Below, one piece after another: positions 1 through 64,000 of a DNA stretch of 64,000 nt (position 1 is its first letter; each line of letters starts with the position of its first letter). The stretch lies in assembly GCF_018448785.1 (NCBI RefSeq), contig NZ_JAHCLU010000006.1:124001-188000 (forward strand). Reading direction: 5' to 3'. A model generated the notes under the pieces. It made no database searches. It saw nothing but the letters and a program-made list of their open reading frames with translations, and was not told the DNA's origin. Made by a program: the position numbers and the translations under genes. This stretch comes from Halomonas jincaotanensis. GTDB lineage: Bacteria > Pseudomonadota > Gammaproteobacteria > Pseudomonadales > Halomonadaceae.

Positions 1-846
1 GTTGGCATCGGCACGGCTGTCGCGGGGCAACGGGTGCATGACGATGGTGCTGTCCGTGCAGCGATTGTCGAGAAAGGCGCGATCCACGGTGAAGTCGCGG
101 CTGAGCCCACCGAAGCTCTCGTCCATTTCGGCGGTGAAGCGCTCTTTCTGAATGCGGGTGGCGTAGATCACGTCCAGATCGCTGAAATTGCCGGCCAGGC
201 TGTCGCGTTGCTCTACCCGGTGGCCGCGTGACACGACCCGGTCAATTACCTGGCTTGGCATCTCGAGCCCCGGCGGTGAGACCAGCGTGAAGCGCATGGG
301 TGCGTAGAGCGAGAGCAGCTTGATCAGCGAATGCACGGTGCGCCCGTACTTCAGGTCGCCAGTAAGCAGCACATGGGCACCGGCCAGCCGCTTGCCGAGC
401 CGGGTAAATTCCTTGTCGATAGTATAGAGGTCGAGCAAAGCCTGGCTGGGGTGTTCGCCGGGGCCGTCGCCCCCGTTGATCACTGGTACGTTGGTTGCCG
501 CGGCGAATTCGGCCACCGAGCCCTGGTCGGGATGGCGCATGACGATGGCGTCGCAATAGCCGCTCATCACGCGGCTGGTGTCGTAGAGCGATTCGCCCTT
601 GGCCATCGACGAAAACGTGAAGCCGGTGGTGTCGCAGACGCTGCCACCCAGCCGGCAGAAGGCTGCATTGAAGCTTACCCGGGTGCGGGTGCTGGCCTCG
701 AAGAACAGGTTGCCGAGTACCGCCCCCTCCAGTACCCGTGTCACCTGTCGACGCTGGGCGATGGGCTCCATGCGCGCGGCGACCCGCAGCAGATGATCGA
801 CATGATCGCGGGACAGGGAATCAACGGACAGCAGGTGGGAACTCAT
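1..846 (-). CDS. pyrB: Aspartate carbamoyltransferase, partial (C-terminus off the left edge)
   Basis: This is the catalytic subunit that joins carbamoyl phosphate and L-aspartate in the second step of pyrimidine synthesis in the cytoplasm. It reads from an ATG at 846 and has 282 codons before the window edge, so only the last part of the aspartate domain is missing. Visible signatures are the carbamoyl-phosphate loop FFEASTRTR (residues 48-56) and MHPLPR (270-275), which belongs to carbamoyltransferases using HPLPR rather than HPGP. The family could also include an ornithine enzyme, but the STRTR and HPLPR contexts fit aspartate transcarbamoylase better. The downstream neighbour is outside the window. 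Confidence 0.9.
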   Translation of the reverse strand, partial: MSSHLLSVDSLSRDHVDHLLRVAARMEPIAQRRQVTRVLEGAVLGNLFFEASTRTRVSFNAAFCRLGGSVCDTTGFTFSSMAKGESLYDTSRVMSGYCDAIVMRHPDQGSVAEFAAATNVPVINGGDGPGEHPSQALLDLYTIDKEFTRLGKRLAGAHVLLTGDLKYGRTVHSLIKLLSLYAPMRFTLVSPPGLEMPSQVIDRVVSRGHRVEQRDSLAGNFSDLDVIYATRIQKERFTAEMDESFGGLSRDFTVDRAFLDNRCTDSTIVMHPLPRDSRADAN

Positions 847-946
847 CGAGGCGGCCTCGGCTTAAGACGGAGAACGAGGGCTAGTGTAACGCTACCCCGC
901 GCTGGCTTCACGAATCGTGCAGGGCTTTGTCGGGGTCGTATGAGTG

Positions 947-1774
947 TCAGGTGGTCGGTGGCACTCGGCCGCCGAACCGCGCGGTGATCTCGGCGGCGGT
1001 ATCGCGCACCATTGTCCCAAGTTCCGGCAGCCTCGCTTCCGGAATGCGGGCGACCGGACCGGACACCGAGATGGCGGCCAGCGGGATGCCGTATTCGTCG
1101 TGCAGGCAGGCGGCCACGCAGTGCAGGCCGATAGCATGCTCTTCACGGTCGCAGGCATAGCCCTGGCGTCGCACCTCGAGGAGACCCTCGCGCAGCACCT
1201 CAGGGCTGTGCAGGGTATTCGCGGTGAGCTTTTCCAGGCCGTGCTCGTCGAGGATGTGCTCGAGCTCGTCGTCTGGCAGCCAGGCCATCAATGCCTTGCC
1301 GACCCCCGAGGCATGCAGCGGCGCCCGCGAGCCGAGCCGGGTGATCATGCGCATCATCTGCGGCGACTCGCTCTGGGCGAGGAATACCGCCGTGCCGCTA
1401 TCACGCACCCCGAGGTTGGCGGTCTCGCCAGTCCGGGCGGTCAGGCGACGCAGCAAGGGGCGGCTGGCGCCGACGAAGTCACGCGCTTCGAGGAAGCTGT
1501 TGCCGATACGAAAGGTCTTGACGTCGATCTTCCAGACGCCGAGTTCGTTGTCCTGGGTGACGAAGCCCTGGCTCTGCAAGGCCTGCAGCAGGCGATGGGT
1601 GGTGGAGGGCGCCAGATCGGTCTGTTCTGCCACTTCGGAGAGCACCAGGCCGCCGGGACTGAGTGATAGACGCTCAAGGAGGTTGAGGCCCCGTACCAGC
1701 GATTGACTATGCCCGCTGGTGCTCTTGCCTGAGCCGGCGGGCCGCCCCGCCGTTCTGCGCTTGCTTTCACTCAC
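947..1774 (-). CDS. IclR-family transcriptional regulator
   Basis: A 275-residue DNA-binding regulator with the IclR layout: a winged helix-turn-helix at about residues 22-85 (SLVRGLNLLERL then APSTTHRLLQAL) and a C-terminal effector domain at about 95-265. The start is GTG at 1774, chosen because AAGGAG lies seven bases upstream. It is transcribed away from the aminotransferase gene at 2001, so it probably controls that gene and itself from the shared 226-base gap; the ligand is unknown, and an amino or keto acid related to beta-alanine use is only an inference. The gap has a short TTAACC direct repeat around 1937-1950 that could be an operator, but I cannot show that. Confidence 0.85.
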   Translation of the reverse strand: MSESKRRTAGRPAGSGKSTSGHSQSLVRGLNLLERLSLSPGGLVLSEVAEQTDLAPSTTHRLLQALQSQGFVTQDNELGVWKIDVKTFRIGNSFLEARDFVGASRPLLRRLTARTGETANLGVRDSGTAVFLAQSESPQMMRMITRLGSRAPLHASGVGKALMAWLPDDELEHILDEHGLEKLTANTLHSPEVLREGLLEVRRQGYACDREEHAIGLHCVAACLHDEYGIPLAAISVSGPVARIPEARLPELGTMVRDTAAEITARFGGRVPPTT

Positions 1775-2000
1775 CTGCTTTCTCCTTGAGCCGTCTTGAT
1801 GCCGGGTGACAGGATACCGCCTCGCGACGGGACTGTCTTGATGCGGAAATGCGTTCCACTGTTTGGCTCGGCCATGACCCTCTTCCCCTCAGGTGAGAAT
1901 TTTTGAACGTTTAAGACAGTAAGGTCTCATTTTATTAACCGTTAACCCGGTCCATGCTGTTTTCATGACAATAACCGCGAACCCGCAAGAGGACAGGACC

Positions 2001-3374
2001 ATGTTCGATCTGGGCACCCATCTCTCATCTGCCAATGATCACGCCGCGCAGCCCAGCAACGCCGGCGGCGCCGCGCTCAATCATCATTACTGGATGCCGT
2101 TCAGCGCCAACCGCGATTTCCACGACCACCCGCGAATGATCACGGCGGCGGATGGGCGTTACTTCATCGACGATCAGGGACGGCGGTTGTTCGACTCGCT
2201 CTCGGGCCTGTGGACCTGCGGCGCCGGCCACAACCGGGTCGAGATCCAGCAGGCGGTGGCCGCTCAGCTCGGCAGCCTGGATTTCGCACCGGGCTTTCAG
2301 CTCGGCCATCCGCTGGCGTTTCAGCTCGCCGAGAAGGTTGCGAGCTTCACCCCGGCGGGTCTCGATCATGTGTTCTTCACCAACTCCGGGTCGGAGTCCG
2401 CGGATACCGCCGTGAAGATGGCCAAGGCCTACTGGCGGCTCAAGGGGAGGCCCGAGAAGACCCGCATGATCGGGCGTGCCAAGGGCTATCACGGGGTCAA
2501 TGTCGGCGGCACCAGCCTCGGCGGCATCGGTGGCAACCGCAAGCACTACGGCCAGCTGATGGACGTCACCCACCTGCCGCATACGCTCCAGCCGACACTG
2601 TCCTTTACGCGCGGCCAGGCCGAGTCGGGCGCGGCGCTCGCCGATGCACTGCTCGACCAGATCGCCCTGCACGATGCCTCCAACATCGCCGCGGTGATTG
2701 TCGAGCCCATGTCCGGCTCGGCGGGTGTGATCGTGCCGCCCAAGGGATATCTTGATCGGCTACGCGAGATCTGCACCACCCACGACATATTGCTGATCTT
2801 CGACGAGGTGATCACCGCCTTCGGGCGTAGCGGGGCCAGGACCGGGGCCGAGGCCTTCGGCGTGACGCCGGACCTCATGACCCTCGCCAAGCAATTGACC
2901 AACGGTGCCGTGCCCATGGGCGCGGTGGTCGCCTCCGGCGAGATCTTCGATACCTTCATGCACGCCGGGGGGCCGCGCCACGCCATCGAGTTCCCGCATG
3001 GCTATACCTATAGCGCCCACCCAGTGGCCTGTGCGGCCGGGCTGGCCGCCCTGGGGATGGCCGAACGTGAGGATTTCCCGGGTCAGGTACGCCACATCGC
3101 CCCGGTATTCGAGGACAAGCTGCATGCCCTGAAGGGGCGCCCGCACGTGGTCGATATCCGCAATTACGGCCTGGCCGGGGCGATCCAGCTGGCACCGCGC
3201 GATGGTGACCCGACCGTTCGCCCGCGCGATGCCCACATGGCGTTGTGGGAGGCCGGCTTCTACGTGCGTTACGGCGGCGACACCCTGCAGTTTGGCCCTC
3301 CCTTCGCCACCACACCCGAGGAGCTCGAACGGCTGTTCGACGCCGTGGCGACCACCCTCGACATGCTGGGTTGA
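2001..3374 (+). CDS. bauA: Omega-amino acid:pyruvate aminotransferase (beta-alanine:pyruvate transaminase)
   Basis: A class III PLP-dependent aminotransferase that moves the amino group from beta-alanine or other omega-amino acids to pyruvate. The sequence follows the Pseudomonas omega-aminotransferase closely as I recall it: HHYWMPFSANRDF near the start, DSLSGLWTCGAGHNR, FFTNSGSESADT, the cofactor aspartate region IFDEVITAFGR and the Schiff-base lysine in LAKQLTNGAVPMG. I chose ATG 2001 (457 residues) because GAGGAC lies just upstream; an in-frame ATG at 1965 would add 12 residues without a clear ribosome site. It is divergent from an IclR regulator, which suggests substrate-induced control. 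Confidence 0.85.
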   Translation: MFDLGTHLSSANDHAAQPSNAGGAALNHHYWMPFSANRDFHDHPRMITAADGRYFIDDQGRRLFDSLSGLWTCGAGHNRVEIQQAVAAQLGSLDFAPGFQLGHPLAFQLAEKVASFTPAGLDHVFFTNSGSESADTAVKMAKAYWRLKGRPEKTRMIGRAKGYHGVNVGGTSLGGIGGNRKHYGQLMDVTHLPHTLQPTLSFTRGQAESGAALADALLDQIALHDASNIAAVIVEPMSGSAGVIVPPKGYLDRLREICTTHDILLIFDEVITAFGRSGARTGAEAFGVTPDLMTLAKQLTNGAVPMGAVVASGEIFDTFMHAGGPRHAIEFPHGYTYSAHPVACAAGLAALGMAEREDFPGQVRHIAPVFEDKLHALKGRPHVVDIRNYGLAGAIQLAPRDGDPTVRPRDAHMALWEAGFYVRYGGDTLQFGPPFATTPEELERLFDAVATTLDMLG

Positions 3375-3418
3375 GCCACTCGACAAGGCGTCTCGACAGC
3401 CTGTTGCGATGCCTTGTT

Positions 3419-3455
3419 ATAGTTAATGACTATCGATAAAGTAGGATCGGTTGAT
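3419..3455 (+). promoter_or_regulatory. OxyR-type operator upstream of ahpC
   Basis: Four tetranucleotides occur at exact seven-base spacing: ATAG (3419-3422), CTAT (3430-3433), GTAG (3441-3444) and TGAT (3452-3455). The OxyR consensus is ATAG-N7-CTAT-N7-ATAG-N7-CTAT, so 13 of the 16 specified bases match and the spacing is perfect. It lies 77 bases before the ahpC start. Function is inferred from the motif and the peroxiredoxin downstream. Confidence 0.7.
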
Positions 3456-3531
3456 TTTAGACTTTCGGCTAATGCCGTTACGCTGCCAGGACATTTTTAC
3501 ACTCTGTCAATCGCAAGGAGCGACACCACCA

Positions 3532-4095
3532 ATGTCTCTGATCAATACCGAAGTTAAACCGTTCAGTGCTACGGCTTACCATAATGGCGAGTTCATTGAT
3601 GTCACCGAGGATAGCCTGAAGGGCAATTGGAACATCTTCTTCTTCTATCCGGCCGACTTCACTTTCGTTTGCCCTACCGAGCTGGGTGACCTCGCCGACA
3701 AGTACGAGGAATTCAAGCAGCTGGGCGTCGAAATCTATAGCGTTTCCACCGATACGCACTTCACCCACAAGGCGTGGCACGACAGCTCCGAGACTATCGG
3801 CAAGTTGCAGTATCCGATGCTCGCCGATCCGACCCACACCCTCTCGCGCAACTTCGAGGTGCTGATCGAGTCCGATGGCGTCGCCGAGCGCGGCACCTTC
3901 GTGGTCGATCCCGACGGCAAGATCCAGATTGTCGAGCTCAATGCCGGCAATATCGGCCGCAATGCCGAGGAGCTGTTGCGCAAGGTCAAGGCCGCTCAGT
4001 ACGTGCGGGCCAACCCGAACGAAGTCTGCCCGGCCAAGTGGGAAGAAGGCGAAGATACCCTCGCACCGTCCCTCGATCTGGTCGGCAAGATCTAA
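3532..4095 (+). CDS. ahpC: Alkyl hydroperoxide reductase peroxiredoxin subunit
   Basis: A typical 2-Cys peroxiredoxin of 187 residues that reduces hydrogen peroxide, organic peroxides and peroxynitrite in the cytoplasm. The peroxidatic cysteine is in FTFVCPTE and the resolving cysteine in NEVCPAKW. I chose ATG 3532 because AAGGAG sits about eight bases upstream and the protein then begins [11 protein letters not shown] as in the family; an earlier in-frame start at 3451 lies inside the OxyR-like operator and is not credible. It is followed by its reductase gene ahpF and is probably induced by OxyR. Confidence 0.97.
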
Positions 4096-4110
4096 GCGAT
4101 TCGACCTGCC

Positions 4111-4180
4111 GACGAAGCCCGTTCTCGCTTCGTCCGTTCACGCCCGGGTCCGGTGTCAATGACGCCCGTCCGGGTTTTTT
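4111..4180 (+). terminator. Hairpins between ahpC and ahpF (attenuator-like)
   Basis: A perfect eight-base stem GACGAAGC/GCTTCGTC (4111-4118 and 4127-4134, eight-base loop) is followed by a weaker CCCGG/CCGGG pairing (4143-4147 and 4170-4174) that leads directly into six T residues (4175-4180). Together these could end most ahpC transcripts and leave less for ahpF, which would fit the excess of peroxiredoxin over reductase needed in cells. The second stem is short, so termination strength is uncertain. Confidence 0.4.
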
Positions 4181-4275
4181 CCCAGGAAACACGATACGCC
4201 ATGTCCCGCATGGTGGGCGCGCGATGGCGCCATGTTTCCGATTCTGTTACCCCGACATCAAGGACCGCCGCTGTC

Positions 4276-5832
4276 ATGTTGGACGACAATCTGAAAAGCC
4301 AGCTTAGCGCCTATCTGAACAAAGTCACTCAGCCGTTCGAGATCGTCGCGTCCCTCAATGACGACGCCAAGTCTCAGGAACTCCACCGACTGCTGACCGA
4401 CATCGTCGGGCTGACCGACAAGATCACTCTGACCACCGACGGTGACGATACTCGCAGGCCCTCCTTTACCCTGAAGCGCTCAGGGCAAGAAACCGGCATC
4501 GTCTTCGCCGGCATCCCCATGGGGCACGAGTTCACCTCGCTAGTGCTGGCCCTGCTGCAGGTCGGTGGCCATCCGCCCAAGGCTTCTCAAGAAGTCATCG
4601 AGCAGATCAAGGGTCTCGAGGGTGAGCTGCATTTCGAGACCTATTACTCGCTTTCCTGCCAGAACTGCCCCGATGTGGTCCAGGCGCTGAACCTGATGGC
4701 GATCCTCAACTCGGGCGTCCACCACGTGGCCATCGATGGCGCACTCTTCAAGGACGAGGTCGAGACGCGCGAGGTGATGTCGGTGCCGAGCATCTACCTC
4801 AACGGCGAGCCCTTCGATCAGGGTCGCATGGGCCTTGAGCAGATCCTCGCCAAGGTCGATACCGGCCTCGCCGAGCGTGAGGCCGCCAAGCTCAGCGAGA
4901 AACCGGTCTTCGACACCCTGATGATCGGGGGCGGCCCGGCCGGCGCCGCGGCGGCGATCTATGCCGCGCGCAAGGGCATCCGCACCGGTGTGGCTGCCGA
5001 GCGTTTCGGCGGCCAGGTACTCGATACCATGTCCATCGAGAACCTCATCTCCGTGCCCCATACCGAAGGGCCCAAGCTCGCCGCGGCGCTGGAGGAGCAC
5101 GTCAAGGAGTACGAGGTCGATATCATGAACCTGCAGCGCGCGGTGGCGCTGGCACCAGCAGCTGAAGCCGGCGGCGAGCACGAGGTTCACTTCGCGTCCG
5201 GCGCCAGCCTCAAGGCCAGGACCCTGGTGCTGGCGACCGGCGCCCGTTGGCGCGAGATAGGGGTGCCCGGTGAGGCCGAGTATCGCAACAAGGGCGTGGC
5301 CTACTGCCCGCACTGCGACGGCCCGCTGTTCAAGGGTAAGCGTGTGGCGGTGATCGGCGGCGGCAACTCCGGCGTCGAGGCGGCCATCGATCTGGCCGGC
5401 CTGGTGGCTAAGGTGACCCTTATCGAGTTCATGGACGAGCTGCGCGCCGATGCGGTGCTGCAGAAGAAGCTCGCCAGCCTGCCCAACGTCGAGGTCATCA
5501 AGGGCGCACGCACTACCGAGGTCAACGGCGATGGCAAGCGCGTCAACGGTCTGACCTACGAAGAACGCGCTAGTGGTGAGATCCGCAAGGTCGAGCTGGA
5601 GGGCGTGTTCGTGCAGATCGGCCTGGTACCCAACACCGAGTGGCTAAAGGGTTCGCCCATCGAGCTGTCGCCGCATGGCGAGATCATTACCGACGAGCGA
5701 GGCATGACCTCGGTGCCCGGTATTTTCGCCGCCGGCGATGTCACTACCGTGCCCTACAAGCAGATCGTCATCGCCCTGGGCGAAGGGTCGCGTGCGGCGC
5801 TGGGCGCCTTCGACCATTTGATCCGTAGCTGA
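4276..5832 (+). CDS. ahpF: Alkyl hydroperoxide reductase flavoprotein subunit
   Basis: A 518-residue NADH-dependent disulfide reductase that regenerates AhpC. The N-terminal tandem thioredoxin-fold domain carries the SCQNC centre (C128, C131). The FAD motif [11 protein letters not shown] is at 217-227, the thioredoxin-reductase-like redox pair YCPHC has C344 and C347, and a second dinucleotide motif [11 protein letters not shown] follows for NADH. Length matches the usual 520 or so residues when ATG 4276 is used; the open frame extends to 4153 but that extension has no family similarity. It lies 180 bases after ahpC with hairpins between. Confidence 0.96.
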
Positions 5833-6007
5833 CCCGGCTGCTCGGGTCTTGGACCTGTGGCTAATAGCCGAGCTTGAGAGAGCGTGCGAGGATTCGCCGC
5901 GATGTCAACGAGGGCAGGATTGATCGGGTAAGCCACACCGGCGGCCAGCAGGCCGTCTTTATGCCTGCTGCCGGGTATTGGCCGGTGCAGGTGATGGTTG
6001 ATCAATC

Positions 6008-6045
6008 TTTTCGTAGCCAGCCCTTTTCGTGGCCAGCCCTTTTCG
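6008..6045. repeat. Tandem 16-base repeat before the phytochrome-like gene
   Basis: TTTTCGTAGCCAGCCC (6008-6023) is followed directly by TTTTCGTGGCCAGCCC (6024-6039) and a truncated third copy TTTTCG. It lies just ahead of the ribosome site of the gene at 6059, in the 226-base gap after ahpF, where I see nothing else apart from a TTGATCAA palindrome at 5998-6005. It may be replication slippage or may affect the leader of the downstream mRNA. Confidence 0.75.
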
Positions 6046-6058
6046 GAGATAGGCCACT

Positions 6059-8089
6059 ATGCCTACCGCGTCACCAAGCATCCGTGGCCCGGTGAGCGCG
6101 ACCCAGCCCAGCGGCTGTGTGCTGATTCTCGATGCCGATGCCTCGCGGGTCCTGCAGACCAGTGCCAACCTGCCGGAGATACTGGGTGTATCAGTCGATG
6201 CGGCGCTGGCAGAAGGGCCGGGGCGCTTGCTGGGTCATGACTTGGCTCGACGCCTGCGCCGCGAGTTGCAGGGCCGCCAGCGCCTCCCTGGCGCCCTGTC
6301 GATCAAGCGTCGGGTGGCTGGCGGGTTGCGCAGCCTGCAGCTCGATGCTCGACGCAGCGGTGATCGGGTTCTGGTTGAAATCGAACCGTTGATCCGGCAA
6401 GGCAAGCGGCGGTTGTTGGCGACGCTTAATGCCTGGCTGATGCGCCTGGCCGCCGCCGATCATCCCGACGAACTCCTCGATTCGCTAGTGGCCGGGGTGG
6501 CCGATCTCACTGGCCATGACCGAGTGTTGGTGTGCGGCTTTGACGCAAACGGCCACGGGGCGGTGGTCGCCGAAAGATGTGCCCCTGGCGTGCCATCGTT
6601 CATTGGCATGCGCTTTCCCGCCAGTGATTTCCCCCCGCACATGCGCGAACGTTCCGATGTCAGGGCAGCTGCGGTGCCACTGATACCGGCCCTCGATCCT
6701 TGCCGCCAGACGCGCGCCGATCTGTCGACGAGCTTGCTGCGCAGTATCTCGCCCGAGCAGCAGCGCTACCTGACGGGTATGGGTGTGGCGTCGCTGTTGT
6801 CGATCGGCATGCACGGCGATGGCGGTCTCTGGGGTCTGGTGCTGTGCCACGGTATGGCGCCGCATGCCTTGTCGCCAGCAGTGCGCGATGCAGCCCTCGG
6901 TCTGGTGCAGATGGCCACTCAACGGCTGTTTCTGCTGCGCGCGCGCTCCGAGGCGCGATTTCTGCAGCGCGTTCAGGAGAGCCGCGCGTTGCTGGACGCC
7001 GAGCTGTCGGTCCCGGATACATTGCTCCGGCGTCATGGCGACAATTGGCTGGAGCTATTTAGTGCCCAAGGGCTGGTGCTGGTGATGCCTGAAGGCAATG
7101 GGCAGCTTGGCCAGGTTCCCCGAACTGCGAGCCTGGCGTTGCTGGTTGAGCGTCTCGAGACCACTCATCACCGTCCCGGCCCCTGGGTGAGCCAGGCGTT
7201 GGGCCACGAGCCCCTTACCTCCGATCTGGCGCTTGATGGCGCCTGCGGCCTGCTGGCCGTTGCCTTTTCGCTGGGGGAGTGGCGGCGCGGCTGGCTGCTG
7301 CTCTTTCGCCCCGAGCAGCGCGAGACCTATGCCTGGGTGGGGTTGCCTGACAGCGGGCTTGAAGCCGCCTGCCCGGGCGAAGCCCTTCCTGACGAACAAA
7401 ACTTGCTGGGGCGGCTGTTCAGCCAGTGGCAGGAGGAAATCAGCGGCCATAGCGCCGCCTGGGAGCGAATCGAGCGTCTGGCAGCCCGAGATCTCGCCGA
7501 GCAACTTGCGGTCGTGGCCTCGGCCCAGGAGATCAATCGGCTCTACTGCAGCCTGCGTCAGGAGCAGCAGGCGCTGGCCGAGGCTAACCGCCGGCTCGAG
7601 CACCTGGCCCACCACGACGCCCTGACACGAGTATGGAACCGCTATCGCATCGAGCAGGCCATGGATGCCGAGCTTACCGCTGCCGAGCGCTGTAGCCGGC
7701 CCATGGCGGTATTGCTGTTCGATATCGATCACTTCAAACGCATTAATGACGACCATGACCATGAGATGGGTGACCGCGTGCTGACCATGCTGGCTCGTGA
7801 GGTGGAATCGACCTTGCGCGGCTGCGATTACCTGGGCCGCTGGGGCGGCGAGGAGTTTGTGGTGCTGGCGACCAGCAGCGATCTCGACGCCGGCCTGGGC
7901 TTGGCCGAGCGCCTCAAGCAGCGGATCGGCGCTATGGCGATTCCCGGCCTGCCGTGCCGGATCACTGCCAGCTTTGGCGTGGCTGCCTGGCGCCGCGACG
8001 ACACCCGCAAGAGCCTGCTCTCCCGCGCCGATGACGCCATGTATCGCGCCAAGGAGGCGGGCCGCGACCGCCTCGAAGCGCAGGGGTAG
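6059..8089 (+). CDS. Degenerate phytochrome-like diguanylate cyclase (PAS-GAF-PHY-GGDEF)
   Basis: A 676-residue cytoplasmic protein with the phytochrome sensory module followed by a diguanylate cyclase domain that would make cyclic di-GMP. GAF contains FPASDFP (186-192; canonical PASDIP), and GGEEF is at 596-600 with an RGCD inhibitory site at 587-590, so the output domain looks intact. The photosensory core looks damaged: there is no N-terminal cysteine before the PAS domain, the pocket histidine of SPxH is Q234 (SPEQQRY), and the PHY tongue PRxSF is LGRLF (about 449-453). It therefore probably does not bind biliverdin covalently and may sense something else. It is a paralogue of the intact phytochrome at 10940-13015. 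Confidence 0.85.
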   Translation: MPTASPSIRGPVSATQPSGCVLILDADASRVLQTSANLPEILGVSVDAALAEGPGRLLGHDLARRLRRELQGRQRLPGALSIKRRVAGGLRSLQLDARRSGDRVLVEIEPLIRQGKRRLLATLNAWLMRLAAADHPDELLDSLVAGVADLTGHDRVLVCGFDANGHGAVVAERCAPGVPSFIGMRFPASDFPPHMRERSDVRAAAVPLIPALDPCRQTRADLSTSLLRSISPEQQRYLTGMGVASLLSIGMHGDGGLWGLVLCHGMAPHALSPAVRDAALGLVQMATQRLFLLRARSEARFLQRVQESRALLDAELSVPDTLLRRHGDNWLELFSAQGLVLVMPEGNGQLGQVPRTASLALLVERLETTHHRPGPWVSQALGHEPLTSDLALDGACGLLAVAFSLGEWRRGWLLLFRPEQRETYAWVGLPDSGLEAACPGEALPDEQNLLGRLFSQWQEEISGHSAAWERIERLAARDLAEQLAVVASAQEINRLYCSLRQEQQALAEANRRLEHLAHHDALTRVWNRYRIEQAMDAELTAAERCSRPMAVLLFDIDHFKRINDDHDHEMGDRVLTMLAREVESTLRGCDYLGRWGGEEFVVLATSSDLDAGLGLAERLKQRIGAMAIPGLPCRITASFGVAAWRRDDTRKSLLSRADDAMYRAKEAGRDRLEAQG

Positions 8090-8225
8090 CATTTTTCTAA
8101 TAAAAGGCGTAACCATGCGTCTAGTCAACGTCATCCTTTTTACAGGACAGCGCCCATTGGCGTCGGCAGCGTCCGTCGAATAGACGAGAGCGTCGGCGTT
8201 TCATCGTTCACCGGGGAAGCGAACC

Positions 8226-10910
8226 ATGGTGACAGCCGAAGAGGCCTTTCGACAGCTGGCCGACGGTCTCGGGCGCAGCGGCGCTGACGATTTTTTCGAG
8301 ACCCTGGTCCAGCGTCTGGCCACACTGCTGCGGGTCGGCCACGTGATGATCGCCGAAGTCATGCCGGGCGAGCATGCCCAGACGCTCGCGGTGTGGTCCG
8401 GCGATAAACTGCAGGCGAACTTTCGTTATGCGCTGGCCGGCAGCCCCTGCGAACGAGTGGTGGGCCACGAGGTCTGCTTCTTTCCCGCCAATGTCGGCAA
8501 GCTATTTCCCGGCGACAGCCTGCTTCAGACCATGGCGATCGAAAGCTATCTGGGCATGCCGTTGTATGCGAGTGATGGGTCTTCGCCGGGGTGGCTCGCG
8601 TTGCTCCACGACCACTCGATGCAGCTCGACCCCCTGGCCCACGAAGTGCTGCGTATCGCTGCCGCCCAAGCCGGGGCCGAGCTGGGGCGGCGCCATGCCG
8701 AACGCGCGCTGACGCTCAGCGAGGCCAGTGCCCGCGAGAGCGAGCGCTGGCTCGACGCTCTGATGCACCAGCTTCCCGGCATGGTCTACCGTTGTTGCAA
8801 CGACCGTGACTGGACCATGCAGTTCGTCAGCCATGGCGCGCTCGCGCTGACCGGCTACCGCCCCGAGGCACTGCTTGGCAACCAGGCGACGAGTTTCGCC
8901 AGGCTGATTCATCCCGGCGACCGTGACCGCGTCTTCGACGAGGTGCAGGACGCCGTGGCGCGCCATGTGGCCTTTCGCGTGATCTATCGCCTCGCCTCGG
9001 CGGACGGCGCGATGCGCTGGGTATGGGAGCAGGGGCAGGCCGTCTATGGTGGGGAGGGCGAAGTGGAGTGGGTTGAGGGCTTCATCACCGACATCACCGA
9101 GCAGCACGCGTCGCAGCGTATCCAGCAGGCGGTGATGCAGGTTGCGACCACCGTCTCCACCCGGCTCGGCGACGACTATTTCCACCAGCTGGTGCGCAAC
9201 CTGGTCGAGATCCTCGAGGCCGATGCCGGCTATGTGGCGACGCTAGACGCGATTGATGAATCCGAGACAACTTTGACCACTCAGAGCTTGGTGGTCGACG
9301 GTCAACGGCGCGATAACGTCACCTATCTGCGGGAGGGCTCGAAGTGTTCGCAGGTGCTCGCCGATCAGGAGTGCCTGGAGGCCGCCGGTGAGGCTGTTAC
9401 GTTTTCCTGTGACGCGCCCGACCGGCTACCGGCCCAGGCCTGGATTGGCCGGCGGCTCGACAACGCCAAGGGTCTCCCCATCGGCGTGATGATGGTGCTG
9501 TATCGCCGCCCGCTGGAAGATGACAACTTTCCCCTTTCGGTGTTGCGCATTCTCGCCACCGGTGCCGCTGCCGAGCTGGAGCGCCGCCGCGATCATCAAC
9601 GCATGCAGCAGCTCGCCTATCGCGATTTGACCACCGGCCTGCCCAACCGCGTCAGTTTCATGGAGGTGTTGGCCGAATGGCGGGCGCTTGCCGAGAGGCG
9701 CCAGCGCCCGCTGGCAATGCTATGTCTCGACGTGCGCCGTTTCAAAGAGATCAACGACACTCACGGCCACCAGGTCGGCGACCAGCTGTTGGCGATGGTA
9801 GGCCGGCGTTTTCAGGCAGTGCTCGCCACCGGCGAGTTTCTCGCCTGCCTGGCCGGCGATGAGTTCGCGCTGCTGCTTGCCGATGCCGACGAGGCGACAA
9901 TAGAGGACACGCTCCGGCGCGTGCCGGCAGCCCTCGCCAGGCCCATTGCGCTGGGGCATCGCAGCTTCACGCTCGAGGTCAGTGTCGGCGTCGCCCAATA
10001 TCCGCGGGATGCCCTGACGCCCGATGATCTCTTCACCGCCGCGAGCATTGCGCTCTTTCATGCCAAGCAGCACGCCAAGCAGAGCGGCAGCGGCAGCAGC
10101 CATTTCGATGATGCCATGGCGCGTGAGCTTCACCATCGTCAGCGGATGACCGAGCGCTTCCTGGCCGCACTGAATGGCGATGGCCTCGAGCTCAATTACC
10201 AGCCACAGTTCGATCTGGCTACCGGCGAGCTGATCGGCGCCGAGGCGCTGTGCCGCTGGTATGACCCCGAGTGGGGCTGGGTCAGCCCCGGCGAGTTCAT
10301 TCCACTGGCCGAGGAGCGCGGGCTGATACGCCCGCTCGGCGACTGGGTGCTGCAAGAGGCTTGCCGCCAACGAGTAACCTGGCGTCGCGCCGGGCTGCGC
10401 CTGCCAGGTCGGTTGTCGGTCAATGTCTCGGCACAGCAGTTCGACGACCCAGAGCTCGCCGAGCACATCGTTACGCTGATAAAGGATACCGAGGCCGCCT
10501 CGATTGCCCTGGAGATCACCGAGAGCGACTTCATGCGCGACCCCGAGCAGGCCGTGGAGATCACCCGCGCCCTGCGCCAGGCCGGCTTTGCGTTGTCCAT
10601 CGACGATTTCGGCACCGGCTATTCGTCGCTGGCCTACCTGCGCCGCTTCGCCGCCGATGCGCTGAAGATCGACATCTCCTTCGTGCGCGACATGCTCACT
10701 AGCCATCACGACCGCGCCATCGTCGACACCATTATCGCCATGGCCCGCGCTCTCGGGCTCAAGACCGTGGCCGAAGGCGTGGAAACCCGCGAGCAGGCCG
10801 AGGCGCTGGCCGAGATGGGCTGCGACCAGGCCCAGGGCTATTACTTCGGCCGGCCGGTCACGGGCGAGGCGTTTCTCGAGCAGTGGGGTAGCGCCATGCG
10901 GCAGGACTGA
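8226..10910 (+). CDS. GAF-PAS-GAF-GGDEF-EAL cyclic di-GMP protein
   Basis: An 894-residue soluble multi-sensor protein. Domains in order: GAF (about 20-155), PAS (about 175-292), a second GAF (about 300-450), GGDEF (about 462-610) and EAL (about 640-885). The cyclase motif is AGDEF (543-547), a variant that may be weak or inactive. The phosphodiesterase side looks complete: AEAL (672-675), NVSAQQF, EITES, DDFGTGYSS, LKID and AEGVETREQA are all present. The balance of evidence favours breakdown of cyclic di-GMP under control of the sensor domains. It follows the phytochrome-like gene by 136 bases and converges on bphP at its end. Confidence 0.87.
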   Translation: MVTAEEAFRQLADGLGRSGADDFFETLVQRLATLLRVGHVMIAEVMPGEHAQTLAVWSGDKLQANFRYALAGSPCERVVGHEVCFFPANVGKLFPGDSLLQTMAIESYLGMPLYASDGSSPGWLALLHDHSMQLDPLAHEVLRIAAAQAGAELGRRHAERALTLSEASARESERWLDALMHQLPGMVYRCCNDRDWTMQFVSHGALALTGYRPEALLGNQATSFARLIHPGDRDRVFDEVQDAVARHVAFRVIYRLASADGAMRWVWEQGQAVYGGEGEVEWVEGFITDITEQHASQRIQQAVMQVATTVSTRLGDDYFHQLVRNLVEILEADAGYVATLDAIDESETTLTTQSLVVDGQRRDNVTYLREGSKCSQVLADQECLEAAGEAVTFSCDAPDRLPAQAWIGRRLDNAKGLPIGVMMVLYRRPLEDDNFPLSVLRILATGAAAELERRRDHQRMQQLAYRDLTTGLPNRVSFMEVLAEWRALAERRQRPLAMLCLDVRRFKEINDTHGHQVGDQLLAMVGRRFQAVLATGEFLACLAGDEFALLLADADEATIEDTLRRVPAALARPIALGHRSFTLEVSVGVAQYPRDALTPDDLFTAASIALFHAKQHAKQSGSGSSHFDDAMARELHHRQRMTERFLAALNGDGLELNYQPQFDLATGELIGAEALCRWYDPEWGWVSPGEFIPLAEERGLIRPLGDWVLQEACRQRVTWRRAGLRLPGRLSVNVSAQQFDDPELAEHIVTLIKDTEAASIALEITESDFMRDPEQAVEITRALRQAGFALSIDDFGTGYSSLAYLRRFAADALKIDISFVRDMLTSHHDRAIVDTIIAMARALGLKTVAEGVETREQAEALAEMGCDQAQGYYFGRPVTGEAFLEQWGSAMRQD

Positions 10911-10939
10911 CACCAGTGCGTCCGGCCGCCCGGCGAGAT

Positions 10940-13015
10940 TCAACGCGGCCTTGATGCGGCCACTTGGTTGCGTCCGCCGTGCTTGGCGCGATACATCGCC
11001 TGATCGGCGCGTACGACCAATTGCTTGCGCGTGTCGCCGGGCTGCCAGCTGGCCACGCCGAGGCTGATGGTCACCTGGCCCAGCTCGTCGAACGCGAGGG
11101 CCTCAACGCACTGGCGCAAGCGCTCGGCCAGGCGGGTGCCACCTTCGAGGTCGGTGTGGCTCGCCAGTGCGATGAATTCCTCGCCGCCCCAGCGGCCCAG
11201 GGCGTCGCTGTCGCGCAGGCCGGCTTGCACGGCCCGGGTCAGTTCGACCAGCACGCGGTCGCCCGCCTCATGACCGTGGGTGTCGTTGAAGTGCTTGAAG
11301 TGGTCGATATCGAACAGCAACAGCGTGAAGGGCTGGGCATGGCGCTCGGCCGCATTCAAGGCGGCGTCGATGGCCTGTTCCATGCGGTAGCGGTTCCAGG
11401 CCCCGGTCAGGGCATCGCTGTAGGCCAGGGACTTAAGCTGGGCGTTGACTTGATTAAGGCGCCCATTGAGCTTGGCGATTTCGCGCCCGGAGACCAGCAC
11501 GGCGAGATCCTCGGCGAGATCGCCGGCGGCGCGGCGTTCGATCTCGCTCCAGCCGTGGCTGCGGCCCTTTATCTCTTCCTGCCATTGGCCGAAGGAGCGG
11601 CGCGGGGTCATGATCAGCTGGCCGTGGCGTTCCATGGGAATATCCTCGGGATTACCGGCCCAGCGGCGTGTCTCGCGCTGTTCGGTACGAAACAGCATCA
11701 GCCAGTGGGATTGCCGGGTATCGCTGGGCAGCGGGGCGGCGAGCAGCCCGCAAAGATCTCCCTGCTGCCACTCGGCGAGCGGCGTGTCGACAAGCCGCTG
11801 GCTATACCAGGGTGCGTCGTGCTGTTGGTGGCGGTTGAGCCACTCGGCCATGCCCAGCAGGTGAGTGGCGTCTGGCAGTCGCCCTACGCCACTCACCCGG
11901 CCATGCAGCACCAAGGCCACGCCGCTGGCGCGCAGCAAGTCGAGCCACTGTTGGCCATGGCGCTGCAGCATGGCTTCGGGGTCTTCCAACTGGCCGCGCT
12001 CGCCGGCCAGCAGGTCACGGCTGTCATGGACGTCGTGCAGTAAGCGTGCCTCGGCCCTGGCACGCAGCAGCATCATTCGGGGCAGGGTGATCTGCACCAG
12101 GGCGCGTGCGGCATCGCGCACGGCGGGTGAGAGCTCGCGTGGGCCGAAGCCATGGCAAGCGAGCAATCCCCAGAGCCGCCCTTCATCGTGCATGGCGATG
12201 GACAGCGAGGCGCTCACGCCCATGTTGGCGAGGTATTCCCGGTGGATCGGTGATACGGCGCGCAGCGAGCCCCGGGAAAGATCAAGGGGCGTTGCGTCCT
12301 GGGGGTCGCGGGCTGGCATCAGCGCCACGGGCGCTGCGGCGGCATCGGGGATGCTACGCACGCGGTTGATGTCATAAAGCCTTCGCACCTGGACGGGGAT
12401 GTCACTGGCCGGGAAGTGATGGCCGAGAAAGGCGCCGGCCTCGGCCACGCGGTGCTCCGCCACTACCTGGCCGTTCCACTGCTCATCGAAGCGATAGACC
12501 ATCACACGCTCGTAGCGGGTCAGCTGCTGTACGCCGCGCGTCAGCGCTTGCAGCAGTGCATCAAGGTCGTCGAGTTGGCTGACCTGAACCAGCCATTCAT
12601 TGACCGTGGCGAGCAGGCGTCGCTCGCCTGGCTGATTCAGCGGCTCGAGTTCCACCACGACCCTTGAGCCGCTGCGGTAGGCCACCACATGAAACCGCCG
12701 CATCCGCTCCTTGACCCGGCGCTGGGCCGTCAGGGCATTGGGCAGGCACTCCTGGTCGAGAAGAGCCTGGCGCAAGCGTGTCAGCAGCCGCTTGCCGATC
12801 AGGTCGCTGGGGTGTGCTTGCAGGGCCTCGGCCACGCTGACGCCGAGAAAAATTTCTATATTGGCGCTGACCTGGCGTACTTGACGCATTTCGCTGTCAA
12901 GGCTGATCAGGCAGCCCGCCGATTGAATGGCGCCGGGAATGTGTACCGGCTCGCGGGCGCAGGCGTCCAGGGCGGCGTCGATCTGCGCCCGAGAGTAGGG
13001 GATGGATTGGTTCAC
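10940..13015 (-). CDS. bphP: Bacteriophytochrome diguanylate cyclase
   Basis: A 691-residue red/far-red photoreceptor fused to a diguanylate cyclase. The biliverdin-binding cysteine is C19 in CAREPVHIPGAIQ, the GAF domain has FPASDIP (201-207), the pocket histidine is H258 in SPIHREY, and the PHY tongue has WAGNP (452-456) and PRRSFGQW (471-478). The output domain has GGEEF (610-614) and an RDSD inhibitory site (601-604). The start is GTG at 13015, overlapping the stop of bphO in GTGA, so the two are translationally coupled. Light would change cyclic di-GMP synthesis; which light state is active cannot be read from the sequence. Confidence 0.9.
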   Translation of the reverse strand: MNQSIPYSRAQIDAALDACAREPVHIPGAIQSAGCLISLDSEMRQVRQVSANIEIFLGVSVAEALQAHPSDLIGKRLLTRLRQALLDQECLPNALTAQRRVKERMRRFHVVAYRSGSRVVVELEPLNQPGERRLLATVNEWLVQVSQLDDLDALLQALTRGVQQLTRYERVMVYRFDEQWNGQVVAEHRVAEAGAFLGHHFPASDIPVQVRRLYDINRVRSIPDAAAAPVALMPARDPQDATPLDLSRGSLRAVSPIHREYLANMGVSASLSIAMHDEGRLWGLLACHGFGPRELSPAVRDAARALVQITLPRMMLLRARAEARLLHDVHDSRDLLAGERGQLEDPEAMLQRHGQQWLDLLRASGVALVLHGRVSGVGRLPDATHLLGMAEWLNRHQQHDAPWYSQRLVDTPLAEWQQGDLCGLLAAPLPSDTRQSHWLMLFRTEQRETRRWAGNPEDIPMERHGQLIMTPRRSFGQWQEEIKGRSHGWSEIERRAAGDLAEDLAVLVSGREIAKLNGRLNQVNAQLKSLAYSDALTGAWNRYRMEQAIDAALNAAERHAQPFTLLLFDIDHFKHFNDTHGHEAGDRVLVELTRAVQAGLRDSDALGRWGGEEFIALASHTDLEGGTRLAERLRQCVEALAFDELGQVTISLGVASWQPGDTRKQLVVRADQAMYRAKHGGRNQVAASRPR

Positions 13016-13674
13016 TTGGCGCCCTCGAGGCCGACAAGCGGTCGGCCGAGGTGGTCTTTGCGGCTCAGAATGGCCGGGCTGGTGTCCAGCGAGTGCTGAA
13101 ACAGCGCGAAGGCTGCCCTGGCGCCGAGTGCCGCTTCATCAGCGCTTGCCACCGGGCCACGAGGCTCAGCAACGGCGCGTTCAGAAAAGAGACGCTCGGC
13201 AAAGGTAATGAAGCTCGGCCAGTGCGTGGCGCCGTGGGCCTCGGCGAAGAAGCGCAGCGGAACCGTCGGGCCTAACGAGGCGCGCACATGCTTGGCGATG
13301 ACGCGGGCGCCCAGGCGCGAGCCTTCCAGCACATACAGCAGGCCAAGCAAGGTCTCGAGACGAGGAACTGCCAGGGGGGCAAACGCCCCATCGAACGGCT
13401 TGCCGCCCAGGCGTTCAAGATCGTCACGCAGCGCCGGGGCGCGTTCGTCGAGACGATAGCCCTCGCCTGCTGGCAGGACGACAACCCGCGATTCGAGGCC
13501 TCGGCGCACCGCATCTTCCAGGCTCGACTGGGCGCCATGCAGGCCCACCAGGGCGTCTACATAGCTTTCCGGGTCGAGGTCGCTCTTCAGCAAGCGACTC
13601 AGTCTGGGGTGACGGTCGAGGCGGTGGTGGTCATGGTGCGTGGCCTCGCGCAATCGTGCGAGCAGTGAACACAA
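13012..13674 (-). CDS. bphO: Biliverdin-producing heme oxygenase of the phytochrome operon
   Basis: A 220-residue protein of the bacterial heme oxygenase family, which opens heme to biliverdin, iron and CO and thereby supplies the phytochrome chromophore. The proximal histidine is in LREATHHDHHRLD near residues 13-17, and the distal helix shows YVLEGSRLGARVI. It overlaps bphP by four bases, the classic pairing. It is the first gene of its unit, or may be read from the kaiBC operon 148 bases upstream; that gap has no terminator I can recognise. Confidence 0.88.
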   Translation of the reverse strand: MCSLLARLREATHHDHHRLDRHPRLSRLLKSDLDPESYVDALVGLHGAQSSLEDAVRRGLESRVVVLPAGEGYRLDERAPALRDDLERLGGKPFDGAFAPLAVPRLETLLGLLYVLEGSRLGARVIAKHVRASLGPTVPLRFFAEAHGATHWPSFITFAERLFSERAVAEPRGPVASADEAALGARAAFALFQHSLDTSPAILSRKDHLGRPLVGLEGAK

Positions 13675-13798
13675 GGTGTTGGCAACCCTCAGGTAAAGGT
13701 GAAAGGTAAGATGTCGCTTGTACCATGTGTTGTCATAGGCTGGAAGGTGAGGTCTCGGGTTACGGCATCATCAAGGTGGCCTGGCGGGGGATTGGCGC

Positions 13799-13824
13799 TG
13801 CCATTGCCATCTGCCATTGCTATC
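13799..13824. repeat. Tandem 13-base repeat at the end of kaiB
   Basis: TGCCATTGCCATC (13799-13811) is followed directly by TGCCATTGCTATC (13812-13824). It reaches into the last codons of the KaiB-like gene. The rest of the 148-base gap between kaiB and bphO shows no gene and no clear terminator. Confidence 0.7.
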
Positions 13825-14125
13825 AGAGCGCCGAGAGAAAGTTCTTCAGGCTGTATTCATCGGAGAGGTCTCCATAGAGCACTCGGCGCTTTCCCGACGC
13901 ATCGATGTGCATCAGGGCGGGTGTGGCGAAGATGCCGAAGCTGATGGCCTCTTGCGGTTCACGCAGGAGGTCGATCTCGCGGGTTGGGGCGTCGTCGATA
14001 CTGTTGGCCTCGAGGGCGGCCGTCAGGTTGTGGTGGGCCCGCCGGGAGCGGGGCGCTTCACCGGTCACGAAGAGGATGAGAGTGGCATTGTGCTGGTGGT
14101 TGTCGTCGGCGAGTGCGCGGTTCAC
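13823..14125 (-). CDS. kaiB: KaiB-like protein
   Basis: A 100-residue protein that matches the whole KaiB fold: an N-terminal strand LILFVTGEAPRSRRA, then REIDLLREPQEA, FATPAL (66-71, LATPTL in cyanobacteria) and GDLSD (85-89, identical). In cyanobacteria KaiB is a fold-switching protein that binds phosphorylated KaiC. Here the start is GTG 14125, overlapping the kaiC stop in GTGA, so KaiC and KaiB should be made together. There is no kaiA in the window. Function as a clock, timer or stress module is not known; the KaiB identity itself is well supported. Confidence 0.87.
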   Translation of the reverse strand: MNRALADDNHQHNATLILFVTGEAPRSRRAHHNLTAALEANSIDDAPTREIDLLREPQEAISFGIFATPALMHIDASGKRRVLYGDLSDEYSLKNFLSAL

Positions 14126-15831
14126 TGGTCCTGCCCTCCCTGGCTGGGATTCCGGCGTCTCAGGATGCTGTCCTGATGGCGGTCCGCCCCGCGATCGGTT
14201 TGTGTCTGGTCGCGATGCTCGGTCACCAGTTCCTCCTGCAGGCGCTCAAGCTCTGTCTGGCCCTGCTGGATCAGAGTGCGGGTCCTTTCTATCTCCACTT
14301 CCAGTCGTTGCTGCTGGCGAACGCGCTCCTTGACCTGTCGCTGTCGCATGGCGGCTTCCTCGCTCTCCTTCTGGACGCGCGCCGTGCCCATCAAGACCTC
14401 GCTGCCGAAGGGGTAGACATCGGCGAGATCGACGCCTCGAGGGGAGAGAATCATCTCGCGGACCTGATTGGAGTGGGCCGTGCCCCTCGACTTGACCACC
14501 GACAGCGAGCGATTGCGCTCGCCGCCGTTGATCTGGTAGCGCAGCACGATCCAGGTATCCGCAAGGGTCGAGGCATGGCTCAGGCTGGATTCACCGAAGG
14601 GGTCATCGGCCTCGGACAGCGAGGTGAGCATGGTGGTGATGCCCCGGGTGCGTGTGACGGCGAGGAGATGCTCCAGGGCGAGGAAGGCGCTTTCGGCACC
14701 GGACGACTTGAGCAGGGCCGAGGCCGGGTCGATGACCAGGCATTCCGGCTGGAAATCATCGAGCAGGGCAAGCACGGCCATGTAATGCTCCTCCACCAGG
14801 CCATCCCAGCTTGCCCGGGCGACGACGCTCAACTGGCCACTGTCGATGGGCGACTGCAAGTCGATGCCCAGGGTGGCGACATTGCGTACGATCTGGCGGG
14901 CGAACTCATCGAAGCTCAGCAGTAGTGCTCGCTCGCCTCGCTGGGCGGCGGCGGCAACAAAGGCCGCCCCCAGTGTCGTCTTGGACGTCCCGGGCTGGCC
15001 GGAGATCAGAGTGGTCGAGCCACGATAGACACCACCCTCGAGTATCTTGTCGAGGCGCTCGATGCCGGTGCTGATACGTTGACCGGCGGCCGGCACCGAC
15101 GCGGCGACGAAGGGCTCGGCATAGGGAAGATGGATGCCGGCATCGTCGATCAGCATGGCAAGCTCATTGGGGTTGTGGCGAGTGCCCCGGTACTTGGCGA
15201 TGCGAAAGCGTCGGTTGAGTCGCTTGTCCACCAGGGTGCTCGACAGCACCAGGATGGTGTTCAGCATGAACTCGATGCCGGTGAGGTGATCCGGGTGGGG
15301 ACTGTCGTTGCCCGTGTGCTTGCCGGTCAGCAGCAGTGAATACCCCTTCTCGATGCTCCAGTCATTGAGCTGGGCGATCTGGTCGATGGCGCTCTGGCTG
15401 TCGGGTTGGCGACGCAGCAGCTGGTCGATCCCGTCGAGGATGATCCAGTTGCCTTCCACACGCCTGGCGCAGAGGTCCAGCACGGCGAGCAGTCCGTCGA
15501 TGTCGAAGGTCCCCGAGAATTCGGCTCCCTTCATCGACTGGCCGTCGATGATCTCGCAGCGTGACTCGCGCAGTCGCGGCCCCCAGCGGAAGGAATCGGT
15601 ATTGCGCAGGATCTGCTCGCGGGATTCCTCGAAGCTCATGAAGACCCCGCCCTCCCCCCGTGCCAGGACGCTGGCCAGTATCTGGAGGCCGATGATGGTC
15701 TTGCCGCACCCCGGCTCGCCGATCACCAGGGTCGCGCCCCCGGCCAGTAGCCCCCCGTGGGTGACCGTATCCAGGTGATGAATACCGGTGGCTCGCTTGA
15801 CGAGTCCGTGCCCCGCTGTGGTGTCGTTCAT
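14122..15831 (-). CDS. kaiC: KaiC-like double-domain ATPase/autokinase
   Basis: A 569-residue protein with two RecA/KaiC domains. CI has Walker A GEPGCGKT (38-45) and the catalytic pair FEES (E68, E69). CII has GQPGTSKT (278-285), a DE rather than EE pair (FDEF), and SHASTLAD, in which S421-T422 align with the autophosphorylated Ser-Thr pair of cyanobacterial KaiC (SHISTITD). Instead of the KaiA-binding tail it ends in a charged coiled coil (about 485-540). I chose ATG 15831 because GGAG lies five bases before it; ATG 15879 overlaps the upstream stop in ATGA and would add 16 residues. It is the middle gene of the EAL-kaiC-kaiB operon. Confidence 0.88.
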   Translation of the reverse strand: MNDTTAGHGLVKRATGIHHLDTVTHGGLLAGGATLVIGEPGCGKTIIGLQILASVLARGEGGVFMSFEESREQILRNTDSFRWGPRLRESRCEIIDGQSMKGAEFSGTFDIDGLLAVLDLCARRVEGNWIILDGIDQLLRRQPDSQSAIDQIAQLNDWSIEKGYSLLLTGKHTGNDSPHPDHLTGIEFMLNTILVLSSTLVDKRLNRRFRIAKYRGTRHNPNELAMLIDDAGIHLPYAEPFVAASVPAAGQRISTGIERLDKILEGGVYRGSTTLISGQPGTSKTTLGAAFVAAAAQRGERALLLSFDEFARQIVRNVATLGIDLQSPIDSGQLSVVARASWDGLVEEHYMAVLALLDDFQPECLVIDPASALLKSSGAESAFLALEHLLAVTRTRGITTMLTSLSEADDPFGESSLSHASTLADTWIVLRYQINGGERNRSLSVVKSRGTAHSNQVREMILSPRGVDLADVYPFGSEVLMGTARVQKESEEAAMRQRQVKERVRQQQRLEVEIERTRTLIQQGQTELERLQEELVTEHRDQTQTDRGADRHQDSILRRRNPSQGGQDQ

Positions 15832-15875
15832 CAGGTCTCCAAACTGCCAATCTTGAAACCGCAAGGGTCCTTGCT

Positions 15876-18143
15876 TCATCGTGCGTCGTCTTGTGTCATC
15901 CTCGCTGAGGGGAGTGGCACCAGGGGTAGACGGGAGTGTTTCGCCAGCAACCAGCGGAAGTCCTCTACTTCCAGCGGCATGCTGTAATAGTACCCTTGGC
16001 CGATACGGCATCCCAGTTCGAGCAGGACATCACGCACGGCGGTATTCTCTACCCCCTCCGCCACGGTGTCGGCCCCGAGCACTTGGCTGATGCCCAGGAT
16101 CATCGACACGATATTGCGGTTGAAGGGCTTGTCGAGGATTCCCCGCACGAACCCCATGTCGATCTTGATCTCGTCGAAGGGATATTGCTGGAGGTAGAGC
16201 AGTGACGAATAGCCGGTGCCAAAATCGTCGAGGGACAGCCTGACGCCAAGCGCATGCAGGTCATTGATCTGTCGGCGCAGCAACTCGGACTCCTCGCTGA
16301 ATACACTCTCGGTGATCTCCAGAGTGAGCGCGGCCGGGTCGATGGCATGGGTCTCGAGGGCTTCGCGCACCTTGTGGTTGAAGTCGCCTAGACGGAACTG
16401 GTCCACCGAGACGTTCACCGAGACCCGGACCAGGTCGAGGCCCGCATCCTGCCATTCGCGCAGATGGTGGCATGCCTGGAAGAGCACCCAGTCACCGATC
16501 GGGCCGATCAACTGGCTCTGCTCGGCGATGGGAATGAACTGGCCGGGCATCTGCATGCCGCGCTGCGGGTGCATCCAGCGGATCAACGCCTCGCAGCCGA
16601 TTACCTCGCCGCTGGCCAGGTTCACCTTGGGCTGGTAATGTAACTCGAACTGATCTTCCTCCAGGGCCCGGCGAAGGTCACGGGTCAGATCGAGGCGGTG
16701 CTGGGCGATCCGATCCATTTCCCGGTTGTAGCGATAGAATTTGCTGTTGTCGCGCAGGCGGGTCTCGTGCAGGGCGATCTCCACTTCGTGCAGCAGAGTT
16801 TCGGCGCTGCGCTCGTCCTCGCCGAGCAGGGTATAGCCCCCCCAGACCGAGATCTCGATGAGGATCTCTCCGATGCGAAACGGCCGCTGAAACATCTTGG
16901 CCAGTGAATCGAGACGCTCGGGATGGTCTCTGGCGTGGTCATCGGGCAGGAAGAGGATGAACTGGTCACCGCTGATACGGCCGATGAGAGCGTGGTCGCA
17001 GAGGTGATTTTCCAGGCGGCGCGCCAGCTTGATCAGCAGGCGGTCTCCGATGTTATAGCCATGGGCATCATTGACGTTGCGCATTTCCCTGATGTCCAGC
17101 AGGGCGATGATATCCTGCGGATTCCATCCGTACCGGCCGATGTGGCTCGAAAATGCCGCGCTGAAGCCCGGTCGATTGGCGAGGCCAGTCAGGGAATCCT
17201 GATAGGCCTGTCGCTTCAGCTCCTCTTCGGCCAGCTTGCGTTCGGTGATATCCACATGCATCACCACGGCCCCCGGGAAGCCCTCGGTTTCATGGCCAGG
17301 TGCCAGCCGGGTGGCCATCATACGAAACCAGCGTGGCTGGTCCGGGGAATGGCAGGGATACTCCAGGGCGAAGGTTTCCTGGTCGCCAGCCAGCACGGCC
17401 TGCAGGCCCTCGGCGGTCTGGAGAGCCTCCTCGGCGCAATCGCCGGTAGCGGCACGGCAGATCTCGAGGTAGTTGCTGCCAACGCCGAAGTTGGCGTCCC
17501 GGAAGTCATTGTTGGTCGCGAAGTGTCGCCACTGGTCGTTGACGTCGAGGATCCTGCCGTCGCCATCCAGCAGGGCGATGTGGGCGGGAAGTGAATTGAT
17601 CAGCGCCCGGCGGTCGGTCAGGGCGTCGGAGAGTGACTCGACCATGGCGGCCTGCTGGTCGAGCATCCGATTGAAGGTGCGCGCGAGGTCGGCGAACTCG
17701 TCCGACCCCGTGACCGGGACTCGAGTGTCTTGATCACCGGCTTCCACTCGCCGGGTGGCGTGGGAAAGCGCCCGCAGGGGACCGTTGATGCGTCGGAAGA
17801 TCACGCCGAAGGCGAGGATACAGAGGGCGCCGAAAAGCGCCGCGGCCACCCCGAACCCCATGGCGAGCCATCGGGTATCTCGGGCGATTCTCGCCTGGTG
17901 TTGATGCACTACCTCCTGAAGGGCCGTATCCAGGGTGGTGCCCAGGTCGGCCACCCGGCTCACGACCTGGCTGTCGCTGACCAAGGAGGAAGTGTCGATG
18001 CGGCCCTGAAGTGCCATCAAGGAGGCGATCTCGTCTTGCCTGTCCTGCATCGATGACAGGCTGTGGACACCCATGAATACCAGCATGGCAAGTCCCAGCA
18101 AGCAGCCAACGATGCTGACGAGCGACAGGCGAAGCAGCTTCAT
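15876..18143 (-). CDS. Membrane HAMP-PAS-GGDEF(degenerate)-EAL phosphodiesterase, first gene of the kai operon
   Basis: A 755-residue inner-membrane protein. It has transmembrane helices near residues 5-25 and 95-118 with a short periplasmic loop between, then HAMP (about 115-165), PAS (about 175-303), a GGDEF domain whose signature is SGDQF (391-395) and whose metal site is altered, and an EAL domain (EAL at 518-520, then NVSVDQF, EITES, DDFGTGYSS, AEGVEN). It should hydrolyse cyclic di-GMP rather than make it. ATG 18143 starts directly before the first membrane helix; the frame opens at 18230 but the extra 29 residues are polar and unlike a membrane protein start. Its stop overlaps the alternative kaiC start. 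Confidence 0.83.
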   Translation of the reverse strand: MKLLRLSLVSIVGCLLGLAMLVFMGVHSLSSMQDRQDEIASLMALQGRIDTSSLVSDSQVVSRVADLGTTLDTALQEVVHQHQARIARDTRWLAMGFGVAAALFGALCILAFGVIFRRINGPLRALSHATRRVEAGDQDTRVPVTGSDEFADLARTFNRMLDQQAAMVESLSDALTDRRALINSLPAHIALLDGDGRILDVNDQWRHFATNNDFRDANFGVGSNYLEICRAATGDCAEEALQTAEGLQAVLAGDQETFALEYPCHSPDQPRWFRMMATRLAPGHETEGFPGAVVMHVDITERKLAEEELKRQAYQDSLTGLANRPGFSAAFSSHIGRYGWNPQDIIALLDIREMRNVNDAHGYNIGDRLLIKLARRLENHLCDHALIGRISGDQFILFLPDDHARDHPERLDSLAKMFQRPFRIGEILIEISVWGGYTLLGEDERSAETLLHEVEIALHETRLRDNSKFYRYNREMDRIAQHRLDLTRDLRRALEEDQFELHYQPKVNLASGEVIGCEALIRWMHPQRGMQMPGQFIPIAEQSQLIGPIGDWVLFQACHHLREWQDAGLDLVRVSVNVSVDQFRLGDFNHKVREALETHAIDPAALTLEITESVFSEESELLRRQINDLHALGVRLSLDDFGTGYSSLLYLQQYPFDEIKIDMGFVRGILDKPFNRNIVSMILGISQVLGADTVAEGVENTAVRDVLLELGCRIGQGYYYSMPLEVEDFRWLLAKHSRLPLVPLPSARMTQDDAR

Positions 18144-18439
18144 GGCGAGGGTGCCTCGAGGGTTGGATTGTGCACGGGGATGCCCACGGCGCCCGGCAGC
18201 AAGGTTTGCAATGCCACCATAGCTGGTCATCTCATGCGTTAGGATGATACACAGGTATACGAGTTTTTTGGCGTTTCCCTAGGGCCATCATGGCATCATT
18301 AAAGCTTACTTTATTCTCATCGATTCACACGGGTAAGCGGCGCGGCGCCGGCGGACAACGGGGCGGCGTGCTTTTGAGCGCTAGATAACCGTGCAAGGTT
18401 CCAGGCACCTGGCATCCAGGGAACGAGGGGAGGGCGGCC

Positions 18440-19444
18440 ATGTCGATTGGCGGGTGGCGGTGGAGTCTGGCCTTTCTGGTAGGGGTGAGTCTCGGTGGAT
18501 GGGCGCAGGAAAGCCCTGAAGCGCAAGCGCGATCCTTGCACGGGGGCGACGAGATACGCCTGGTGATCCCCTTCGGCCGGGGTGGGGCAACTGACGTGCT
18601 GTTTCGTCAGATCGCCGGGCCCGTCAGCGAGCGACTGGGTCGGCGAATCGTGCTGGAGAACGTCTCCGGGGCGGCCGCGACGCGCGGCGCCCAGCGTGTG
18701 AGGGAGGCGGCCCCGGATGGTCGCACACTGCTGGGTAGCCATCAGACCTTGATCCTTTCGTTCCTGTCGGGCATCTCGGCGCATGAATTCCAGGACTTCG
18801 TCCCGGTGGCGCTGTTGATGCGCACGATCAATATTCCCACTACCCACTCGCAGCATCTGGTGCAGTCTGCCGCCGGGTTCGCCGAGCATGTCAAGTCGCA
18901 AGCGACGCAGAAGGGCGCGCGGTCGGTGCGTATCGGCATGATCAAGGGATCGACCGATCACTTCTTCTGGTTGCAATTCCTGAAGGCAGTGGGGGTCGAG
19001 CCCGCGGCGGTACAGATGGTGGGCTATCCCGACACTGTCTCCCAGGTAGCGGCATTGCTCGGTCACGAGATCGACTTCTCAATGCTCAATCTGCCCTCGG
19101 CGGGCGAGATGTACGAGAAGGGCATGCTCCGCCCGCTGGGAGTGGCGGCTGATCAACGCCTTGTGGGCCTACCCGAGGTGCCGACCCTTGAGGAGCAAGG
19201 CATCGCGGTAATCAATACCACCAACCGAGGGTTATTCGCTCCGCTGGGCACGCCTCGTGAACAACTGGAGCCGGTGGTCTCGGCCCTTGCCGTCACCCTG
19301 GGTGACGACGCGCTGGCCGAACGGCTCGAGCACGAGTTCGGTACCCGAGTGGATATGCGCCTGTTCGAGGATTACGCCGCCTATCTTTCGAACCGCACCC
19401 AGGCGCTCAAGTCGCTTGCCGATGAGTTGGGGTTTTCCAGATGA
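18440..19444 (+). CDS. TctC/Bug-family periplasmic solute-binding protein
   Basis: A 334-residue exported protein of the tripartite tricarboxylate transporter receptor family, which binds small carboxylates in the periplasm. The signal peptide covers about residues 1-30 (hydrophobic SLAFLVGVSLGGWA). Family features are IRLVIPFGRGGATDVLFRQIA, RIVLENVSGAAATRGAQRV, and a late EVPTLEEQGI and FAPLGTPREQLEPV. A good ribosome site (GAGGGGAGGG) precedes ATG 18440. No tctA or tctB membrane gene is nearby; instead its stop overlaps the start of a membrane GGDEF-EAL gene in ATGA. This suggests a sensing rather than a transport role. Confidence 0.8.
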   Translation: MSIGGWRWSLAFLVGVSLGGWAQESPEAQARSLHGGDEIRLVIPFGRGGATDVLFRQIAGPVSERLGRRIVLENVSGAAATRGAQRVREAAPDGRTLLGSHQTLILSFLSGISAHEFQDFVPVALLMRTINIPTTHSQHLVQSAAGFAEHVKSQATQKGARSVRIGMIKGSTDHFFWLQFLKAVGVEPAAVQMVGYPDTVSQVAALLGHEIDFSMLNLPSAGEMYEKGMLRPLGVAADQRLVGLPEVPTLEEQGIAVINTTNRGLFAPLGTPREQLEPVVSALAVTLGDDALAERLEHEFGTRVDMRLFEDYAAYLSNRTQALKSLADELGFSR

Positions 19445-22400
19445 CCGGCCGCCACCCAACCAAAGGACGCGCGGGCTCAGCGATGCCTTACAGGGCGCGC
19501 GACATCGCGTTGGAAACGGCACTGGCGATGACGGCGGCCACCTTCATGGTGCTGGGCATGCTGGGTCTGCTGGCGTTCGCGGTGGGCCTGTCCTATCCCC
19601 TGCGCAGTGTACTGGTACCCGATGCGGCGCTGGCGGCCCTGCTGGGCGGGACCGGCCTTCTAGCCTGCACGTTTGCCTGGCATCGTACCCGGCGCCTCGC
19701 CGGCGCCGTGCTGATGGTGCTGGTCCTGTACTCGCTATTCCAGGAGCTCATCGTCCCTGAGAGCGGCTCCTGGCTGACCGGTCGTGAGCGTATTGTGCCC
19801 GCAGCGTCCAGCGTGCTGCTCGGCGTGGCATTGTGTCTGATGCTGGGCATTCGAGGCCGCGTTCTTCGCAGGCTATGGGCGGGGGTGGGGCTGACGCTGA
19901 CCGGGCTCGGCGTGATATCGCTAGGCGTACTTTTGCTGGGCGGTGACAACCTCTGGACCGAGGTCTACGTTTCATCGCCCATGGCGGCCACCTTGTGTCT
20001 GTTGATCTGCGGCCTGGCCATGGGATTGATGGCACAGCGTGGCGAGCGACAGGCGCTGCAGGTGGGCAGGATGGCCATTCTGGCGGGGCTGCTGGGTATC
20101 GTGCTGAGCGGATCGGCCTGGTACTTGCTCAGTTGGCAGTATCAGGACAGCAAGCGCCAGCAGGCGAGCTACGTCCTCGACAATATCCAGTTGAACACCG
20201 AACAGATGATGGCTTCGCAGCTATTGCTGGTGCAGCGCATGGCCGAACGGCTGGAGGCGGCGCAAGGCCGCTTCGAACAGACGGTATTGGAGCGGGATAT
20301 CCGCAACTACCTTCGGGATGCCCCGGGGCTCCAGGCTATCGGACTTTTGAATGCTCAAGGCGCCAGGGTCTGGGGACAGGGTCGCGATGATCCGGCGTGG
20401 GACTGGTTAGGCCGGACACTCATCGACAGCCGGGTGGAAGCCTGGCTTGATCTCGACTTTCCGCAGCCGCGCTTGCTACTTCCTGACGACGAGGCCGCTC
20501 AGATGGCGCTGATGGCGATGCCGGTCATGACATCGGGCCATCGGCTGGTGGCCAGTCTGGATATGGCCATCCTGCTCGATGAGCAGCTGCGGGTGCAGTT
20601 GGGCACGCATCTCGTGCGCATTCACCGGGATGACCAGACGCTGCTCGAGATCCGAGCGCCGGGTCGTACGGCAGCGCCGAGCGAGAGTCTGTTTCCGCGC
20701 CTGGAACAACGCCATGTCGGATTGCCGGGCGGTATCATGCTCACGCTTGAAGTGTTCCCCGATTCGGCGCGGGACATGCTCGAGGCCGACCTGGTACCTG
20801 GTGGCGTGGGGATTGCCGGGCTGATGCTGAGTTACCTGCTGGCCTACAGCCTGGGGCTGGCGCAGCTGGTGCTTGGCCGCTCACGTGAGCTCGCCGCGGC
20901 ACACCGTTATCTGGAGGCACAGCAAGGCATTCAGGCGTCGATCGCCCGCGATGCACCGTTGGAGGAGACACTGCGTCGGGTCTGTCGGATGCTTGAGCAG
21001 CAGATACCGGGGGCGCTGTGTTCGGTCATGCAGCGCCGTGGTGAGAAGCACCTGGTGCTGATGTCGGGCGACAGTCTGCCGCCGGCGTTTCGCGAGGCAT
21101 TGGGTGAGATCGAGATCGGTGCCGATGTGGGTGCCTGTGGCAGTTCGGCCTTCCGACGCGAAACGGTGATCTGCGAGGATATCCTCTCGGATACTCGCTG
21201 GCAGGGGTTTCACGCCATTGCCGCCGCCGCCGAGTTGCGCGCCTGCTGGTCCTGCCCGGTAATCGCCTCGGACGGTCGGGTGCTGGGCACCTTCGCCACC
21301 TATTATCGCGTCATCGGGAGTCCGGATGAGCACGAACTCGAGCAAATCCACAAGGCGGCGGAGTTGGTAGCCTTGGCCATCGAGCGCCAGCAGGATCGCC
21401 ATTCGTTGTGGCAGAGCGAGCAGCGCTACCGCTCGCTGTTCGCCTACAACCCCGATGCCGTGTTCTCGCTGGACCCCATGGGTCACGTCGACACTGCCAA
21501 CGCTACCTGTGGCGAGATCACCGGGCTCGACAACGAGGCGATCATCGGGACGCACTTTTCCCAGCTCATTCAGCCCGAAGACGTTGCTCGCAGCCAATGG
21601 CAATTCGAGACAGCGTGCGCGGGGAAGACGGCGCGTTTCGAGTTGAGTCTGATCAATCGAGACGGCGAGGAGCGGATGCTCGACCTTACTATTCTGCCGA
21701 TTATGGTGGAGGGACGCATCCAAGGCGTCTACGGCATCGCCAAGGATATTTCCGATCGCAAGGTATATGAAGCGCAGCTAGCCCACCACGCCAGCCACGA
21801 TGCACTCACTGGGCTGGCCAATCGCTCCCTGTTCGAGGATCGACTCGCCCACGACTTCGCTCTTGCCTGTCGCCATGGTTATTGTCTTGCGGTGCTATTC
21901 GTCGATCTCGACGACTTCAAACCGATCAACGACAGTTTGGGGCATGCCCTGGGCGACAAGGTGCTGATCGAGGTAGCGAACCGGCTCACCACAGGCATAC
22001 GCACCGGCGATACGCTGGCGCGCCTGGGGGGCGACGAGTTCGTGGTGCTGCTCCCCGACCTGACCGACGAGCAGCAGGCACTGCAGATGGCGGAGCGCTT
22101 GTTGTCCCTGATCGCGCAACCCTACTGCATCAATGATCTGGAATTACACCTCACCTGCAGCATCGGTATCGCTGTGAGCGATGGGGATACTGAACATTCC
22201 ATGATGCTGATCCAGCAGGCCGACATGGCGATGTACAGGGCCAAGCGGCAGGGGCGTAATGCGTATCAATGGTTCACCCGCGAGATTACCGCCAAGGTCA
22301 ACGAGCGGGTCGCATTGCGCAACGAGCTACAGGAGGCGATCGACAAGCAACAACTGGAACTGCATTACCAGCCGCTGCTGGATCGTGAGGGCGAGGTGGT

Positions 22401-23076
22401 GAGCGTCGAGGCGCTTCTGCGCTGGAAGCATCCTGCCAAGGGTTATATCCCGCCGGACGTGTTCATTCCGCTGGCCGAGGAAACCGGCCAGATCATGCCG
22501 ATAAGTCAATGGGTACTGGAGCGCGCGTGTCTGGATATGGGCCATCTGGAGGCGAGTGGCTACGGTGCTCTACGTGTGGCAGTGAACCTCTCTCCGCTGC
22601 AGTTCCATCGCTCAGGTTTCCTGACGACGCTGAGTGAGACGCTCACGACCACTGGACTGCCGGCCGGGCGTCTCGAGCTCGAGCTCACCGAGGGCATCCT
22701 CATGAACGATACCGAGGCCGCCATCGAGATCCTGCATGCCCTTCGCGGCATGGGCATCGAGGTCTCCATCGATGATTTCGGCACCGGCTTTTCCAGTCTC
22801 AGCTATCTCAAGCACCTGCCCATCGGCAAGGTCAAGATCGATCGCAGTTTCGTCAAGGAGCTGGCGCGGCGCGCCGACGATGCTGCGATCGCCCAGGGCA
22901 TCATCTCCATGGCGCATCACCTGGGACTCGACGTGGTTGCCGAGGGCATCGAAACCAGCGAGCAGCATGGCCTGTTGCTGCGCTATGGTTGTGATGTCTT
23001 CCAGGGCTTTCTGCTCGCCCGCCCGATGCCGCTCGCCCGGTTGGAGGAATTCCTTGCGCAGCGGGTCGTGGTGTGA
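19441..23076 (+). CDS. Large membrane GAF-PAS-GGDEF-EAL cyclic di-GMP protein
   Basis: A 1211-residue inner-membrane protein. About seven transmembrane helices (residues 23-230) are followed by a periplasmic region (about 235-450), another helix (about 453-478), GAF (about 500-645, with GACGSSAFRRETV), PAS (about 655-775), GGDEF (863-867, with an RTGD inhibitory site at 854-857) and EAL (990-992, followed by NLSPLQF, ELTEG, DDFGTGFSS, KIDRSF and AEGIET). Both output domains look intact, so net activity depends on the sensors. Its ATG overlaps the stop of the TctC-like gene, and the periplasmic region is a candidate docking site for that binding protein. Confidence 0.85.
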   Translation: MTGRHPTKGRAGSAMPYRARDIALETALAMTAATFMVLGMLGLLAFAVGLSYPLRSVLVPDAALAALLGGTGLLACTFAWHRTRRLAGAVLMVLVLYSLFQELIVPESGSWLTGRERIVPAASSVLLGVALCLMLGIRGRVLRRLWAGVGLTLTGLGVISLGVLLLGGDNLWTEVYVSSPMAATLCLLICGLAMGLMAQRGERQALQVGRMAILAGLLGIVLSGSAWYLLSWQYQDSKRQQASYVLDNIQLNTEQMMASQLLLVQRMAERLEAAQGRFEQTVLERDIRNYLRDAPGLQAIGLLNAQGARVWGQGRDDPAWDWLGRTLIDSRVEAWLDLDFPQPRLLLPDDEAAQMALMAMPVMTSGHRLVASLDMAILLDEQLRVQLGTHLVRIHRDDQTLLEIRAPGRTAAPSESLFPRLEQRHVGLPGGIMLTLEVFPDSARDMLEADLVPGGVGIAGLMLSYLLAYSLGLAQLVLGRSRELAAAHRYLEAQQGIQASIARDAPLEETLRRVCRMLEQQIPGALCSVMQRRGEKHLVLMSGDSLPPAFREALGEIEIGADVGACGSSAFRRETVICEDILSDTRWQGFHAIAAAAELRACWSCPVIASDGRVLGTFATYYRVIGSPDEHELEQIHKAAELVALAIERQQDRHSLWQSEQRYRSLFAYNPDAVFSLDPMGHVDTANATCGEITGLDNEAIIGTHFSQLIQPEDVARSQWQFETACAGKTARFELSLINRDGEERMLDLTILPIMVEGRIQGVYGIAKDISDRKVYEAQLAHHASHDALTGLANRSLFEDRLAHDFALACRHGYCLAVLFVDLDDFKPINDSLGHALGDKVLIEVANRLTTGIRTGDTLARLGGDEFVVLLPDLTDEQQALQMAERLLSLIAQPYCINDLELHLTCSIGIAVSDGDTEHSMMLIQQADMAMYRAKRQGRNAYQWFTREITAKVNERVALRNELQEAIDKQQLELHYQPLLDREGEVVSVEALLRWKHPAKGYIPPDVFIPLAEETGQIMPISQWVLERACLDMGHLEASGYGALRVAVNLSPLQFHRSGFLTTLSETLTTTGLPAGRLELELTEGILMNDTEAAIEILHALRGMGIEVSIDDFGTGFSSLSYLKHLPIGKVKIDRSFVKELARRADDAAIAQGIISMAHHLGLDVVAEGIETSEQHGLLLRYGCDVFQGFLLARPMPLARLEEFLAQRVVV

Positions 23077-23113
23077 GTGCCGCCTTAGGGAATCAAGAAC
23101 AGGACAACGAACG

Positions 23114-23917
23114 ATGGATTATTGTGCAAGGGTCGTGGGCCACTGCGGCCGCTGTGAGGGCGATCTGCCCTTCGACTTCACCATGGCCTTTCAACCGATC
23201 GTGGATCTGGCCGAGGCCAGGGTAGTGAGCTATGAAGCGTTAGTGCGTGGAAGGCAGGGCGAATCGGCCTGGAGCATCATTTCCCAGGTGACCGACGAGA
23301 TGCTCTACCGCTTCGATCAGGCCTGCCGGGTGAAAGCCATCGAGCTTGCCAGCGAACTGGGCATGCGCGAGACATTGTCGATCAATTTTCTGCCCAATGC
23401 GGTCTATGAGCCCCAGGCGTGTATCCAGGCTACACTCGAAGTGTCTGAGCGCGTGGGTTGGCCCACCGACCGTATCGTGTTTGAAATCACCGAGACGGAA
23501 AAGGTCAGGGACCGTCGGCATCTGCGCAATATCATCAATGCCTACCATGCCATGGGATTCACCACGGCATTGGATGACTTCGGCAACGGCTATGCCAATC
23601 TGGATCTGCTGACCGACTTGATGCCGGATCGGCTCAAGATCGATCGCGAGCTGGTCATGGGCTGCGATACCGACTTTCGCCGGCAGGCGCTGGTGCGCGC
23701 TGTTAAAGGCCTCGCCGACGAGTTGAACATTGGGTTGATCGCTGAAGGGGTAGAAACCCACGAGGAAGCCATGTGGCTGGGTCGCTTGGGAATCAATCGT
23801 CAACAAGGTTTCTACTTTGCGCGGCCGGTTGTCGAGTCGCTGGGCGAGGATCTTCGTCCCCGATTGAAGGCATTACGCGAGGAGATGCGCTTCAGTATGG
23901 AGGCCGGCCTGCCATGA
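23114..23917 (+). CDS. Stand-alone EAL-domain phosphodiesterase
   Basis: A 267-residue cytoplasmic EAL protein that would hydrolyse cyclic di-GMP. The EAL signature is SYEALVRG (E41-L43) and the later elements INFLPNAV, FEITETE, LDDFGNGYANL, LKIDREL and AEGVETHEEA are present. The N-terminus carries three cysteines (C4, C11, C14) as CGRC, which could bind metal or sense redox. ATG 23114 was chosen because it begins the conserved domain and has AGGACAACGAACG before it; the longer open frame from 22736 lies inside the preceding gene. It follows that gene by 37 bases and is probably co-transcribed. Confidence 0.85.
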   Translation: MDYCARVVGHCGRCEGDLPFDFTMAFQPIVDLAEARVVSYEALVRGRQGESAWSIISQVTDEMLYRFDQACRVKAIELASELGMRETLSINFLPNAVYEPQACIQATLEVSERVGWPTDRIVFEITETEKVRDRRHLRNIINAYHAMGFTTALDDFGNGYANLDLLTDLMPDRLKIDRELVMGCDTDFRRQALVRAVKGLADELNIGLIAEGVETHEEAMWLGRLGINRQQGFYFARPVVESLGEDLRPRLKALREEMRFSMEAGLP

Positions 23918-23960
23918 TCACCGGGACGTCGTGATACGCCTCCAGGGAGAGCCACCATCG

Positions 23961-24974
23961 ATGGCAGCAAGACCACCAGACGGGGAAGATCAGGAAAAGG
24001 GTGACGGCGACGTTCGATCCGCTGTCGTGCGTTTCCTGAGTTGCCCGGAAAGCTACCCCGAGCCGACCTCGGAGGTGGAGCTTCGCGAGACGCACCTTTC
24101 CTGCGTATTCCTGACGGATGAGTCCGTCTACAAGTTAAAAAAGCCCCTACGCTATGACTTCCTGGATTTCAGCACCCTCGAGGCACGGCGGCGCAACTGC
24201 GAAACCGAGGTCAGGCTCAATGCCGAGCTGGCGCCATCCATCTACGAGGGTGTGGTGACCCTGGCCGAGGATCCTCATGACGGCCTCAACCTTGAGGGGC
24301 GAGGTGAGCCGATCGAGACCCTGGTGAAGATGCGGCGTTTGCCGGATGAGTGGAATCTTGAGAACCGCCTGGGCGAGGATCGGGTCAGGGCCCGGGATGT
24401 CAAGAAGGCGGCCAGGCAGCTGGCGCGATTCTATGCCGGCCAGGACGCCAAAAGACGGGTCAAGGCCGACGACATCGAGGATAAGGTCGGCGAATGTCTG
24501 GAGGAGCTGGCGGATCTGCCGGTCGATGTCGATGAGGAGATGACGGCCCTGGGGGTTGCCCTGCGGGAAGCGCTCCGCTCCCAGCGCCAGCCGCTCGAGC
24601 AGCGACACCAGCTGGACGTTCATGGTGATCTGCGCCCCGAGCATGTCTATCTCGGCGAGGAGCCGGTGTTCATCGACCGGCTGGAATTCGATCCCGAGCT
24701 GCGCCTCATGGATCCGCTGGAGGAGCTGAGCTTCTTCGCCATGGAGTGCGAGAGGCGGGACGGCGGCTGGATTGGCAGTCAGTTTCTCGACGTTTACCGG
24801 GAGGAGACCGGGGACCCTGCCCCTGAGGCCCTGGTAGCGCTCTATACGGCGTATCGTGCCCTTCTCTGGGCCGTTCTCGCCGCCCGCCACCTGGAGCGAG
24901 AGGACCACCGCAAGCCTTGGGGCCGCATCACCCGCGACTATCTGCGACGGGGACTAAGGGCCCTGGGCTCGTGA
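23961..24974 (+). CDS. Aminoglycoside-phosphotransferase-fold protein of unknown substrate
   Basis: A 337-residue kinase-like protein. The catalytic loop is VHGDLRPEHVYL (H221 onwards) and the metal-binding segment is FIDRLEFD (237-244), as in the N-terminal half of bifunctional APH/ATP-binding proteins; the lysine region VYKLKKPLRYDFLDF lies at 56-70. The second, P-loop half of such proteins is absent. ATG 23961 is preceded by GGGAG at about 11 bases; a GTG at 23931 is possible. It ends 24 bases from the convergent PRPP synthetase gene. The substrate is not known, and antibiotic resistance should not be assumed. Confidence 0.7.
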   Translation: MAARPPDGEDQEKGDGDVRSAVVRFLSCPESYPEPTSEVELRETHLSCVFLTDESVYKLKKPLRYDFLDFSTLEARRRNCETEVRLNAELAPSIYEGVVTLAEDPHDGLNLEGRGEPIETLVKMRRLPDEWNLENRLGEDRVRARDVKKAARQLARFYAGQDAKRRVKADDIEDKVGECLEELADLPVDVDEEMTALGVALREALRSQRQPLEQRHQLDVHGDLRPEHVYLGEEPVFIDRLEFDPELRLMDPLEELSFFAMECERRDGGWIGSQFLDVYREETGDPAPEALVALYTAYRALLWAVLAARHLEREDHRKPWGRITRDYLRRGLRALGS

Positions 24975-24998
24975 GACGCCCCCTGTCCCTGGGAGTGC

Positions 24999-25952
24999 CT
25001 ACTTCCCGTGAAGCGTCTCGACCGCCCGGGCGAAAAGGTCGGCCACCGGGATGACCGTCACCCTGCCCTTGCCCTCCGTGGGCATCTCCAGCCGGGGCTT
25101 GACGCTGTCGGTGATCAGTAACTGGTCGAGTTCCTCGGCATCGAAGAGCTTTTCCGAGCCCGGCCCGAACAGGGCATGGGTGATCACCCCGTAGACCTGG
25201 GTAGCGCCCTTGTCCCGGCATGCCTGGGCGGCGCGCAACAGGGTGGTACCGCCGGCGACCAGATCGTCGACGATGATCGCCACCCTGCCCGACATGTCCC
25301 CGACCACGGCCTCGCCCGATACCACCCCTTCGCTTCGCTGCTTTTCCATGAAGGCGCTGGGCGGTTGGCTGCCGGTGCGTGCGTCCCAGACGTCACGGAA
25401 TCGGTCCACGCGCTTGGCGCCGCCGGCATCGGGGGAAACGATGACCACGTCACTATCATGGTGGTCGTGCAGAGCGTCCACGAAGAGCTCATGGGCCTCG
25501 AGGTGCTCCGTCCGGCAGCGAAAGGCGTTGTCGAAGGCGGCCCGGTTGTGGACTTCCAGCGCCACCATGCAGTCCGTGCCCAGCGCCTCGAAGAGCTGGC
25601 CAACATAGCGGGTGGTTACCGGGTCGTGTTCCTTGGTGCGACGATCCTTGCGGGCATAGGCGAGATAGGGAACCAAGGCGATGACGCGGCGGGCCCCGGC
25701 ATCCTTCGCCGCGCCGATGAAGAACAGCAGACGCACCAGCTTGTCGTTGGCGCTGGATGTTGCGTCCCCGAAGAGGGTGTGAAGAACATAGACATCCTGC
25801 CCGTGGAGATCGACCAGGGAGCGTGCCTTGTGCTCGCCATCCTCGAAGTGGCGTTCCTCGTGAGAGGCGAGCTTGATGCCCAGTCGTGAAGCCACCGACT
25901 CACCGAGTGTTTGGCTGCCCTCCAGGGCAAACAAAACCGGTTCGCTCTGCAT
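24999..25952 (-). CDS. Ribose-phosphate pyrophosphokinase-like enzyme (divergent PRPP synthetase)
   Basis: A 317-residue protein that would make PRPP from ribose 5-phosphate and ATP. It has the two-domain phosphoribosyltransferase layout, PYLAYARKDRR (95-105, the catalytic flexible loop, usually PYxRQDR) and a PRPP loop IIVDDLVAGGTTL (D229-T237) that differs from the usual DDMIDTAGT. The divergence suggests a second, specialised Prs rather than the housekeeping one. Neighbours are a phosphotransferase-like gene and, beyond two small genes, a phn transporter, so a phosphorus-related role is possible but unproven. Confidence 0.75.
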   Translation of the reverse strand: MQSEPVLFALEGSQTLGESVASRLGIKLASHEERHFEDGEHKARSLVDLHGQDVYVLHTLFGDATSSANDKLVRLLFFIGAAKDAGARRVIALVPYLAYARKDRRTKEHDPVTTRYVGQLFEALGTDCMVALEVHNRAAFDNAFRCRTEHLEAHELFVDALHDHHDSDVVIVSPDAGGAKRVDRFRDVWDARTGSQPPSAFMEKQRSEGVVSGEAVVGDMSGRVAIIVDDLVAGGTTLLRAAQACRDKGATQVYGVITHALFGPGSEKLFDAEELDQLLITDSVKPRLEMPTEGKGRVTVIPVADLFARAVETLHGK

Positions 25953-26076
25953 AGTGCCTCCTCATGAAATGACAGCGTCTCTTCAGTGAAACTCGCTCGG
26001 TGGATTCTTGCCAGTTCCGGCTGAGAAAATCGGTCATCGAGACGAATTCACCGGTCTCCCTGGGTCGGGAGAAATG

Positions 26077-26442
26077 TCAATCGATCAGCCACACGAAGGG
26101 CAGCAGCGAGAGGGCGAGGACGACAGCGGCGACTGTGGTGAAGAAGAGAACTCGAAGAGGATGGTGCCGAAGGCGTCTCCAGAGGCTGGGCGCCTGGCCC
26201 TTGGCGGCGAGATCGTCGTGTTCGCGGCGGACGCGTTCGCCGAGCGCCTGCTGGTACTGGTCGATCACCTGACGGGCGCTTGCCAACTGTTTATCGTCCT
26301 GCAGCCAGATCGCTGCCACGCCCAGCCCCCAGAAGCCGGCCCGGGTCTCGTAGGTGTCGAAGCCATGGTCGTCAAGCAGGGCGCGAACCTCGTCGGCTTC
26401 TTCGTCGGGCACATTGTTCAAGCGAAACAGTAGGGTTGCCAC
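26077..26442 (-). CDS. DUF6164 family membrane-anchored protein
   Basis: A 121-residue protein whose N-terminal part (ATLLFRLNNVPDEEADEVRAL, then GFWGLGVAAIWLQDD) resembles the DUF6164 family of gammaproteobacteria, as recalled. The C-terminus has one transmembrane helix (about 98-120), so it is probably tail-anchored with a cytoplasmic head. Function is unknown. It stands alone between the PRPP synthetase and histidine phosphatase genes on the same strand. Confidence 0.7.
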   Translation of the reverse strand: MATLLFRLNNVPDEEADEVRALLDDHGFDTYETRAGFWGLGVAAIWLQDDKQLASARQVIDQYQQALGERVRREHDDLAAKGQAPSLWRRLRHHPLRVLFFTTVAAVVLALSLLPFVWLID

Positions 26443-26485
26443 CAGAATCTCCCGCGTGTCTGAAGAGTCAGTATGCCATGCAGGC

Positions 26486-27076
26486 TCACGCCAGCAGGGT
26501 GACGCTGGCCGGTGCCAGAGCAGGGCGGTCGCGGTGTTGGCTCAAGGGGCGGCCTTCCAGGGCGGTCAGCAGGATCTGCAACGGATCGCCGTGGCTGACC
26601 AGCAGGATGGTCTCCCCGCTGAACGATGCCTCGAGCGATTCGATCACCGCACGCATTCGCTCGGCCACGGCCGCTACGGGCTCGACCCCATGCTGGCCGT
26701 GACTCGGATCACGGGCATCCAATGCCCATACCTCCTCATAGCGGCTGGCCTGACCGGCCTCGAGGTCACCGAAGAGGCGCTCGCGCAAACGTGCCTCGGG
26801 CTCGGGGACGATACCGAAGCGCTCGCCTACGCGAGCAGCCGTCTGGGCAGTGCGCAGAAAATCCGAGTGAACGATGCGGCTCGGACGGGGCCATTGCCAG
26901 CCTTCGACGAGCCGCGACAACTGATCTTCGCCGACGCGCGAGAGCCCGTAGTCGCTCAGGCCGTGGCGCGGGTCGCTGATGATCAGGCCGCGTTCGTTCG
27001 CCTGGCTGTGGCCGTGGCGCATCAGCAGGTAGCGGTTGGCCCTGGGCGAGAGGGCGTTTAAAGCGTCGTATGTCAT
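26486..27076 (-). CDS. Histidine phosphatase family protein
   Basis: A 196-residue phosphatase of the phosphoglycerate-mutase-like superfamily. The catalytic LLMRHGHSQAN (R20 H21 G22) is near the start, followed by SDFLRTAQTAARV, RLRERLFGDLEA and the second histidine in LLVSHGDPLQ. ATG 27076 starts the family region; the open frame extends to 27292 but that stretch overlaps the phnD gene and has no similarity to the fold. Its start codon lies inside a Pho-type box shared with the divergent phn operon, so phosphate limitation may affect it too. The substrate is unknown. Confidence 0.82.
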   Translation of the reverse strand: MTYDALNALSPRANRYLLMRHGHSQANERGLIISDPRHGLSDYGLSRVGEDQLSRLVEGWQWPRPSRIVHSDFLRTAQTAARVGERFGIVPEPEARLRERLFGDLEAGQASRYEEVWALDARDPSHGQHGVEPVAAVAERMRAVIESLEASFSGETILLVSHGDPLQILLTALEGRPLSQHRDRPALAPASVTLLA

Positions 27077-27091
27077 TTGCTTGTCATAAAG
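27070..27091 (+). promoter_or_regulatory. Pho box before phnDCEE
   Basis: Two direct repeats ATGTCAT (27070-27076) and TTGTCAT (27081-27087) are spaced by four bases (TTGC) and followed by AAAG, the 11-base periodicity of PhoB sites (consensus CTGTCAT-N4-CTGTCAT, 6 of 7 matches in each half). It lies 119 bases before phnD. The first repeat overlaps the start codon of the divergent histidine phosphatase gene. Confidence 0.65.
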
Positions 27092-27209
27092 CCTGAATTG
27101 GTCGACAGTTTCGCTATGCGGAGAGTTTACGCGGAGATACGTTCGGTTTCGCTCATCCGCCTGGCCTTTTCCTTTCAAGGTCAACAATAACCATAAATCG
27201 AGGCACGCC

Positions 27210-28214
27210 ATGACAATCTCACTACCGGCTGGAAAGTTTCCCCTGGCGGCGCTGACCGCTGCCACCCTGTTGCCGCTTTCGATGCTGATCACCGCACCGG
27301 CGCAGGCGCAAGAGGACTGTGAACGAGGCGCTCTGGCTGATATCTACTGCGACGAGGATGGCGATATGGTCGCCGACCGTCCCGACGATGAGTCGGAGTG
27401 GGCCAATCCCGACACGCTGATCTTCGCCTACACCCCGGTCGAGGATCCTGCGATCTACTCGGATATCTGGCAGCCGTTCATCGATCATCTCGAGGAGGTG
27501 ACGGAGCGTGACGTGCGCTTCTTCGCCGTACAGTCCAACTCGGCCCAGGTCGAGGCCATGCGCAGCGGTCGCCTGCACATCGCCGGTTTCTCCACCGGCC
27601 CGACGCCTTTCGCGGTCAACCTGGCCGGTGCGGTGCCCTTCGCGCTGATGGGCTCCGACGATGGCCGCTTCGGCTATACTCTGCAGCTCTATACCCACGT
27701 CGATTCCGGCATCGACGAAATGGCGGACCTAAAGGGCAAGCGGGTGGCCCACACCTCGCCGACCTCCAACTCGGGCAACCAGGCGCCGCGCGCGCTCTTC
27801 CCGGAGGAGGGTATCGTGCCCGACGAGGACTACGAGGTGGTCTACTCCGGCAGCCACGACCAGTCGATGCTCGGCGTAGTTGCCCAGGACTACGACGCCG
27901 CGCCGGTGGCTTCCGAGGTGGTCGAGCGCATGGCGGCACGCGGCCTCTACGATGAGGAAGACGTAAAGATCATCTACGAATCGGACCGCTTCCCGACGAC
28001 CTCCTATAACTACGCGCACAATCTGCATCCCGATCTGGTCGAGAAAATTGAAGAGGCCTTCTTCAGCTTCGACTTCGCGGGCACCGAGCTGGGCGCGGAA
28101 TTCGAGGGCGTCGAGAAATTCATTCCGATCAACTACGCGGAAGACTGGAAGGTCATCCGCACGATCCAGGAGGCCAACGGGGTCGAGTACACCCCCGACA
28201 ACCTCGAGGAGTAG
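27210..28214 (+). CDS. phnD: Phosphonate/phosphite-type ABC transporter substrate-binding protein
   Basis: A 334-residue exported protein with a signal peptide ending about residue 33 (ITAPAQAQ). It belongs to the PhnD/PtxB family, seen in LIFAYTPVEDP, the anion-loop region HIAGFSTGPTPFAVN, VAHTSPTSNSGNQAPRAL and SGSHDQSMLGVV. It should deliver a phosphonate, phosphite or phosphate ester to the PhnC-PhnE transporter in the inner membrane. ATG 27210 has GAGGCAC upstream. It is the first gene of phnDCEE behind a Pho box. The exact ligand cannot be assigned from sequence alone. Confidence 0.87.
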   Translation: MTISLPAGKFPLAALTAATLLPLSMLITAPAQAQEDCERGALADIYCDEDGDMVADRPDDESEWANPDTLIFAYTPVEDPAIYSDIWQPFIDHLEEVTERDVRFFAVQSNSAQVEAMRSGRLHIAGFSTGPTPFAVNLAGAVPFALMGSDDGRFGYTLQLYTHVDSGIDEMADLKGKRVAHTSPTSNSGNQAPRALFPEEGIVPDEDYEVVYSGSHDQSMLGVVAQDYDAAPVASEVVERMAARGLYDEEDVKIIYESDRFPTTSYNYAHNLHPDLVEKIEEAFFSFDFAGTELGAEFEGVEKFIPINYAEDWKVIRTIQEANGVEYTPDNLEE

Positions 28215-28324
28215 ATGCCGAACCAAGCACTCGGTTCAGCTCTCTCGGCCTGACCTCGCCGGCGGCCCTCCTCGCAGGGCCGGCGGCGGGGTTGTCATGA
28301 CCCCTTTCCCAGCCTGGATCCGCG

Positions 28325-29128
28325 ATGCTAGAAATTTCCCATCTGATCAAGCGCTACGGACACGACGAGCCGGTTCTCAAGGGGCTCGACCTGCGCGTGG
28401 AAGACAACAGCGTGGTGGCGATCGTGGGCGCCTCGGGTGCCGGCAAGAGCACCATGCTGCGCTGTATCAACCGCCTGGTGGAACCCACCTCGGGCTCGAT
28501 CAACCTCAACGGCATGGAGCTGGTCGCGCTGCGCGGTGGCGCCCTGCGACGGGCGCGGCGCAAGATCGGCATGGTCTTCCAGGGCTTCAACCTGATCGAC
28601 CGCCTGACCGTGATGGAGAATGTGCTGGCCGGCCGGCTCGGCTATGTCAGCCTCTATCAGGCGATCTCGCGACGCTTCCCGCAGGCCGACATCGAACGCG
28701 CCTTCACGCTGATGGAGCGCGTCGGTATCGCCCAGTACGGCAACAAGCGGGCCGACGAGCTGTCCGGCGGCGAGCGCCAACGGGTCGGCGTAGTGCGGGC
28801 GTTGATGCAGGAGCCGGAGCTGCTGCTCGCCGACGAGCCGACGGCCTCGCTGGACCCGCGGACCTCCGAGCAGATCATGATGCTGCTGCAGAGCCTGGCC
28901 AGTGAATTGTCGCTGCCGGTCTTGATCAATATCCACAATGTCGCCCAGGCCAAGACCTACACCGAGCGTATCGTCGGTCTTCGGCATGGCAAGATGATCT
29001 TCGATGGCGCCCCCGACGACTTCAACAAGGACGCGCTGGACGCCATCTACGGGGGAATCGAGGCCCCCGATGACGCGATCGCCGAGTCGCCGGCGGCGGC
29101 TCAGGGGGTGGGTCATGACGCGACCTGA
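28325..29128 (+). CDS. phnC: Phosphonate-type ABC transporter ATP-binding protein
   Basis: A 267-residue ABC ATPase. Walker A is GASGAGKS (35-42), the Q-loop is MVFQGFNL, the signature is LSGGERQ, Walker B is LLLADEPTASLD, and the switch histidine is in INIHNVAQA. It powers uptake by the two PhnE-type permeases encoded next. It starts 110 bases after phnD; that gap has a GC-rich inverted segment (GGCGGCCC near 28260) but no clear T-run. Its end overlaps the first permease gene by 14 bases. Confidence 0.92.
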   Translation: MLEISHLIKRYGHDEPVLKGLDLRVEDNSVVAIVGASGAGKSTMLRCINRLVEPTSGSINLNGMELVALRGGALRRARRKIGMVFQGFNLIDRLTVMENVLAGRLGYVSLYQAISRRFPQADIERAFTLMERVGIAQYGNKRADELSGGERQRVGVVRALMQEPELLLADEPTASLDPRTSEQIMMLLQSLASELSLPVLINIHNVAQAKTYTERIVGLRHGKMIFDGAPDDFNKDALDAIYGGIEAPDDAIAESPAAAQGVGHDAT

Positions 29129-29930
29129 GGCAGGCGCCAAGGCAGCGCCACGTACCTGGCGCAAGCCGCCATTCATCGCCAACCCGCTGCTACGTTACGG
29201 CCTGCTGGCGGTGCTGGTGGTTTATCTGGTCTGGGCCTTTGGCAGCCTGCCGTTCAACTGGGCGCGCATCGCTGAGGGCCTGCCGCGGGCCGGGCGTATC
29301 TTCGGGGGCGGTTTTCCCCCGAGCTTCGAGCGTTTCGACCTGCTGCTCACCGGCTTCAAGGAGAGCCTGCAAATCGCCGTGCTGGCCACGCTACTCGGCG
29401 TGCTGCTGTCGATCCCCTTTGCGGTGATGGCGGCGCGCAACGTCGCGCCGCTGCCGGTGTACTTCCTGGGACGCGCGGTGATCATCCTCTCGCGCAGCTT
29501 TCATCCGGTGATCGTCGCCATCCTCTTCGTGGCCGCGGTGGGCTTCGGTCCGCTGGCGGGCATCCTCACGCTGACACTCTATTCGATCGGCTTCGTCGGC
29601 AAACTGCTCGCCGAGGAGATCGAGGAGATCGACTGGGGGCAGGTGGAGGCGATGAAGGCGACCGGCGCGGGCTATTTCGCGATTCTCGTCTACGCCGTCT
29701 TTCCCCAGATCCTGCCGCGCCAGGTGGGGCTCTCGATGTATCAGCTCGACAGCAACCTGCGCGCCTCGGCGGTGGTCGGCATCGTCGGCGCCGGCGGCAT
29801 CGGCGGCACCCTGATGAACGCCTTCGGGCGCTACGACTACGCGTTCGCCTTCGCGATCCTGCTGGTGATCATCGCGGTGATCCTGGTCAGTGAGGGTGTC
29901 AGCGGCTGGGTAAGGAAGAAGATATGGTAG
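29115..29930 (+). CDS. phnE: Phosphonate-type ABC transporter permease, first copy
   Basis: A 271-residue inner-membrane permease with about six helices. The EAA-type loop contacting the ATPase is EEIDWGQVEAMKATGAGYF, and the family segment RSFHPVIVAILFVAAVGFGPLAG is evident. ATG 29115 overlaps phnC and begins with a charged cytoplasmic N-terminus; the open frame starts at 29004 but that would overlap phnC by 125 bases without similarity. It forms the membrane channel together with the following paralogue, as in two-permease phosphonate and phosphite systems. Confidence 0.9.
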   Translation: MTRPEAGAKAAPRTWRKPPFIANPLLRYGLLAVLVVYLVWAFGSLPFNWARIAEGLPRAGRIFGGGFPPSFERFDLLLTGFKESLQIAVLATLLGVLLSIPFAVMAARNVAPLPVYFLGRAVIILSRSFHPVIVAILFVAAVGFGPLAGILTLTLYSIGFVGKLLAEEIEEIDWGQVEAMKATGAGYFAILVYAVFPQILPRQVGLSMYQLDSNLRASAVVGIVGAGGIGGTLMNAFGRYDYAFAFAILLVIIAVILVSEGVSGWVRKKIW

Positions 29931-30733
29931 ATCAAGCCGGTGCCCTGGCGGATCGCGTCTGGAAACGCTACGACCGCCGCGAACGCCTCATCCGCTACGC
30001 CGTGATGCTGGTAACGCTGATGGTGGTGGTCTGGGCGGTACGCGACATCGATATCTTCTGGCCCTGGGTGTGGGACGCGCCGAACCAGATCTCGTCGCTG
30101 GGCGCGCGCATGTGGCCGCCCGACCCGAGCCGCCTGGAAGAGATCGTCAATGCGATGATCGAGACGGTGCATATCGCCACGCTGTCGACGATGCTGACCA
30201 TCTTCATCGCGCTGCCGGTCGCTTATATCGCCGCCCAGAACACCACCCCCAACCGTGCCTGCCTGTGGCTGGGACGCTTCATCCTGGTCTCCAGCCGTTC
30301 GGTGAATACCATCATCTGGGCGCTGCTGTTCGTGGCGATCTTCGGCCCCGGCGTGCTGGCGGGGATACTCGCCATCATGTGCCGCTCGGTGGGCTTTATC
30401 GGCAAGCTGATGGGCGAGGCCATCGAAGAGATCGACCGTCGGCCGGTCGAGGCCATGCAGGCCACCGGCGCCTCCAAGCTCCAGGTGATCGCCTATGCCG
30501 TGGTGCCTCAGGTGATGCCGGCGTTCTTCGCCATCGTCATCCTGCGCTGGGACATCAATATCCGCGAGTCCACGGTGCTGGGGCTGGTCGGCGCCGGGGG
30601 CATCGGGGTCATCCTGCAGGGGTCCATCGATACCTTCGCCTGGACCACGGTGGCGACCATCCTGATCGCCATCGTGGTACTGGTGCTGATCGGCGAGGCG
30701 ATCACCAGCCTGCTGCGACGCAAGGTGATCTGA
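29924..30733 (+). CDS. phnE: Phosphonate-type ABC transporter permease, second copy
   Basis: A 269-residue permease paralogous to the gene before it, overlapping its end by seven bases. The coupling loop is EEIDRRPVEAMQATGASKLQ, and RSVNTIIWALLFVAIFGPGVLAG and GLVGAGGIGVILQ are shared family segments. No phnF or C-P lyase genes phnG-P follow; the next gene is convergent, so the operon ends here after four genes. The transported compound must be processed by enzymes elsewhere. Confidence 0.9.
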   Translation: MVDQAGALADRVWKRYDRRERLIRYAVMLVTLMVVVWAVRDIDIFWPWVWDAPNQISSLGARMWPPDPSRLEEIVNAMIETVHIATLSTMLTIFIALPVAYIAAQNTTPNRACLWLGRFILVSSRSVNTIIWALLFVAIFGPGVLAGILAIMCRSVGFIGKLMGEAIEEIDRRPVEAMQATGASKLQVIAYAVVPQVMPAFFAIVILRWDINIRESTVLGLVGAGGIGVILQGSIDTFAWTTVATILIAIVVLVLIGEAITSLLRRKVI

Positions 30734-30742
30734 CGGCGGGGC

Positions 30743-31306
30743 TCATGGCGCCTGGAGGGAAGCCGCGGCGCAGCGCTGGCTCATGCGGGCGATAGCGGCG
30801 TCGGCGCCGTCGAGGCTGAAGGTCATGAACCAAGGATCGTCCTCGCCGCGCATCAGGCGCAGGCGCAGCGACTCGCCGGCGCGCATCTCCTTGAGTAATT
30901 GCGCCTGCTGCTCGAGATAGAAATGCACGTAGAAGCCCCGGTCGCCGCGCTCGGTGACGAACTCGGCACGTCCGCTGTGGATGGTGGCCTCATCGACCCG
31001 CAGGTCGGCGGGAACGACATTCACCGCGCGACTCTCGTCCTGATACGCCTCGAGTTCGACGCGCAGCTCCAGCCAGGGCAGCTCGCAGACGCCCGGGGTG
31101 GCGTTAACGCTGAGGATCGAGTCGCTGTAGCTCTGCGCCTCCATGGCTCGCCAGTGGCGCTCGTCGCCCAGGGTCAGGGCCAGCGAATGCCAGGCGCCAT
31201 GCGGCTGGACTTCGCTGGTGTTGAAGTTGGTAGCCGATGCCGCTCCGGCCAGGGCCAGGCAGAGCGGCAATAACAGGTAAGAGACGAGACGGGAGATGCA
31301 GGGCAT
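30743..31306 (-). CDS. Exported protein of unknown function
   Basis: A 187-residue protein with a signal peptide (LLLPLCLALAGAASA, cleavage near residue 25). The mature part is rich in beta-strand patterns and ends with FSLDGADAAIARMSQRC, an ending seen in several small periplasmic proteins. Two cysteines (in GVCELPW and SQRC) could form a disulfide. I do not recognise a named family. It converges on the phn operon with a nine-base gap and is followed upstream by about 200 bases in which I see nothing. Confidence 0.6.
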   Translation of the reverse strand: MPCISRLVSYLLLPLCLALAGAASATNFNTSEVQPHGAWHSLALTLGDERHWRAMEAQSYSDSILSVNATPGVCELPWLELRVELEAYQDESRAVNVVPADLRVDEATIHSGRAEFVTERGDRGFYVHFYLEQQAQLLKEMRAGESLRLRLMRGEDDPWFMTFSLDGADAAIARMSQRCAAASLQAP

Positions 31307-31505
31307 GGCGAGAGGCTTCTTCGGGCCGACGATCAGCCCGAGGCTAGCATGCTGGAGGAAGCCGGCCTATCCCCGGCACTCCGCGCCCTCGCTATTCATG
31401 GCCGTGCGTGTCCTCCATGCCCTCGTCGATACGGCTACCCCGCTCGCTTCAGCTCAGGCGGCAGGCTCAAAGACATCCCTCAGGATACTGAAGGCAGGCC
31501 GGAGA

Positions 31506-31823
31506 TCAGGGCTCCAAGCTGGCGTAGTAGGCGGCGATGTCGGCGATGTCCTCGTCGCTTAGCCCCTTGGCCTGTGGAGTCATCATGGCGGCCATGGCGC
31601 CGCCGCGCTGGTCATCACGGTACGCCTTCATGGAATTCTCCAGATACGTGGCTTTTTGGCCGGCAAGGTTGGGGTAGATCGGCGCGGTGCCAATGCCATC
31701 AGTGCCATGGCAGGCGGCGCAGGTAGAAATCTTGCCTTCCCCGGCTTCTGGATCACCGGCAGCCTGCGTCTCCAAGGCGAGGAAAGCGCCACTCAAGAGA
31801 GTGGCAACGAGGAGTGACTTCAT
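31506..31823 (-). CDS. Small periplasmic cytochrome c (class I)
   Basis: A 105-residue secreted mono-heme cytochrome with a signal peptide ending around residue 21 and heme motif CAACH (C35-H39). [21 protein letters not shown] and the late methionines resemble the c4/c5/c553 group of electron carriers. GGAGG precedes the ATG by six bases. A FNR/DNR-type box and an NsrR-type palindrome lie upstream, so it is probably made under low oxygen with NO or nitrite, and could donate electrons to NirS or NorBC, standing in for the absent nirM. That role is inferred. Confidence 0.85.
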
Positions 31824-31834
31824 AACATACCTCC

Positions 31835-31846
31835 AAGATGCATCTT
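31835..31846 (-). promoter_or_regulatory. NsrR-type palindrome abutting the cytochrome c ribosome site
   Basis: AAGATGCATCTT is a perfect 12-base palindrome that matches the NsrR motif AAGATGYATTT in 10 of 11 positions. It directly touches the GGAGG ribosome site of the cytochrome gene and lies near its regulator nsrR, 180 bases from that gene's stop. Confidence 0.6.
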
Positions 31847-31928
31847 TAAGTACCTGAAAAGACTCGGATCGAGCAGCAGCCTCGCAAGTCAGTTAAAACC
31901 ATGATGCCAGTCGACGTCCGCGTAAGGC

Positions 31929-31942
31929 TTGACGTGCGTCAT
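31929..31942 (-). promoter_or_regulatory. FNR/DNR-type box before the small cytochrome c
   Basis: Read on the plus strand it is TTGAC-GTGC-GTCAT, or ATGAC-N4-GTCAA in the direction of the gene. It lies about 110 bases upstream of the start codon. If it is centred at -41.5, a weak -10 CATCAT falls at 31901-31906. Confidence 0.5.
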
Positions 31943-32026
31943 GTTCAGCCTAGAACGAGAGGCACAAAAGGCAAATGAACGGCTAATGCAGAGCGTATGG
32001 GGGTGGGACAGGGCTCGACGGAGGCA

Positions 32027-32467
32027 TCATGGTGGTTCCAAGTGCAGCAATTTGATCAGCTCCGGTCTATGCGGATCCAGCATATCGGCCAGCGTGTAGC
32101 GATCCAGCACGCCGAGGAAGGCCTCCAGGGCCTCTCTGAGGATCGGTCGCAGCCGACAGGCCGGAGTGATCGCACAGGCAGCGGGGTCAGCGAAGCATTC
32201 GACCAGCGCCATGTCGCGCTCGGTATCGCGGACCAGTTCGCCGAGGATAATATCCTCAGGGGGGCGCTTGAGTATCAGGCCACCATGTTTGCCGCGTACA
32301 GCGGTGATGTAGCCCTTGTGGTTGAGCTCCTGGACCACCTTCATGAGGTGGTTGCGCGAAATTTTGAAGCGCTCGGCAATCTCGCCGATCGTCGAGCGCT
32401 GCTCGCCCTTGGTCGCCAGGAAGATCAATACGCGCAGCGAATAGTCGGTGTAGCGGGTCAAGCGCAT
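32027..32467 (-). CDS. nsrR: NO-sensing Rrf2-family repressor
   Basis: A 146-residue Rrf2 regulator that carries an iron-sulfur cluster and releases DNA when NO attacks it. The winged helix is at about 1-65 (MRLTRYTDYSLRVLIFLA and KISRNHLMKVVQELN) and the cluster ligands are C91, C98 and C104 in ECFADPAACAITPAC. The close match at MRLTRYTDYSLR and the cysteine pattern favour NsrR over IscR or RirA. Likely targets in this window are the cytochrome c, norCB and DUF4870-norEF promoters, where its motif occurs. Confidence 0.9.
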   Translation of the reverse strand: MRLTRYTDYSLRVLIFLATKGEQRSTIGEIAERFKISRNHLMKVVQELNHKGYITAVRGKHGGLILKRPPEDIILGELVRDTERDMALVECFADPAACAITPACRLRPILREALEAFLGVLDRYTLADMLDPHRPELIKLLHLEPP

Positions 32468-32607
32468 TAAAAAAATTCCGCGCGGTTAGCGTCTGTTGGT
32501 TGTTGGATCGGCCGATTAATCCTTCATTCTACCATTTTACTTATGATGCCATCACGCTCGGGTGCGCTCGGCAATCAGCCGGCCTTCGACGGTGAAGGCC
32601 CGCTCGC

Positions 32608-32621
32608 TTGATCTGGGTCAG
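32608..32621 (+). promoter_or_regulatory. FNR/Anr-type box before hemN
   Basis: TTGAT-CTGG-GTCAG matches the left half of the FNR box perfectly and three of five bases on the right. A good -10, CATAAT, lies at 32662-32667, which would put the box near -60, a class I position. Confidence 0.5.
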
Positions 32622-32726
32622 CTATCCCTTGAAGGGTACCGACGCGCCCGATCTTGGCTGGCATAATTCGCCCATGCGGTGGCGGCCCCGGCCGCCGCCT
32701 TACGGTTCCAGAGGCTCGATTCGATC

Positions 32727-34112
32727 ATGCAAGACACCCTGCCGTTCATCCGCCCCCTGGTCGAGAAATACGACCGCCCGGGGCCACGCTATACCTCCTA
32801 TCCCACGGCGCCGCAGTTCCAGGCAGCTTTCGCCGAGGACGACTATCGCGCCGCCGCCCAGCGCAGCAACCGGGCCGCGGCGCCCAAGCCGCTGTCGGCT
32901 TACGTGCACATCCCGTTCTGCGAAAGCCTCTGCTACTACTGCGCCTGCAACAAGATCATTACCCACAACCGCGAGCGGGCGGCGGAGTACCTCGCCTGGC
33001 TCAAGCGGGAGATCGCGCTCCAGGGGGCGCTGTTCGACGACGCCCGGCGCATGACCCAGCTGCACCTGGGGGGTGGCACCCCCACCTACCTGAGCAACGA
33101 CCAGCTCGGCGAGCTGATGGCCGCGCTGGATGCCGCCTTCCACTTCGCCGAGCCCGAGGCACGGGAGTTCTCCCTGGAGGTGGACCCTCGCACCGTCACC
33201 CCCGAGCAGATCCACGAGCTCCAAGCCCTGGGATTCAACCGCCTGAGCTTCGGCGTGCAGGACTTCGACGCCAGGGTCCAGGAGGCGGTCAACCGCATCC
33301 AGAGCGAGGCGCAGGTGGTGGAGCTGGTGACCGCGGCCCGCGAGGCCGGCTTCCAGTCGGTGAGCGTCGATCTGATCTACGGCCTGCCGCTGCAGACCGT
33401 GGCGAGTTTCGACGCCACCCTGGACAAGATCATCAGACTGCACCCGGACCGCATCGCCGCCTACAGCTACGCTCACCTGCCGGCGCTGTTCAAGGCCCAG
33501 CGGCTGATCCGTCCCGAGGACATGCCGCCGCCGGAGCGCAAGATCGAGCTGCTTGAGCTGACCATTCGCCGCCTCACCGAGGCAGGCTATGTCTACATCG
33601 GCATGGACCATTTCGCCCTGCCCGAGGACGAGCTCTCGCTAGCGAAGGTGAACGGCACCCTGCAGCGCAACTTCCAGGGCTACTCGACCCATGCCGACTG
33701 CGACCTTATAGGCCTGGGCAATACCGCCATTGGCAAGGTGGGCGACAGCTACAGCCAGAACGTCAAGGAGACCGCCCAGTACCAGACGCGCCTCGAGGCG
33801 GGACGGCTGCCGGTGATGCGCGGTTACCGCCTCAACGCCGACGACCGGCTGCGTCGCGACGTGATCAACGCCCTGATGTGTCATGGCCGCATCGATATTG
33901 CCGCCATCGAGGCGGCCCACGGCATCGATTTCCAGGACACCTTCTCCGGCGCCCTCGACGAACTCGCCGAGATGGAAGCCGATGGACTCCTGGCGATCCG
34001 CGAGAACGAGATCGAGATGCGGCCGGCCGGGCGGCTGATGATGCGCAATGCCGCCATGGCCTTCGACGCCTATCTGGCACGCAGCGAGGGTCGCTATTCG
34101 CGGACCGTCTAG
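32727..34112 (+). CDS. hemN: Oxygen-independent coproporphyrinogen III dehydrogenase
   Basis: A 461-residue radical-SAM enzyme that converts coproporphyrinogen III to protoporphyrinogen IX without oxygen, needed for heme synthesis in anaerobic growth. The cluster motif CESLCYYCAC gives C65, C69, C72 and C74, preceded by YVHIPF, and HLGGGTPTYL and FGVQDFDARVQEAVNRIQ are typical of true HemN. ATG 32727 gives MQDTLPFIRPLVEKYDRPGPRYTSYP as in the family; a GTG at 32679 is less likely. It is preceded by an Anr-type box and followed by a strong hairpin. Confidence 0.95.
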   Translation: MQDTLPFIRPLVEKYDRPGPRYTSYPTAPQFQAAFAEDDYRAAAQRSNRAAAPKPLSAYVHIPFCESLCYYCACNKIITHNRERAAEYLAWLKREIALQGALFDDARRMTQLHLGGGTPTYLSNDQLGELMAALDAAFHFAEPEAREFSLEVDPRTVTPEQIHELQALGFNRLSFGVQDFDARVQEAVNRIQSEAQVVELVTAAREAGFQSVSVDLIYGLPLQTVASFDATLDKIIRLHPDRIAAYSYAHLPALFKAQRLIRPEDMPPPERKIELLELTIRRLTEAGYVYIGMDHFALPEDELSLAKVNGTLQRNFQGYSTHADCDLIGLGNTAIGKVGDSYSQNVKETAQYQTRLEAGRLPVMRGYRLNADDRLRRDVINALMCHGRIDIAAIEAAHGIDFQDTFSGALDELAEMEADGLLAIRENEIEMRPAGRLMMRNAAMAFDAYLARSEGRYSRTV

Positions 34113-34149
34113 CGACGCCCCTCGGCCGTACTCAACCCTTTCTCGCCAG

Positions 34150-34172
34150 CAGGCCCGCCACTAGCGGGCCTG
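34150..34172 (+). terminator. Hairpin after hemN
   Basis: A perfect nine-base stem CAGGCCCGC/GCGGGCCTG (34150-34158 and 34164-34172) with loop CACTA starts 38 bases after the hemN stop. The T-run is delayed (TCTCGTTG, then seven T after ACGA), so it is an imperfect rho-independent terminator. Confidence 0.6.
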
Positions 34173-34206
34173 TCTCGTTGAACGATTTTTTTCGCGCATC
34201 TTGTGC

Positions 34207-34237
34207 TTGAAGCGGGTGAGTGGACTATATATGGTAT
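34207..34237 (+). promoter_or_regulatory. nrdJ promoter with NrdR-type box
   Basis: TTGAAG (34207-34212) and TATGGT (34230-34235) are separated by 17 bases. A segment at 34222-34237 with core CTATATATGG matches the NrdR consensus core CwAtATaTwG in 9 of 10 positions and overlaps the -10. A second NrdR box at three helical turns, expected in the family, is not convincing. About 170 bases of untranslated leader follow. Confidence 0.5.
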
Positions 34238-34409
34238 GCTGACGCCGCCAATACGGTTTATCTGTTTCCCGCTAGTTGTTGAGGGGAGTCCCCTGTTTCT
34301 TGTCCGCGAGACCATGCAATGAGCGGCGTGGACATCGGCTCGCCCCCCTAGCGCCTACTTTCTGTTACGCCTGTAAACCGTCCATCCAGACACTGTCGGA
34401 GCCCCCCCA

Positions 34410-36521
34410 ATGAGCACTCCCACCAAGGCCGTGAAGACCTCCCAAGAGGTGCCGCTGCAATTGCCTTCCCGTGATATCTGGGATTCCAAGTATCGGCTCA
34501 AGGATCGTCACGGACGCCCCGTCGACAAGGACGTGGGCGCGACCTGGGAGCGGGTGGCACGGGCGCTGGCCGCGGTGGAAGGCGATCAGGCCGAGGCCTG
34601 GCTCACGAAGTTTCGCTGGGCGCTGGAGAACGGCGCCATTCCCGCCGGGCGCATCATGTCCAACGCCGGCGCCGAGGACTACAAGCCGGCGGTGAGCCTG
34701 ATCAACTGTACCGTCTCGCGCACCATTCGCGACTCCATGCACGACATCCTCGACTCGGTGGTGGATGCCGGCATGACCCTGAAGGCGGGCTGCGGCATCG
34801 GCTACGAGTTCTCCACCCTGCGCCACAAGGGCGCCTTTGTATTCGGCGCCGGTGCCGGCACTAATGGCCCGCTGGCGTTCATGGATATCTACGACAAGAT
34901 GTGCTTCACGGTGGCCTCGGCGGGGGGGCGCCGCGGTGCCCAGATGGGGACTTTCGATATCGGCCATCCCGATGTGCGCGAGTTCATCGAGGCCAAGCGC
35001 GAAGCGGGCCGGCTGCGCCAGTTCAACCTGAGCCTGTTGATCACCGACGAGTTCATGGAAGCGGTCAAGCATGACACCGACTGGCCGCTGGCCTTCCCGC
35101 TGCATGCTGGCGAGAAAGCCGACGTCAAGGAAGACGAGCTGATCTATCGCGACTGGCCGGTGGTCGAGGACGGTTATACCGTCGACGAACAAGGCCGCGT
35201 GGCCTGTCGCATCGTCGAGGTGATCAAGGCCCGCGAGCTATGGAACACCATCATGAAGTCGACCTACGACTTCGCCGAGCCGGGCTTCATCCTGATCGAT
35301 CAGGTCAACCGCATGAACAACAACTGGTTCTGCGAGGAGATCCGGGCGACCAACCCTTGCGGTGAACAGCCATTGCCGCCCGAGGGTGCCTGCCTGCTGG
35401 GCTCCGTGAACCTGACGCGTTTCGTCATCGACCCCTTTGCCGAGAAGCCGCGCTTCGACTGGGAGCGCTACCGCAAGGTGGTGGCCATCTTCACCCGCAT
35501 GCTCGACAACGTGGTGGAGATCAGCGGCCTGCCGCTTGAGGGTCAGCGCAAGGAGATCGAGGCCAAGCGCCGCCATGGCATGGGCTTTCTGGGCCTGGGC
35601 TCGACCCTGACCATGCTCAAGATTCCCTACGGCTCGCCGGAGTCGCTGGCCTTCACCGAGGAGGTGAGCCGCAACCTCGCCATCGAGGGCTGGAAACAGG
35701 CCCTCGAGCTCTCCCGCGAGAAGGGCATGGCGCCGATCCTCGCCGAGGATGTCGAGCTTACGCCGAAGATGATGCGCGAGCGGCCGGAGCTCAAGCAGGA
35801 CGGCTACGAGATCGGCGACCAGGTGCCGGGACGCATCCTGCATGCGCGCTACAGCCGCTACATGCAGAAGGTCGCCGAGGTGGCGCCGGAGCTGGTCGCC
35901 TCATTGGCCGAGCATGGCGCGCGCTTCACCCACCACAGCTCCATCGCCCCGACCGGCACTATCTCGTTGTCGCTGGGCAACAACGCCTCCAACGGCATCG
36001 AGCCATCGTTCTCGCATCGCTACTTCCGCAACGTCATCCAGGCCGGCAAGAAGACCAAGGAGCAGGTCGAGGTGTGCTCCTTCGAATTGGCCGCCTATCG
36101 GCATTTCATTGCCGCCGACGCGGTGGAGAGCGACCTGCCCGACTACTTCATCACCGCCGATGCGGTGACGCCGCCTCAGCATGTGGCGGTGCAGGCCGCC
36201 GCCCAGAGCTGGGTCGACTCGGCCATCTCCAAGACGGTCAACGTGCCGACGGAGTTCGCCTTCGACGAGTTCAAGGACCTCTATCTGGACGCCTACACCA
36301 GCCAACTCAAGGGTTGCACCACCTTCCGCTTCAATCCCGAGGCCTTCCAGGGGGTGCTGGTGCGTGAGGATGACTTGAAGAATACCACCTACGTCTTCGA
36401 ACTGGACAACGGCGAGACCGTCGAGTTGACCGGCGACGAGACGGTGATCTACGACGGCGAGGAGCACAACGCGGCGAACCTGTATGACGCACTAAAAGAG
36501 GGAACTTATGGGAAGTGGTAA
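34410..36521 (+). CDS. nrdJ: Adenosylcobalamin-dependent (class II) ribonucleotide reductase, catalytic chain
   Basis: A 703-residue catalytic chain that reduces ribonucleotides using vitamin B12 coenzyme, independent of oxygen. It shows SLINCTVSRTIRDSMHDIL, LKAGCGIGYEFSTLR, MCFTVASAGGRRGAQMGTFD, the active-site NPCGEQPLPPEGACLLGSVNL, and PTGTISLSLGNNASNGIEPSF. It corresponds to NrdJa of Pseudomonas, where the C-terminal redox cysteines are on a separate gene, here encoded 51 bases downstream. The NrdR-like box upstream suggests nucleotide-pool control. Neighbouring hemN and denitrification genes point to anaerobic use. Confidence 0.93.
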   Translation: MSTPTKAVKTSQEVPLQLPSRDIWDSKYRLKDRHGRPVDKDVGATWERVARALAAVEGDQAEAWLTKFRWALENGAIPAGRIMSNAGAEDYKPAVSLINCTVSRTIRDSMHDILDSVVDAGMTLKAGCGIGYEFSTLRHKGAFVFGAGAGTNGPLAFMDIYDKMCFTVASAGGRRGAQMGTFDIGHPDVREFIEAKREAGRLRQFNLSLLITDEFMEAVKHDTDWPLAFPLHAGEKADVKEDELIYRDWPVVEDGYTVDEQGRVACRIVEVIKARELWNTIMKSTYDFAEPGFILIDQVNRMNNNWFCEEIRATNPCGEQPLPPEGACLLGSVNLTRFVIDPFAEKPRFDWERYRKVVAIFTRMLDNVVEISGLPLEGQRKEIEAKRRHGMGFLGLGSTLTMLKIPYGSPESLAFTEEVSRNLAIEGWKQALELSREKGMAPILAEDVELTPKMMRERPELKQDGYEIGDQVPGRILHARYSRYMQKVAEVAPELVASLAEHGARFTHHSSIAPTGTISLSLGNNASNGIEPSFSHRYFRNVIQAGKKTKEQVEVCSFELAAYRHFIAADAVESDLPDYFITADAVTPPQHVAVQAAAQSWVDSAISKTVNVPTEFAFDEFKDLYLDAYTSQLKGCTTFRFNPEAFQGVLVREDDLKNTTYVFELDNGETVELTGDETVIYDGEEHNAANLYDALKEGTYGKW

Positions 36522-36572
36522 TCGCCCGATCTTTTCATGCGTCATGAAGACAAGCATTCAAGGAGCCCGCTG

Positions 36573-37343
36573 ATGGCCGTCGAAATCAAGTCCAAGATCG
36601 TTTCCTACAGCGTCAAGAAGGCGGTCGAGCCGCCGCCGCTGGCCGACGAGAACCCGCTCACGGTGCGCATTCCCTCGCGCCCCGAGGGCACCCTCGAGGC
36701 CGTGTCGGAGAAGATCTCCTACGTGGGCGCCGAAGGGCGCAAGAAGGTCTACCTGCTGGTGTCGTTCATGCCGGTGGAAGGCGTCTTGAACGGCAAGCGG
36801 GTGATCGTCGAGCGCCCGGTGGAGTTTTTCTTCCCCTCCGGCCAGCTCTCCAGCGAGCACCAGTGGATCACCGCCACCATGCGCAGCCTGTCGCTGGCCG
36901 CACGCGGCGGTTACGTCACCCAGGCGGTGGCGGATCTGCGCAAGGTGGCCTGGGACAAGGGCCTGGTGCGCTGCGGCATGAACCGCTGGGGCAAGCCGAT
37001 GTTCCACGATTCCGAGGTCGCGGCCATCGCCTGGTCGATCCAGCAGATCCTCTATCGCCGCGGCTTCCTCGACCAGGACGGCAACCAGGTGCCAGCGGAG
37101 GAGCTGGTCAGCCGCTACGCCCACCGCCTGACCCACGGCCACCCCTGGCAGCCACCCGCGCATGAGGAAGAACCGGAGGCCGCTGGCGCCGTGTCCGCGA
37201 TCGGTGTCGGTGAAGCCACCAGCAAAGGAAAAGGCGACGGCCCCACGGTGGTCGGCCACTGTCCCGAGTGTCGCGGAGAGCTGATCATGATGGACGGCTG
37301 CCCGACCTGCTATGCCGGCTGTGGCTGGTCGAAGTGCGGCTGA
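36573..37343 (+). CDS. nrdJb: Class II ribonucleotide reductase, small C-terminal chain
   Basis: A 256-residue partner of NrdJ that carries the C-terminal functions of unsplit class II enzymes. Its end is a cysteine-rich cluster, CPECRGELIMMDGCPTCYAGC then GWSKCG, likely a zinc ribbon plus the cysteine pair that re-reduces the active site. An upstream segment KVYLLVSFMPVEG and MNRWGKPMFHDSEVAAIAWSIQ is shared with NrdJb of Pseudomonas as I recall it. AGGAG precedes ATG 36573 by seven bases. It is co-transcribed with nrdJ. Confidence 0.85.
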   Translation: MAVEIKSKIVSYSVKKAVEPPPLADENPLTVRIPSRPEGTLEAVSEKISYVGAEGRKKVYLLVSFMPVEGVLNGKRVIVERPVEFFFPSGQLSSEHQWITATMRSLSLAARGGYVTQAVADLRKVAWDKGLVRCGMNRWGKPMFHDSEVAAIAWSIQQILYRRGFLDQDGNQVPAEELVSRYAHRLTHGHPWQPPAHEEEPEAAGAVSAIGVGEATSKGKGDGPTVVGHCPECRGELIMMDGCPTCYAGCGWSKCG

Positions 37344-37376
37344 GGCATGAAGGAGGCGGCGCGTGAGTCGCCTCTG

Positions 37377-37390
37377 TTGACTCACGTCAC
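37377..37390 (+). promoter_or_regulatory. FNR/DNR-type box before the globin gene
   Basis: TTGAC-TCAC-GTCAC matches the FNR/DNR consensus TTGAT-N4-RTCAA in 8 of 10 bases. Its centre is 93 bases before the globin start, so the promoter would leave a leader of about 50 bases. Confidence 0.5.
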
Positions 37391-37476
37391 ATGATGCGTA
37401 CGTAAGGAACGGTAGCCAACGACGCAAGCGGCTATCTCGCCTAGTCTTGGCATAGGATCGCCATGCGACAGCCGCT

Positions 37477-37926
37477 ATGGACGTAGAGCAGCTCTTCGAA
37501 AACAGCTATCGGCGCGTGCTGGAACGCGAGGTCGATGGTCAAGCGTTTTTTGCCGCTTTTTATGATGGTTTTATCGCAGCCTCGCCGGAGGTGGCGATGA
37601 AGTTTCGCCATACCGATATGCAGCGCCAGCGTTCCATGCTGAAGAAGGCTTTCTATCACCTTCTGGCGTTCTATGGTTCGAGTCATGCCGATTACTACCT
37701 GCATCAGGTGGCACTGAGCCATGGCCGTACTCACCTCGACATTCCCCCTCGGCTCTATGACCTCTGGCTCGAAACACTGATCGATACGGTTCGCCGTTTC
37801 GATGATCGCCTCACTGACGAGGTCGAGTTGGCATGGCGGCTGGTGATGGCGCCGGGCATTGTCTATATGAAGTTCCATTACGACCGACACCAAGAGGGAT
37901 ATCGCTTTTGTCGCGGCCATGACTGA
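37477..37926 (+). CDS. Single-domain globin
   Basis: A 149-residue cytoplasmic heme protein of the globin superfamily without a reductase domain. Helical segments include SYRRVLEREVDGQAFFAAFYDGF, and the proximal histidine lies in ALSHGRTHLDIPPRLYDLW (H82 or H86). Its placement between nrdJ and the nir genes, behind a DNR-type box, suggests NO or oxygen binding during denitrification. It could act as an NO dioxygenase only with an external reductase, or as a sensor. ATG 37477 begins close to the first predicted helix. Confidence 0.75.
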   Translation: MDVEQLFENSYRRVLEREVDGQAFFAAFYDGFIAASPEVAMKFRHTDMQRQRSMLKKAFYHLLAFYGSSHADYYLHQVALSHGRTHLDIPPRLYDLWLETLIDTVRRFDDRLTDEVELAWRLVMAPGIVYMKFHYDRHQEGYRFCRGHD

Positions 37927-38029
37927 TCGCGGTCTCCCACGTCATCGCCACTCACTTCCAGACCGTTGCCGCGGCCAACGACTATTGGCGTGACTGATGC
38001 GCCACGAGGCCGCTGCCCCAGTCAAGAAC

Positions 38030-39232
38030 CTACAACCCGATGCGATGGGCCCGGTGGGTGAAGAAGATGCCGCTGGGCGATTCGCTGTCGAGCCGGGCGA
38101 CCTCCTCCAGGGTGTGGGTGTCATAGACCACCACCCGGTCGCTGTCGCGAGCCGAGATCCAGGCATGCTCGCCTTTCGGCGTGAACTCCATGTGCAGGAC
38201 GGACTCTCCGGGCGAGAGGGTGGCGACGATCTCGCGGCCCTCGGTGTCGATCACTTGCACCACGTTGTTGTCGGGGTGGGCGAAGTTGACCCATACCTGG
38301 CGCTCATCCGGGCGGGTCATCACGAAGATCGGCTGGCCGTGGACTGGAATGCGCTCCGAAAGCGACCAGCCGCCGCTGTCGGCGACCAGCACCTCGTGCC
38401 GGCCCACCGCCGGCAGCCAGGCCTCGCCGCCGGCCATGGCCCAGCCCTCCAGATGCGGCATCTTGTAGACCGGTAAGCGCTCCTCGCCGCGGCCGTAGTC
38501 GGGCAGGATGCGCTGCACGCCCTCCTCGAGATGCCAGAGATCGAGCAGCGCCAGGCCGTCCTCGCCGAACAGGCCGGCGATGTAGTAGCGCCCGTTGGGG
38601 CCGATCAGGGCGTCGTAGGGCGCCTCACCGATATCGCTGAAGCGGCTCACCTCCGGGGTGTCGCCGTGCATGTCGACCAGATGAATCTCGCCGGCCTCGA
38701 ACAGGCTGTAGACGAAGCGGTTACCGGGGGCATCCACCAGCCCCACTACCTTGGAGCGCTGCTCATCGCCGTCATCGTCCCGATACGTCGCTGGAATCTC
38801 TGCCACCTCCTCAAGCGTCTCGCTGTCGAAGACCTTCACGCCGCCCGGATCGTAATTGGCCACCGCCACCAGTGAGCCGTCCTGGGAGACGGCGCCGCCG
38901 ATGCTGTTGCCGGATTGCATCACCCGGTGGGTGATCTCGCTGGTTAGGAGGTCGACGCGGCTCAGCCCTCCGTCGCGGCCGAACACGAAGGCGTAGCGGG
39001 CGTCGCGGGAGAACTTCACCGAGGCGTGGGAAAGATCACCCAGCCCTTCCACGCGGTCGAGGATTCGGTGGTGGCTGGTGTCTACCACCGCCAGGCTGCC
39101 GGTGGCGCGCTCGACGATCACGCCGAGGTCACCGGTGCCGCGCAACTCCGCGCTTGGCGTGGCCTGGCAGCCGGCCAGCAGGGCGAGCAGTGCGATGGCG
39201 ACGAGGGCCTTGCGAAGGACTAGGGGAATCAT
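38030..39232 (-). CDS. nirF: Heme d1 biosynthesis protein NirF (lipoprotein)
   Basis: A 400-residue beta-propeller protein needed for a late step of heme d1 synthesis in the periplasm. The signal peptide has a lipobox LLAGC, so it is probably anchored to a membrane. Family segments are RGTGDLGVIVERATGSLAVVDTS, FGRDGGLSRVDLLT, and HLEGWAMAGGEAWLPAVGRHEV. ATG 39232 has AAGGA six bases upstream; starts at 39238 and 39253 are possible. It follows nirC by 30 bases on the minus strand, divergent from nirS. Confidence 0.92.
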   Translation of the reverse strand: MIPLVLRKALVAIALLALLAGCQATPSAELRGTGDLGVIVERATGSLAVVDTSHHRILDRVEGLGDLSHASVKFSRDARYAFVFGRDGGLSRVDLLTSEITHRVMQSGNSIGGAVSQDGSLVAVANYDPGGVKVFDSETLEEVAEIPATYRDDDGDEQRSKVVGLVDAPGNRFVYSLFEAGEIHLVDMHGDTPEVSRFSDIGEAPYDALIGPNGRYYIAGLFGEDGLALLDLWHLEEGVQRILPDYGRGEERLPVYKMPHLEGWAMAGGEAWLPAVGRHEVLVADSGGWSLSERIPVHGQPIFVMTRPDERQVWVNFAHPDNNVVQVIDTEGREIVATLSPGESVLHMEFTPKGEHAWISARDSDRVVVYDTHTLEEVARLDSESPSGIFFTHRAHRIGL

Positions 39233-39262
39233 GGCCATTCCTTGTGGGGTCATCGAGATTGC

Positions 39263-39619
39263 TCACTCATCCAAAGGATTGTCGTTCTGCAGGTGGTCGG
39301 CGAGCCAGAGGGCCTCTTCCTCGGTCAGCAGCCTTTTCCAGCCAGGCATGGCGGTGCCGGGAATGCCGTGGAGGATCAATGCTGCCAGGCCCTCGCGGCT
39401 GTAGGCGTTCATGCGCGACTCGGGCAGTGACGGGCCCAGTCCGCCACGCAGCGTCATGCCATGGCAGGAGCCGCAGTCTTGATAGAGCAAGGTCTTGAGC
39501 TCCTGTACTCGCTCGGCAGAGAGCGAGCTGTCGGCAAGAACCGCGACCGGCAACCAGCAGAGCGCCAGGATTAGCAAGCGGCGGGAGGCGGGCTGGGTCA
39601 TGGCGTCTGCAATTGGCAT
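39263..39619 (-). CDS. nirC: Cytochrome c55X NirC
   Basis: A 118-residue periplasmic mono-heme cytochrome linked to nitrite reductase maturation or electron supply. The signal peptide spans about residues 1-29 and the heme site is CGSCHGMTLRGGLGPSL (C49-H53), which is characteristic of NirC. ATG 39619 has GGGAG five bases upstream. It leads the nirCF operon divergent from nirS, across a 324-base gap with a DNR-type box. Confidence 0.9.
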   Translation of the reverse strand: MPIADAMTQPASRRLLILALCWLPVAVLADSSLSAERVQELKTLLYQDCGSCHGMTLRGGLGPSLPESRMNAYSREGLAALILHGIPGTAMPGWKRLLTEEEALWLADHLQNDNPLDE

Positions 39620-41680
<2,061 letters not shown>

Positions 41681-41691
41681 CCGAAAACGGC

Positions 41692-41714
41692 GGCGGGCCT
41701 ACCTATGTCCCGCC
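41692..41714 (+). terminator. Hairpin between nirS and nirD
   Basis: GGCGGG (41692-41697) and CCCGCC (41709-41714) can pair around an 11-base loop, with no T-run after it. It is more likely to protect the 3' end of nirS mRNA or to reduce read-through to the synthesis genes than to be a full terminator. Confidence 0.4.
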
Positions 41715-41746
41715 TGCCTATCCGACACATTAAGTGAGCTGTGCCG

Positions 41747-42247
41747 ATGCATTGCCATCCCCGAGACTTCGATAGCCTGGATCGAGGCCTGATCGACATT
41801 TACCAGCGCGGCCTGCCGGTCTGTACCCGCCCCTTTCTTAGCGTGGCCGAGCGTCTGGGCACTTCGGAGACCGAGGTGATCGCGCGACTGGAGCGCCTGC
41901 ATTCGCTGGACGTGCTCAGCCGCGTGGGGCCGGTGTTCGACCATGCTCGGGCCGGCGCAAGCCTGCTGGCGGCGGTGGCCGTACCGGAGGAGACGCGCGA
42001 TGCCTTCGCAGCGCTCATCAACGCCGCCCCCGGCGTCAATCATAACTATGCACGTGAAGGTCTGGCCCGGGAGCAGGGCTACAACCTGTGGTTTGTGATG
42101 ACCGCGCCCGATGAACCCGAACTCGAGGCGCGGCTCGATGCCTTGGAGGCGCATCTAGGCGTGCCGATCCTGCGCCTGCCGATGCTGGAGGGCTATCACA
42201 TCGACCTGTCCTTCCCCATTCCCTGGGCCGAACTGGAGTGCACATGA
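41747..42247 (+). CDS. nirD: Siroheme decarboxylase subunit NirD
   Basis: A 166-residue AsnC/Lrp-like protein that forms part of the complex removing acetate side chains of siroheme on the way to heme d1. The N-terminal helix-turn-helix-like part (LIDIYQRGLPVCTRPFLSVAERLG) is followed by the ligand-binding fold with NHNYAREG and YNLWFVMTA. It pairs in type with nirG. ATG 41747 is preferred over GTG 41741; the ribosome site is weak either way. Its stop overlaps the nirL start in ATGA. Confidence 0.88.
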   Translation: MHCHPRDFDSLDRGLIDIYQRGLPVCTRPFLSVAERLGTSETEVIARLERLHSLDVLSRVGPVFDHARAGASLLAAVAVPEETRDAFAALINAAPGVNHNYAREGLAREQGYNLWFVMTAPDEPELEARLDALEAHLGVPILRLPMLEGYHIDLSFPIPWAELECT

Positions 42248-42777
42248 GCGCCGCGACCCCACTGCCCCTCGATGCTGTCTGCTCACTCGACGAGCCGGCC
42301 GCCCATCGCCGCCTACGCGCAGTGCTGGAACAGGGGCTGCCGCTCACCCCGAGGCCCTGGAAGTCACTAGCCGAACAGGCCGGCATGGCCGAGGAAGAGG
42401 TAATGGCCTGTGTGCGTCGCTGGCAGGCCGACGGCATGATCAAGCGCTTGGGACTGGTGGTGCGTCATCGCCGGCTGGGGATCGAGGCCAATGCCATGGT
42501 GGTATGGGACGTGCCGGACGATCGGGTCAACGAGGTAGGCCGCCGGCTAGCCCAGGAAGCCGCAGTGACACTCTGCTACCGCCGTCCGCGGCGCCTGCCC
42601 GACTGGCCCTATAACCTCTTCTGCATGATTCACGGCGCCCGTCGCGAGCGGGTGCTGGCGGAGCTCGCGGCCATCGCCGAACGTCTGGCACTCGGCGAAC
42701 TCGAGCACCGGGTGCTGTTCAGCACTCACGCCTATCGCCAGTGCGGCGGCCGCTACGTGCAGGAGGGAGTGGCATGA
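42244..42777 (+). CDS. nirL: Siroheme decarboxylase subunit NirL
   Basis: A 177-residue member of the same AsnC-like decarboxylase family, of the L/H type: it has RRPRRLPDWPYNLFCMIHG and VVRHRRLGIEANAMVVWDV. It should form a heteromeric unit with NirD. The start ATG 42244 overlaps the nirD stop, and its stop overlaps the nirG start (ATGA), so translation of D, L and G is coupled and probably equimolar. Confidence 0.88.
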   Translation: MSAATPLPLDAVCSLDEPAAHRRLRAVLEQGLPLTPRPWKSLAEQAGMAEEEVMACVRRWQADGMIKRLGLVVRHRRLGIEANAMVVWDVPDDRVNEVGRRLAQEAAVTLCYRRPRRLPDWPYNLFCMIHGARRERVLAELAAIAERLALGELEHRVLFSTHAYRQCGGRYVQEGVA

Positions 42778-43232
42778 CACTCGACGACCTGGATGGCGTG
42801 GACCGTCGCATGCTAAATCGCCTGCAGGATGGCCTGCCGCTGGTGGCGCGCCCCTATGCGGCGGTGGCCGATGAGCTGGGTATCGACGAGGGCGACCTAC
42901 TCGAGCGCCTCGAGCGCCTGTGCGGGGGGGGAGTATTGAGCCGTTTCGGCCCCATGTTCCACGCCGAGCGGTTGGGCGGTGGCCTGACCCTGGCGGCGCT
43001 GGCGGTGCCCGAGGCCGACTTCGGGCGCGTCAGCGAGGCGGTCAACGCCCTCCCCGAGGTGGCCCACAACTATCGTCGCGAGCATGAACTCAACATGTGG
43101 TTCGTGCTGGCCACCGAGACGCCCGAACGCATCAACGAGGTGATCGAGGAGGTCGAGGCGGCCACGGGGCTTCCCGTCTTCAACATGCCCAAGGAGGAGG
43201 AATTCCATGTCCGTCTCCACCTCCCTGTCTAG
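42774..43232 (+). CDS. nirG: Siroheme decarboxylase subunit NirG
   Basis: A 152-residue paralogue of NirD (LQDGLPLVARPYAAVADELGI, VAHNYRREHELNMWFVLA, EEEFHVRLHLPV). ATG 42774 overlaps the nirL stop; the frame opens earlier at 42741 inside nirL without support. Its last 26 bases overlap nirH. Together the D-L and G-H pairs form the decarboxylase for heme d1. Confidence 0.88.
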   Translation: MTLDDLDGVDRRMLNRLQDGLPLVARPYAAVADELGIDEGDLLERLERLCGGGVLSRFGPMFHAERLGGGLTLAALAVPEADFGRVSEAVNALPEVAHNYRREHELNMWFVLATETPERINEVIEEVEAATGLPVFNMPKEEEFHVRLHLPV

Positions 43233-43806
43233 GCCGGCCCCGAATAGCGATGTCCATAATCGCGACGCCCAGCAACGCGACGACCGGGGGCTCGATGCCG
43301 CCGACCGCGCCATCGTGCTCGCCACCCAGACCGGCCTGCCGCTGGTGCCCGACCCCTGGAGCGCGGTGGGTCGCGAGGTGGGCATGAGCGGTGAGGAGGT
43401 GCTCGAGCGCATGCGGGCCATGCAGGCGCGCGGGGTGATCCGCCGGGTCGCCGCGGTACCCAACCACTACCGGCTCGGCTATGTGGCCAACGGCATGACC
43501 GTGTGGGACGTGGATGACGCCCAGATCGCCCGCCTGGGCCGCGAGGTGGCCGCCATCGAGGGCGTCAGCCACTGCTATCGTCGCCCGCGCCACCTGCCCC
43601 ACTGGCCCTACAACCTGTTCGCCATGCTCCACGGCCGCAGCCGTGACGAGGTCGAGCGCCAGGCGGCAGCGCTGCGCGAGCGCCTGGGCGAGGCGTGTCG
43701 CGACCACCGCATCCTCTATAGCTCGCGCATCCTCAAGAAGACCGGGCTACGCCTGGCCGGCGCTCGACCGGGCACAGCTTCTACAGCCACCGAAGGGCGG
43801 GGCTGA
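43207..43806 (+). CDS. nirH: Siroheme decarboxylase subunit NirH
   Basis: A 199-residue paralogue of NirL with YRRPRHLPHWPYNLFAMLHG and VPNHYRLGYVANGMTVWDV. AGGAGG lies six bases before ATG 43207, inside the end of nirG. The N-terminal 28 residues and C-terminal 20 are longer than in NirL and look unstructured. It is followed by a 51-base gap and nirJ. Confidence 0.88.
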   Translation: MSVSTSLSRPAPNSDVHNRDAQQRDDRGLDAADRAIVLATQTGLPLVPDPWSAVGREVGMSGEEVLERMRAMQARGVIRRVAAVPNHYRLGYVANGMTVWDVDDAQIARLGREVAAIEGVSHCYRRPRHLPHWPYNLFAMLHGRSRDEVERQAAALRERLGEACRDHRILYSSRILKKTGLRLAGARPGTASTATEGRG

Positions 43807-43857
43807 GTCGCGCCCGCTTGTATTACACAGCTCAGCAAACCTCAGCAGGAGTACGCC

Positions 43858-45060
43858 ATGTTCCGCGTCACCCGCTACATCAAGTCGCTGATCGAACCGG
43901 GCCCCATCCCACCGGCCCGCAAGCCGCCCGGCCCGGTGGTGATCTGGAACCTGATCCGCCGCTGTAACTTGACCTGCAAGCACTGCTACACCACCTCGGC
44001 CGATATCGACTTCGCCGGCGAGCTTTCTACCGCCGAGGCCCACGCGGTGCTTAAAGACCTGCACGCTTTCCGGGTGCCGGCGTTGATTCTCTCTGGCGGC
44101 GAGCCGCTGATGCGCCCCGACATCTTCGAGCTCTCGCACCGCGCCCGGGAGCTGGGCATCTACACCGGGCTTTCCACCAACGGCACGTTGATTACAGAGG
44201 AGAATATCGACGCCATCGCCGAAGTCGGCTACGACTATGTGGGCATCAGCATCGACGGCCTGGAAGAGACTCACGACACCATCCGCCAGCGCCAGGGCGC
44301 CTTTCGCGAATCCATGCACGCGGTCAAACTATGCAAGGCGCGCGGCATCAAGGTGGGCCTGCGCTTCACCTTGACCCGCGAGAATGTCGAGCAACTCAGC
44401 GACATCCTGGCGCTGATCGACGAGCACGACGTCGACAAGTTCTACCTTTCGCATCTCAACTACGGCGGCCGAGGCCGGCGCCACAGCAAGCAGGACGCCT
44501 GGTATCGCATGACCCGCGACGCCATGACCCAGCTGTTCGACCACTGCCGCAGCGAACTCGAGCGTGGCGTGGAACGCGAGTACGTTACCGGCAACAACGA
44601 CGCCGACGGCCCCTTCCTGCTGATGTGGGCCCGTGAGCACTTCCCCGAGCAGGCCGAGGCCCTGGCGCAGCGGCTGCTCAACTGGGGGGGCAACGCCTCC
44701 GGCGAGCATATCGCCAATATCGACAACCTGGGCAACGTTCACCCCGATACCTTCTGGTGGGACCATGACCTGGGCAACGTCCGCGACCGGCCCTTCTCCG
44801 AGATCTGGCGCGACCCCCGGGATCCGCTGATGGCCGGCTTCCGCCAGCGCCCGCGTCCGCTCAAGGGGCGCTGCGCCGAGTGCCGTTTCCTGTCGATCTG
44901 CAACGGCAATACCCGGGTACGCGCCTGGAAGGTGACCGGTGATCCTTGGGAAGAAGATCCCGGTTGCTACCTGACCAACCGCGAGATCGGGGTCGTCGAC
45001 GAGGGCGCGCGCCGGATCTGTGCCCCCTATGAGGCCATCCAGGCCGTCGAACTTCCGTAA
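43858..45060 (+). CDS. nirJ: Heme d1 biosynthesis radical-SAM protein
   Basis: A 400-residue radical-SAM enzyme that removes two propionate chains and helps install the carbonyl groups of heme d1. The cluster motif is CNLTCKHCY (C36, C40, C43), followed by LILSGGEPLMRPD, STNGTLI and VGISIDGLEETHD. A C-terminal CAECRFLSICNGNTR element likely binds a second iron-sulfur cluster. AGGAG precedes ATG 43858. Confidence 0.95.
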   Translation: MFRVTRYIKSLIEPGPIPPARKPPGPVVIWNLIRRCNLTCKHCYTTSADIDFAGELSTAEAHAVLKDLHAFRVPALILSGGEPLMRPDIFELSHRARELGIYTGLSTNGTLITEENIDAIAEVGYDYVGISIDGLEETHDTIRQRQGAFRESMHAVKLCKARGIKVGLRFTLTRENVEQLSDILALIDEHDVDKFYLSHLNYGGRGRRHSKQDAWYRMTRDAMTQLFDHCRSELERGVEREYVTGNNDADGPFLLMWAREHFPEQAEALAQRLLNWGGNASGEHIANIDNLGNVHPDTFWWDHDLGNVRDRPFSEIWRDPRDPLMAGFRQRPRPLKGRCAECRFLSICNGNTRVRAWKVTGDPWEEDPGCYLTNREIGVVDEGARRICAPYEAIQAVELP

Positions 45061-45082
45061 GGCTGACGAGAGGAATACCGCC

Positions 45083-45931
45083 ATGCCGTCACGTCGCGTT
45101 TCCTATGATCTCGCCGAGGCGCCACTGGCGCCCGGTGAGGTGGCCATCGTCGGCGCAGGCCCTGGCGATCCTGGCCTGCTGACCCTGCGCGCCCTGTCGC
45201 TGCTCGAGCAGGCCGATTGCCTGGTCTTCGACCGCCTGGTCTCCAGGGAGGTGCTGGCCTTGGCGAGCCCCCGGGCCCGGCGCTTCTATGTGGGCAAGGC
45301 GTCGCGTTGCCATGCCCTGACCCAGGACGAGACCAACGCCCTGCTGGTGCGCCTGGCCGGGGAGGGCAGGCGGGTGGTGCGCCTCAAGGGCGGCGACCCC
45401 TATATCTTCGGTCGCGGCGGCGAGGAGGCCGAGGCGCTGATCGAGCATGGCGTGGGCTTTCGCGTGGTGCCGGGCATCACCTCCGCCCAGGGCTGTGCCG
45501 CCTATGGCGGTTTCCCGCTGACGCATCGCGATCATGCCCAGAGCGTCACCTTCGTTACCGGTCACTGCAAGGGCGACGGCGACCTGGCTCTCAACTGGGC
45601 CGCCCTGGCGAGCCCTCACCAGACCGCGGTGTTCTACATGGGGCTGGCCAACGCCGCGCTGATCAGCCGGCAGCTACAGGACCACGGCCTGCCGGCCGAG
45701 CATCCGGTGGCGCTGGTGGAGCGTGGCACCACGCCCGAGCAGCGCCAGGTAATGACTTGTCTCGGTGAGCTGGCCGAGACCATTGCACGGGAAGGGCTCA
45801 AGCCGCCGACCCTGATCGTGGTGGGCGAGGTGGTACGCTTGGCCGACTCCCTGGCCCAGCCCGCCCCCAAGCTGGCAACCTTCGCCGAAGGCGAGACCCT
45901 GGCGCTGGCGCGGGAGCGAGTTGCCCTGTGA
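45083..45931 (+). CDS. nirE: Uroporphyrinogen-III C-methyltransferase
   Basis: A 282-residue SAM-dependent methyltransferase that makes precorrin-2, the branch point to siroheme and heme d1. It shows VAIVGAGPGDPGLLTLRA, LKGGDPYIFGRGGEEAEAL, VVPGITSAQGCAAYGG, THRDHAQSVTFVTGH and TLIVVGEVV, as in CobA/NirE, and lacks the CysG dehydrogenase-chelatase half. Its place between nirJ and nirN makes the nirE name preferable to cobA. GAGAGGAA lies before ATG 45083. Its stop overlaps nirN in GTGA. Confidence 0.92.
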   Translation: MPSRRVSYDLAEAPLAPGEVAIVGAGPGDPGLLTLRALSLLEQADCLVFDRLVSREVLALASPRARRFYVGKASRCHALTQDETNALLVRLAGEGRRVVRLKGGDPYIFGRGGEEAEALIEHGVGFRVVPGITSAQGCAAYGGFPLTHRDHAQSVTFVTGHCKGDGDLALNWAALASPHQTAVFYMGLANAALISRQLQDHGLPAEHPVALVERGTTPEQRQVMTCLGELAETIAREGLKPPTLIVVGEVVRLADSLAQPAPKLATFAEGETLALARERVAL

Positions 45932-47520
45932 AGCGCGTCATTGCTTTTCCCAGATCCCTACTATCCCTGCAGGCACTGGCCGCGACGCTGCTGATCACGG
46001 CCATGGCGCCGGCCGGTGGCGACGATACCCGAGCGCTCTACCAGACCCACTGCGCTTCCTGTCACGGTGAGGATCGTCTGGGCGGCATCGGCCCGGCGCT
46101 GCTACCGGGAAACCTCTCGCGGCTCAAGCCTGAGGCTGCGGAGGCGGTGATCCGCGACGGGCGCGCGGCCAGCCAGATGCCGGGTTTCGCGCCCCAGCTC
46201 GATGAGGACGAGATCGCCTCGCTGGCCGAGTGGATCTACCGCGAGCCGGAGGTCGAGCCCGTCTGGGGGACGAAGGAGATCCTGGCCAGCCAGATCGTGC
46301 GACACCCCGCGGGCAGTCTGCCCGCTGCACCACGCTTCGACGCCGACCCGCTCAACCTCTTCATCGTGGTGGAGACCGGCGATCACCACGCCACCCTGCT
46401 CGACGGCGACAGCTTCGAGCCGATCCACCGCTTCGAGACCCGCTACGCCCTGCACGGTGGGCCCAAGTACACGCCTGACGGGCGCCATGTCTTCTTTGGC
46501 TCCCGGGACGGCTGGATCACCAAGTACGATATCTACAATATGGAGGTCGTGGCCGAGGTGCGTGCCGGCATCAACATGCGCAACATCGCCGTCTCCGGCG
46601 ACGGCCGCTATGTGATGGCCGCTAATTACCTGCCTCACAGCCTGGTGCTGTTCGATGCCCACAACCTCGATCTGATGAAGGTCTATCCGGCGGTGGGCGA
46701 GGACGGTGCGAGCTCGCGGGTCAGCGCCGTCTATGCCGCACCGCCGCGGGGCAGCTTCATCGCTGCGCTTAAGGATATCGAGGAGGTGTGGGAGATCCCC
46801 TGGCCGCTGCCCACCGAGCCGGTGGTCTCCACCGGCCATATGGCGACACCCCTGGCGCCAACACGCAGCCACGATACCCCCAGCTTCCGGGTGCGGCGCA
46901 TCCCGGTGCCGGACTACCTCGACGATTTCTTCTTCGACATGGAGTACGCCCACGTGATCGGCGCCTCCCGAGGTGGGGAGAGTGACGGCCAAGGCGGCAT
47001 GGTGGTCAACCTGGACAGCGGCGACAAGGTCGCCGACCTGCCGCTGGAAGGCATGCCCCACCTCGGCTCCGGCATCACCTGGGAGCACGAGGGACGCCGC
47101 GTCATGGCCACGCCCCATCTGACTCGGGCGGCGGTGTCGATCATCGATATGAAGGACTGGACGGTAGTCAAGACCCTGGAGACCGACGGTCCCGGCTTCT
47201 TCATGCGCAGCCACGCCAACTCACCCTACGTCTGGGTGGATGTGTTCTTCGGCCCCCATCGCGACCGGGTCCACGTCATCGACAAGGCCAGCCTGGAGAT
47301 CGTCGAGACGCTGATTCCCGAGCCCGGCAAGACCGCTGCCCACGTGGAGTTCGACCGCGACGGCGAGAAGCTGCTGCTCAGCCTCTGGGAAGAAGACGGC
47401 GCTGTGATCGTCTATGACGCCAAGACACTCGAGGAAGAAAAACGCATTCCCATGAGCAAGCCGTCGGGCAAGTACAACGTCTGGAACAAGACGCGCTATG
47501 AGGAGGGTACCAGTCACTAG
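45928..47520 (+). CDS. nirN: Dihydro-heme d1 dehydrogenase NirN
   Basis: A 530-residue NirS-like periplasmic protein that performs the last step of heme d1 synthesis and transfers the cofactor to NirS. It has a signal peptide, a cytochrome c domain with CASCHGEDRLGGIGPAL (C42-H46), and a d1-binding propeller. The start is GTG 45928, overlapping the nirE stop. Propeller repeats such as YALHGGPKYTPDGRHVFFGS and AHVEFDRDGEKLLLSLW resemble NirS and NirF. It ends the operon. Confidence 0.92.
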   Translation: MKRVIAFPRSLLSLQALAATLLITAMAPAGGDDTRALYQTHCASCHGEDRLGGIGPALLPGNLSRLKPEAAEAVIRDGRAASQMPGFAPQLDEDEIASLAEWIYREPEVEPVWGTKEILASQIVRHPAGSLPAAPRFDADPLNLFIVVETGDHHATLLDGDSFEPIHRFETRYALHGGPKYTPDGRHVFFGSRDGWITKYDIYNMEVVAEVRAGINMRNIAVSGDGRYVMAANYLPHSLVLFDAHNLDLMKVYPAVGEDGASSRVSAVYAAPPRGSFIAALKDIEEVWEIPWPLPTEPVVSTGHMATPLAPTRSHDTPSFRVRRIPVPDYLDDFFFDMEYAHVIGASRGGESDGQGGMVVNLDSGDKVADLPLEGMPHLGSGITWEHEGRRVMATPHLTRAAVSIIDMKDWTVVKTLETDGPGFFMRSHANSPYVWVDVFFGPHRDRVHVIDKASLEIVETLIPEPGKTAAHVEFDRDGEKLLLSLWEEDGAVIVYDAKTLEEEKRIPMSKPSGKYNVWNKTRYEEGTSH

Positions 47521-47762
47521 CACGAGGGCCGTCACGCAAGCTGGCGGCCCGAATGACTGTAGGGAGACTGTAGGGATAAGTTTCTGCGCGAGAATCCACC
47601 CAGCTCACATTTATCTGGCTTACCTAATAAGTAAGGGGGAGAAGCCTCCAGCGCCTTGGGTATCGACAGGGTGGAGTGAATCCTGACCAACAGGAGTCAG
47701 CCCGAGTGGCTGGGATCAAAGTATGCCCAGGACTCTGCCAAGATGATCAGCCCGTCTCAGCA
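47521..47762. other. Gap after nirN with a tandem 11-base repeat
   Basis: This 242-base stretch between convergent nirN and the cytochrome c'-like gene has no gene I can support. GGGCCG (47525-47530) and CGGCCC (47545-47550) could form a six-base stem just after the nirN stop. GACTGTAGGGA is duplicated in tandem at 47555-47565 and 47566-47576. Confidence 0.6.
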
Positions 47763-48305
47763 TCAAGGAAGAGGACCCAGCCCCCACTCTGCCGGGACAT
47801 CCGAAGTTTCCAGGCCCTCGAAGCGGTCGGTCACGTAGGTGCTGTGACACGCCACACAGGATTCGGTCATGCGCCCGAAGAGCTCCACCTGTCGGGGCGT
47901 GTCTTCCGCACGGCCAGCCTCGGCCAGTGATGCCGAGAGCTCGTGCAAATACGCATCCATCTGCAGGAACTCCGCTGGCACGGCGGTTTTCAAATCTTGA
48001 CGATCTTCATCGGTCATGGACTGATCCAGGATGAAACTGTCGTGAATCGACTGCCCCTTCTCGGCGACCGTGGTGTGCCGCCCCTGCACGATGGCGCTAA
48101 AGACCTCTTGCATTGCCAGCTCGATCTGAATCATTTCCTCCATCAGCAAGCCCTGCAGCTTGGGCGTCAACCCAGGCCTGACGGGCTCCGCGGCCAGGCT
48201 GACAGCACTGACGCCCAGCGCCACCAGCGTGCCGAGGGTAATGGCAGCACGTCGGCCACGACCGCAATGGGTAGGTGTTGAACGTATCAAAATCGTATAC
48301 AACAT
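47763..48305 (-). CDS. Cytochrome c'-like periplasmic protein
   Basis: A 180-residue secreted protein with a signal peptide to about residue 38 and a single heme motif at the far C-terminal part, CVACHSTYV (C150-H154), inside an otherwise helical chain. This layout, four helices with heme on the last, is that of cytochrome c', which binds NO and CO. GGGAG lies seven bases before ATG 48305; longer starts at 48335 or 48536 lack support. A weak TTGAT-ACAG-ATTAG element lies upstream at 48378-48391. NO buffering in the periplasm is the likely role, by family and context. Confidence 0.72.
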   Translation of the reverse strand: MLYTILIRSTPTHCGRGRRAAITLGTLVALGVSAVSLAAEPVRPGLTPKLQGLLMEEMIQIELAMQEVFSAIVQGRHTTVAEKGQSIHDSFILDQSMTDEDRQDLKTAVPAEFLQMDAYLHELSASLAEAGRAEDTPRQVELFGRMTESCVACHSTYVTDRFEGLETSDVPAEWGLGPLP

Positions 48306-48561
48306 GACTGATCTCCCTTTTTGGTTCGTGTTCATGGCTCGGGCTTGGCCAACGTAGTTGCCACCAGTGGGGTCGCCTTGATACAGATTAGTCCAGATAG
48401 TCGCACCAGTAATCGGTAGTTGGGGAGTTCGTCGCCGGCCGCGATAAGCCACTGGCGGCCATTTCTGCCAGACGGGCGGCCCGGCCGGTCTGATACAGGC
48501 GATGCTGTTGTCGCGGGGAAGCTGAGCACTATTCAATCACCGATATTTTTGGAGAAGCGAC

Positions 48562-49020
48562 ATGGCTTTTCGACAGGTAAAGGATCTACTCGAATGGATT
48601 CACGATTTTCATGCTCGGCTGTCAGATCAATACACGACCCTGGCGGACCAGCAGCCGGACGAGCGTATGAAAATGGCACTCATATTCCTGGCTGGTCGCG
48701 AGCAGCGCATGCGCGACGCCATGGCCCGCTATCTCGAGGATGCCGACGAGGGATTGCTCACCACCTGGTTAATCGACCACCAGAATTTCGCGCATCCAAG
48801 CTTGCTGGAGCGCGTGCCCCTTTGTACGGGTTGTCACGATGTGCACGATATCCTGGCCAACGTCATGACCGCTCATCAACTTCTCAAGGATATGTACCTG
48901 CTGCGCGCCGAGTTGGCTGAGATGCCAGAGGAAGCTGAGCTCTTTCAGCAGTTAGCGACGCATCAGGATGCAGAAGCGCGCTTGCAGAGCCGAGATATCG
49001 CCCGGCTCGAGATCTACTGA
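48562..49020 (+). CDS. Unknown helical protein with CTGCH motif
   Basis: A 152-residue protein that I do not recognise. It looks all-helical: segments such as FRQVKDLLEWIHDFHARLSDQY, RMKMALIFLAGREQRMRDAM and NVMTAHQLLKDMYLLRAEL have the E/H spacing of ferritin-like or hemerythrin-like bundles. CTGCHDVHD (C88-H92) resembles a heme c motif, yet there is no signal peptide, so it may instead bind a metal. GGAG precedes ATG 48562. It lies between cytochrome c' and nnrS, which suggests a role in the response to NO or in metal handling. Confidence 0.6.
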   Translation: MAFRQVKDLLEWIHDFHARLSDQYTTLADQQPDERMKMALIFLAGREQRMRDAMARYLEDADEGLLTTWLIDHQNFAHPSLLERVPLCTGCHDVHDILANVMTAHQLLKDMYLLRAELAEMPEEAELFQQLATHQDAEARLQSRDIARLEIY

Positions 49021-49084
49021 CTCTCTGATGACCTTGCGGAGGTGTCGTCGGTCGAGCATGAAGGCTGTGACATAAGAAGTATTC

Positions 49085-49098
49085 TTGATACTTGTCAT
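49085..49098 (+). promoter_or_regulatory. FNR/DNR-type box before nnrS
   Basis: TTGAT-ACTT-GTCAT matches the DNR box in 9 of 10 bases. If centred at -41.5, a -10 of CACAAT falls at 49121-49126 and the start site near 49133. A palindrome AAGAAGTATTCTT (49074-49086) overlaps its left edge and is a distant NsrR-like match. Confidence 0.6.
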
Positions 49099-49161
49099 GG
49101 AAGGAGCAACGAGAGTGGCGCACAATGGCCATATCCAAGCGTTCCAGTCGGGTATAGCGCC

Positions 49162-50376
49162 ATGCCGTCATCTTCTTCCTCTTTCGTCCGCCTCTCCACC
49201 CTTACACGCTTGCCGGTGGCGCGTCTGGCCTTTCGCCCCTTCTTCCTGTTGGCTGCGCTGTTCGGCGTGCTCTCCCTGGGGGTGTGGTTCGCCTTCTGGC
49301 ACGGCCTCATCCTGCTGCGTCCCTACGGTGGTCTGATGTTCTGGCATCAGCACGAGATGCTGTTCGGCTTCGCCGCCGCCGTGGTAGCGGGGTTTCTGCT
49401 CACCGCGGTGCAGAACTGGACCGGGCTGCCCAGCCTCAAGGGAGGATCGCTGCTGGCGCTGGTCGGGTTATGGTTGGCGGGGCGCCTGCTGATGGCCTTT
49501 CCCCTGGGCCTGCCGACCTGGCTGCCGGTGCTGGTCGACCTTGCTTTCCTGCCGGTAGTGGCGGGGGTCATGGCCATGCTGGTGATCGAGGCGAAGCGCT
49601 GGCGCAACCTGATCTTCCTGCCGGCCCTGGGTCTGCTGGCCATCGCCAACCTGGTCATGCACCTGGGGGTATCGAGCGGCGACGCCGAGTTGATCCGTCA
49701 GGCTTCCTATCTGGCGGTATTGCTGATCGCGCTGCTGATGGTGGTAGTCGGCGGCCGGGTGATCGCCATGTTCACCGCCAATCGCCTGGGGTTGACCCGC
49801 AAGCCCCCTATCCCGGCGCTGGAGTACGCGAGCCTCGGCAGCGTCGTGCTGGTGGTGTTGTGCCAGTTACTGGTGACGTTCGGGGTGTCGCTGCCCGGCG
49901 AACTGCTGACGACCCTGATGGGCCTGGCCGCCGTGGCCAATACCGTGCGCTTGTCGCGCTGGGGCGGGCTTTATAGCTGGCGCGAGCCGCTGCTCTGGGG
50001 CTTGCATGCGAGTTATGCCTTCATTCCGGTGGGCCTGGCCATGTGGGCCCTGGCGATGCTGGGCCTGTTCCGGGCCGAACTGGCGGTGCATGCCCTGACG
50101 ATCGGCGGCATGAGCACCATGATGCTGGCGATGATGGCACGAGTCTCGCTGGGTCATACCGGGCGTGCGATCCGTACCTTGCCGGGTATCGGCGTGGCCC
50201 TCGGGCTGGTACTGGCGTCGGCCTTGCTGCGTGCTCCGTTGCTTGCCCTGTTACCGCAGCTGACTCACTGGACGTACAGCCTGACTATCGTTCTCTGGTG
50301 CCTGGCGTACCTGATCTTCCTGTTTCACTATACCGGGCCGTTACTGAGCCCACGCCCCGATGGCCAGGATGGATAG
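49162..50376 (+). CDS. nnrS: NnrS family heme/copper membrane protein
   Basis: A 404-residue inner-membrane protein with about twelve helices, found with denitrification genes and tied to tolerance of NO and iron nitrosylation. It shows LAFRPFFLLAALFG, FWHQHEMLFGFAAAVVAGFLLTAVQNWTG, GGRVIAMFTANR and MMARVSLGHTGR, all typical of NnrS. The frame is open from 49042, but ATG 49162 matches the family start MPSSSSSFVR... just before the first conserved segment. A DNR-type box precedes it. Confidence 0.92.
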   Translation: MPSSSSSFVRLSTLTRLPVARLAFRPFFLLAALFGVLSLGVWFAFWHGLILLRPYGGLMFWHQHEMLFGFAAAVVAGFLLTAVQNWTGLPSLKGGSLLALVGLWLAGRLLMAFPLGLPTWLPVLVDLAFLPVVAGVMAMLVIEAKRWRNLIFLPALGLLAIANLVMHLGVSSGDAELIRQASYLAVLLIALLMVVVGGRVIAMFTANRLGLTRKPPIPALEYASLGSVVLVVLCQLLVTFGVSLPGELLTTLMGLAAVANTVRLSRWGGLYSWREPLLWGLHASYAFIPVGLAMWALAMLGLFRAELAVHALTIGGMSTMMLAMMARVSLGHTGRAIRTLPGIGVALGLVLASALLRAPLLALLPQLTHWTYSLTIVLWCLAYLIFLFHYTGPLLSPRPDGQDG

Positions 50377-50415
50377 CCGTGCGCTACGTTTCTGCCCGAA
50401 GCCAAGGAGCAAGCC

Positions 50416-50805
50416 GTGCTGGAGTACTACCTGCCGATCAAGCACCTGCATGTCGCCGCCGCCATTCTGAGCATCCTCTTTTTCGTGCTGAGGGCCTGGT
50501 GGTCGGTGCGCGAGGCGCCGGTGCTGCAGCGGCGTTGGGTGAAGGTGGCACCCCACCTGATCGACACCCTCCTGCTGGTGCTGGGCGTCGTGTTGATGTT
50601 GATGCTCTCTTTCTGGCCCCACCAGCATCCGTGGCTGGGCGCCAAGCTGGTGGCCCTGTTGTTCTACATTGGCTTGGGCACCGTGGCGATCAAGCGCGGG
50701 CGCACGCCGACGACGAGAGCCATTGCCGCCCTGGCCGCGGTGGCTATCTTTATCTACATGCTGGGCACGGCGATCCGCCACAGCCCGCTTTCCTGGTTGG
50801 CCTAA
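50416..50805 (+). CDS. SirB-like small membrane protein
   Basis: A 129-residue protein with four transmembrane helices and the SirB2 family pattern (KHLHVAAAILSILFFVLRAWWS, PHLIDTLLLVLGVVLMLML, PWLGAKLVALLFYIGLGTVAIKRG). The start is GTG 50416 with AAGGAG ahead. Its function is unknown, and SirB members are named from an old regulatory locus. It follows nnrS by 39 bases and probably shares its promoter. Confidence 0.75.
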   Translation: MLEYYLPIKHLHVAAAILSILFFVLRAWWSVREAPVLQRRWVKVAPHLIDTLLLVLGVVLMLMLSFWPHQHPWLGAKLVALLFYIGLGTVAIKRGRTPTTRAIAALAAVAIFIYMLGTAIRHSPLSWLA

Positions 50806-50884
50806 GCTATGTGGCATGACGCATCTGCGTTGACCTTGAGAGACCGCCCTGAGTTTCGCGGTGCGACACTCTGTCCACTCCGAC

Positions 50885-50898
50885 TTGATCTTCGTCAA
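50885..50898 (+). promoter_or_regulatory. FNR/DNR-type box of the norCB promoter
   Basis: TTGAT-CTTC-GTCAA is a full match to the DNR form of the FNR box. With a centre at -41.5 the start site falls near 50933, and TAGCAT (50922-50927) serves as -10. Confidence 0.7.
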
Positions 50899-50928
50899 GA
50901 CATGAGTGATGAGAGTTCTGCTAGCATA

Positions 50929-50951
50929 AAGAGGCATAATATATACATCTT
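50929..50951 (+). promoter_or_regulatory. NsrR-type operator over the norCB start site
   Basis: A 23-base imperfect inverted repeat: AAGAGGCATAA (50929-50939), T, then ATATACATCTT (50941-50951). The 11-1-11 layout fits NsrR operators, and each half differs from AAGATGCATNN at one of nine core positions. It covers the inferred start site, the place for a repressor. Confidence 0.6.
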
Positions 50952-50962
50952 ACTAATAAGGT

Positions 50963-50982
50963 TTTTCGGCATCGGCCGAAAA
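50963..50982 (+). other. Perfect hairpin in the norC leader
   Basis: TTTTCGGC (50963-50970) pairs with GCCGAAAA (50975-50982) around ATCG. It lies between the inferred start site and the norC ribosome site, without a T-run after it, so it is unlikely to be a terminator. It may protect the mRNA 5' end. Confidence 0.6.
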
Positions 50983-51011
50983 TCAGACTAGAAGAGCAAG
51001 GGGGATGGCTC

Positions 51012-51464
51012 ATGGCTGATGGTCTCAACAAGTCGGCGGCCCGCAATATCTTCTATGGCGGGTCGCTGTTCTTTTTTCTGCTGTTCGCCGCGCTGACGGC
51101 CCACAGTCACTGGTACATGGTTAACACCTCCACCGATAGCGAGGGGCTCACCGACTCTGTCAAGCACGGCAAGGAAGTGTGGGAAAAGAACATGTGCATC
51201 AATTGCCACACCATCTTGGGCGAGGGAGCTTACTTCGCCCCCGAGCTGGGCAATGTCTGGGAACGCTACGGCGGTCATGCCAATCCCGAGGCCGCACGCG
51301 CCGGTCTCGAGGCTTGGATCCGTGCCCAGCCACTGGGGTCCGAGGGACGCCGCCAGATGCCAGCCTACGACCTCAGCGACGCAGACATGCAAGCGCTGAT
51401 CGACTTTCTCGAGTGGACCGACGGTATCGACGCCCAGGATTGGCCGCCGCACCCCTCCGGCTGA
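51012..51464 (+). CDS. norC: Nitric oxide reductase cytochrome c subunit
   Basis: A 150-residue membrane-anchored cytochrome that passes electrons to NorB. One N-terminal helix (about 13-35) anchors it, and the heme site is CINCHTILGEGAYFAPEL (C62-H66). GGGGG lies before ATG 51012. It is the first gene of norCBQD, behind a DNR box and an NsrR-type operator. Confidence 0.96.
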   Translation: MADGLNKSAARNIFYGGSLFFFLLFAALTAHSHWYMVNTSTDSEGLTDSVKHGKEVWEKNMCINCHTILGEGAYFAPELGNVWERYGGHANPEAARAGLEAWIRAQPLGSEGRRQMPAYDLSDADMQALIDFLEWTDGIDAQDWPPHPSG

Positions 51465-51514
51465 GCCGATGATTACCGTGAGCCTCGGTGGATGAATCAA
51501 GGAGAACGACAACG

Positions 51515-52870
51515 ATGAAATACGAAACCCAGAAGGTCGCCCTGCCATTCTTCATGGTGGCCATGGCGCTATTCACGCTGCAGGTCGTCTTCGGGCTGCT
51601 GGCTGCCACCGTCTACGTCTGGCCTAACTTCATGGCCGAGATCATGCCTTTCCACATCATGCGCGTCAGCCATACCAACCTGCTGATCGTCTGGCTGCTG
51701 ATCGGCTTCATGGGCTCCACCTACTATTTGATGCCGGAAGAGGCCGAGCGCGAGACTCACAGTCCTACCATCGCCTATATCCAGTTGGCGATCTTCGCCT
51801 TCGCCGGCGCCGCGGCGCTGGTCGGCTATCAGTTCGGTATCCACGAGGGGCGCGAGTTTCTGGAGCAGCCGTTCTGGGTCAAGGTGCTGATTACCATCTC
51901 CTTCCTGATGTTCCTGTTCAATACCAGCATGACCCTGCTCAAGGGTCGCAGGACCGCCATCAACCTGGTACTGATGCTGGGCCTGTGGCTGGCCGCGGTA
52001 TTCTGGCTGTTCGCCTTCTATAACCCCTCCAACCTGGCGGTGGATAAGCTCTACTGGTGGTGGGTCGTGCACCTCTGGGTCGAGGGGGTCTGGGAGCTGA
52101 TCATGGCCTCGCTGCTCGCCTATCTGCTGATCAAGATGACCGGTGTCGACCGCGAGGTGATCGAGAAGTGGCTCTACGTCATCGTCGGCCTGGCGCTGTT
52201 CTCGGGCCTGCTGGGCACCGGCCACCATTACTATTGGATCGGCGCGCCGAGCTATTGGCAGCCCATCGGCAGCATCTTCTCCACTCTAGAGGTGATCCCC
52301 TTCTTCGCCATGGTGGTGTTCGCCTTCACCATGTTCTGGAAGGGTAGCCGTAACCACCCCAACAAGGCCGCCATGCTGTGGTCCCTGGGTTGCCCGACCG
52401 TGGCCTTCTTCGGCGCCGGGGTATGGGGCTTCATGCACACCCTGCACTGGGTCAACTACTATAGCCACGGCACCCAGGTCACTGCCGCTCATGGCCACCT
52501 GGCCTTCTACGGGGCCTACGTGATGCTGCTCCTCGGTATCATCACCTTCGCCATGCCAGCGCTGCGCCGCGTCCAGCCCTACAACCAGATACTGAACATG
52601 TGGGGCTTCTGGATCATGACCAGCGCCATGTGCTTCATGACCTTTACGCTGACCTTCGCCGGCGTCGTCCAGACCCACCTGCAGCGTGTGCTGGGCATGA
52701 ACTTCATGGAGGTGCAGAGCCAGCTCGGTCTTTTCTATGCGATGCGCCTGGGCGCCGGTATCGCGGTGGCCATCGGCGCAGCAATGCTGCTGTATGCCTT
52801 CTTTGGTCCGGCCCGCCAGCAGGTGCCGGCCGGTGGCACCCAATTGACCGCAGGCCCCGGACACGCCTGA
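51515..52870 (+). CDS. norB: Nitric oxide reductase catalytic subunit
   Basis: A 451-residue twelve-helix heme/non-heme iron enzyme of the heme-copper oxidase superfamily that reduces two NO to N2O. Heme and iron ligands are in FHIMRVSHTNLLIVW, VVHLWVEGVWELIMASLLAYLL, GTGHHYYWIG and AHGHLAFYGAYVM. ATG 51515 has AAGGAG ahead; the frame opens at 51488 without support. Length fits the cytochrome c-dependent type, not the longer quinol type. Confidence 0.96.
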   Translation: MKYETQKVALPFFMVAMALFTLQVVFGLLAATVYVWPNFMAEIMPFHIMRVSHTNLLIVWLLIGFMGSTYYLMPEEAERETHSPTIAYIQLAIFAFAGAAALVGYQFGIHEGREFLEQPFWVKVLITISFLMFLFNTSMTLLKGRRTAINLVLMLGLWLAAVFWLFAFYNPSNLAVDKLYWWWVVHLWVEGVWELIMASLLAYLLIKMTGVDREVIEKWLYVIVGLALFSGLLGTGHHYYWIGAPSYWQPIGSIFSTLEVIPFFAMVVFAFTMFWKGSRNHPNKAAMLWSLGCPTVAFFGAGVWGFMHTLHWVNYYSHGTQVTAAHGHLAFYGAYVMLLLGIITFAMPALRRVQPYNQILNMWGFWIMTSAMCFMTFTLTFAGVVQTHLQRVLGMNFMEVQSQLGLFYAMRLGAGIAVAIGAAMLLYAFFGPARQQVPAGGTQLTAGPGHA

Positions 52871-52876
52871 CCACCC

Positions 52877-52898
52877 GAGGGCCCCGACCGGGGGCCTC
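52877..52898 (+). terminator. Hairpin between norB and norQ
   Basis: GAGGGCCCC (52877-52885) and GGGGGCCTC (52890-52898) pair in eight of nine positions around GACC, followed by TTCCGTTC. It probably reduces transcription into norQD or stabilises norCB mRNA. Confidence 0.5.
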
Positions 52899-52927
52899 TT
52901 CCGTTCACCCTGACGAGAGTGACATTC

Positions 52928-53740
52928 ATGCCCCTTTCCTCCGTGGTTGCCAACGCCAGCGAGCAAGAGACTCCCTACTACGAGAGCGTCGGCAACGAGT
53001 GCGCCATGTTCGAACAGGCGTTCCAGCAACGCTTGCCGCTGCTGCTCAAGGGGCCGACCGGCTGCGGCAAGACCCGCTTTGTCAGCCATATGGCGGCGAA
53101 ACTCGGCAAGCCGCTGTTCACCGTTTCCTGCCACGATGACCTGACCGCCGCCGACCTCACCGGGCGCTACCTGCTGCAGGGCGGCGAGACCCGCTGGGTC
53201 GACGGCCCTCTGACCCGCGCTGTGCGCGAGGGCGGTATCTGCTACCTCGACGAGGTAGTAGAGGCGCGCAAGGACGTCACCGTGGTGATGCACCCGCTCA
53301 CCGACGACCGGCGGCTGCTGCCGCTTGAGCGCACCGGTGAGCTGCTCGAGGCACCCGACGACTTCATGTTGGTGGTCTCGTATAACCCCGGCTACCAGCA
53401 CATCCTCAAGTCCCTGAAGCCCAGTACACGTCAGCGCTTCGTGGCGATGTCCTTCGACTTCCCACCCCCCAGGGTGGAGCGCGAGATCGTGGCCCGCGAG
53501 AGCGGCTTGCCGGCCGACCAGTGTGCTGCCCTGGTCAACCTGGCGGCCAGCCTGCGCGACATGAAGGGCCAGGACCTGGAGGAAGGCGTCTCCACCCGCC
53601 TACTGGTCTACTGCGCCACCCTGGTCCAGGCCGGCATGCCGATTCTGGAAGCCGCTCGCGCGACGCTGGTAGAACCGCTCTCCGACGACGCGGATGTCCA
53701 GGAAGGACTCATGGAAGCCATTCGCGCCACCTTCGGCTGA
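52928..53740 (+). CDS. norQ: MoxR-type AAA ATPase for NO reductase activation
   Basis: A 270-residue AAA protein of the CbbQ/NorQ family, which with NorD inserts the non-heme iron in NorB. Walker A is GPTGCGKT (42-49) and Walker B ICYLDEV; FVAMSFDFPPPRVEREIV and STRLLVYCATLVQAG are family segments. ATG 52928 is preferred to GTG 52919. It lies 57 bases after norB and 10 bases before norD. Confidence 0.93.
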   Translation: MPLSSVVANASEQETPYYESVGNECAMFEQAFQQRLPLLLKGPTGCGKTRFVSHMAAKLGKPLFTVSCHDDLTAADLTGRYLLQGGETRWVDGPLTRAVREGGICYLDEVVEARKDVTVVMHPLTDDRRLLPLERTGELLEAPDDFMLVVSYNPGYQHILKSLKPSTRQRFVAMSFDFPPPRVEREIVARESGLPADQCAALVNLAASLRDMKGQDLEEGVSTRLLVYCATLVQAGMPILEAARATLVEPLSDDADVQEGLMEAIRATFG

Positions 53741-53750
53741 GGTATCTCCC

Positions 53751-55700
53751 ATGTCCATGCTCGATTTCCTCGAGGTCGAGGAGTTCGTCGGCCGCCACTG
53801 GCATCGCTGGGCTTCCGGCGCGGCGAGCTATCCGGACCATCCCGAGGCGGCGGTCAGCCTCGAGAGCCTGCGCCCCATGCTCGGCGTCTTCTTCCGCGCC
53901 GGCGGCGGCGAGGCGGGGGTCGAGGTGGCCGCCATCGCCCGGCGCGGTTCCGCCCATCGGCTGAGCCTGCGCCAGCGCCTGGGACTCGACGAGGAGGACC
54001 TCGACCTGGCCCGCCGCGACGAGGAGAACCTGCTGCTGCCGCCGCGGCTGGCGCTCTTTCCCGAGGCCGCCCTCAACCACGATCTCTATCTCTGGCTCAC
54101 CGCCTTCCTGGCCGAGGCCCGGCCGGTGACGCGGCCCACGGACCCGCTGCAGGCCGATCTACAGCGCCTGCGTGAGGCACGTCGCACTGTAGGGGCCGCC
54201 CTGGCACGCTTCCTGGGGATGTCGGACCGCTACGTTCGCCTGTGCGGCGAGCTGCTGACCATTCGTCCCCGGCGCAAGCACCTGCCGCCCATGGAGGCGG
54301 CCCTGGAAACGGCCCTGTGCGCCGAGCTGGGCGCCCCCGATCCTGCCGAGCGATGGGGTCAGGCCATGCAGCGGGCCATCCGCGAGGCCACCTTCTCCCT
54401 GGACGACTTCCGCGCGCCGCGCGGCTATCGCCCACCGCTGCCGGTGCCGCTATGGGGACAGGCCGTGACCCTGGGCACCCGCGACGGCGCTCGCGAGGAG
54501 AGCGTGGACGACGAGGAAATGGCCAGCGCCGCCGCCTCGGTCGATGAGGACCAAGGCAAGCGCAAGGCCGACCGTCGCGAGCAGGACCAGGCCGACCGTG
54601 ACGACCCGCTGATGCTCAACAATATGGAGAAGATGCTCTCCTGGGCCGAGATGGTGAACCTCAATCGCCATGTGGAAGACGAGGAAGAGGAGGACGCCAG
54701 GAAGGCCGCCGACCAGATCGACGAGATCGTGCTGTCGCCCAACCGTGAGAAGGCGGCCTCCCGTCTAAAGCTCGACCTCGACCTGGCCCCGGACGAGGCC
54801 ACCGGCGGCCGGTTGAAGGGGCGCCATACCTACCCCGAGTGGAACCATCGCAAGCAGGTCTACCTGCCCGACCACTGCGTGGTGCTAAGCGACGTGCAGA
54901 GCGAGGAGGGGGAGCACTGGGCGCCCGACGAGGTGACGCGCCGACGCATCCGCCGGGTGCGCCGCGAGTTCGAGGCGCTGCGCCCGCGTCGCGAGATCCT
55001 GCGTGGCCAGATGGACGGGGGTGAGCTCGACATGGACGCGGTAATCCGTTCCCACTGCGACCTGGCCGCCACCGGCGAGTCCAGCGACCGGCTCTACCTG
55101 GCCAGCCGTACCCAGGCCCGCGACCTGGCGGTGTCGATCCTGGTGGACGTGTCGTTATCCACCGAGGCGTGGCTGGAGGATCGCCGGGTACTGGACGTCG
55201 CCAAGGAGGCGCTGCTGGTACTCGGCCATGGCCTGGCCGGTTGCGGCGACGACTACGCGATCCACAGCTTCACCTCCCAGCGGCGACACAAGGTGTGGGT
55301 CAATACCCTGAAGGACTTCGATGAACCCATGGGGGAGCGGGTCTCGCGGCGCATCGCCGCGCTCAAGCCGGGCAGCTATACCCGCATGGGGCCGGCGATT
55401 CGTCACCTGACCGGGCAGCTCGCCGAGCGGCCCAATCGCCATCGGTTGTTGCTGCTGCTCACCGATGGCAAGCCCAACGACAACGACTACTACGAGGGGC
55501 GCTACGGCATCGAGGACACCCGCAAGGCGGTACTCGAAGCACGTCGCAAGGAAGTGAAAGTGTTCGGTGTGACCATCGACCGCGAGGCGGGGCGCTACAT
55601 CCCGCACCTTTTCGGCCGTGGCGGCTACGCCATCGTGCAGCGCCCCGAACACCTCTCCCTGGCGCTGCCGGGGATCTATCGCCAGATTATCGCTAGCTGA
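53751..55700 (+). CDS. norD: NO reductase activation protein with von Willebrand A domain
   Basis: A 649-residue cytoplasmic partner of NorQ. The C-terminal vWA domain has the metal site DVSLS (D466, S468, S470) and LLLLTDGKPNDNDYYEG. The middle is charged (EDEEEEDARKAADQ) and the N-terminal part helical. GAGG precedes ATG 53751 by eight bases; the frame opens earlier inside norQ. It is needed for an active NorBC complex. Confidence 0.93.
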   Translation: MSMLDFLEVEEFVGRHWHRWASGAASYPDHPEAAVSLESLRPMLGVFFRAGGGEAGVEVAAIARRGSAHRLSLRQRLGLDEEDLDLARRDEENLLLPPRLALFPEAALNHDLYLWLTAFLAEARPVTRPTDPLQADLQRLREARRTVGAALARFLGMSDRYVRLCGELLTIRPRRKHLPPMEAALETALCAELGAPDPAERWGQAMQRAIREATFSLDDFRAPRGYRPPLPVPLWGQAVTLGTRDGAREESVDDEEMASAAASVDEDQGKRKADRREQDQADRDDPLMLNNMEKMLSWAEMVNLNRHVEDEEEEDARKAADQIDEIVLSPNREKAASRLKLDLDLAPDEATGGRLKGRHTYPEWNHRKQVYLPDHCVVLSDVQSEEGEHWAPDEVTRRRIRRVRREFEALRPRREILRGQMDGGELDMDAVIRSHCDLAATGESSDRLYLASRTQARDLAVSILVDVSLSTEAWLEDRRVLDVAKEALLVLGHGLAGCGDDYAIHSFTSQRRHKVWVNTLKDFDEPMGERVSRRIAALKPGSYTRMGPAIRHLTGQLAERPNRHRLLLLLTDGKPNDNDYYEGRYGIEDTRKAVLEARRKEVKVFGVTIDREAGRYIPHLFGRGGYAIVQRPEHLSLALPGIYRQIIAS

Positions 55701-55729
55701 GCCATTGCGCATCAAGGAGGTATTGCACC

Positions 55730-55939
55730 ATGTCCCCCCGCTCACGACTCCTGCTGGCCGTGGTGGCCTGGTGCCTGGCCGCCGTAGCGCTGATGCTGCC
55801 GCTAGCGTGGCTGATCAACAACCGCGACTGGGGCGTGGCGCTGATGCTGCTGGTGCCGTTCGCGGTGTATGGGCTGCTGCGCCTGGGTCGCCTCCTGGAA
55901 GGCTGGGCACGGGCAACGTCGCCGCCATCGGAACAGTGA
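55730..55939 (+). CDS. Small two-helix membrane protein after norD
   Basis: A 69-residue hydrophobic protein with two transmembrane helices (about 6-28 and 33-54) and a polar tail. AAGGAGG lies ahead of ATG 55730. I do not recognise a family. It follows norD by 29 bases and ends 15 bases from convergent norF, so it is likely the last gene of the norCBQD unit and may be an assembly or accessory subunit. Confidence 0.6.
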   Translation: MSPRSRLLLAVVAWCLAAVALMLPLAWLINNRDWGVALMLLVPFAVYGLLRLGRLLEGWARATSPPSEQ

Positions 55940-55954
55940 GGCATCAAGCCTGTC

Positions 55955-56245
55955 TCAGCTCAGCCGCGCCGCCAGGTAACCGCCGGCGATCAGCGTCAGT
56001 GTCAGCAGTACCAACCCCACAAACGCGCCCTTCCAGGCCGGTGTGGCGGCGCGCAGGTTGAGATAGACCATCAGCAGCCGTTGGGCCTTGAAGCCGGTGG
56101 CGGCGATCACCAGGCCCGCCGACCACAGCGGCAACGCTTGCCAGTCGTCGGCATCGAGGCGCGCCGAGACCATCGACAGTACCGTCAGGGCCATCAGCAG
56201 GGCCCAGGTGGTCAGCAGGCGGCGGGTACCGGGCAGCGTCGTCAT
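55955..56245 (-). CDS. norF: NorF-like small membrane subunit (cytochrome oxidase subunit IV family)
   Basis: A 96-residue protein with three helices and the prokaryotic cytochrome c oxidase subunit IV pattern, including AATGFKAQRLLMVYLNLRAATPAWK. Beside norE it matches NorF, an accessory to NO reductase. It is the last gene of the minus-strand DUF4870-norE-norF unit, 54 bases after norE. Confidence 0.78.
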   Translation of the reverse strand: MTTLPGTRRLLTTWALLMALTVLSMVSARLDADDWQALPLWSAGLVIAATGFKAQRLLMVYLNLRAATPAWKGAFVGLVLLTLTLIAGGYLAARLS

Positions 56246-56299
56246 GGCATCTCCGATTCAGTGCCGTAGGGAGCCCTCAGCGCAACAGATAGTGAGCCT

Positions 56300-56869
56300 T
56301 CAGCGCAATAAATAGAGCAGCGGATAAAGCAGGATCCAGATCAGGTCGACCATGTGCCAGAAGGCGGCGGCGGTCTCCACGTTCTCGGTGGAAGTGCGCC
56401 AGGTCACCAGGGCCAGCAGCGCCAGGCCGAACAGCACATGGGCGAAATGAAAGGCAGTGAGCCCATAATAGAAGCCGAAGAAGGCGTTGGTCTCCGGGGT
56501 GATGCCGGCTTCGAACTTGCCGGCATACTCGACCCCCTTGATCACGCCGAACAGCACGCCCAACGCCATGGAAGCTCCCAGCCACTGGCGGGCACGGCGG
56601 ATCCGCTCGGCGCTCACGGCCTCGACGGCGAGCGCGACGCAGAGCCCGCTGGTCAGCAGCACCAAGGTGTTGAGCCCGCCCATCAGCGGGTCGAGCTCGC
56701 GCTGGGAGGCGTCGAACAGCGCCGTCGACGCCACCCGTTCCACGGCGTACAGGGCAAAAAAGGCGCTGAAGACCAGCATCTCGCTTAAGATCAGCACCCA
56801 CATCAGTGGGTTTCCGGGCAGCGCCGAGAGGGGCCCCCAGCCGGGATTGGGCAGATCGCGGGATGTCAT
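56300..56869 (-). CDS. norE: NorE, cytochrome oxidase subunit III-like protein
   Basis: A 189-residue membrane protein with five helices, similar to oxidase subunit III: NPLMWVLILSEMLVFSAFFALY, GLNTLVLLTSGLCVALAVEA, ITPETNAFFGFYYGLTAFHFAHV, AAAFWHMVDLIWILLYPLLYLLR. It supports NO reductase activity in other denitrifiers. ATG 56869 overlaps the stop of the gene before it in ATGA, so the longer frame from 57400 is a coincidence. Confidence 0.88.
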   Translation of the reverse strand: MTSRDLPNPGWGPLSALPGNPLMWVLILSEMLVFSAFFALYAVERVASTALFDASQRELDPLMGGLNTLVLLTSGLCVALAVEAVSAERIRRARQWLGASMALGVLFGVIKGVEYAGKFEAGITPETNAFFGFYYGLTAFHFAHVLFGLALLALVTWRTSTENVETAAAFWHMVDLIWILLYPLLYLLR

Positions 56870-57306
56870 TCGTCCAGCAGGGTCACCCGGGCTCCACCGA
56901 AGGCCAGGCTGCGCGGGTTGGTTACCGGCTGGTTGGAGGTCAGTCGGGTGATGCCCACGCCACAGCGACCCACCATCCAGATCAGACAGGCGGTGAAGTA
57001 GATATAGCCCAGCGCCCAGGGCGCCATGGGCGGTACGCCCACCAACCCCAGCAGCTGCCAGATAACGACGAAGAGGCCGCCACCCAGCACACCCAGCCAG
57101 AAGGTGCGGATCTGGAATTGCAGGTGGCTCTGCACCCAAGGCTCGGCGCGGCGGTGCTTGAGGTGGGCGATCAGCACGCCGACGGGGGCGGTGACCACGG
57201 CGAGCACGCTGCCCAGGAAGAGCATGTAGACGATGATGGCCGCACCGCGCCCGCTGGCGGCCTTGTCTAGTTGATCGGGAAACTGTTGGACCAGGGTGTT
57301 GGACAT
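56866..57306 (-). CDS. DUF4870-like membrane protein
   Basis: A 146-residue protein with three or four transmembrane helices, resembling the DUF4870 family (IVYMLFLGSVLAVVTAPVGVLIAHLK, EPWVQSHLQFQIRTFWLGVLGG, GYIYFTACLIWMVGR). Function unknown. GAGG lies seven bases before ATG 57306; GTG 57315 is possible. It leads norEF and overlaps norE, so it is likely part of the NO reductase accessory set. A DNR/NsrR-type promoter lies upstream. Confidence 0.72.
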   Translation of the reverse strand: MSNTLVQQFPDQLDKAASGRGAAIIVYMLFLGSVLAVVTAPVGVLIAHLKHRRAEPWVQSHLQFQIRTFWLGVLGGGLFVVIWQLLGLVGVPPMAPWALGYIYFTACLIWMVGRCGVGITRLTSNQPVTNPRSLAFGGARVTLLDE

Positions 57307-57361
57307 GGAAGTCACCTCGCATCCTTATGTCTGACGGGCACCTGAAACGTGGCCCGGTTAT

Positions 57362-57422
57362 TTGATGCATTTCAGATGACACTATAGCGCGAGGTTGCAC
57401 AGTTTTTCATGGTCTGGATCAA
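57362..57422 (-). promoter_or_regulatory. DNR/NsrR-type promoter of the DUF4870-norE-norF unit
   Basis: Reading toward the genes: TTGAT-CCAG-ACCAT (57422-57409), a -10 TATAGT (57386-57381) at the spacing expected for a box centred at -41.5, an inferred start near 57374, and an NsrR-like AAATGCATCAA (57372-57362) at the start of the transcript. Nine of eleven bases match the NsrR half-site. The layout repeats that of norCB. Confidence 0.55.
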
Positions 57423-57489
57423 GACACGGCCGCTTTGCCGAGAGGCGTCTGGCCGCAAGTGAGCAACAATAAGAGCGGTTCCACTGCCT

Positions 57490-57930
57490 CTACTGCAGCG
57501 ACATGATGTCTGCGTGCAGGCGGGCCAGGCGCCCTAGCAGCCGATTGCGTGGTCCAGGGGGAACGCCTTGATCGATCAGCGTCTGCTGCATGTGCTCGAC
57601 CAAGGCGTTGAAGTGGGCGTCGGTGATGCCCATGTGCTGGTGGGCGCGATCCATGGGCGGTCCGCTGTAGACACAGGGACCGTCGCTGAGGTGACAGATC
57701 TGCTCTTCCAGCGAGGCGACGAAGCGGTCGATATTGGAGTTGGCGAAGAACACGACGACCTCGTCATCGCCTGCCAGACGATAGGTAAAATCCTCGACGA
57801 TCGCCGCTACGCCCGCCTCGCCGCCCAATTGGGCGTACAGGGTCGGCGTTGGAGGAGTCGGCCGCTGCATGCAGCCGCTCAGCAGCAGGGCCAACAAGGC
57901 GATAACGATAAGGCGATGGACGAGGCTCAT
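57490..57930 (-). CDS. Lipoprotein truncated haemoglobin (group I)
   Basis: A 146-residue protein with a lipoprotein signal (LLSGC, C20) and a group I truncated haemoglobin domain: LYAQLGGEAGVAAIVEDFTYRL, FFANSNIDRF, and the proximal histidine probably H97 in DRAHQHMGITDAHF. Most truncated haemoglobins are cytosolic; this one should be membrane-anchored and face the periplasm. AGGAG precedes ATG 57930. It could bind or detoxify NO where NirS makes it. It follows the DUF3034 gene by 13 bases and may be the last gene of that unit. Confidence 0.82.
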   Translation of the reverse strand: MSLVHRLIVIALLALLLSGCMQRPTPPTPTLYAQLGGEAGVAAIVEDFTYRLAGDDEVVVFFANSNIDRFVASLEEQICHLSDGPCVYSGPPMDRAHQHMGITDAHFNALVEHMQQTLIDQGVPPGPRNRLLGRLARLHADIMSLQ

Positions 57931-57943
57931 GAAGGACTCCTGT

Positions 57944-58873
57944 CTAGAAGGCGACCTGCAGCGACAGGTAGCCGCCGCGCTGCTGGTCCAGGCCGGCGAT
58001 CGAGCCCAGGTCGAGCCAGGCACCGGTCAGCGACACATGCTTGTTGAAGAAATAGGCGCTGTAGAGATCCTGCCAGTCATCCTCGCGGGCGAAGTCGAGG
58101 TTGTCGGGCTTTTGTCGATACTCCACGCCCACCACCCAGTTCGGAGTCAGAAAGAGGCCCACGGAACCTTCGGCGACCAGCGAGCGGCTCGATTCCCGGT
58201 CGCCACCGAAGCCCAGCAGGCCGCCCTGGTTGGCCCGAGTCGAGCGCAGCGTGAGGTTGACCAGCAGGTTGCGGCCGGCCACGGCGTCGAACAGCAGCTT
58301 GCTGCCACTCAAGTAGATGTCGTTGCCCTGGGTCGACTCGGCGCCTACCGCGCGGGCCAGGCTGCCGTCATCCAGGCGCTTGTGCTGCACGCCAAGGCTC
58401 CAGACGCCCCAGGGATGATAGAGCACGTCGCCGAGTAGACGCAGCTTGAGGCCGTGGATGTCCTGTTGCAGCTCGCCGCCCAGGGTGTCCAGGCCCAGCC
58501 GTTGTCGGGCAAACGACACCTCGAGCCGGTCCTGCCAGTTGAGTGCGACCCCACTGGCCGTGAGCCGGTAGTCGTCGAGTCGTGCCTCGCTGCGGCTCGC
58601 GGTGATGGCCCATTCGCCCTCGCTGGCGGTGCCGGCCAGCACTCCCCATGGTGAGAGACCACCACCGGCGGCACCCTCGATCTGCGTCACGCCACCGGTA
58701 CCCAGCAGTCGACTGCCGGCCCAGGCGGGGGAGGCGGCGATGGTCGCCCAGAGCAGCAGGCCTATCCACAATGCCATCCATAACCCTATCTTTCCCATAG
58801 CCTTCCACAACCCTATCTTCCCCATAGAGAGCGGGATGAAGAGAGGGGAGGTGAGCCGCGATGGGTGGGTCAT
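57944..58873 (-). CDS. DUF3034 family outer-membrane protein
   Basis: A 309-residue exported protein that fits the DUF3034 family: GTGGVTQIEGAAGGGLSPWGVLAG, then alternating strands typical of a beta-barrel, ending GGYLSLQVAF with a terminal phenylalanine as in outer-membrane proteins. ATG 58873 overlaps the stop of the GGDEF-EAL gene (ATGA). Inside the signal region a nine-residue unit MGKIGLWKA/MGKIGLWMA is repeated in tandem, and a start at 58798 after the first copy would give a normal signal peptide. Function unknown. Confidence 0.75.
   Translation of the reverse strand: MTHPSRLTSPLFIPLSMGKIGLWKAMGKIGLWMALWIGLLLWATIAASPAWAGSRLLGTGGVTQIEGAAGGGLSPWGVLAGTASEGEWAITASRSEARLDDYRLTASGVALNWQDRLEVSFARQRLGLDTLGGELQQDIHGLKLRLLGDVLYHPWGVWSLGVQHKRLDDGSLARAVGAESTQGNDIYLSGSKLLFDAVAGRNLLVNLTLRSTRANQGGLLGFGGDRESSRSLVAEGSVGLFLTPNWVVGVEYRQKPDNLDFAREDDWQDLYSAYFFNKHVSLTGAWLDLGSIAGLDQQRGGYLSLQVAF
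58772..58825 (-). repeat. Tandem 27-base duplication in the DUF3034 signal region
   Basis: Units 58825-58799 and 58798-58772 encode MGKIGLWKA and MGKIGLWMA. They differ at only a few bases, consistent with a recent slippage duplication. Either methionine could act as a start. Confidence 0.75.
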
Positions 58874-61104
58874 GGGATCTGCTCCTCGGATGGGGAGGCC
58901 TGATGGTGGATGGCCCAGTCGACGATACGCTCGGCCGCCAGCGGCCTCGAGATCAGATAGCCTTGGAGAGTGTCGCAGCCGAGACGTTCGAGCAGCGACC
59001 GGGCGGCGGCGGTTTCCACGCCCTCGGCGACGATCTCGAGGCCCAGGTTGTGGCCGAGCTCGATGGTCGAGCGCACGATGATCTCGTCGTCGGCGCTTTC
59101 CTCGAGCTTGAGGATGAACGACTTGTCGATCTTGAGCTCCTGGACCGGCAGGCGTTTGAGCTGAGCCAGCGACGAGTAGCCGGTGCCGAAGTCGTCCACG
59201 GCGATACGCAGCCCGGCCCGGCGCAGCTCGTCGAGCTGCCGGCTGGCGTGTTCGGGGTCCTGCATGATGGCGCTTTCGGTGATTTCGAGTCGCAGGCGCT
59301 CAGGCCCGATGGCGTATTCTGCCAGGCAAGCGCACAGCCGTGCGGGCAGGCTGATATCGGCGACGTCCTTGGCCGAGAGATTGACGGCGGCCACCAGTGA
59401 ACAGCCTTGTTGGTCCCAGGTGCGGAGCTGGCGGCAGACGGTGTCCAGCATCCAATGGGTCAGGCGGTGAATATGCCCCGATTGCTCGGCGAGTGAAATG
59501 AACTCGTCCGGCGGAATGAAGCCCAGAGTCGGGTGATGCCAGCGCATCAGTGCCTCGACGCCGGAAAGACGCCCGGTGCGGGCATCGAGCTGGGGTTGAT
59601 AGACCAGGGTCAGCTGGCCGTGTGTGACGGCTTCCTGCAGGTCGCGTACCAGGGTCAGCTGACGCAGGTGCAGCTCGTCCTGCCCTTCCTGGTAGCCCTG
59701 ATGCCATCGCCGGGCACGTCGGGCCATGTCGAGAGCGATTTCGGCACGCCGCAGTAACAACGTGGCATTGTCCCCGTGCACGGGATAGCGCACCTCGCCG
59801 ATGGCGAGCGTCAGGCGAATCGGCGTGCCTTCCAGATCGATCGGCTGGGCCAGGCGCTCCTGCAGTGCCGCCAGCCAGTCGGGCTCGGCCTCGGGCGCTG
59901 CCAGGCGCAGCAGAAATTCGTCGCCGCTGAGGCGGTAGGCGTCGATCTGCGGCGGGGGCAGGCGGTCGAGGCGGTCGGCGAGGACCTTCAATACCTGATC
60001 ACCGATGGCGTAGCCGAAGGTGTCGTTGATGGTGCGAAAATCGGTGATCGAGAGGCGCAGCAGGGTAAAAGCCTCGCCCTGGGCGATGGCGGCATCGATG
60101 TCCTGCAATGCCGAATGGCGGTTGGCCAGGTTGGTGAGCTGATCATGGCGCGACTGATGGCGCAGCGTGGTTTCGCGTCTGGCGATGTCCTCCTGCATGG
60201 TCAGCAGGGTATCGGCCAGCAGTCCGATCTCGCCTTTCGGCGATACCTTGATGTCGCGCAGATGCTCGCCGTGACCGATGCGGCGGGCGGCGTCGGCGAG
60301 AACGGCCAGCGGTCGCCCCATGCTGCGCGCGCTCAGCGCGGCGATCACGGCGGTCAACAGCAGCGTCAGGGTGAAGATGATCAGCAGCTGCCAGCGCAGC
60401 TCCGCATAGACGGCGAGCAGGTCGCTGCGCCGCTGCTGCGCCACCGCGTAGGCCTGTCCTTCACTGCCGGTGTAAAGCGGTTGGGTACGGGTCAGATAAC
60501 GGTCGTCGGCGACCAGTGCCTCGTGCGCTTGCTCGTCGACGAAGCGGGTTTCCAAACGGGTCAGGGCGCCGATCTCGTCGGCGAGTTCGGCGTCGAGCAG
60601 AAACCCCATGCCGACCCAGCCGATCAGGCCCGGGGCGCGCACCGGCATCAGCACGAACTGATAGGGGCGCCCCTGGTGCATGACCACCTCGACGGCCTCG
60701 CCATCCTGGCGTGCCTGTTGCCAGAGCTCGGGAAAGGGCAGGGCGATGTCGGGTGAATGGTGGCTGCTGGCCAGCAGCCGGCCCTCGGGGTTGCCGAGCA
60801 GCACCATATCGGCATTGGCACGGTCGCCGTGATTGGCGAGCACACTGACCAAGGTATCGGTGTCCTGGGTGGCGACGGCGCTCTTGAAGCCGAAGTCCTC
60901 GGCGAGTATCGCGACGTTGTCGCGTAGCCGCCGGCCGCGTTCTTCAAGCAACTGAAGCGTGACATCCAGCCCCACGCCGAGTTCGCGCTCGCCGCGTGCC
61001 AGCGTGTCCTGCTGAAGCGTTCGCAGCGTGGCCCCGGCGGCCACCAGCTGCGCGACGACGGCCACGGCCAGCATCACCAGCAGAAGGCGGCGGCGAAACG
61101 ACAT
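58870..61104 (-). CDS. Membrane sensor with GGDEF (degenerate) and EAL domains
   Basis: A 744-residue inner-membrane protein: helix (7-27), periplasmic sensor of about 200 residues, second helix (about 237-259), HAMP (about 260-312), GGDEF with SGDEF (393-397) and a damaged metal site (LSITDF in place of FDIDxF), and EAL (517-519; NLSAKDV, EITES, DDFGTGYSS, KIDKSF, AEGVET). It is likely a cyclic di-GMP phosphodiesterase controlled from the periplasm. It begins directly after the MauL-like gene with no gap and overlaps DUF3034. Confidence 0.85.
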   Translation of the reverse strand: MSFRRRLLLVMLAVAVVAQLVAAGATLRTLQQDTLARGERELGVGLDVTLQLLEERGRRLRDNVAILAEDFGFKSAVATQDTDTLVSVLANHGDRANADMVLLGNPEGRLLASSHHSPDIALPFPELWQQARQDGEAVEVVMHQGRPYQFVLMPVRAPGLIGWVGMGFLLDAELADEIGALTRLETRFVDEQAHEALVADDRYLTRTQPLYTGSEGQAYAVAQQRRSDLLAVYAELRWQLLIIFTLTLLLTAVIAALSARSMGRPLAVLADAARRIGHGEHLRDIKVSPKGEIGLLADTLLTMQEDIARRETTLRHQSRHDQLTNLANRHSALQDIDAAIAQGEAFTLLRLSITDFRTINDTFGYAIGDQVLKVLADRLDRLPPPQIDAYRLSGDEFLLRLAAPEAEPDWLAALQERLAQPIDLEGTPIRLTLAIGEVRYPVHGDNATLLLRRAEIALDMARRARRWHQGYQEGQDELHLRQLTLVRDLQEAVTHGQLTLVYQPQLDARTGRLSGVEALMRWHHPTLGFIPPDEFISLAEQSGHIHRLTHWMLDTVCRQLRTWDQQGCSLVAAVNLSAKDVADISLPARLCACLAEYAIGPERLRLEITESAIMQDPEHASRQLDELRRAGLRIAVDDFGTGYSSLAQLKRLPVQELKIDKSFILKLEESADDEIIVRSTIELGHNLGLEIVAEGVETAAARSLLERLGCDTLQGYLISRPLAAERIVDWAIHHQASPSEEQIP

Positions 61105-61782
61105 TCACGACCCCTCGCGGTCTTGCAGTGCCTGCCTGAAACGCTCCTGCAGTGCCGAGGGCTCTGCGCGTACCGGCAGGCTGGCCTCGAGGTCGAGGGC
61201 CACGGTACGGGTTTCACCCCGGCTGATCTGTCCTTCCCACCACTGCTGATGCGTGTCCTCCAGACGAGGATGCCAGATGCGCAACGCATGGCGACCCGCC
61301 GGAAGACCGGGTAGGGCAACACGGCCGTCGGCGCCGGTCCTGGCGATGCGGGGGGCGTTGCTGACCACGATGAAGGCCCGCATGTGGTCGTGGATATTGC
61401 AGCCCAGCACCACCACGCCCGCCTGGTCGAAGGTCACCGGTGGCGGGGTTTCCTGTAGATAGAGTTCCAGGTCGAAGACCTTGGCCGGCGAAAAGGAAAA
61501 GACGTGATGGCGGGTGGTGTCGCGGTTGGGGAAGCTGACGCGGCTATCCACGGCCACCACCGAGACACGCGGGACGAAGGCGGCGTCGCGCTGCATGACC
61601 TCGCCCGCGTCACCGGCGGCCGAGGGAGTGCCGGGATGCAACACCTCGACCACGGCATCTGCCAGCGGCTCGCCGGTGCTGGCATCGGTTACCTGCAGCT
61701 GGGCGCCGCTCGCAGGAGACGCCAAGACGAGACTCAGGCACAGCCAGGCCAGGCCTCTGAGGAGGAGGGTATCGTGTCTCAT
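61105..61782 (-). CDS. Cupredoxin-like periplasmic protein (annotated elsewhere as methylamine utilization protein)
   Basis: A 225-residue exported protein with a signal peptide to about residue 26. The middle is a cupredoxin-like fold with candidate copper ligands H92/H93 (TTRHHVFSF) and GCNIHDHM (C128, H131, H133, M134). The C-terminal part resembles a carboxypeptidase regulatory-like beta fold (ALPGLPAGRHALRIWHP). Similar proteins are named methylamine utilization or MauL, but no other mau genes are here. It leads the operon with the GGDEF-EAL and DUF3034 genes and may sense copper or redox state. Confidence 0.68.
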   Translation of the reverse strand: MRHDTLLLRGLAWLCLSLVLASPASGAQLQVTDASTGEPLADAVVEVLHPGTPSAAGDAGEVMQRDAAFVPRVSVVAVDSRVSFPNRDTTRHHVFSFSPAKVFDLELYLQETPPPVTFDQAGVVVLGCNIHDHMRAFIVVSNAPRIARTGADGRVALPGLPAGRHALRIWHPRLEDTHQQWWEGQISRGETRTVALDLEASLPVRAEPSALQERFRQALQDREGS

Positions 61783-61911
61783 CTAGATATCATCATAAGT
61801 GCCAGTCATCGTGGATGGTTAGAGTCATCCAGCCGATGCTAGCACGCCTCAACGTTGACGGGTTTCACAACATGGGTTTAGAGAGTTAGAGAGATGGTGG
61901 GACGCCGCGTG

Positions 61912-63084
61912 CTAGTTAACGCGATAGACGCACTTTCCCGCCACGAAAGTCTGTTGTGGCTGGAAGTCGCCATCGAGCAGCGTGATATCGGCATCGAAAC
62001 CGACGGCCAGGCGGCCCTTGCCGGCGTGCAACCCCAATACGCGGGCGACATTGCCGGCAATCAGGCCGAGTGCCTGTTCGAGGGGTAGGACCTTCTCGTG
62101 TACGAGGCGTTGCCAGTCGGCGATCAGGGCGGTATTGCGGGCCACCCGCATGCCCAGATAGGTGCCCTTGGCGTCGAACTCGGGGAGGCTGCCGTTGCAG
62201 TCAGAACTCATGGTGATGCGCTCGGCGGGCACGCCGCGTGCGAGCAGGAACGACACCGCCTCGAAGGCGGAAATGTCCTCCTCGCCGACCTCGTCGAAGG
62301 CCGTGACGTCGACGCAGGCGTCGAACCTAAGCGCGTAGTCGGCGGCTTCCTCGAGGAGCGCGCGATGGCGATTGACGTGAGTGGGAATGACCTGGTCAGC
62401 GGGGATCTCGGTCTCAGCGAGCAACCGGCGCAGCGGCTCCAGGCCGCGTTTGCCATCGCCTAGGTGGAAGTGACAGATACCAAGCTTGCCGGCCAGCATG
62501 GCACCGACTCGTACCTCACTGACCAGTCGCTCGATCTCGTCCTGGCGCGGCTGGCTGGAGCGATGATCCGAGATCGCCAGCTCGCCCAGCCCGAGCACCT
62601 CGGGAATCCAGGCCAGGTCGCGCTGCACGTCGCCGGTAAGCGTCGGTGGCGGGAAGCGATAGGCGCCGGTGTACATGTAGGCGGCGATGCCCTCGGCACG
62701 CAGCCCGCGCACCTTGGCGAGAAGGTCCGCCGGGGAACGGCTGATGCTGTCGGTGCCCAGCACCCCCACCACCGTGGCGATGCCCATCGAGGCGATCTCC
62801 TCTGCGGTAATCTCCGGGCAGCGGTTGCCGCAGCCTCCTTCGCCGCCACCGCCCGTCACGTGGACGTGCTGATCGATGAAGGCGGGCACGGCAATCAGGT
62901 CGCGTGCCTCCACGACCCTGACCGGCCAATCCGTCGGGACCTCAATATCCTGCCCCAAAGCGGCGATGCGACCGTCGGCGATCAGGATGTCGGTGGCTGC
63001 AAGCGACTCAGGCGCCTGAATGCGCCCCACCCGCAGCAGTGTCAGCAGGGGCTCGTCCGTCACTTCCATCAAGTCGAATGCCAT
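61912..63084 (-). CDS. iadA: Isoaspartyl dipeptidase
   Basis: A 390-residue amidohydrolase that splits beta-aspartyl dipeptides. Metal-binding HVH (H73, H75) is in AFIDQHVHVTGGGGEGG, and VVGVLGTDSISRSP, ISDHRSSQP, THVNRHRALLEEA and TMSSDCNGSLP match the E. coli enzyme as I recall it. Its start overlaps the stop of the cyanophycin synthetase-like gene by one base. That pairing suggests use of beta-Asp-Arg released from cyanophycin. The 129 bases after it show no gene. Confidence 0.92.
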   Translation of the reverse strand: MAFDLMEVTDEPLLTLLRVGRIQAPESLAATDILIADGRIAALGQDIEVPTDWPVRVVEARDLIAVPAFIDQHVHVTGGGGEGGCGNRCPEITAEEIASMGIATVVGVLGTDSISRSPADLLAKVRGLRAEGIAAYMYTGAYRFPPPTLTGDVQRDLAWIPEVLGLGELAISDHRSSQPRQDEIERLVSEVRVGAMLAGKLGICHFHLGDGKRGLEPLRRLLAETEIPADQVIPTHVNRHRALLEEAADYALRFDACVDVTAFDEVGEEDISAFEAVSFLLARGVPAERITMSSDCNGSLPEFDAKGTYLGMRVARNTALIADWQRLVHEKVLPLEQALGLIAGNVARVLGLHAGKGRLAVGFDADITLLDGDFQPQQTFVAGKCVYRVN

Positions 63085-64000
63085 CAGATCGACTCGCCGG
63101 CGAATTCATGCGCCGGCGAGAAGCGCCTGCCTCGGAAGCGCTCGATAGCACCGGTGATGTCATCGATCAGCAGCACCAGCAGGTCGCCCTGGCTTGCCTC
63201 GTCGAAGGCCTTGTCGACGGCCTGGGCTTCCTCCATGATGATCTCCACCCGGCAGGTACCGCCCACTGATTCGGCGCCGTCACGCAGCAGGCCGGCGGCC
63301 TCGCCGGGCGTACGACCGCGGGAATCGGTCTCGTAGATGTAGACGATGTCATGCATCCGCGCGAGCAGGGTGCCCAGGCTGAACAGGTCCTCGTCGCGGC
63401 GATTCCCCGGAGCGCTGGCCACGCCGATACGCCGCCCGGCGGGGATCCGGTCGACCAGCCCACTGAGGGCCTCGAGGGCAGGCACGTTATGCCCGTAGTC
63501 GATGAGCACCTTGATACCGTCGGCTTCGATGAGGTTGGTGCGTCCGGGGTTCTGTCCCGGGGTGGGATGGAAGGTGCGCAGTCCCATCTGGATATCGGCG
63601 ATCGAGAGCCCCAAGGCATAGGCCGCGGCACTCGCAGCCAGGGCGTTGGCGACGTTGAAGGTGGCGTGTCCCTCGAAGGTGATCGGCACGTCCACCACCG
63701 GGATCACCTCGGCCTCGACATGGCCCTGGCGCATCACGATGCGCTCGTTGTGGACGGTGAAGGCCACTCCGTGTTCGCGGACATGCTGTCGGACCGGCCG
63801 CGAGTCGGGATCCATGGTGAAGAAGACGACCTCGCCACGCGCCCATTCCTGGCCGGCCAGGACACGCGGATCGTCGGCATTGAGCACGGCGGTCCCGGTC
63901 TTGCAGACGGCATCGATCACCACGGTCTTGCAGCGTGCCAGTTCGTCCAGGGTACGGATATCGTGCTCGCCCAAGTGGTCGCTGGCGATGTTGAGCAGCA
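63084..64000 (-). CDS. Cyanophycin synthetase-like Mur ligase, C-terminal part
   Basis: About 304 codons of the C-terminal half of a Mur-ligase-type enzyme; the 5' part is beyond the right edge. Reading continues past the edge with NIASDHLGEHDIRTLDELARCKTVV, which matches the central ligase domain of cyanophycin synthetase (SDHLG, then DTLE-LA-VKS). Later segments are VLNADDP, FNVANALAASAAAYALG and IDYGHNVPALEAL. It could be CphA or a CphA-related ligase; the missing ATP-grasp half decides. It is coupled to iadA. Confidence 0.75.
   Translation of the reverse strand, partial: LLNIASDHLGEHDIRTLDELARCKTVVIDAVCKTGTAVLNADDPRVLAGQEWARGEVVFFTMDPDSRPVRQHVREHGVAFTVHNERIVMRQGHVEAEVIPVVDVPITFEGHATFNVANALAASAAAYALGLSIADIQMGLRTFHPTPGQNPGRTNLIEADGIKVLIDYGHNVPALEALSGLVDRIPAGRRIGVASAPGNRRDEDLFSLGTLLARMHDIVYIYETDSRGRTPGEAAGLLRDGAESVGGTCRVEIIMEEAQAVDKAFDEASQGDLLVLLIDDITGAIERFRGRRFSPAHEFAGESI

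Follow-up and report, generated by a model that had tools for sequence, protein, structure and literature searches.

Described Kai systems

The closest described counterpart of the locus analyzed here is the KaiBC hourglass of R. sphaeroides (structures 8dba, 8fwi and 8fwj; PMC10076222), which shares with it the absence of KaiA, a double-domain KaiC with a coiled-coil tail and the adjacency of kaiC and kaiB. The R. sphaeroides KaiC autophosphorylates without KaiA, and its state is set by the ATP:ADP ratio; the coiled-coil tail makes a dodecamer, and KaiA-free exchange and phosphorylation are driven by the exposed A loop rather than by the coil itself (PMC10076222). This protein (KaiC-RS) has a Ser-Ser site and a CII Glu-Glu pair, belongs to the KaiC2 clade and has a histidine kinase as its operon partner (PMC5520375), whereas the Halomonas KaiC has a Ser-Thr site and a CII Asp-Glu pair, belongs to a sister clade and is partnered by an EAL phosphodiesterase. 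The KaiABC system of S. elongatus has in common with the Halomonas locus the KaiC fold, the Walker motifs, the Ser-Thr pair and KaiB; in contrast to S. elongatus, Halomonas lacks KaiA, carries an extra KaiC tail and, in a search of the genome, yielded no SasA-like kinase with a KaiB domain. Clock KaiC of cyanobacteria and the Halomonas KaiC fell into separate clades of a tree in which the clock references were two designed KaiC proteins (8zn5 and 8zn6) and no cyanobacterial KaiC3 sequence was included.

The pairing of kaiBC with GGDEF/EAL genes is itself known, because such clusters were reported in 2011. That study of Ramlibacter (PMC3164672) describes non-cyanobacterial kaiC-kaiB clusters, with ST or SS sites, that in most cases have a histidine kinase or a GGDEF/EAL gene behind them. 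The partner in those clusters lies downstream of kaiC or kaiB, whereas the EAL gene of the Halomonas clade lies upstream, is first and fixed in its position and encodes a membrane-bound protein with a dead GGDEF domain. New are the fixed cassette with EAL upstream, its occurrence in a halophile lineage and the finding that such pairings arose repeatedly and independently; the accessible portion of PMC3164672 mentions neither this clade nor the independent pairings. A literature search for KaiC together with Halomonas returned incidental mentions only.

Organization of the locus

The window is the whole 64-kb stretch of Halomonas DNA that was analyzed, drawn from a host genome of 4.13 Mb. A preliminary description had proposed that five genes of the window form a light-entrained or metabolic timer setting c-di-GMP levels. 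All five genes were present, with the coordinates claimed for them and on the minus strand (Table 1), in the order HAMP-PAS-GGDEF-EAL protein, KaiC, KaiB, heme oxygenase and phytochrome-GGDEF protein. The claimed GTGA overlap of kaiC and kaiB at 14122-14125 was confirmed, and the same 4-nt overlap was found in nearly all close relatives. Placement of bphO-bphP on the same strand after a 148-base gap (13675-13822) was likewise correct, and bphO and bphP themselves overlap by 4 nt. The overlap of the EAL gene and kaiC (15876/15879) did not hold up, probably owing to a wrong start for kaiC. This start, at 15879, gives a protein of 585 aa and was rejected on the basis of the conserved start and a Shine-Dalgarno-like GGAG: the ATG at 15831 is preceded by GGAG and matches the start of the relatives, ATGAACGACACC, whose KaiC begins at the same MNDT, which in most Halomonas genomes lies 25 to 87 nt beyond the stop codon of the EAL gene. 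kaiC, therefore, most likely starts at ATG 15831 instead of 15879, leaving a gap of 44 nt after the EAL gene.

Rfam families, such as c-di-GMP riboswitches, were not detected within the 64-kb window, and a scan for promoters and terminators performed no better than shuffles. A search for plasmid carriage of kaiC produced a sole plasmid match, a kaiC at 37%.

Table 1. Positions of genes and sequence features in the window
Feature	Coordinates	Strand	Evidence or remark
EAL phosphodiesterase, first gene of the kept trio	15876..18143	-	Pfam EAL 4.7e-72, GGDEF 1.6e-23, HAMP 2.1e-15, PAS_4 1.4e-5
kaiC	14122..15831	-	569 aa from ATG 15831, GGAG upstream; Pfam KaiC 3.6e-71
CI Walker A, GEPGCGKT	15697..15720	-	Read from sequence and alignments
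CII Walker A, GQPGTSKT	14977..15000	-	Read from sequence and alignments
Predicted phosphorylation pair, Ser-Thr	14566..14571	-	Corresponds to S431/T432; numbered S437/T438 in the 585-aa form
KaiC C-terminal helix/coiled-coil tail	14152..14388	-	Residues 498-576 of the 585-aa form; AlphaFold2, periodicity, homologue tails
kaiB, GTG start	13823..14125	-	Pfam KaiB 3.6e-8, 33.5 bits, cut-off 27
bphO heme oxygenase, TTG start, outside the kept cassette	13012..13674	-	Pfam heme oxygenase 1.2e-8
BphP-GGDEF, IsPadC-like red-light diguanylate cyclase, local neighbour	10940..13015	-	Cys19, PASDIP, PRRSF, RDSD I-site, GGEEF
Second phytochrome-like GGDEF protein without N-terminal bilin Cys motif, context	6059..8089	+	
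GAF-PAS-GGDEF-EAL protein, context	8226..10910	+	Domain search

Conservation of an EAL-KaiC-KaiB cassette

Conservation of the linkage was examined by a genome search. The order EAL>KaiC>KaiB was detected in 17/17 genomes that encode a KaiC of this lineage (identity of at least 50%), among the matches listed, while this genome alone showed a link to bphOP, so that the trio, and not the proposed five-gene order, is conserved. These genomes comprised 11 Halomonadaceae, two other gammaproteobacteria (G473 and G802) that came from an even draw of genomes over class and phylum, Thiohalocapsa halophila, Methylohalomonas lacus, an Ectothiorhodospiraceae MAG and the alphaproteobacterium Rhodovibrio sodomensis; in the last two, a contig end truncates the EAL gene. 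Named genomes were scanned with two peptide patterns (at least 80 loci). Judged by their names and known habitats, the named species of this lineage are halophiles.

Distribution within the Halomonadaceae was patchy, with this kaiC present in 12 of 275 genomes, one copy being broken, and the nearest kaiC, among the matches listed, being that of Halomonas urumqiensis. Each of the 11 intact copies was directly preceded by the EAL gene and followed by kaiB, with varied flanks. These observations indicated that the EAL-KaiC-KaiB linkage exceeds chance by far. Two hosts, the Halomonadaceae genome G239 and R. sodomensis, fit poorly with vertical descent alone, making horizontal transfer of the cassette likely. 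The broken copy (G159, L141) has a frameshift in kaiC and sits beside EAL and kaiB genes in a genome that is 76% complete.

The EAL protein

The designation "EAL protein" was accurate for the EAL domain but incomplete, as the architecture is TM-periplasmic-TM-HAMP-PAS-GGDEF-EAL with a degenerate GGDEF domain. The two hydrophobic segments flanking the periplasmic region are probably membrane-spanning, and the start, MKLLRLS, is kept among relatives. All of the EAL catalytic motifs (EALxRW, EITE, DDFGTG, KID, AEGVE and QGY) were present and were invariant or nearly so among orthologues, while SGDQF occupies the position of the GGDEF or GGEEF motif expected of a diguanylate cyclase. A degenerate GGDEF was found in 10 of the 11 Halomonadaceae copies of this partner, the exception being that of G239. 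As the catalytic EAL motifs are intact and SGDQF replaces GGDEF, the protein should act only as a degrader of c-di-GMP, without cyclase activity. A domain search detected no KaiB/SasA-like KaiC-binding domain in this protein. The protein of this strain differs from those of relatives by an in-frame absence of ∼79 aa of the periplasmic region.

KaiC and KaiB

Two PF06745 stretches, corresponding to two KaiC/RecA-like domains, were found in KaiC. Both Walker A loops and the Ser-Thr pair within SHASTLAD are kept, as had been described, and the pair (SHASTLADT) is invariant in the EAL-linked halophile KaiC clade, the KaiC2 clade having SS. The catalytic pair is FEE in CI and FDE in CII, where the first Glu is conservatively replaced, and this Asp-Glu in place of Glu-Glu may weaken the kinase. 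From these features, we infer that KaiC would be a double-domain ATPase/autokinase. The best PDB match by sequence was 8dba, the R. sphaeroides KaiC (E 9.5e-76), and the best Foldseek match was 8fwi (TM 0.77). A quick tree placed KaiC in a separate Ser-Thr clade (starred branch, support of 100), sister to the KaiC2 clade that holds 8dba; members of the former combine Ser-Thr with CII Asp-Glu or Asp-Ser, and those of the R. sphaeroides clade combine Ser-Ser with Glu-Glu. The root among the three KaiC clades is unsure because the outgroup, a second KaiC-like protein, has a very long branch. A C-terminal coiled-coil extension of ∼50 aa, as in KaiC2, is present here as the helix of residues 498 to 576, and tails occur in both clades. 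Assignment to KaiC2 was excluded by the tree placement and by a Ser-Thr rather than a Ser-Ser site.

The absence of kaiA was confirmed for the whole genome in a search whose control responded only in Synechococcus. A coiled-coil tail, also part of the earlier account, was supported by AlphaFold2, which modelled the tail as one helix, and by a hydrophobic periodicity of ∼3.5. This periodicity was matched by 134 of 5,000 shuffles for the family average and by 154 of 2,000 for the single KaiC sequence, indicative of a modest heptad pattern. Comparable tails were present in essentially all of the kaiB-linked KaiCs aligned. The suggestion that the coil replaces KaiA input is plausible but not new, as the work on the R. 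sphaeroides KaiBC hourglass already describes that picture (PMC10076222).

KaiB retains the FATPAL and GDLSD motifs noted previously, and its thioredoxin-like domain scored above the PF07689 cut-off (Table 1) but fell short of the equivalog cut-offs that NCBIfam sets for the clock protein. No other KaiB domain was found in the genome.

The neighbouring bphO-bphP genes

The gene described as a phytochrome does encode one, but this label omitted the output domain, as the protein is a complete BphP-GGDEF diguanylate cyclase with the bilin Cys, PASDIP, a PRxSF tongue and GGEEF. Its best solved match was IsPadC (5llw; E 3.1e-136), which aligned over the full length with the Cys and GGEEF kept, and it lies outside the cassette. 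In five relatives, bphP has the same neighbours on either side (one flank has homologues of 3451-4095 and 4153-5832, and the opposite flank a homologue of the EAL gene that ends at 23917), and kai is absent from the site; in two of these relatives (G053 and G059), kai is located on a different contig. As bphP is kept between the same neighbours without kai, the trio, a second phytochrome and several c-di-GMP genes have come together in this genome at what was originally a bphP site, and the presence of light-sensor genes beside kai is, by synteny, a local accident. Compared to the five genomes, the ancestral site (3451-23917) has gained the second phytochrome-GGDEF gene, two GGDEF-EAL genes and the kai trio.

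The five-gene reading, in which bphO-bphP would be cotranscribed with kai and entrain it, draws on the shared strand, on a 148-nt gap in which a terminator-like site was not found on that strand and on a cooccurrence of bphO and kai in the genus (5/8 versus 9/82; Fisher p = 0.002, with shared ancestry uncontrolled), which is a hint only of a light link. Set against this, kai and bphP lie on different contigs in the relatives that have both, bphP occupies its ancestral site and BphP was unmatched in 5 of the 12 kai-bearing genomes in a search of the family. A five-gene kai-bph unit was, hence, dismissed by synteny, light entrainment as a property of the operon was not supported and such a timer is very improbable; any entrainment through bphOP is, likewise, highly doubtful. 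Approximately 50 family genomes encode a protein that aligns to BphP only from about residue 20 to 30, which suggests that a Cys-less phytochrome cyclase is widespread in the family.

Predicted output of the cassette

The c-di-GMP half of the original proposal fared better, since a phosphodiesterase is fixed beside this KaiC lineage (17/17 genomes among the matches listed). A functional linkage of KaiBC to the phosphodiesterase is very likely on these genomic grounds, and, as the trio is kept in every close KaiC relative found, the Kai output is probably c-di-GMP. The functional unit would be the three-gene cassette of EAL phosphodiesterase, KaiC and KaiB. KaiC would serve as the ATPase/autokinase and, having its own coiled-coil tail, would need no KaiA; its state would follow the ATP:ADP ratio and possibly elapsed time, and KaiB would bind it in one phosphorylation or nucleotide state. 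The KaiC/KaiB state would then control the HAMP-PAS-EAL phosphodiesterase, lowering c-di-GMP at one phase or energy state and favouring motility over biofilm, with the bphO-bphP cyclase acting on the same messenger from outside the cassette. The analysis itself established the gene content, order and conservation, the catalytic motifs, the clade and the predicted fold and tail; the phosphorylation, KaiB binding, direction of control, phenotype and any timing are what we infer. The cassette is most likely a KaiA-less KaiBC ATP/phosphorylation switch on a membrane c-di-GMP phosphodiesterase, and possibly an hourglass; we lean slightly towards KaiBC state controlling the phosphodiesterase and, hence, c-di-GMP, while a true timer is rather doubtful. 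In favour of such control are, besides the linkage and the EAL motifs, the KaiA-free nature of the nearest solved KaiC and the effect of c-di-GMP on the S. elongatus clock; against it stand the CII Asp-Glu pair, the failure of the domain search to detect a KaiC-binding domain in the EAL protein, the ∼79 aa missing from its periplasmic region in this strain and the patchy distribution of the cassette.

That the genes lie together by chance, in a genome with many c-di-GMP genes, is scarcely credible: only 19 EAL matches occur across 4.1 Mb, although five of these are within the 64-kb window, and the order is fixed in all 17 genomes among the matches listed, across several families and two classes with differing flanks. 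Control could also run in the reverse direction, with the PAS/HAMP-EAL protein serving as an input on envelope or c-di-GMP state and KaiBC acting on unlinked targets. The sensor domains of the EAL protein, the first position of its gene in the operon, the pairing of KaiC with PAS histidine kinases in wider members of the Ser-Thr clade and the shifts in period and phase that c-di-GMP brings about in the S. elongatus clock (PMC13001216) are consistent with this direction. The kaiC clades have, however, both histidine kinases and EAL proteins as partners, which are signalling outputs, and a degenerate GGDEF with an intact EAL resembles an effector enzyme, so that reverse control is unlikely. A quite possible alternative is that KaiBC is a stress or energy adaptor without timing, as has been suggested for the KaiBC of Legionella, which sets c-di-GMP by ATP:ADP or by salt stress in halophiles. 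The named members of the lineage, among the matches listed, are all halophiles, and light input is not linked by conservation. A role in the stress response has also been reported for KaiC2 of Legionella (PMC5520375). Retention of the Ser-Thr pair, the coiled-coil tail and a single KaiB, as a phosphorylation timer would need, argues against an adaptor devoid of timing; this alternative overlaps with control of the phosphodiesterase by KaiBC, the preferred reading, which makes no commitment on timing.

For Kai roles and targets outside cyanobacteria, the conserved partner points to c-di-GMP as a specific output that can be measured, and Halomonas hosts that can be cultured are on hand for testing it.

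Other pairings of KaiC with EAL proteins

A second EAL-linked clade, with the order KaiC>KaiB>PAS/GAF-GGDEF-EAL, was found in Rhodoferax, Nitrotoga, other Burkholderiales, Nitrosomonadales and some Gammaproteobacteria, and the lineages around it have PAS histidine kinases as partners. On a tree of 77 sequences, the EAL label required two changes, versus a mean of 21 for shuffled labels, and the EAL domains from partners of the halophile clade formed one clade (starred, support of 100) apart from those of the second clade. A single origin of the EAL linkage was rejected, as starred KaiC branches force the two changes and the partner EALs of the two clades are ungrouped; the EAL enzyme class has, thus, also been taken on independently by other Kai lineages. 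Further EAL-linked cases were detected among KaiC2-like proteins (L085, L239, L242, L244 and L249). The broadest reading, that a distinct KaiA-free KaiBC lineage moved among halophilic proteobacteria as a fixed three-gene cassette, forming a phosphorylation timer that acts directly on a membrane c-di-GMP phosphodiesterase as its output, and that Kai gained such outputs several times independently, is put forward as a tentative and somewhat unlikely one. On that reading, a bacterial hourglass would act on the choice between motile and sessile life with neither transcription factors nor a SasA-type kinase in between.

The L244 locus (G488) has the order EAL>KaiC>KaiB with a KaiC just 33% identical to that of the window and is probably a further independent pairing. 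Threonine has been lost in a few KaiCs of the second EAL-linked clade: at L057, L058, L063 and L051, the second phosphorylation residue is Lys or Met (SK or SM) and CII has Asp-Ser, and yet the link to kaiB and, in contigs that extend far enough, to an EAL gene persists. At L030 (G112), KaiC-KaiB and a histidine kinase are divergently oriented; the N-terminal region of this kinase is similar to that of the Halomonas EAL protein (32% over 106 aa), as would fit a single sensor joined to different outputs. The genome of this strain also encodes a second, distant KaiC-like protein without KaiB (L031:9126-10583; G000:C6:14207-15556), whose gene overlaps a downstream GAF-GGDEF-EAL gene and has an EAL-only gene upstream; similar pairs of KaiC-like and GGDEF-EAL genes were present at L032, L034, L036 and L037.
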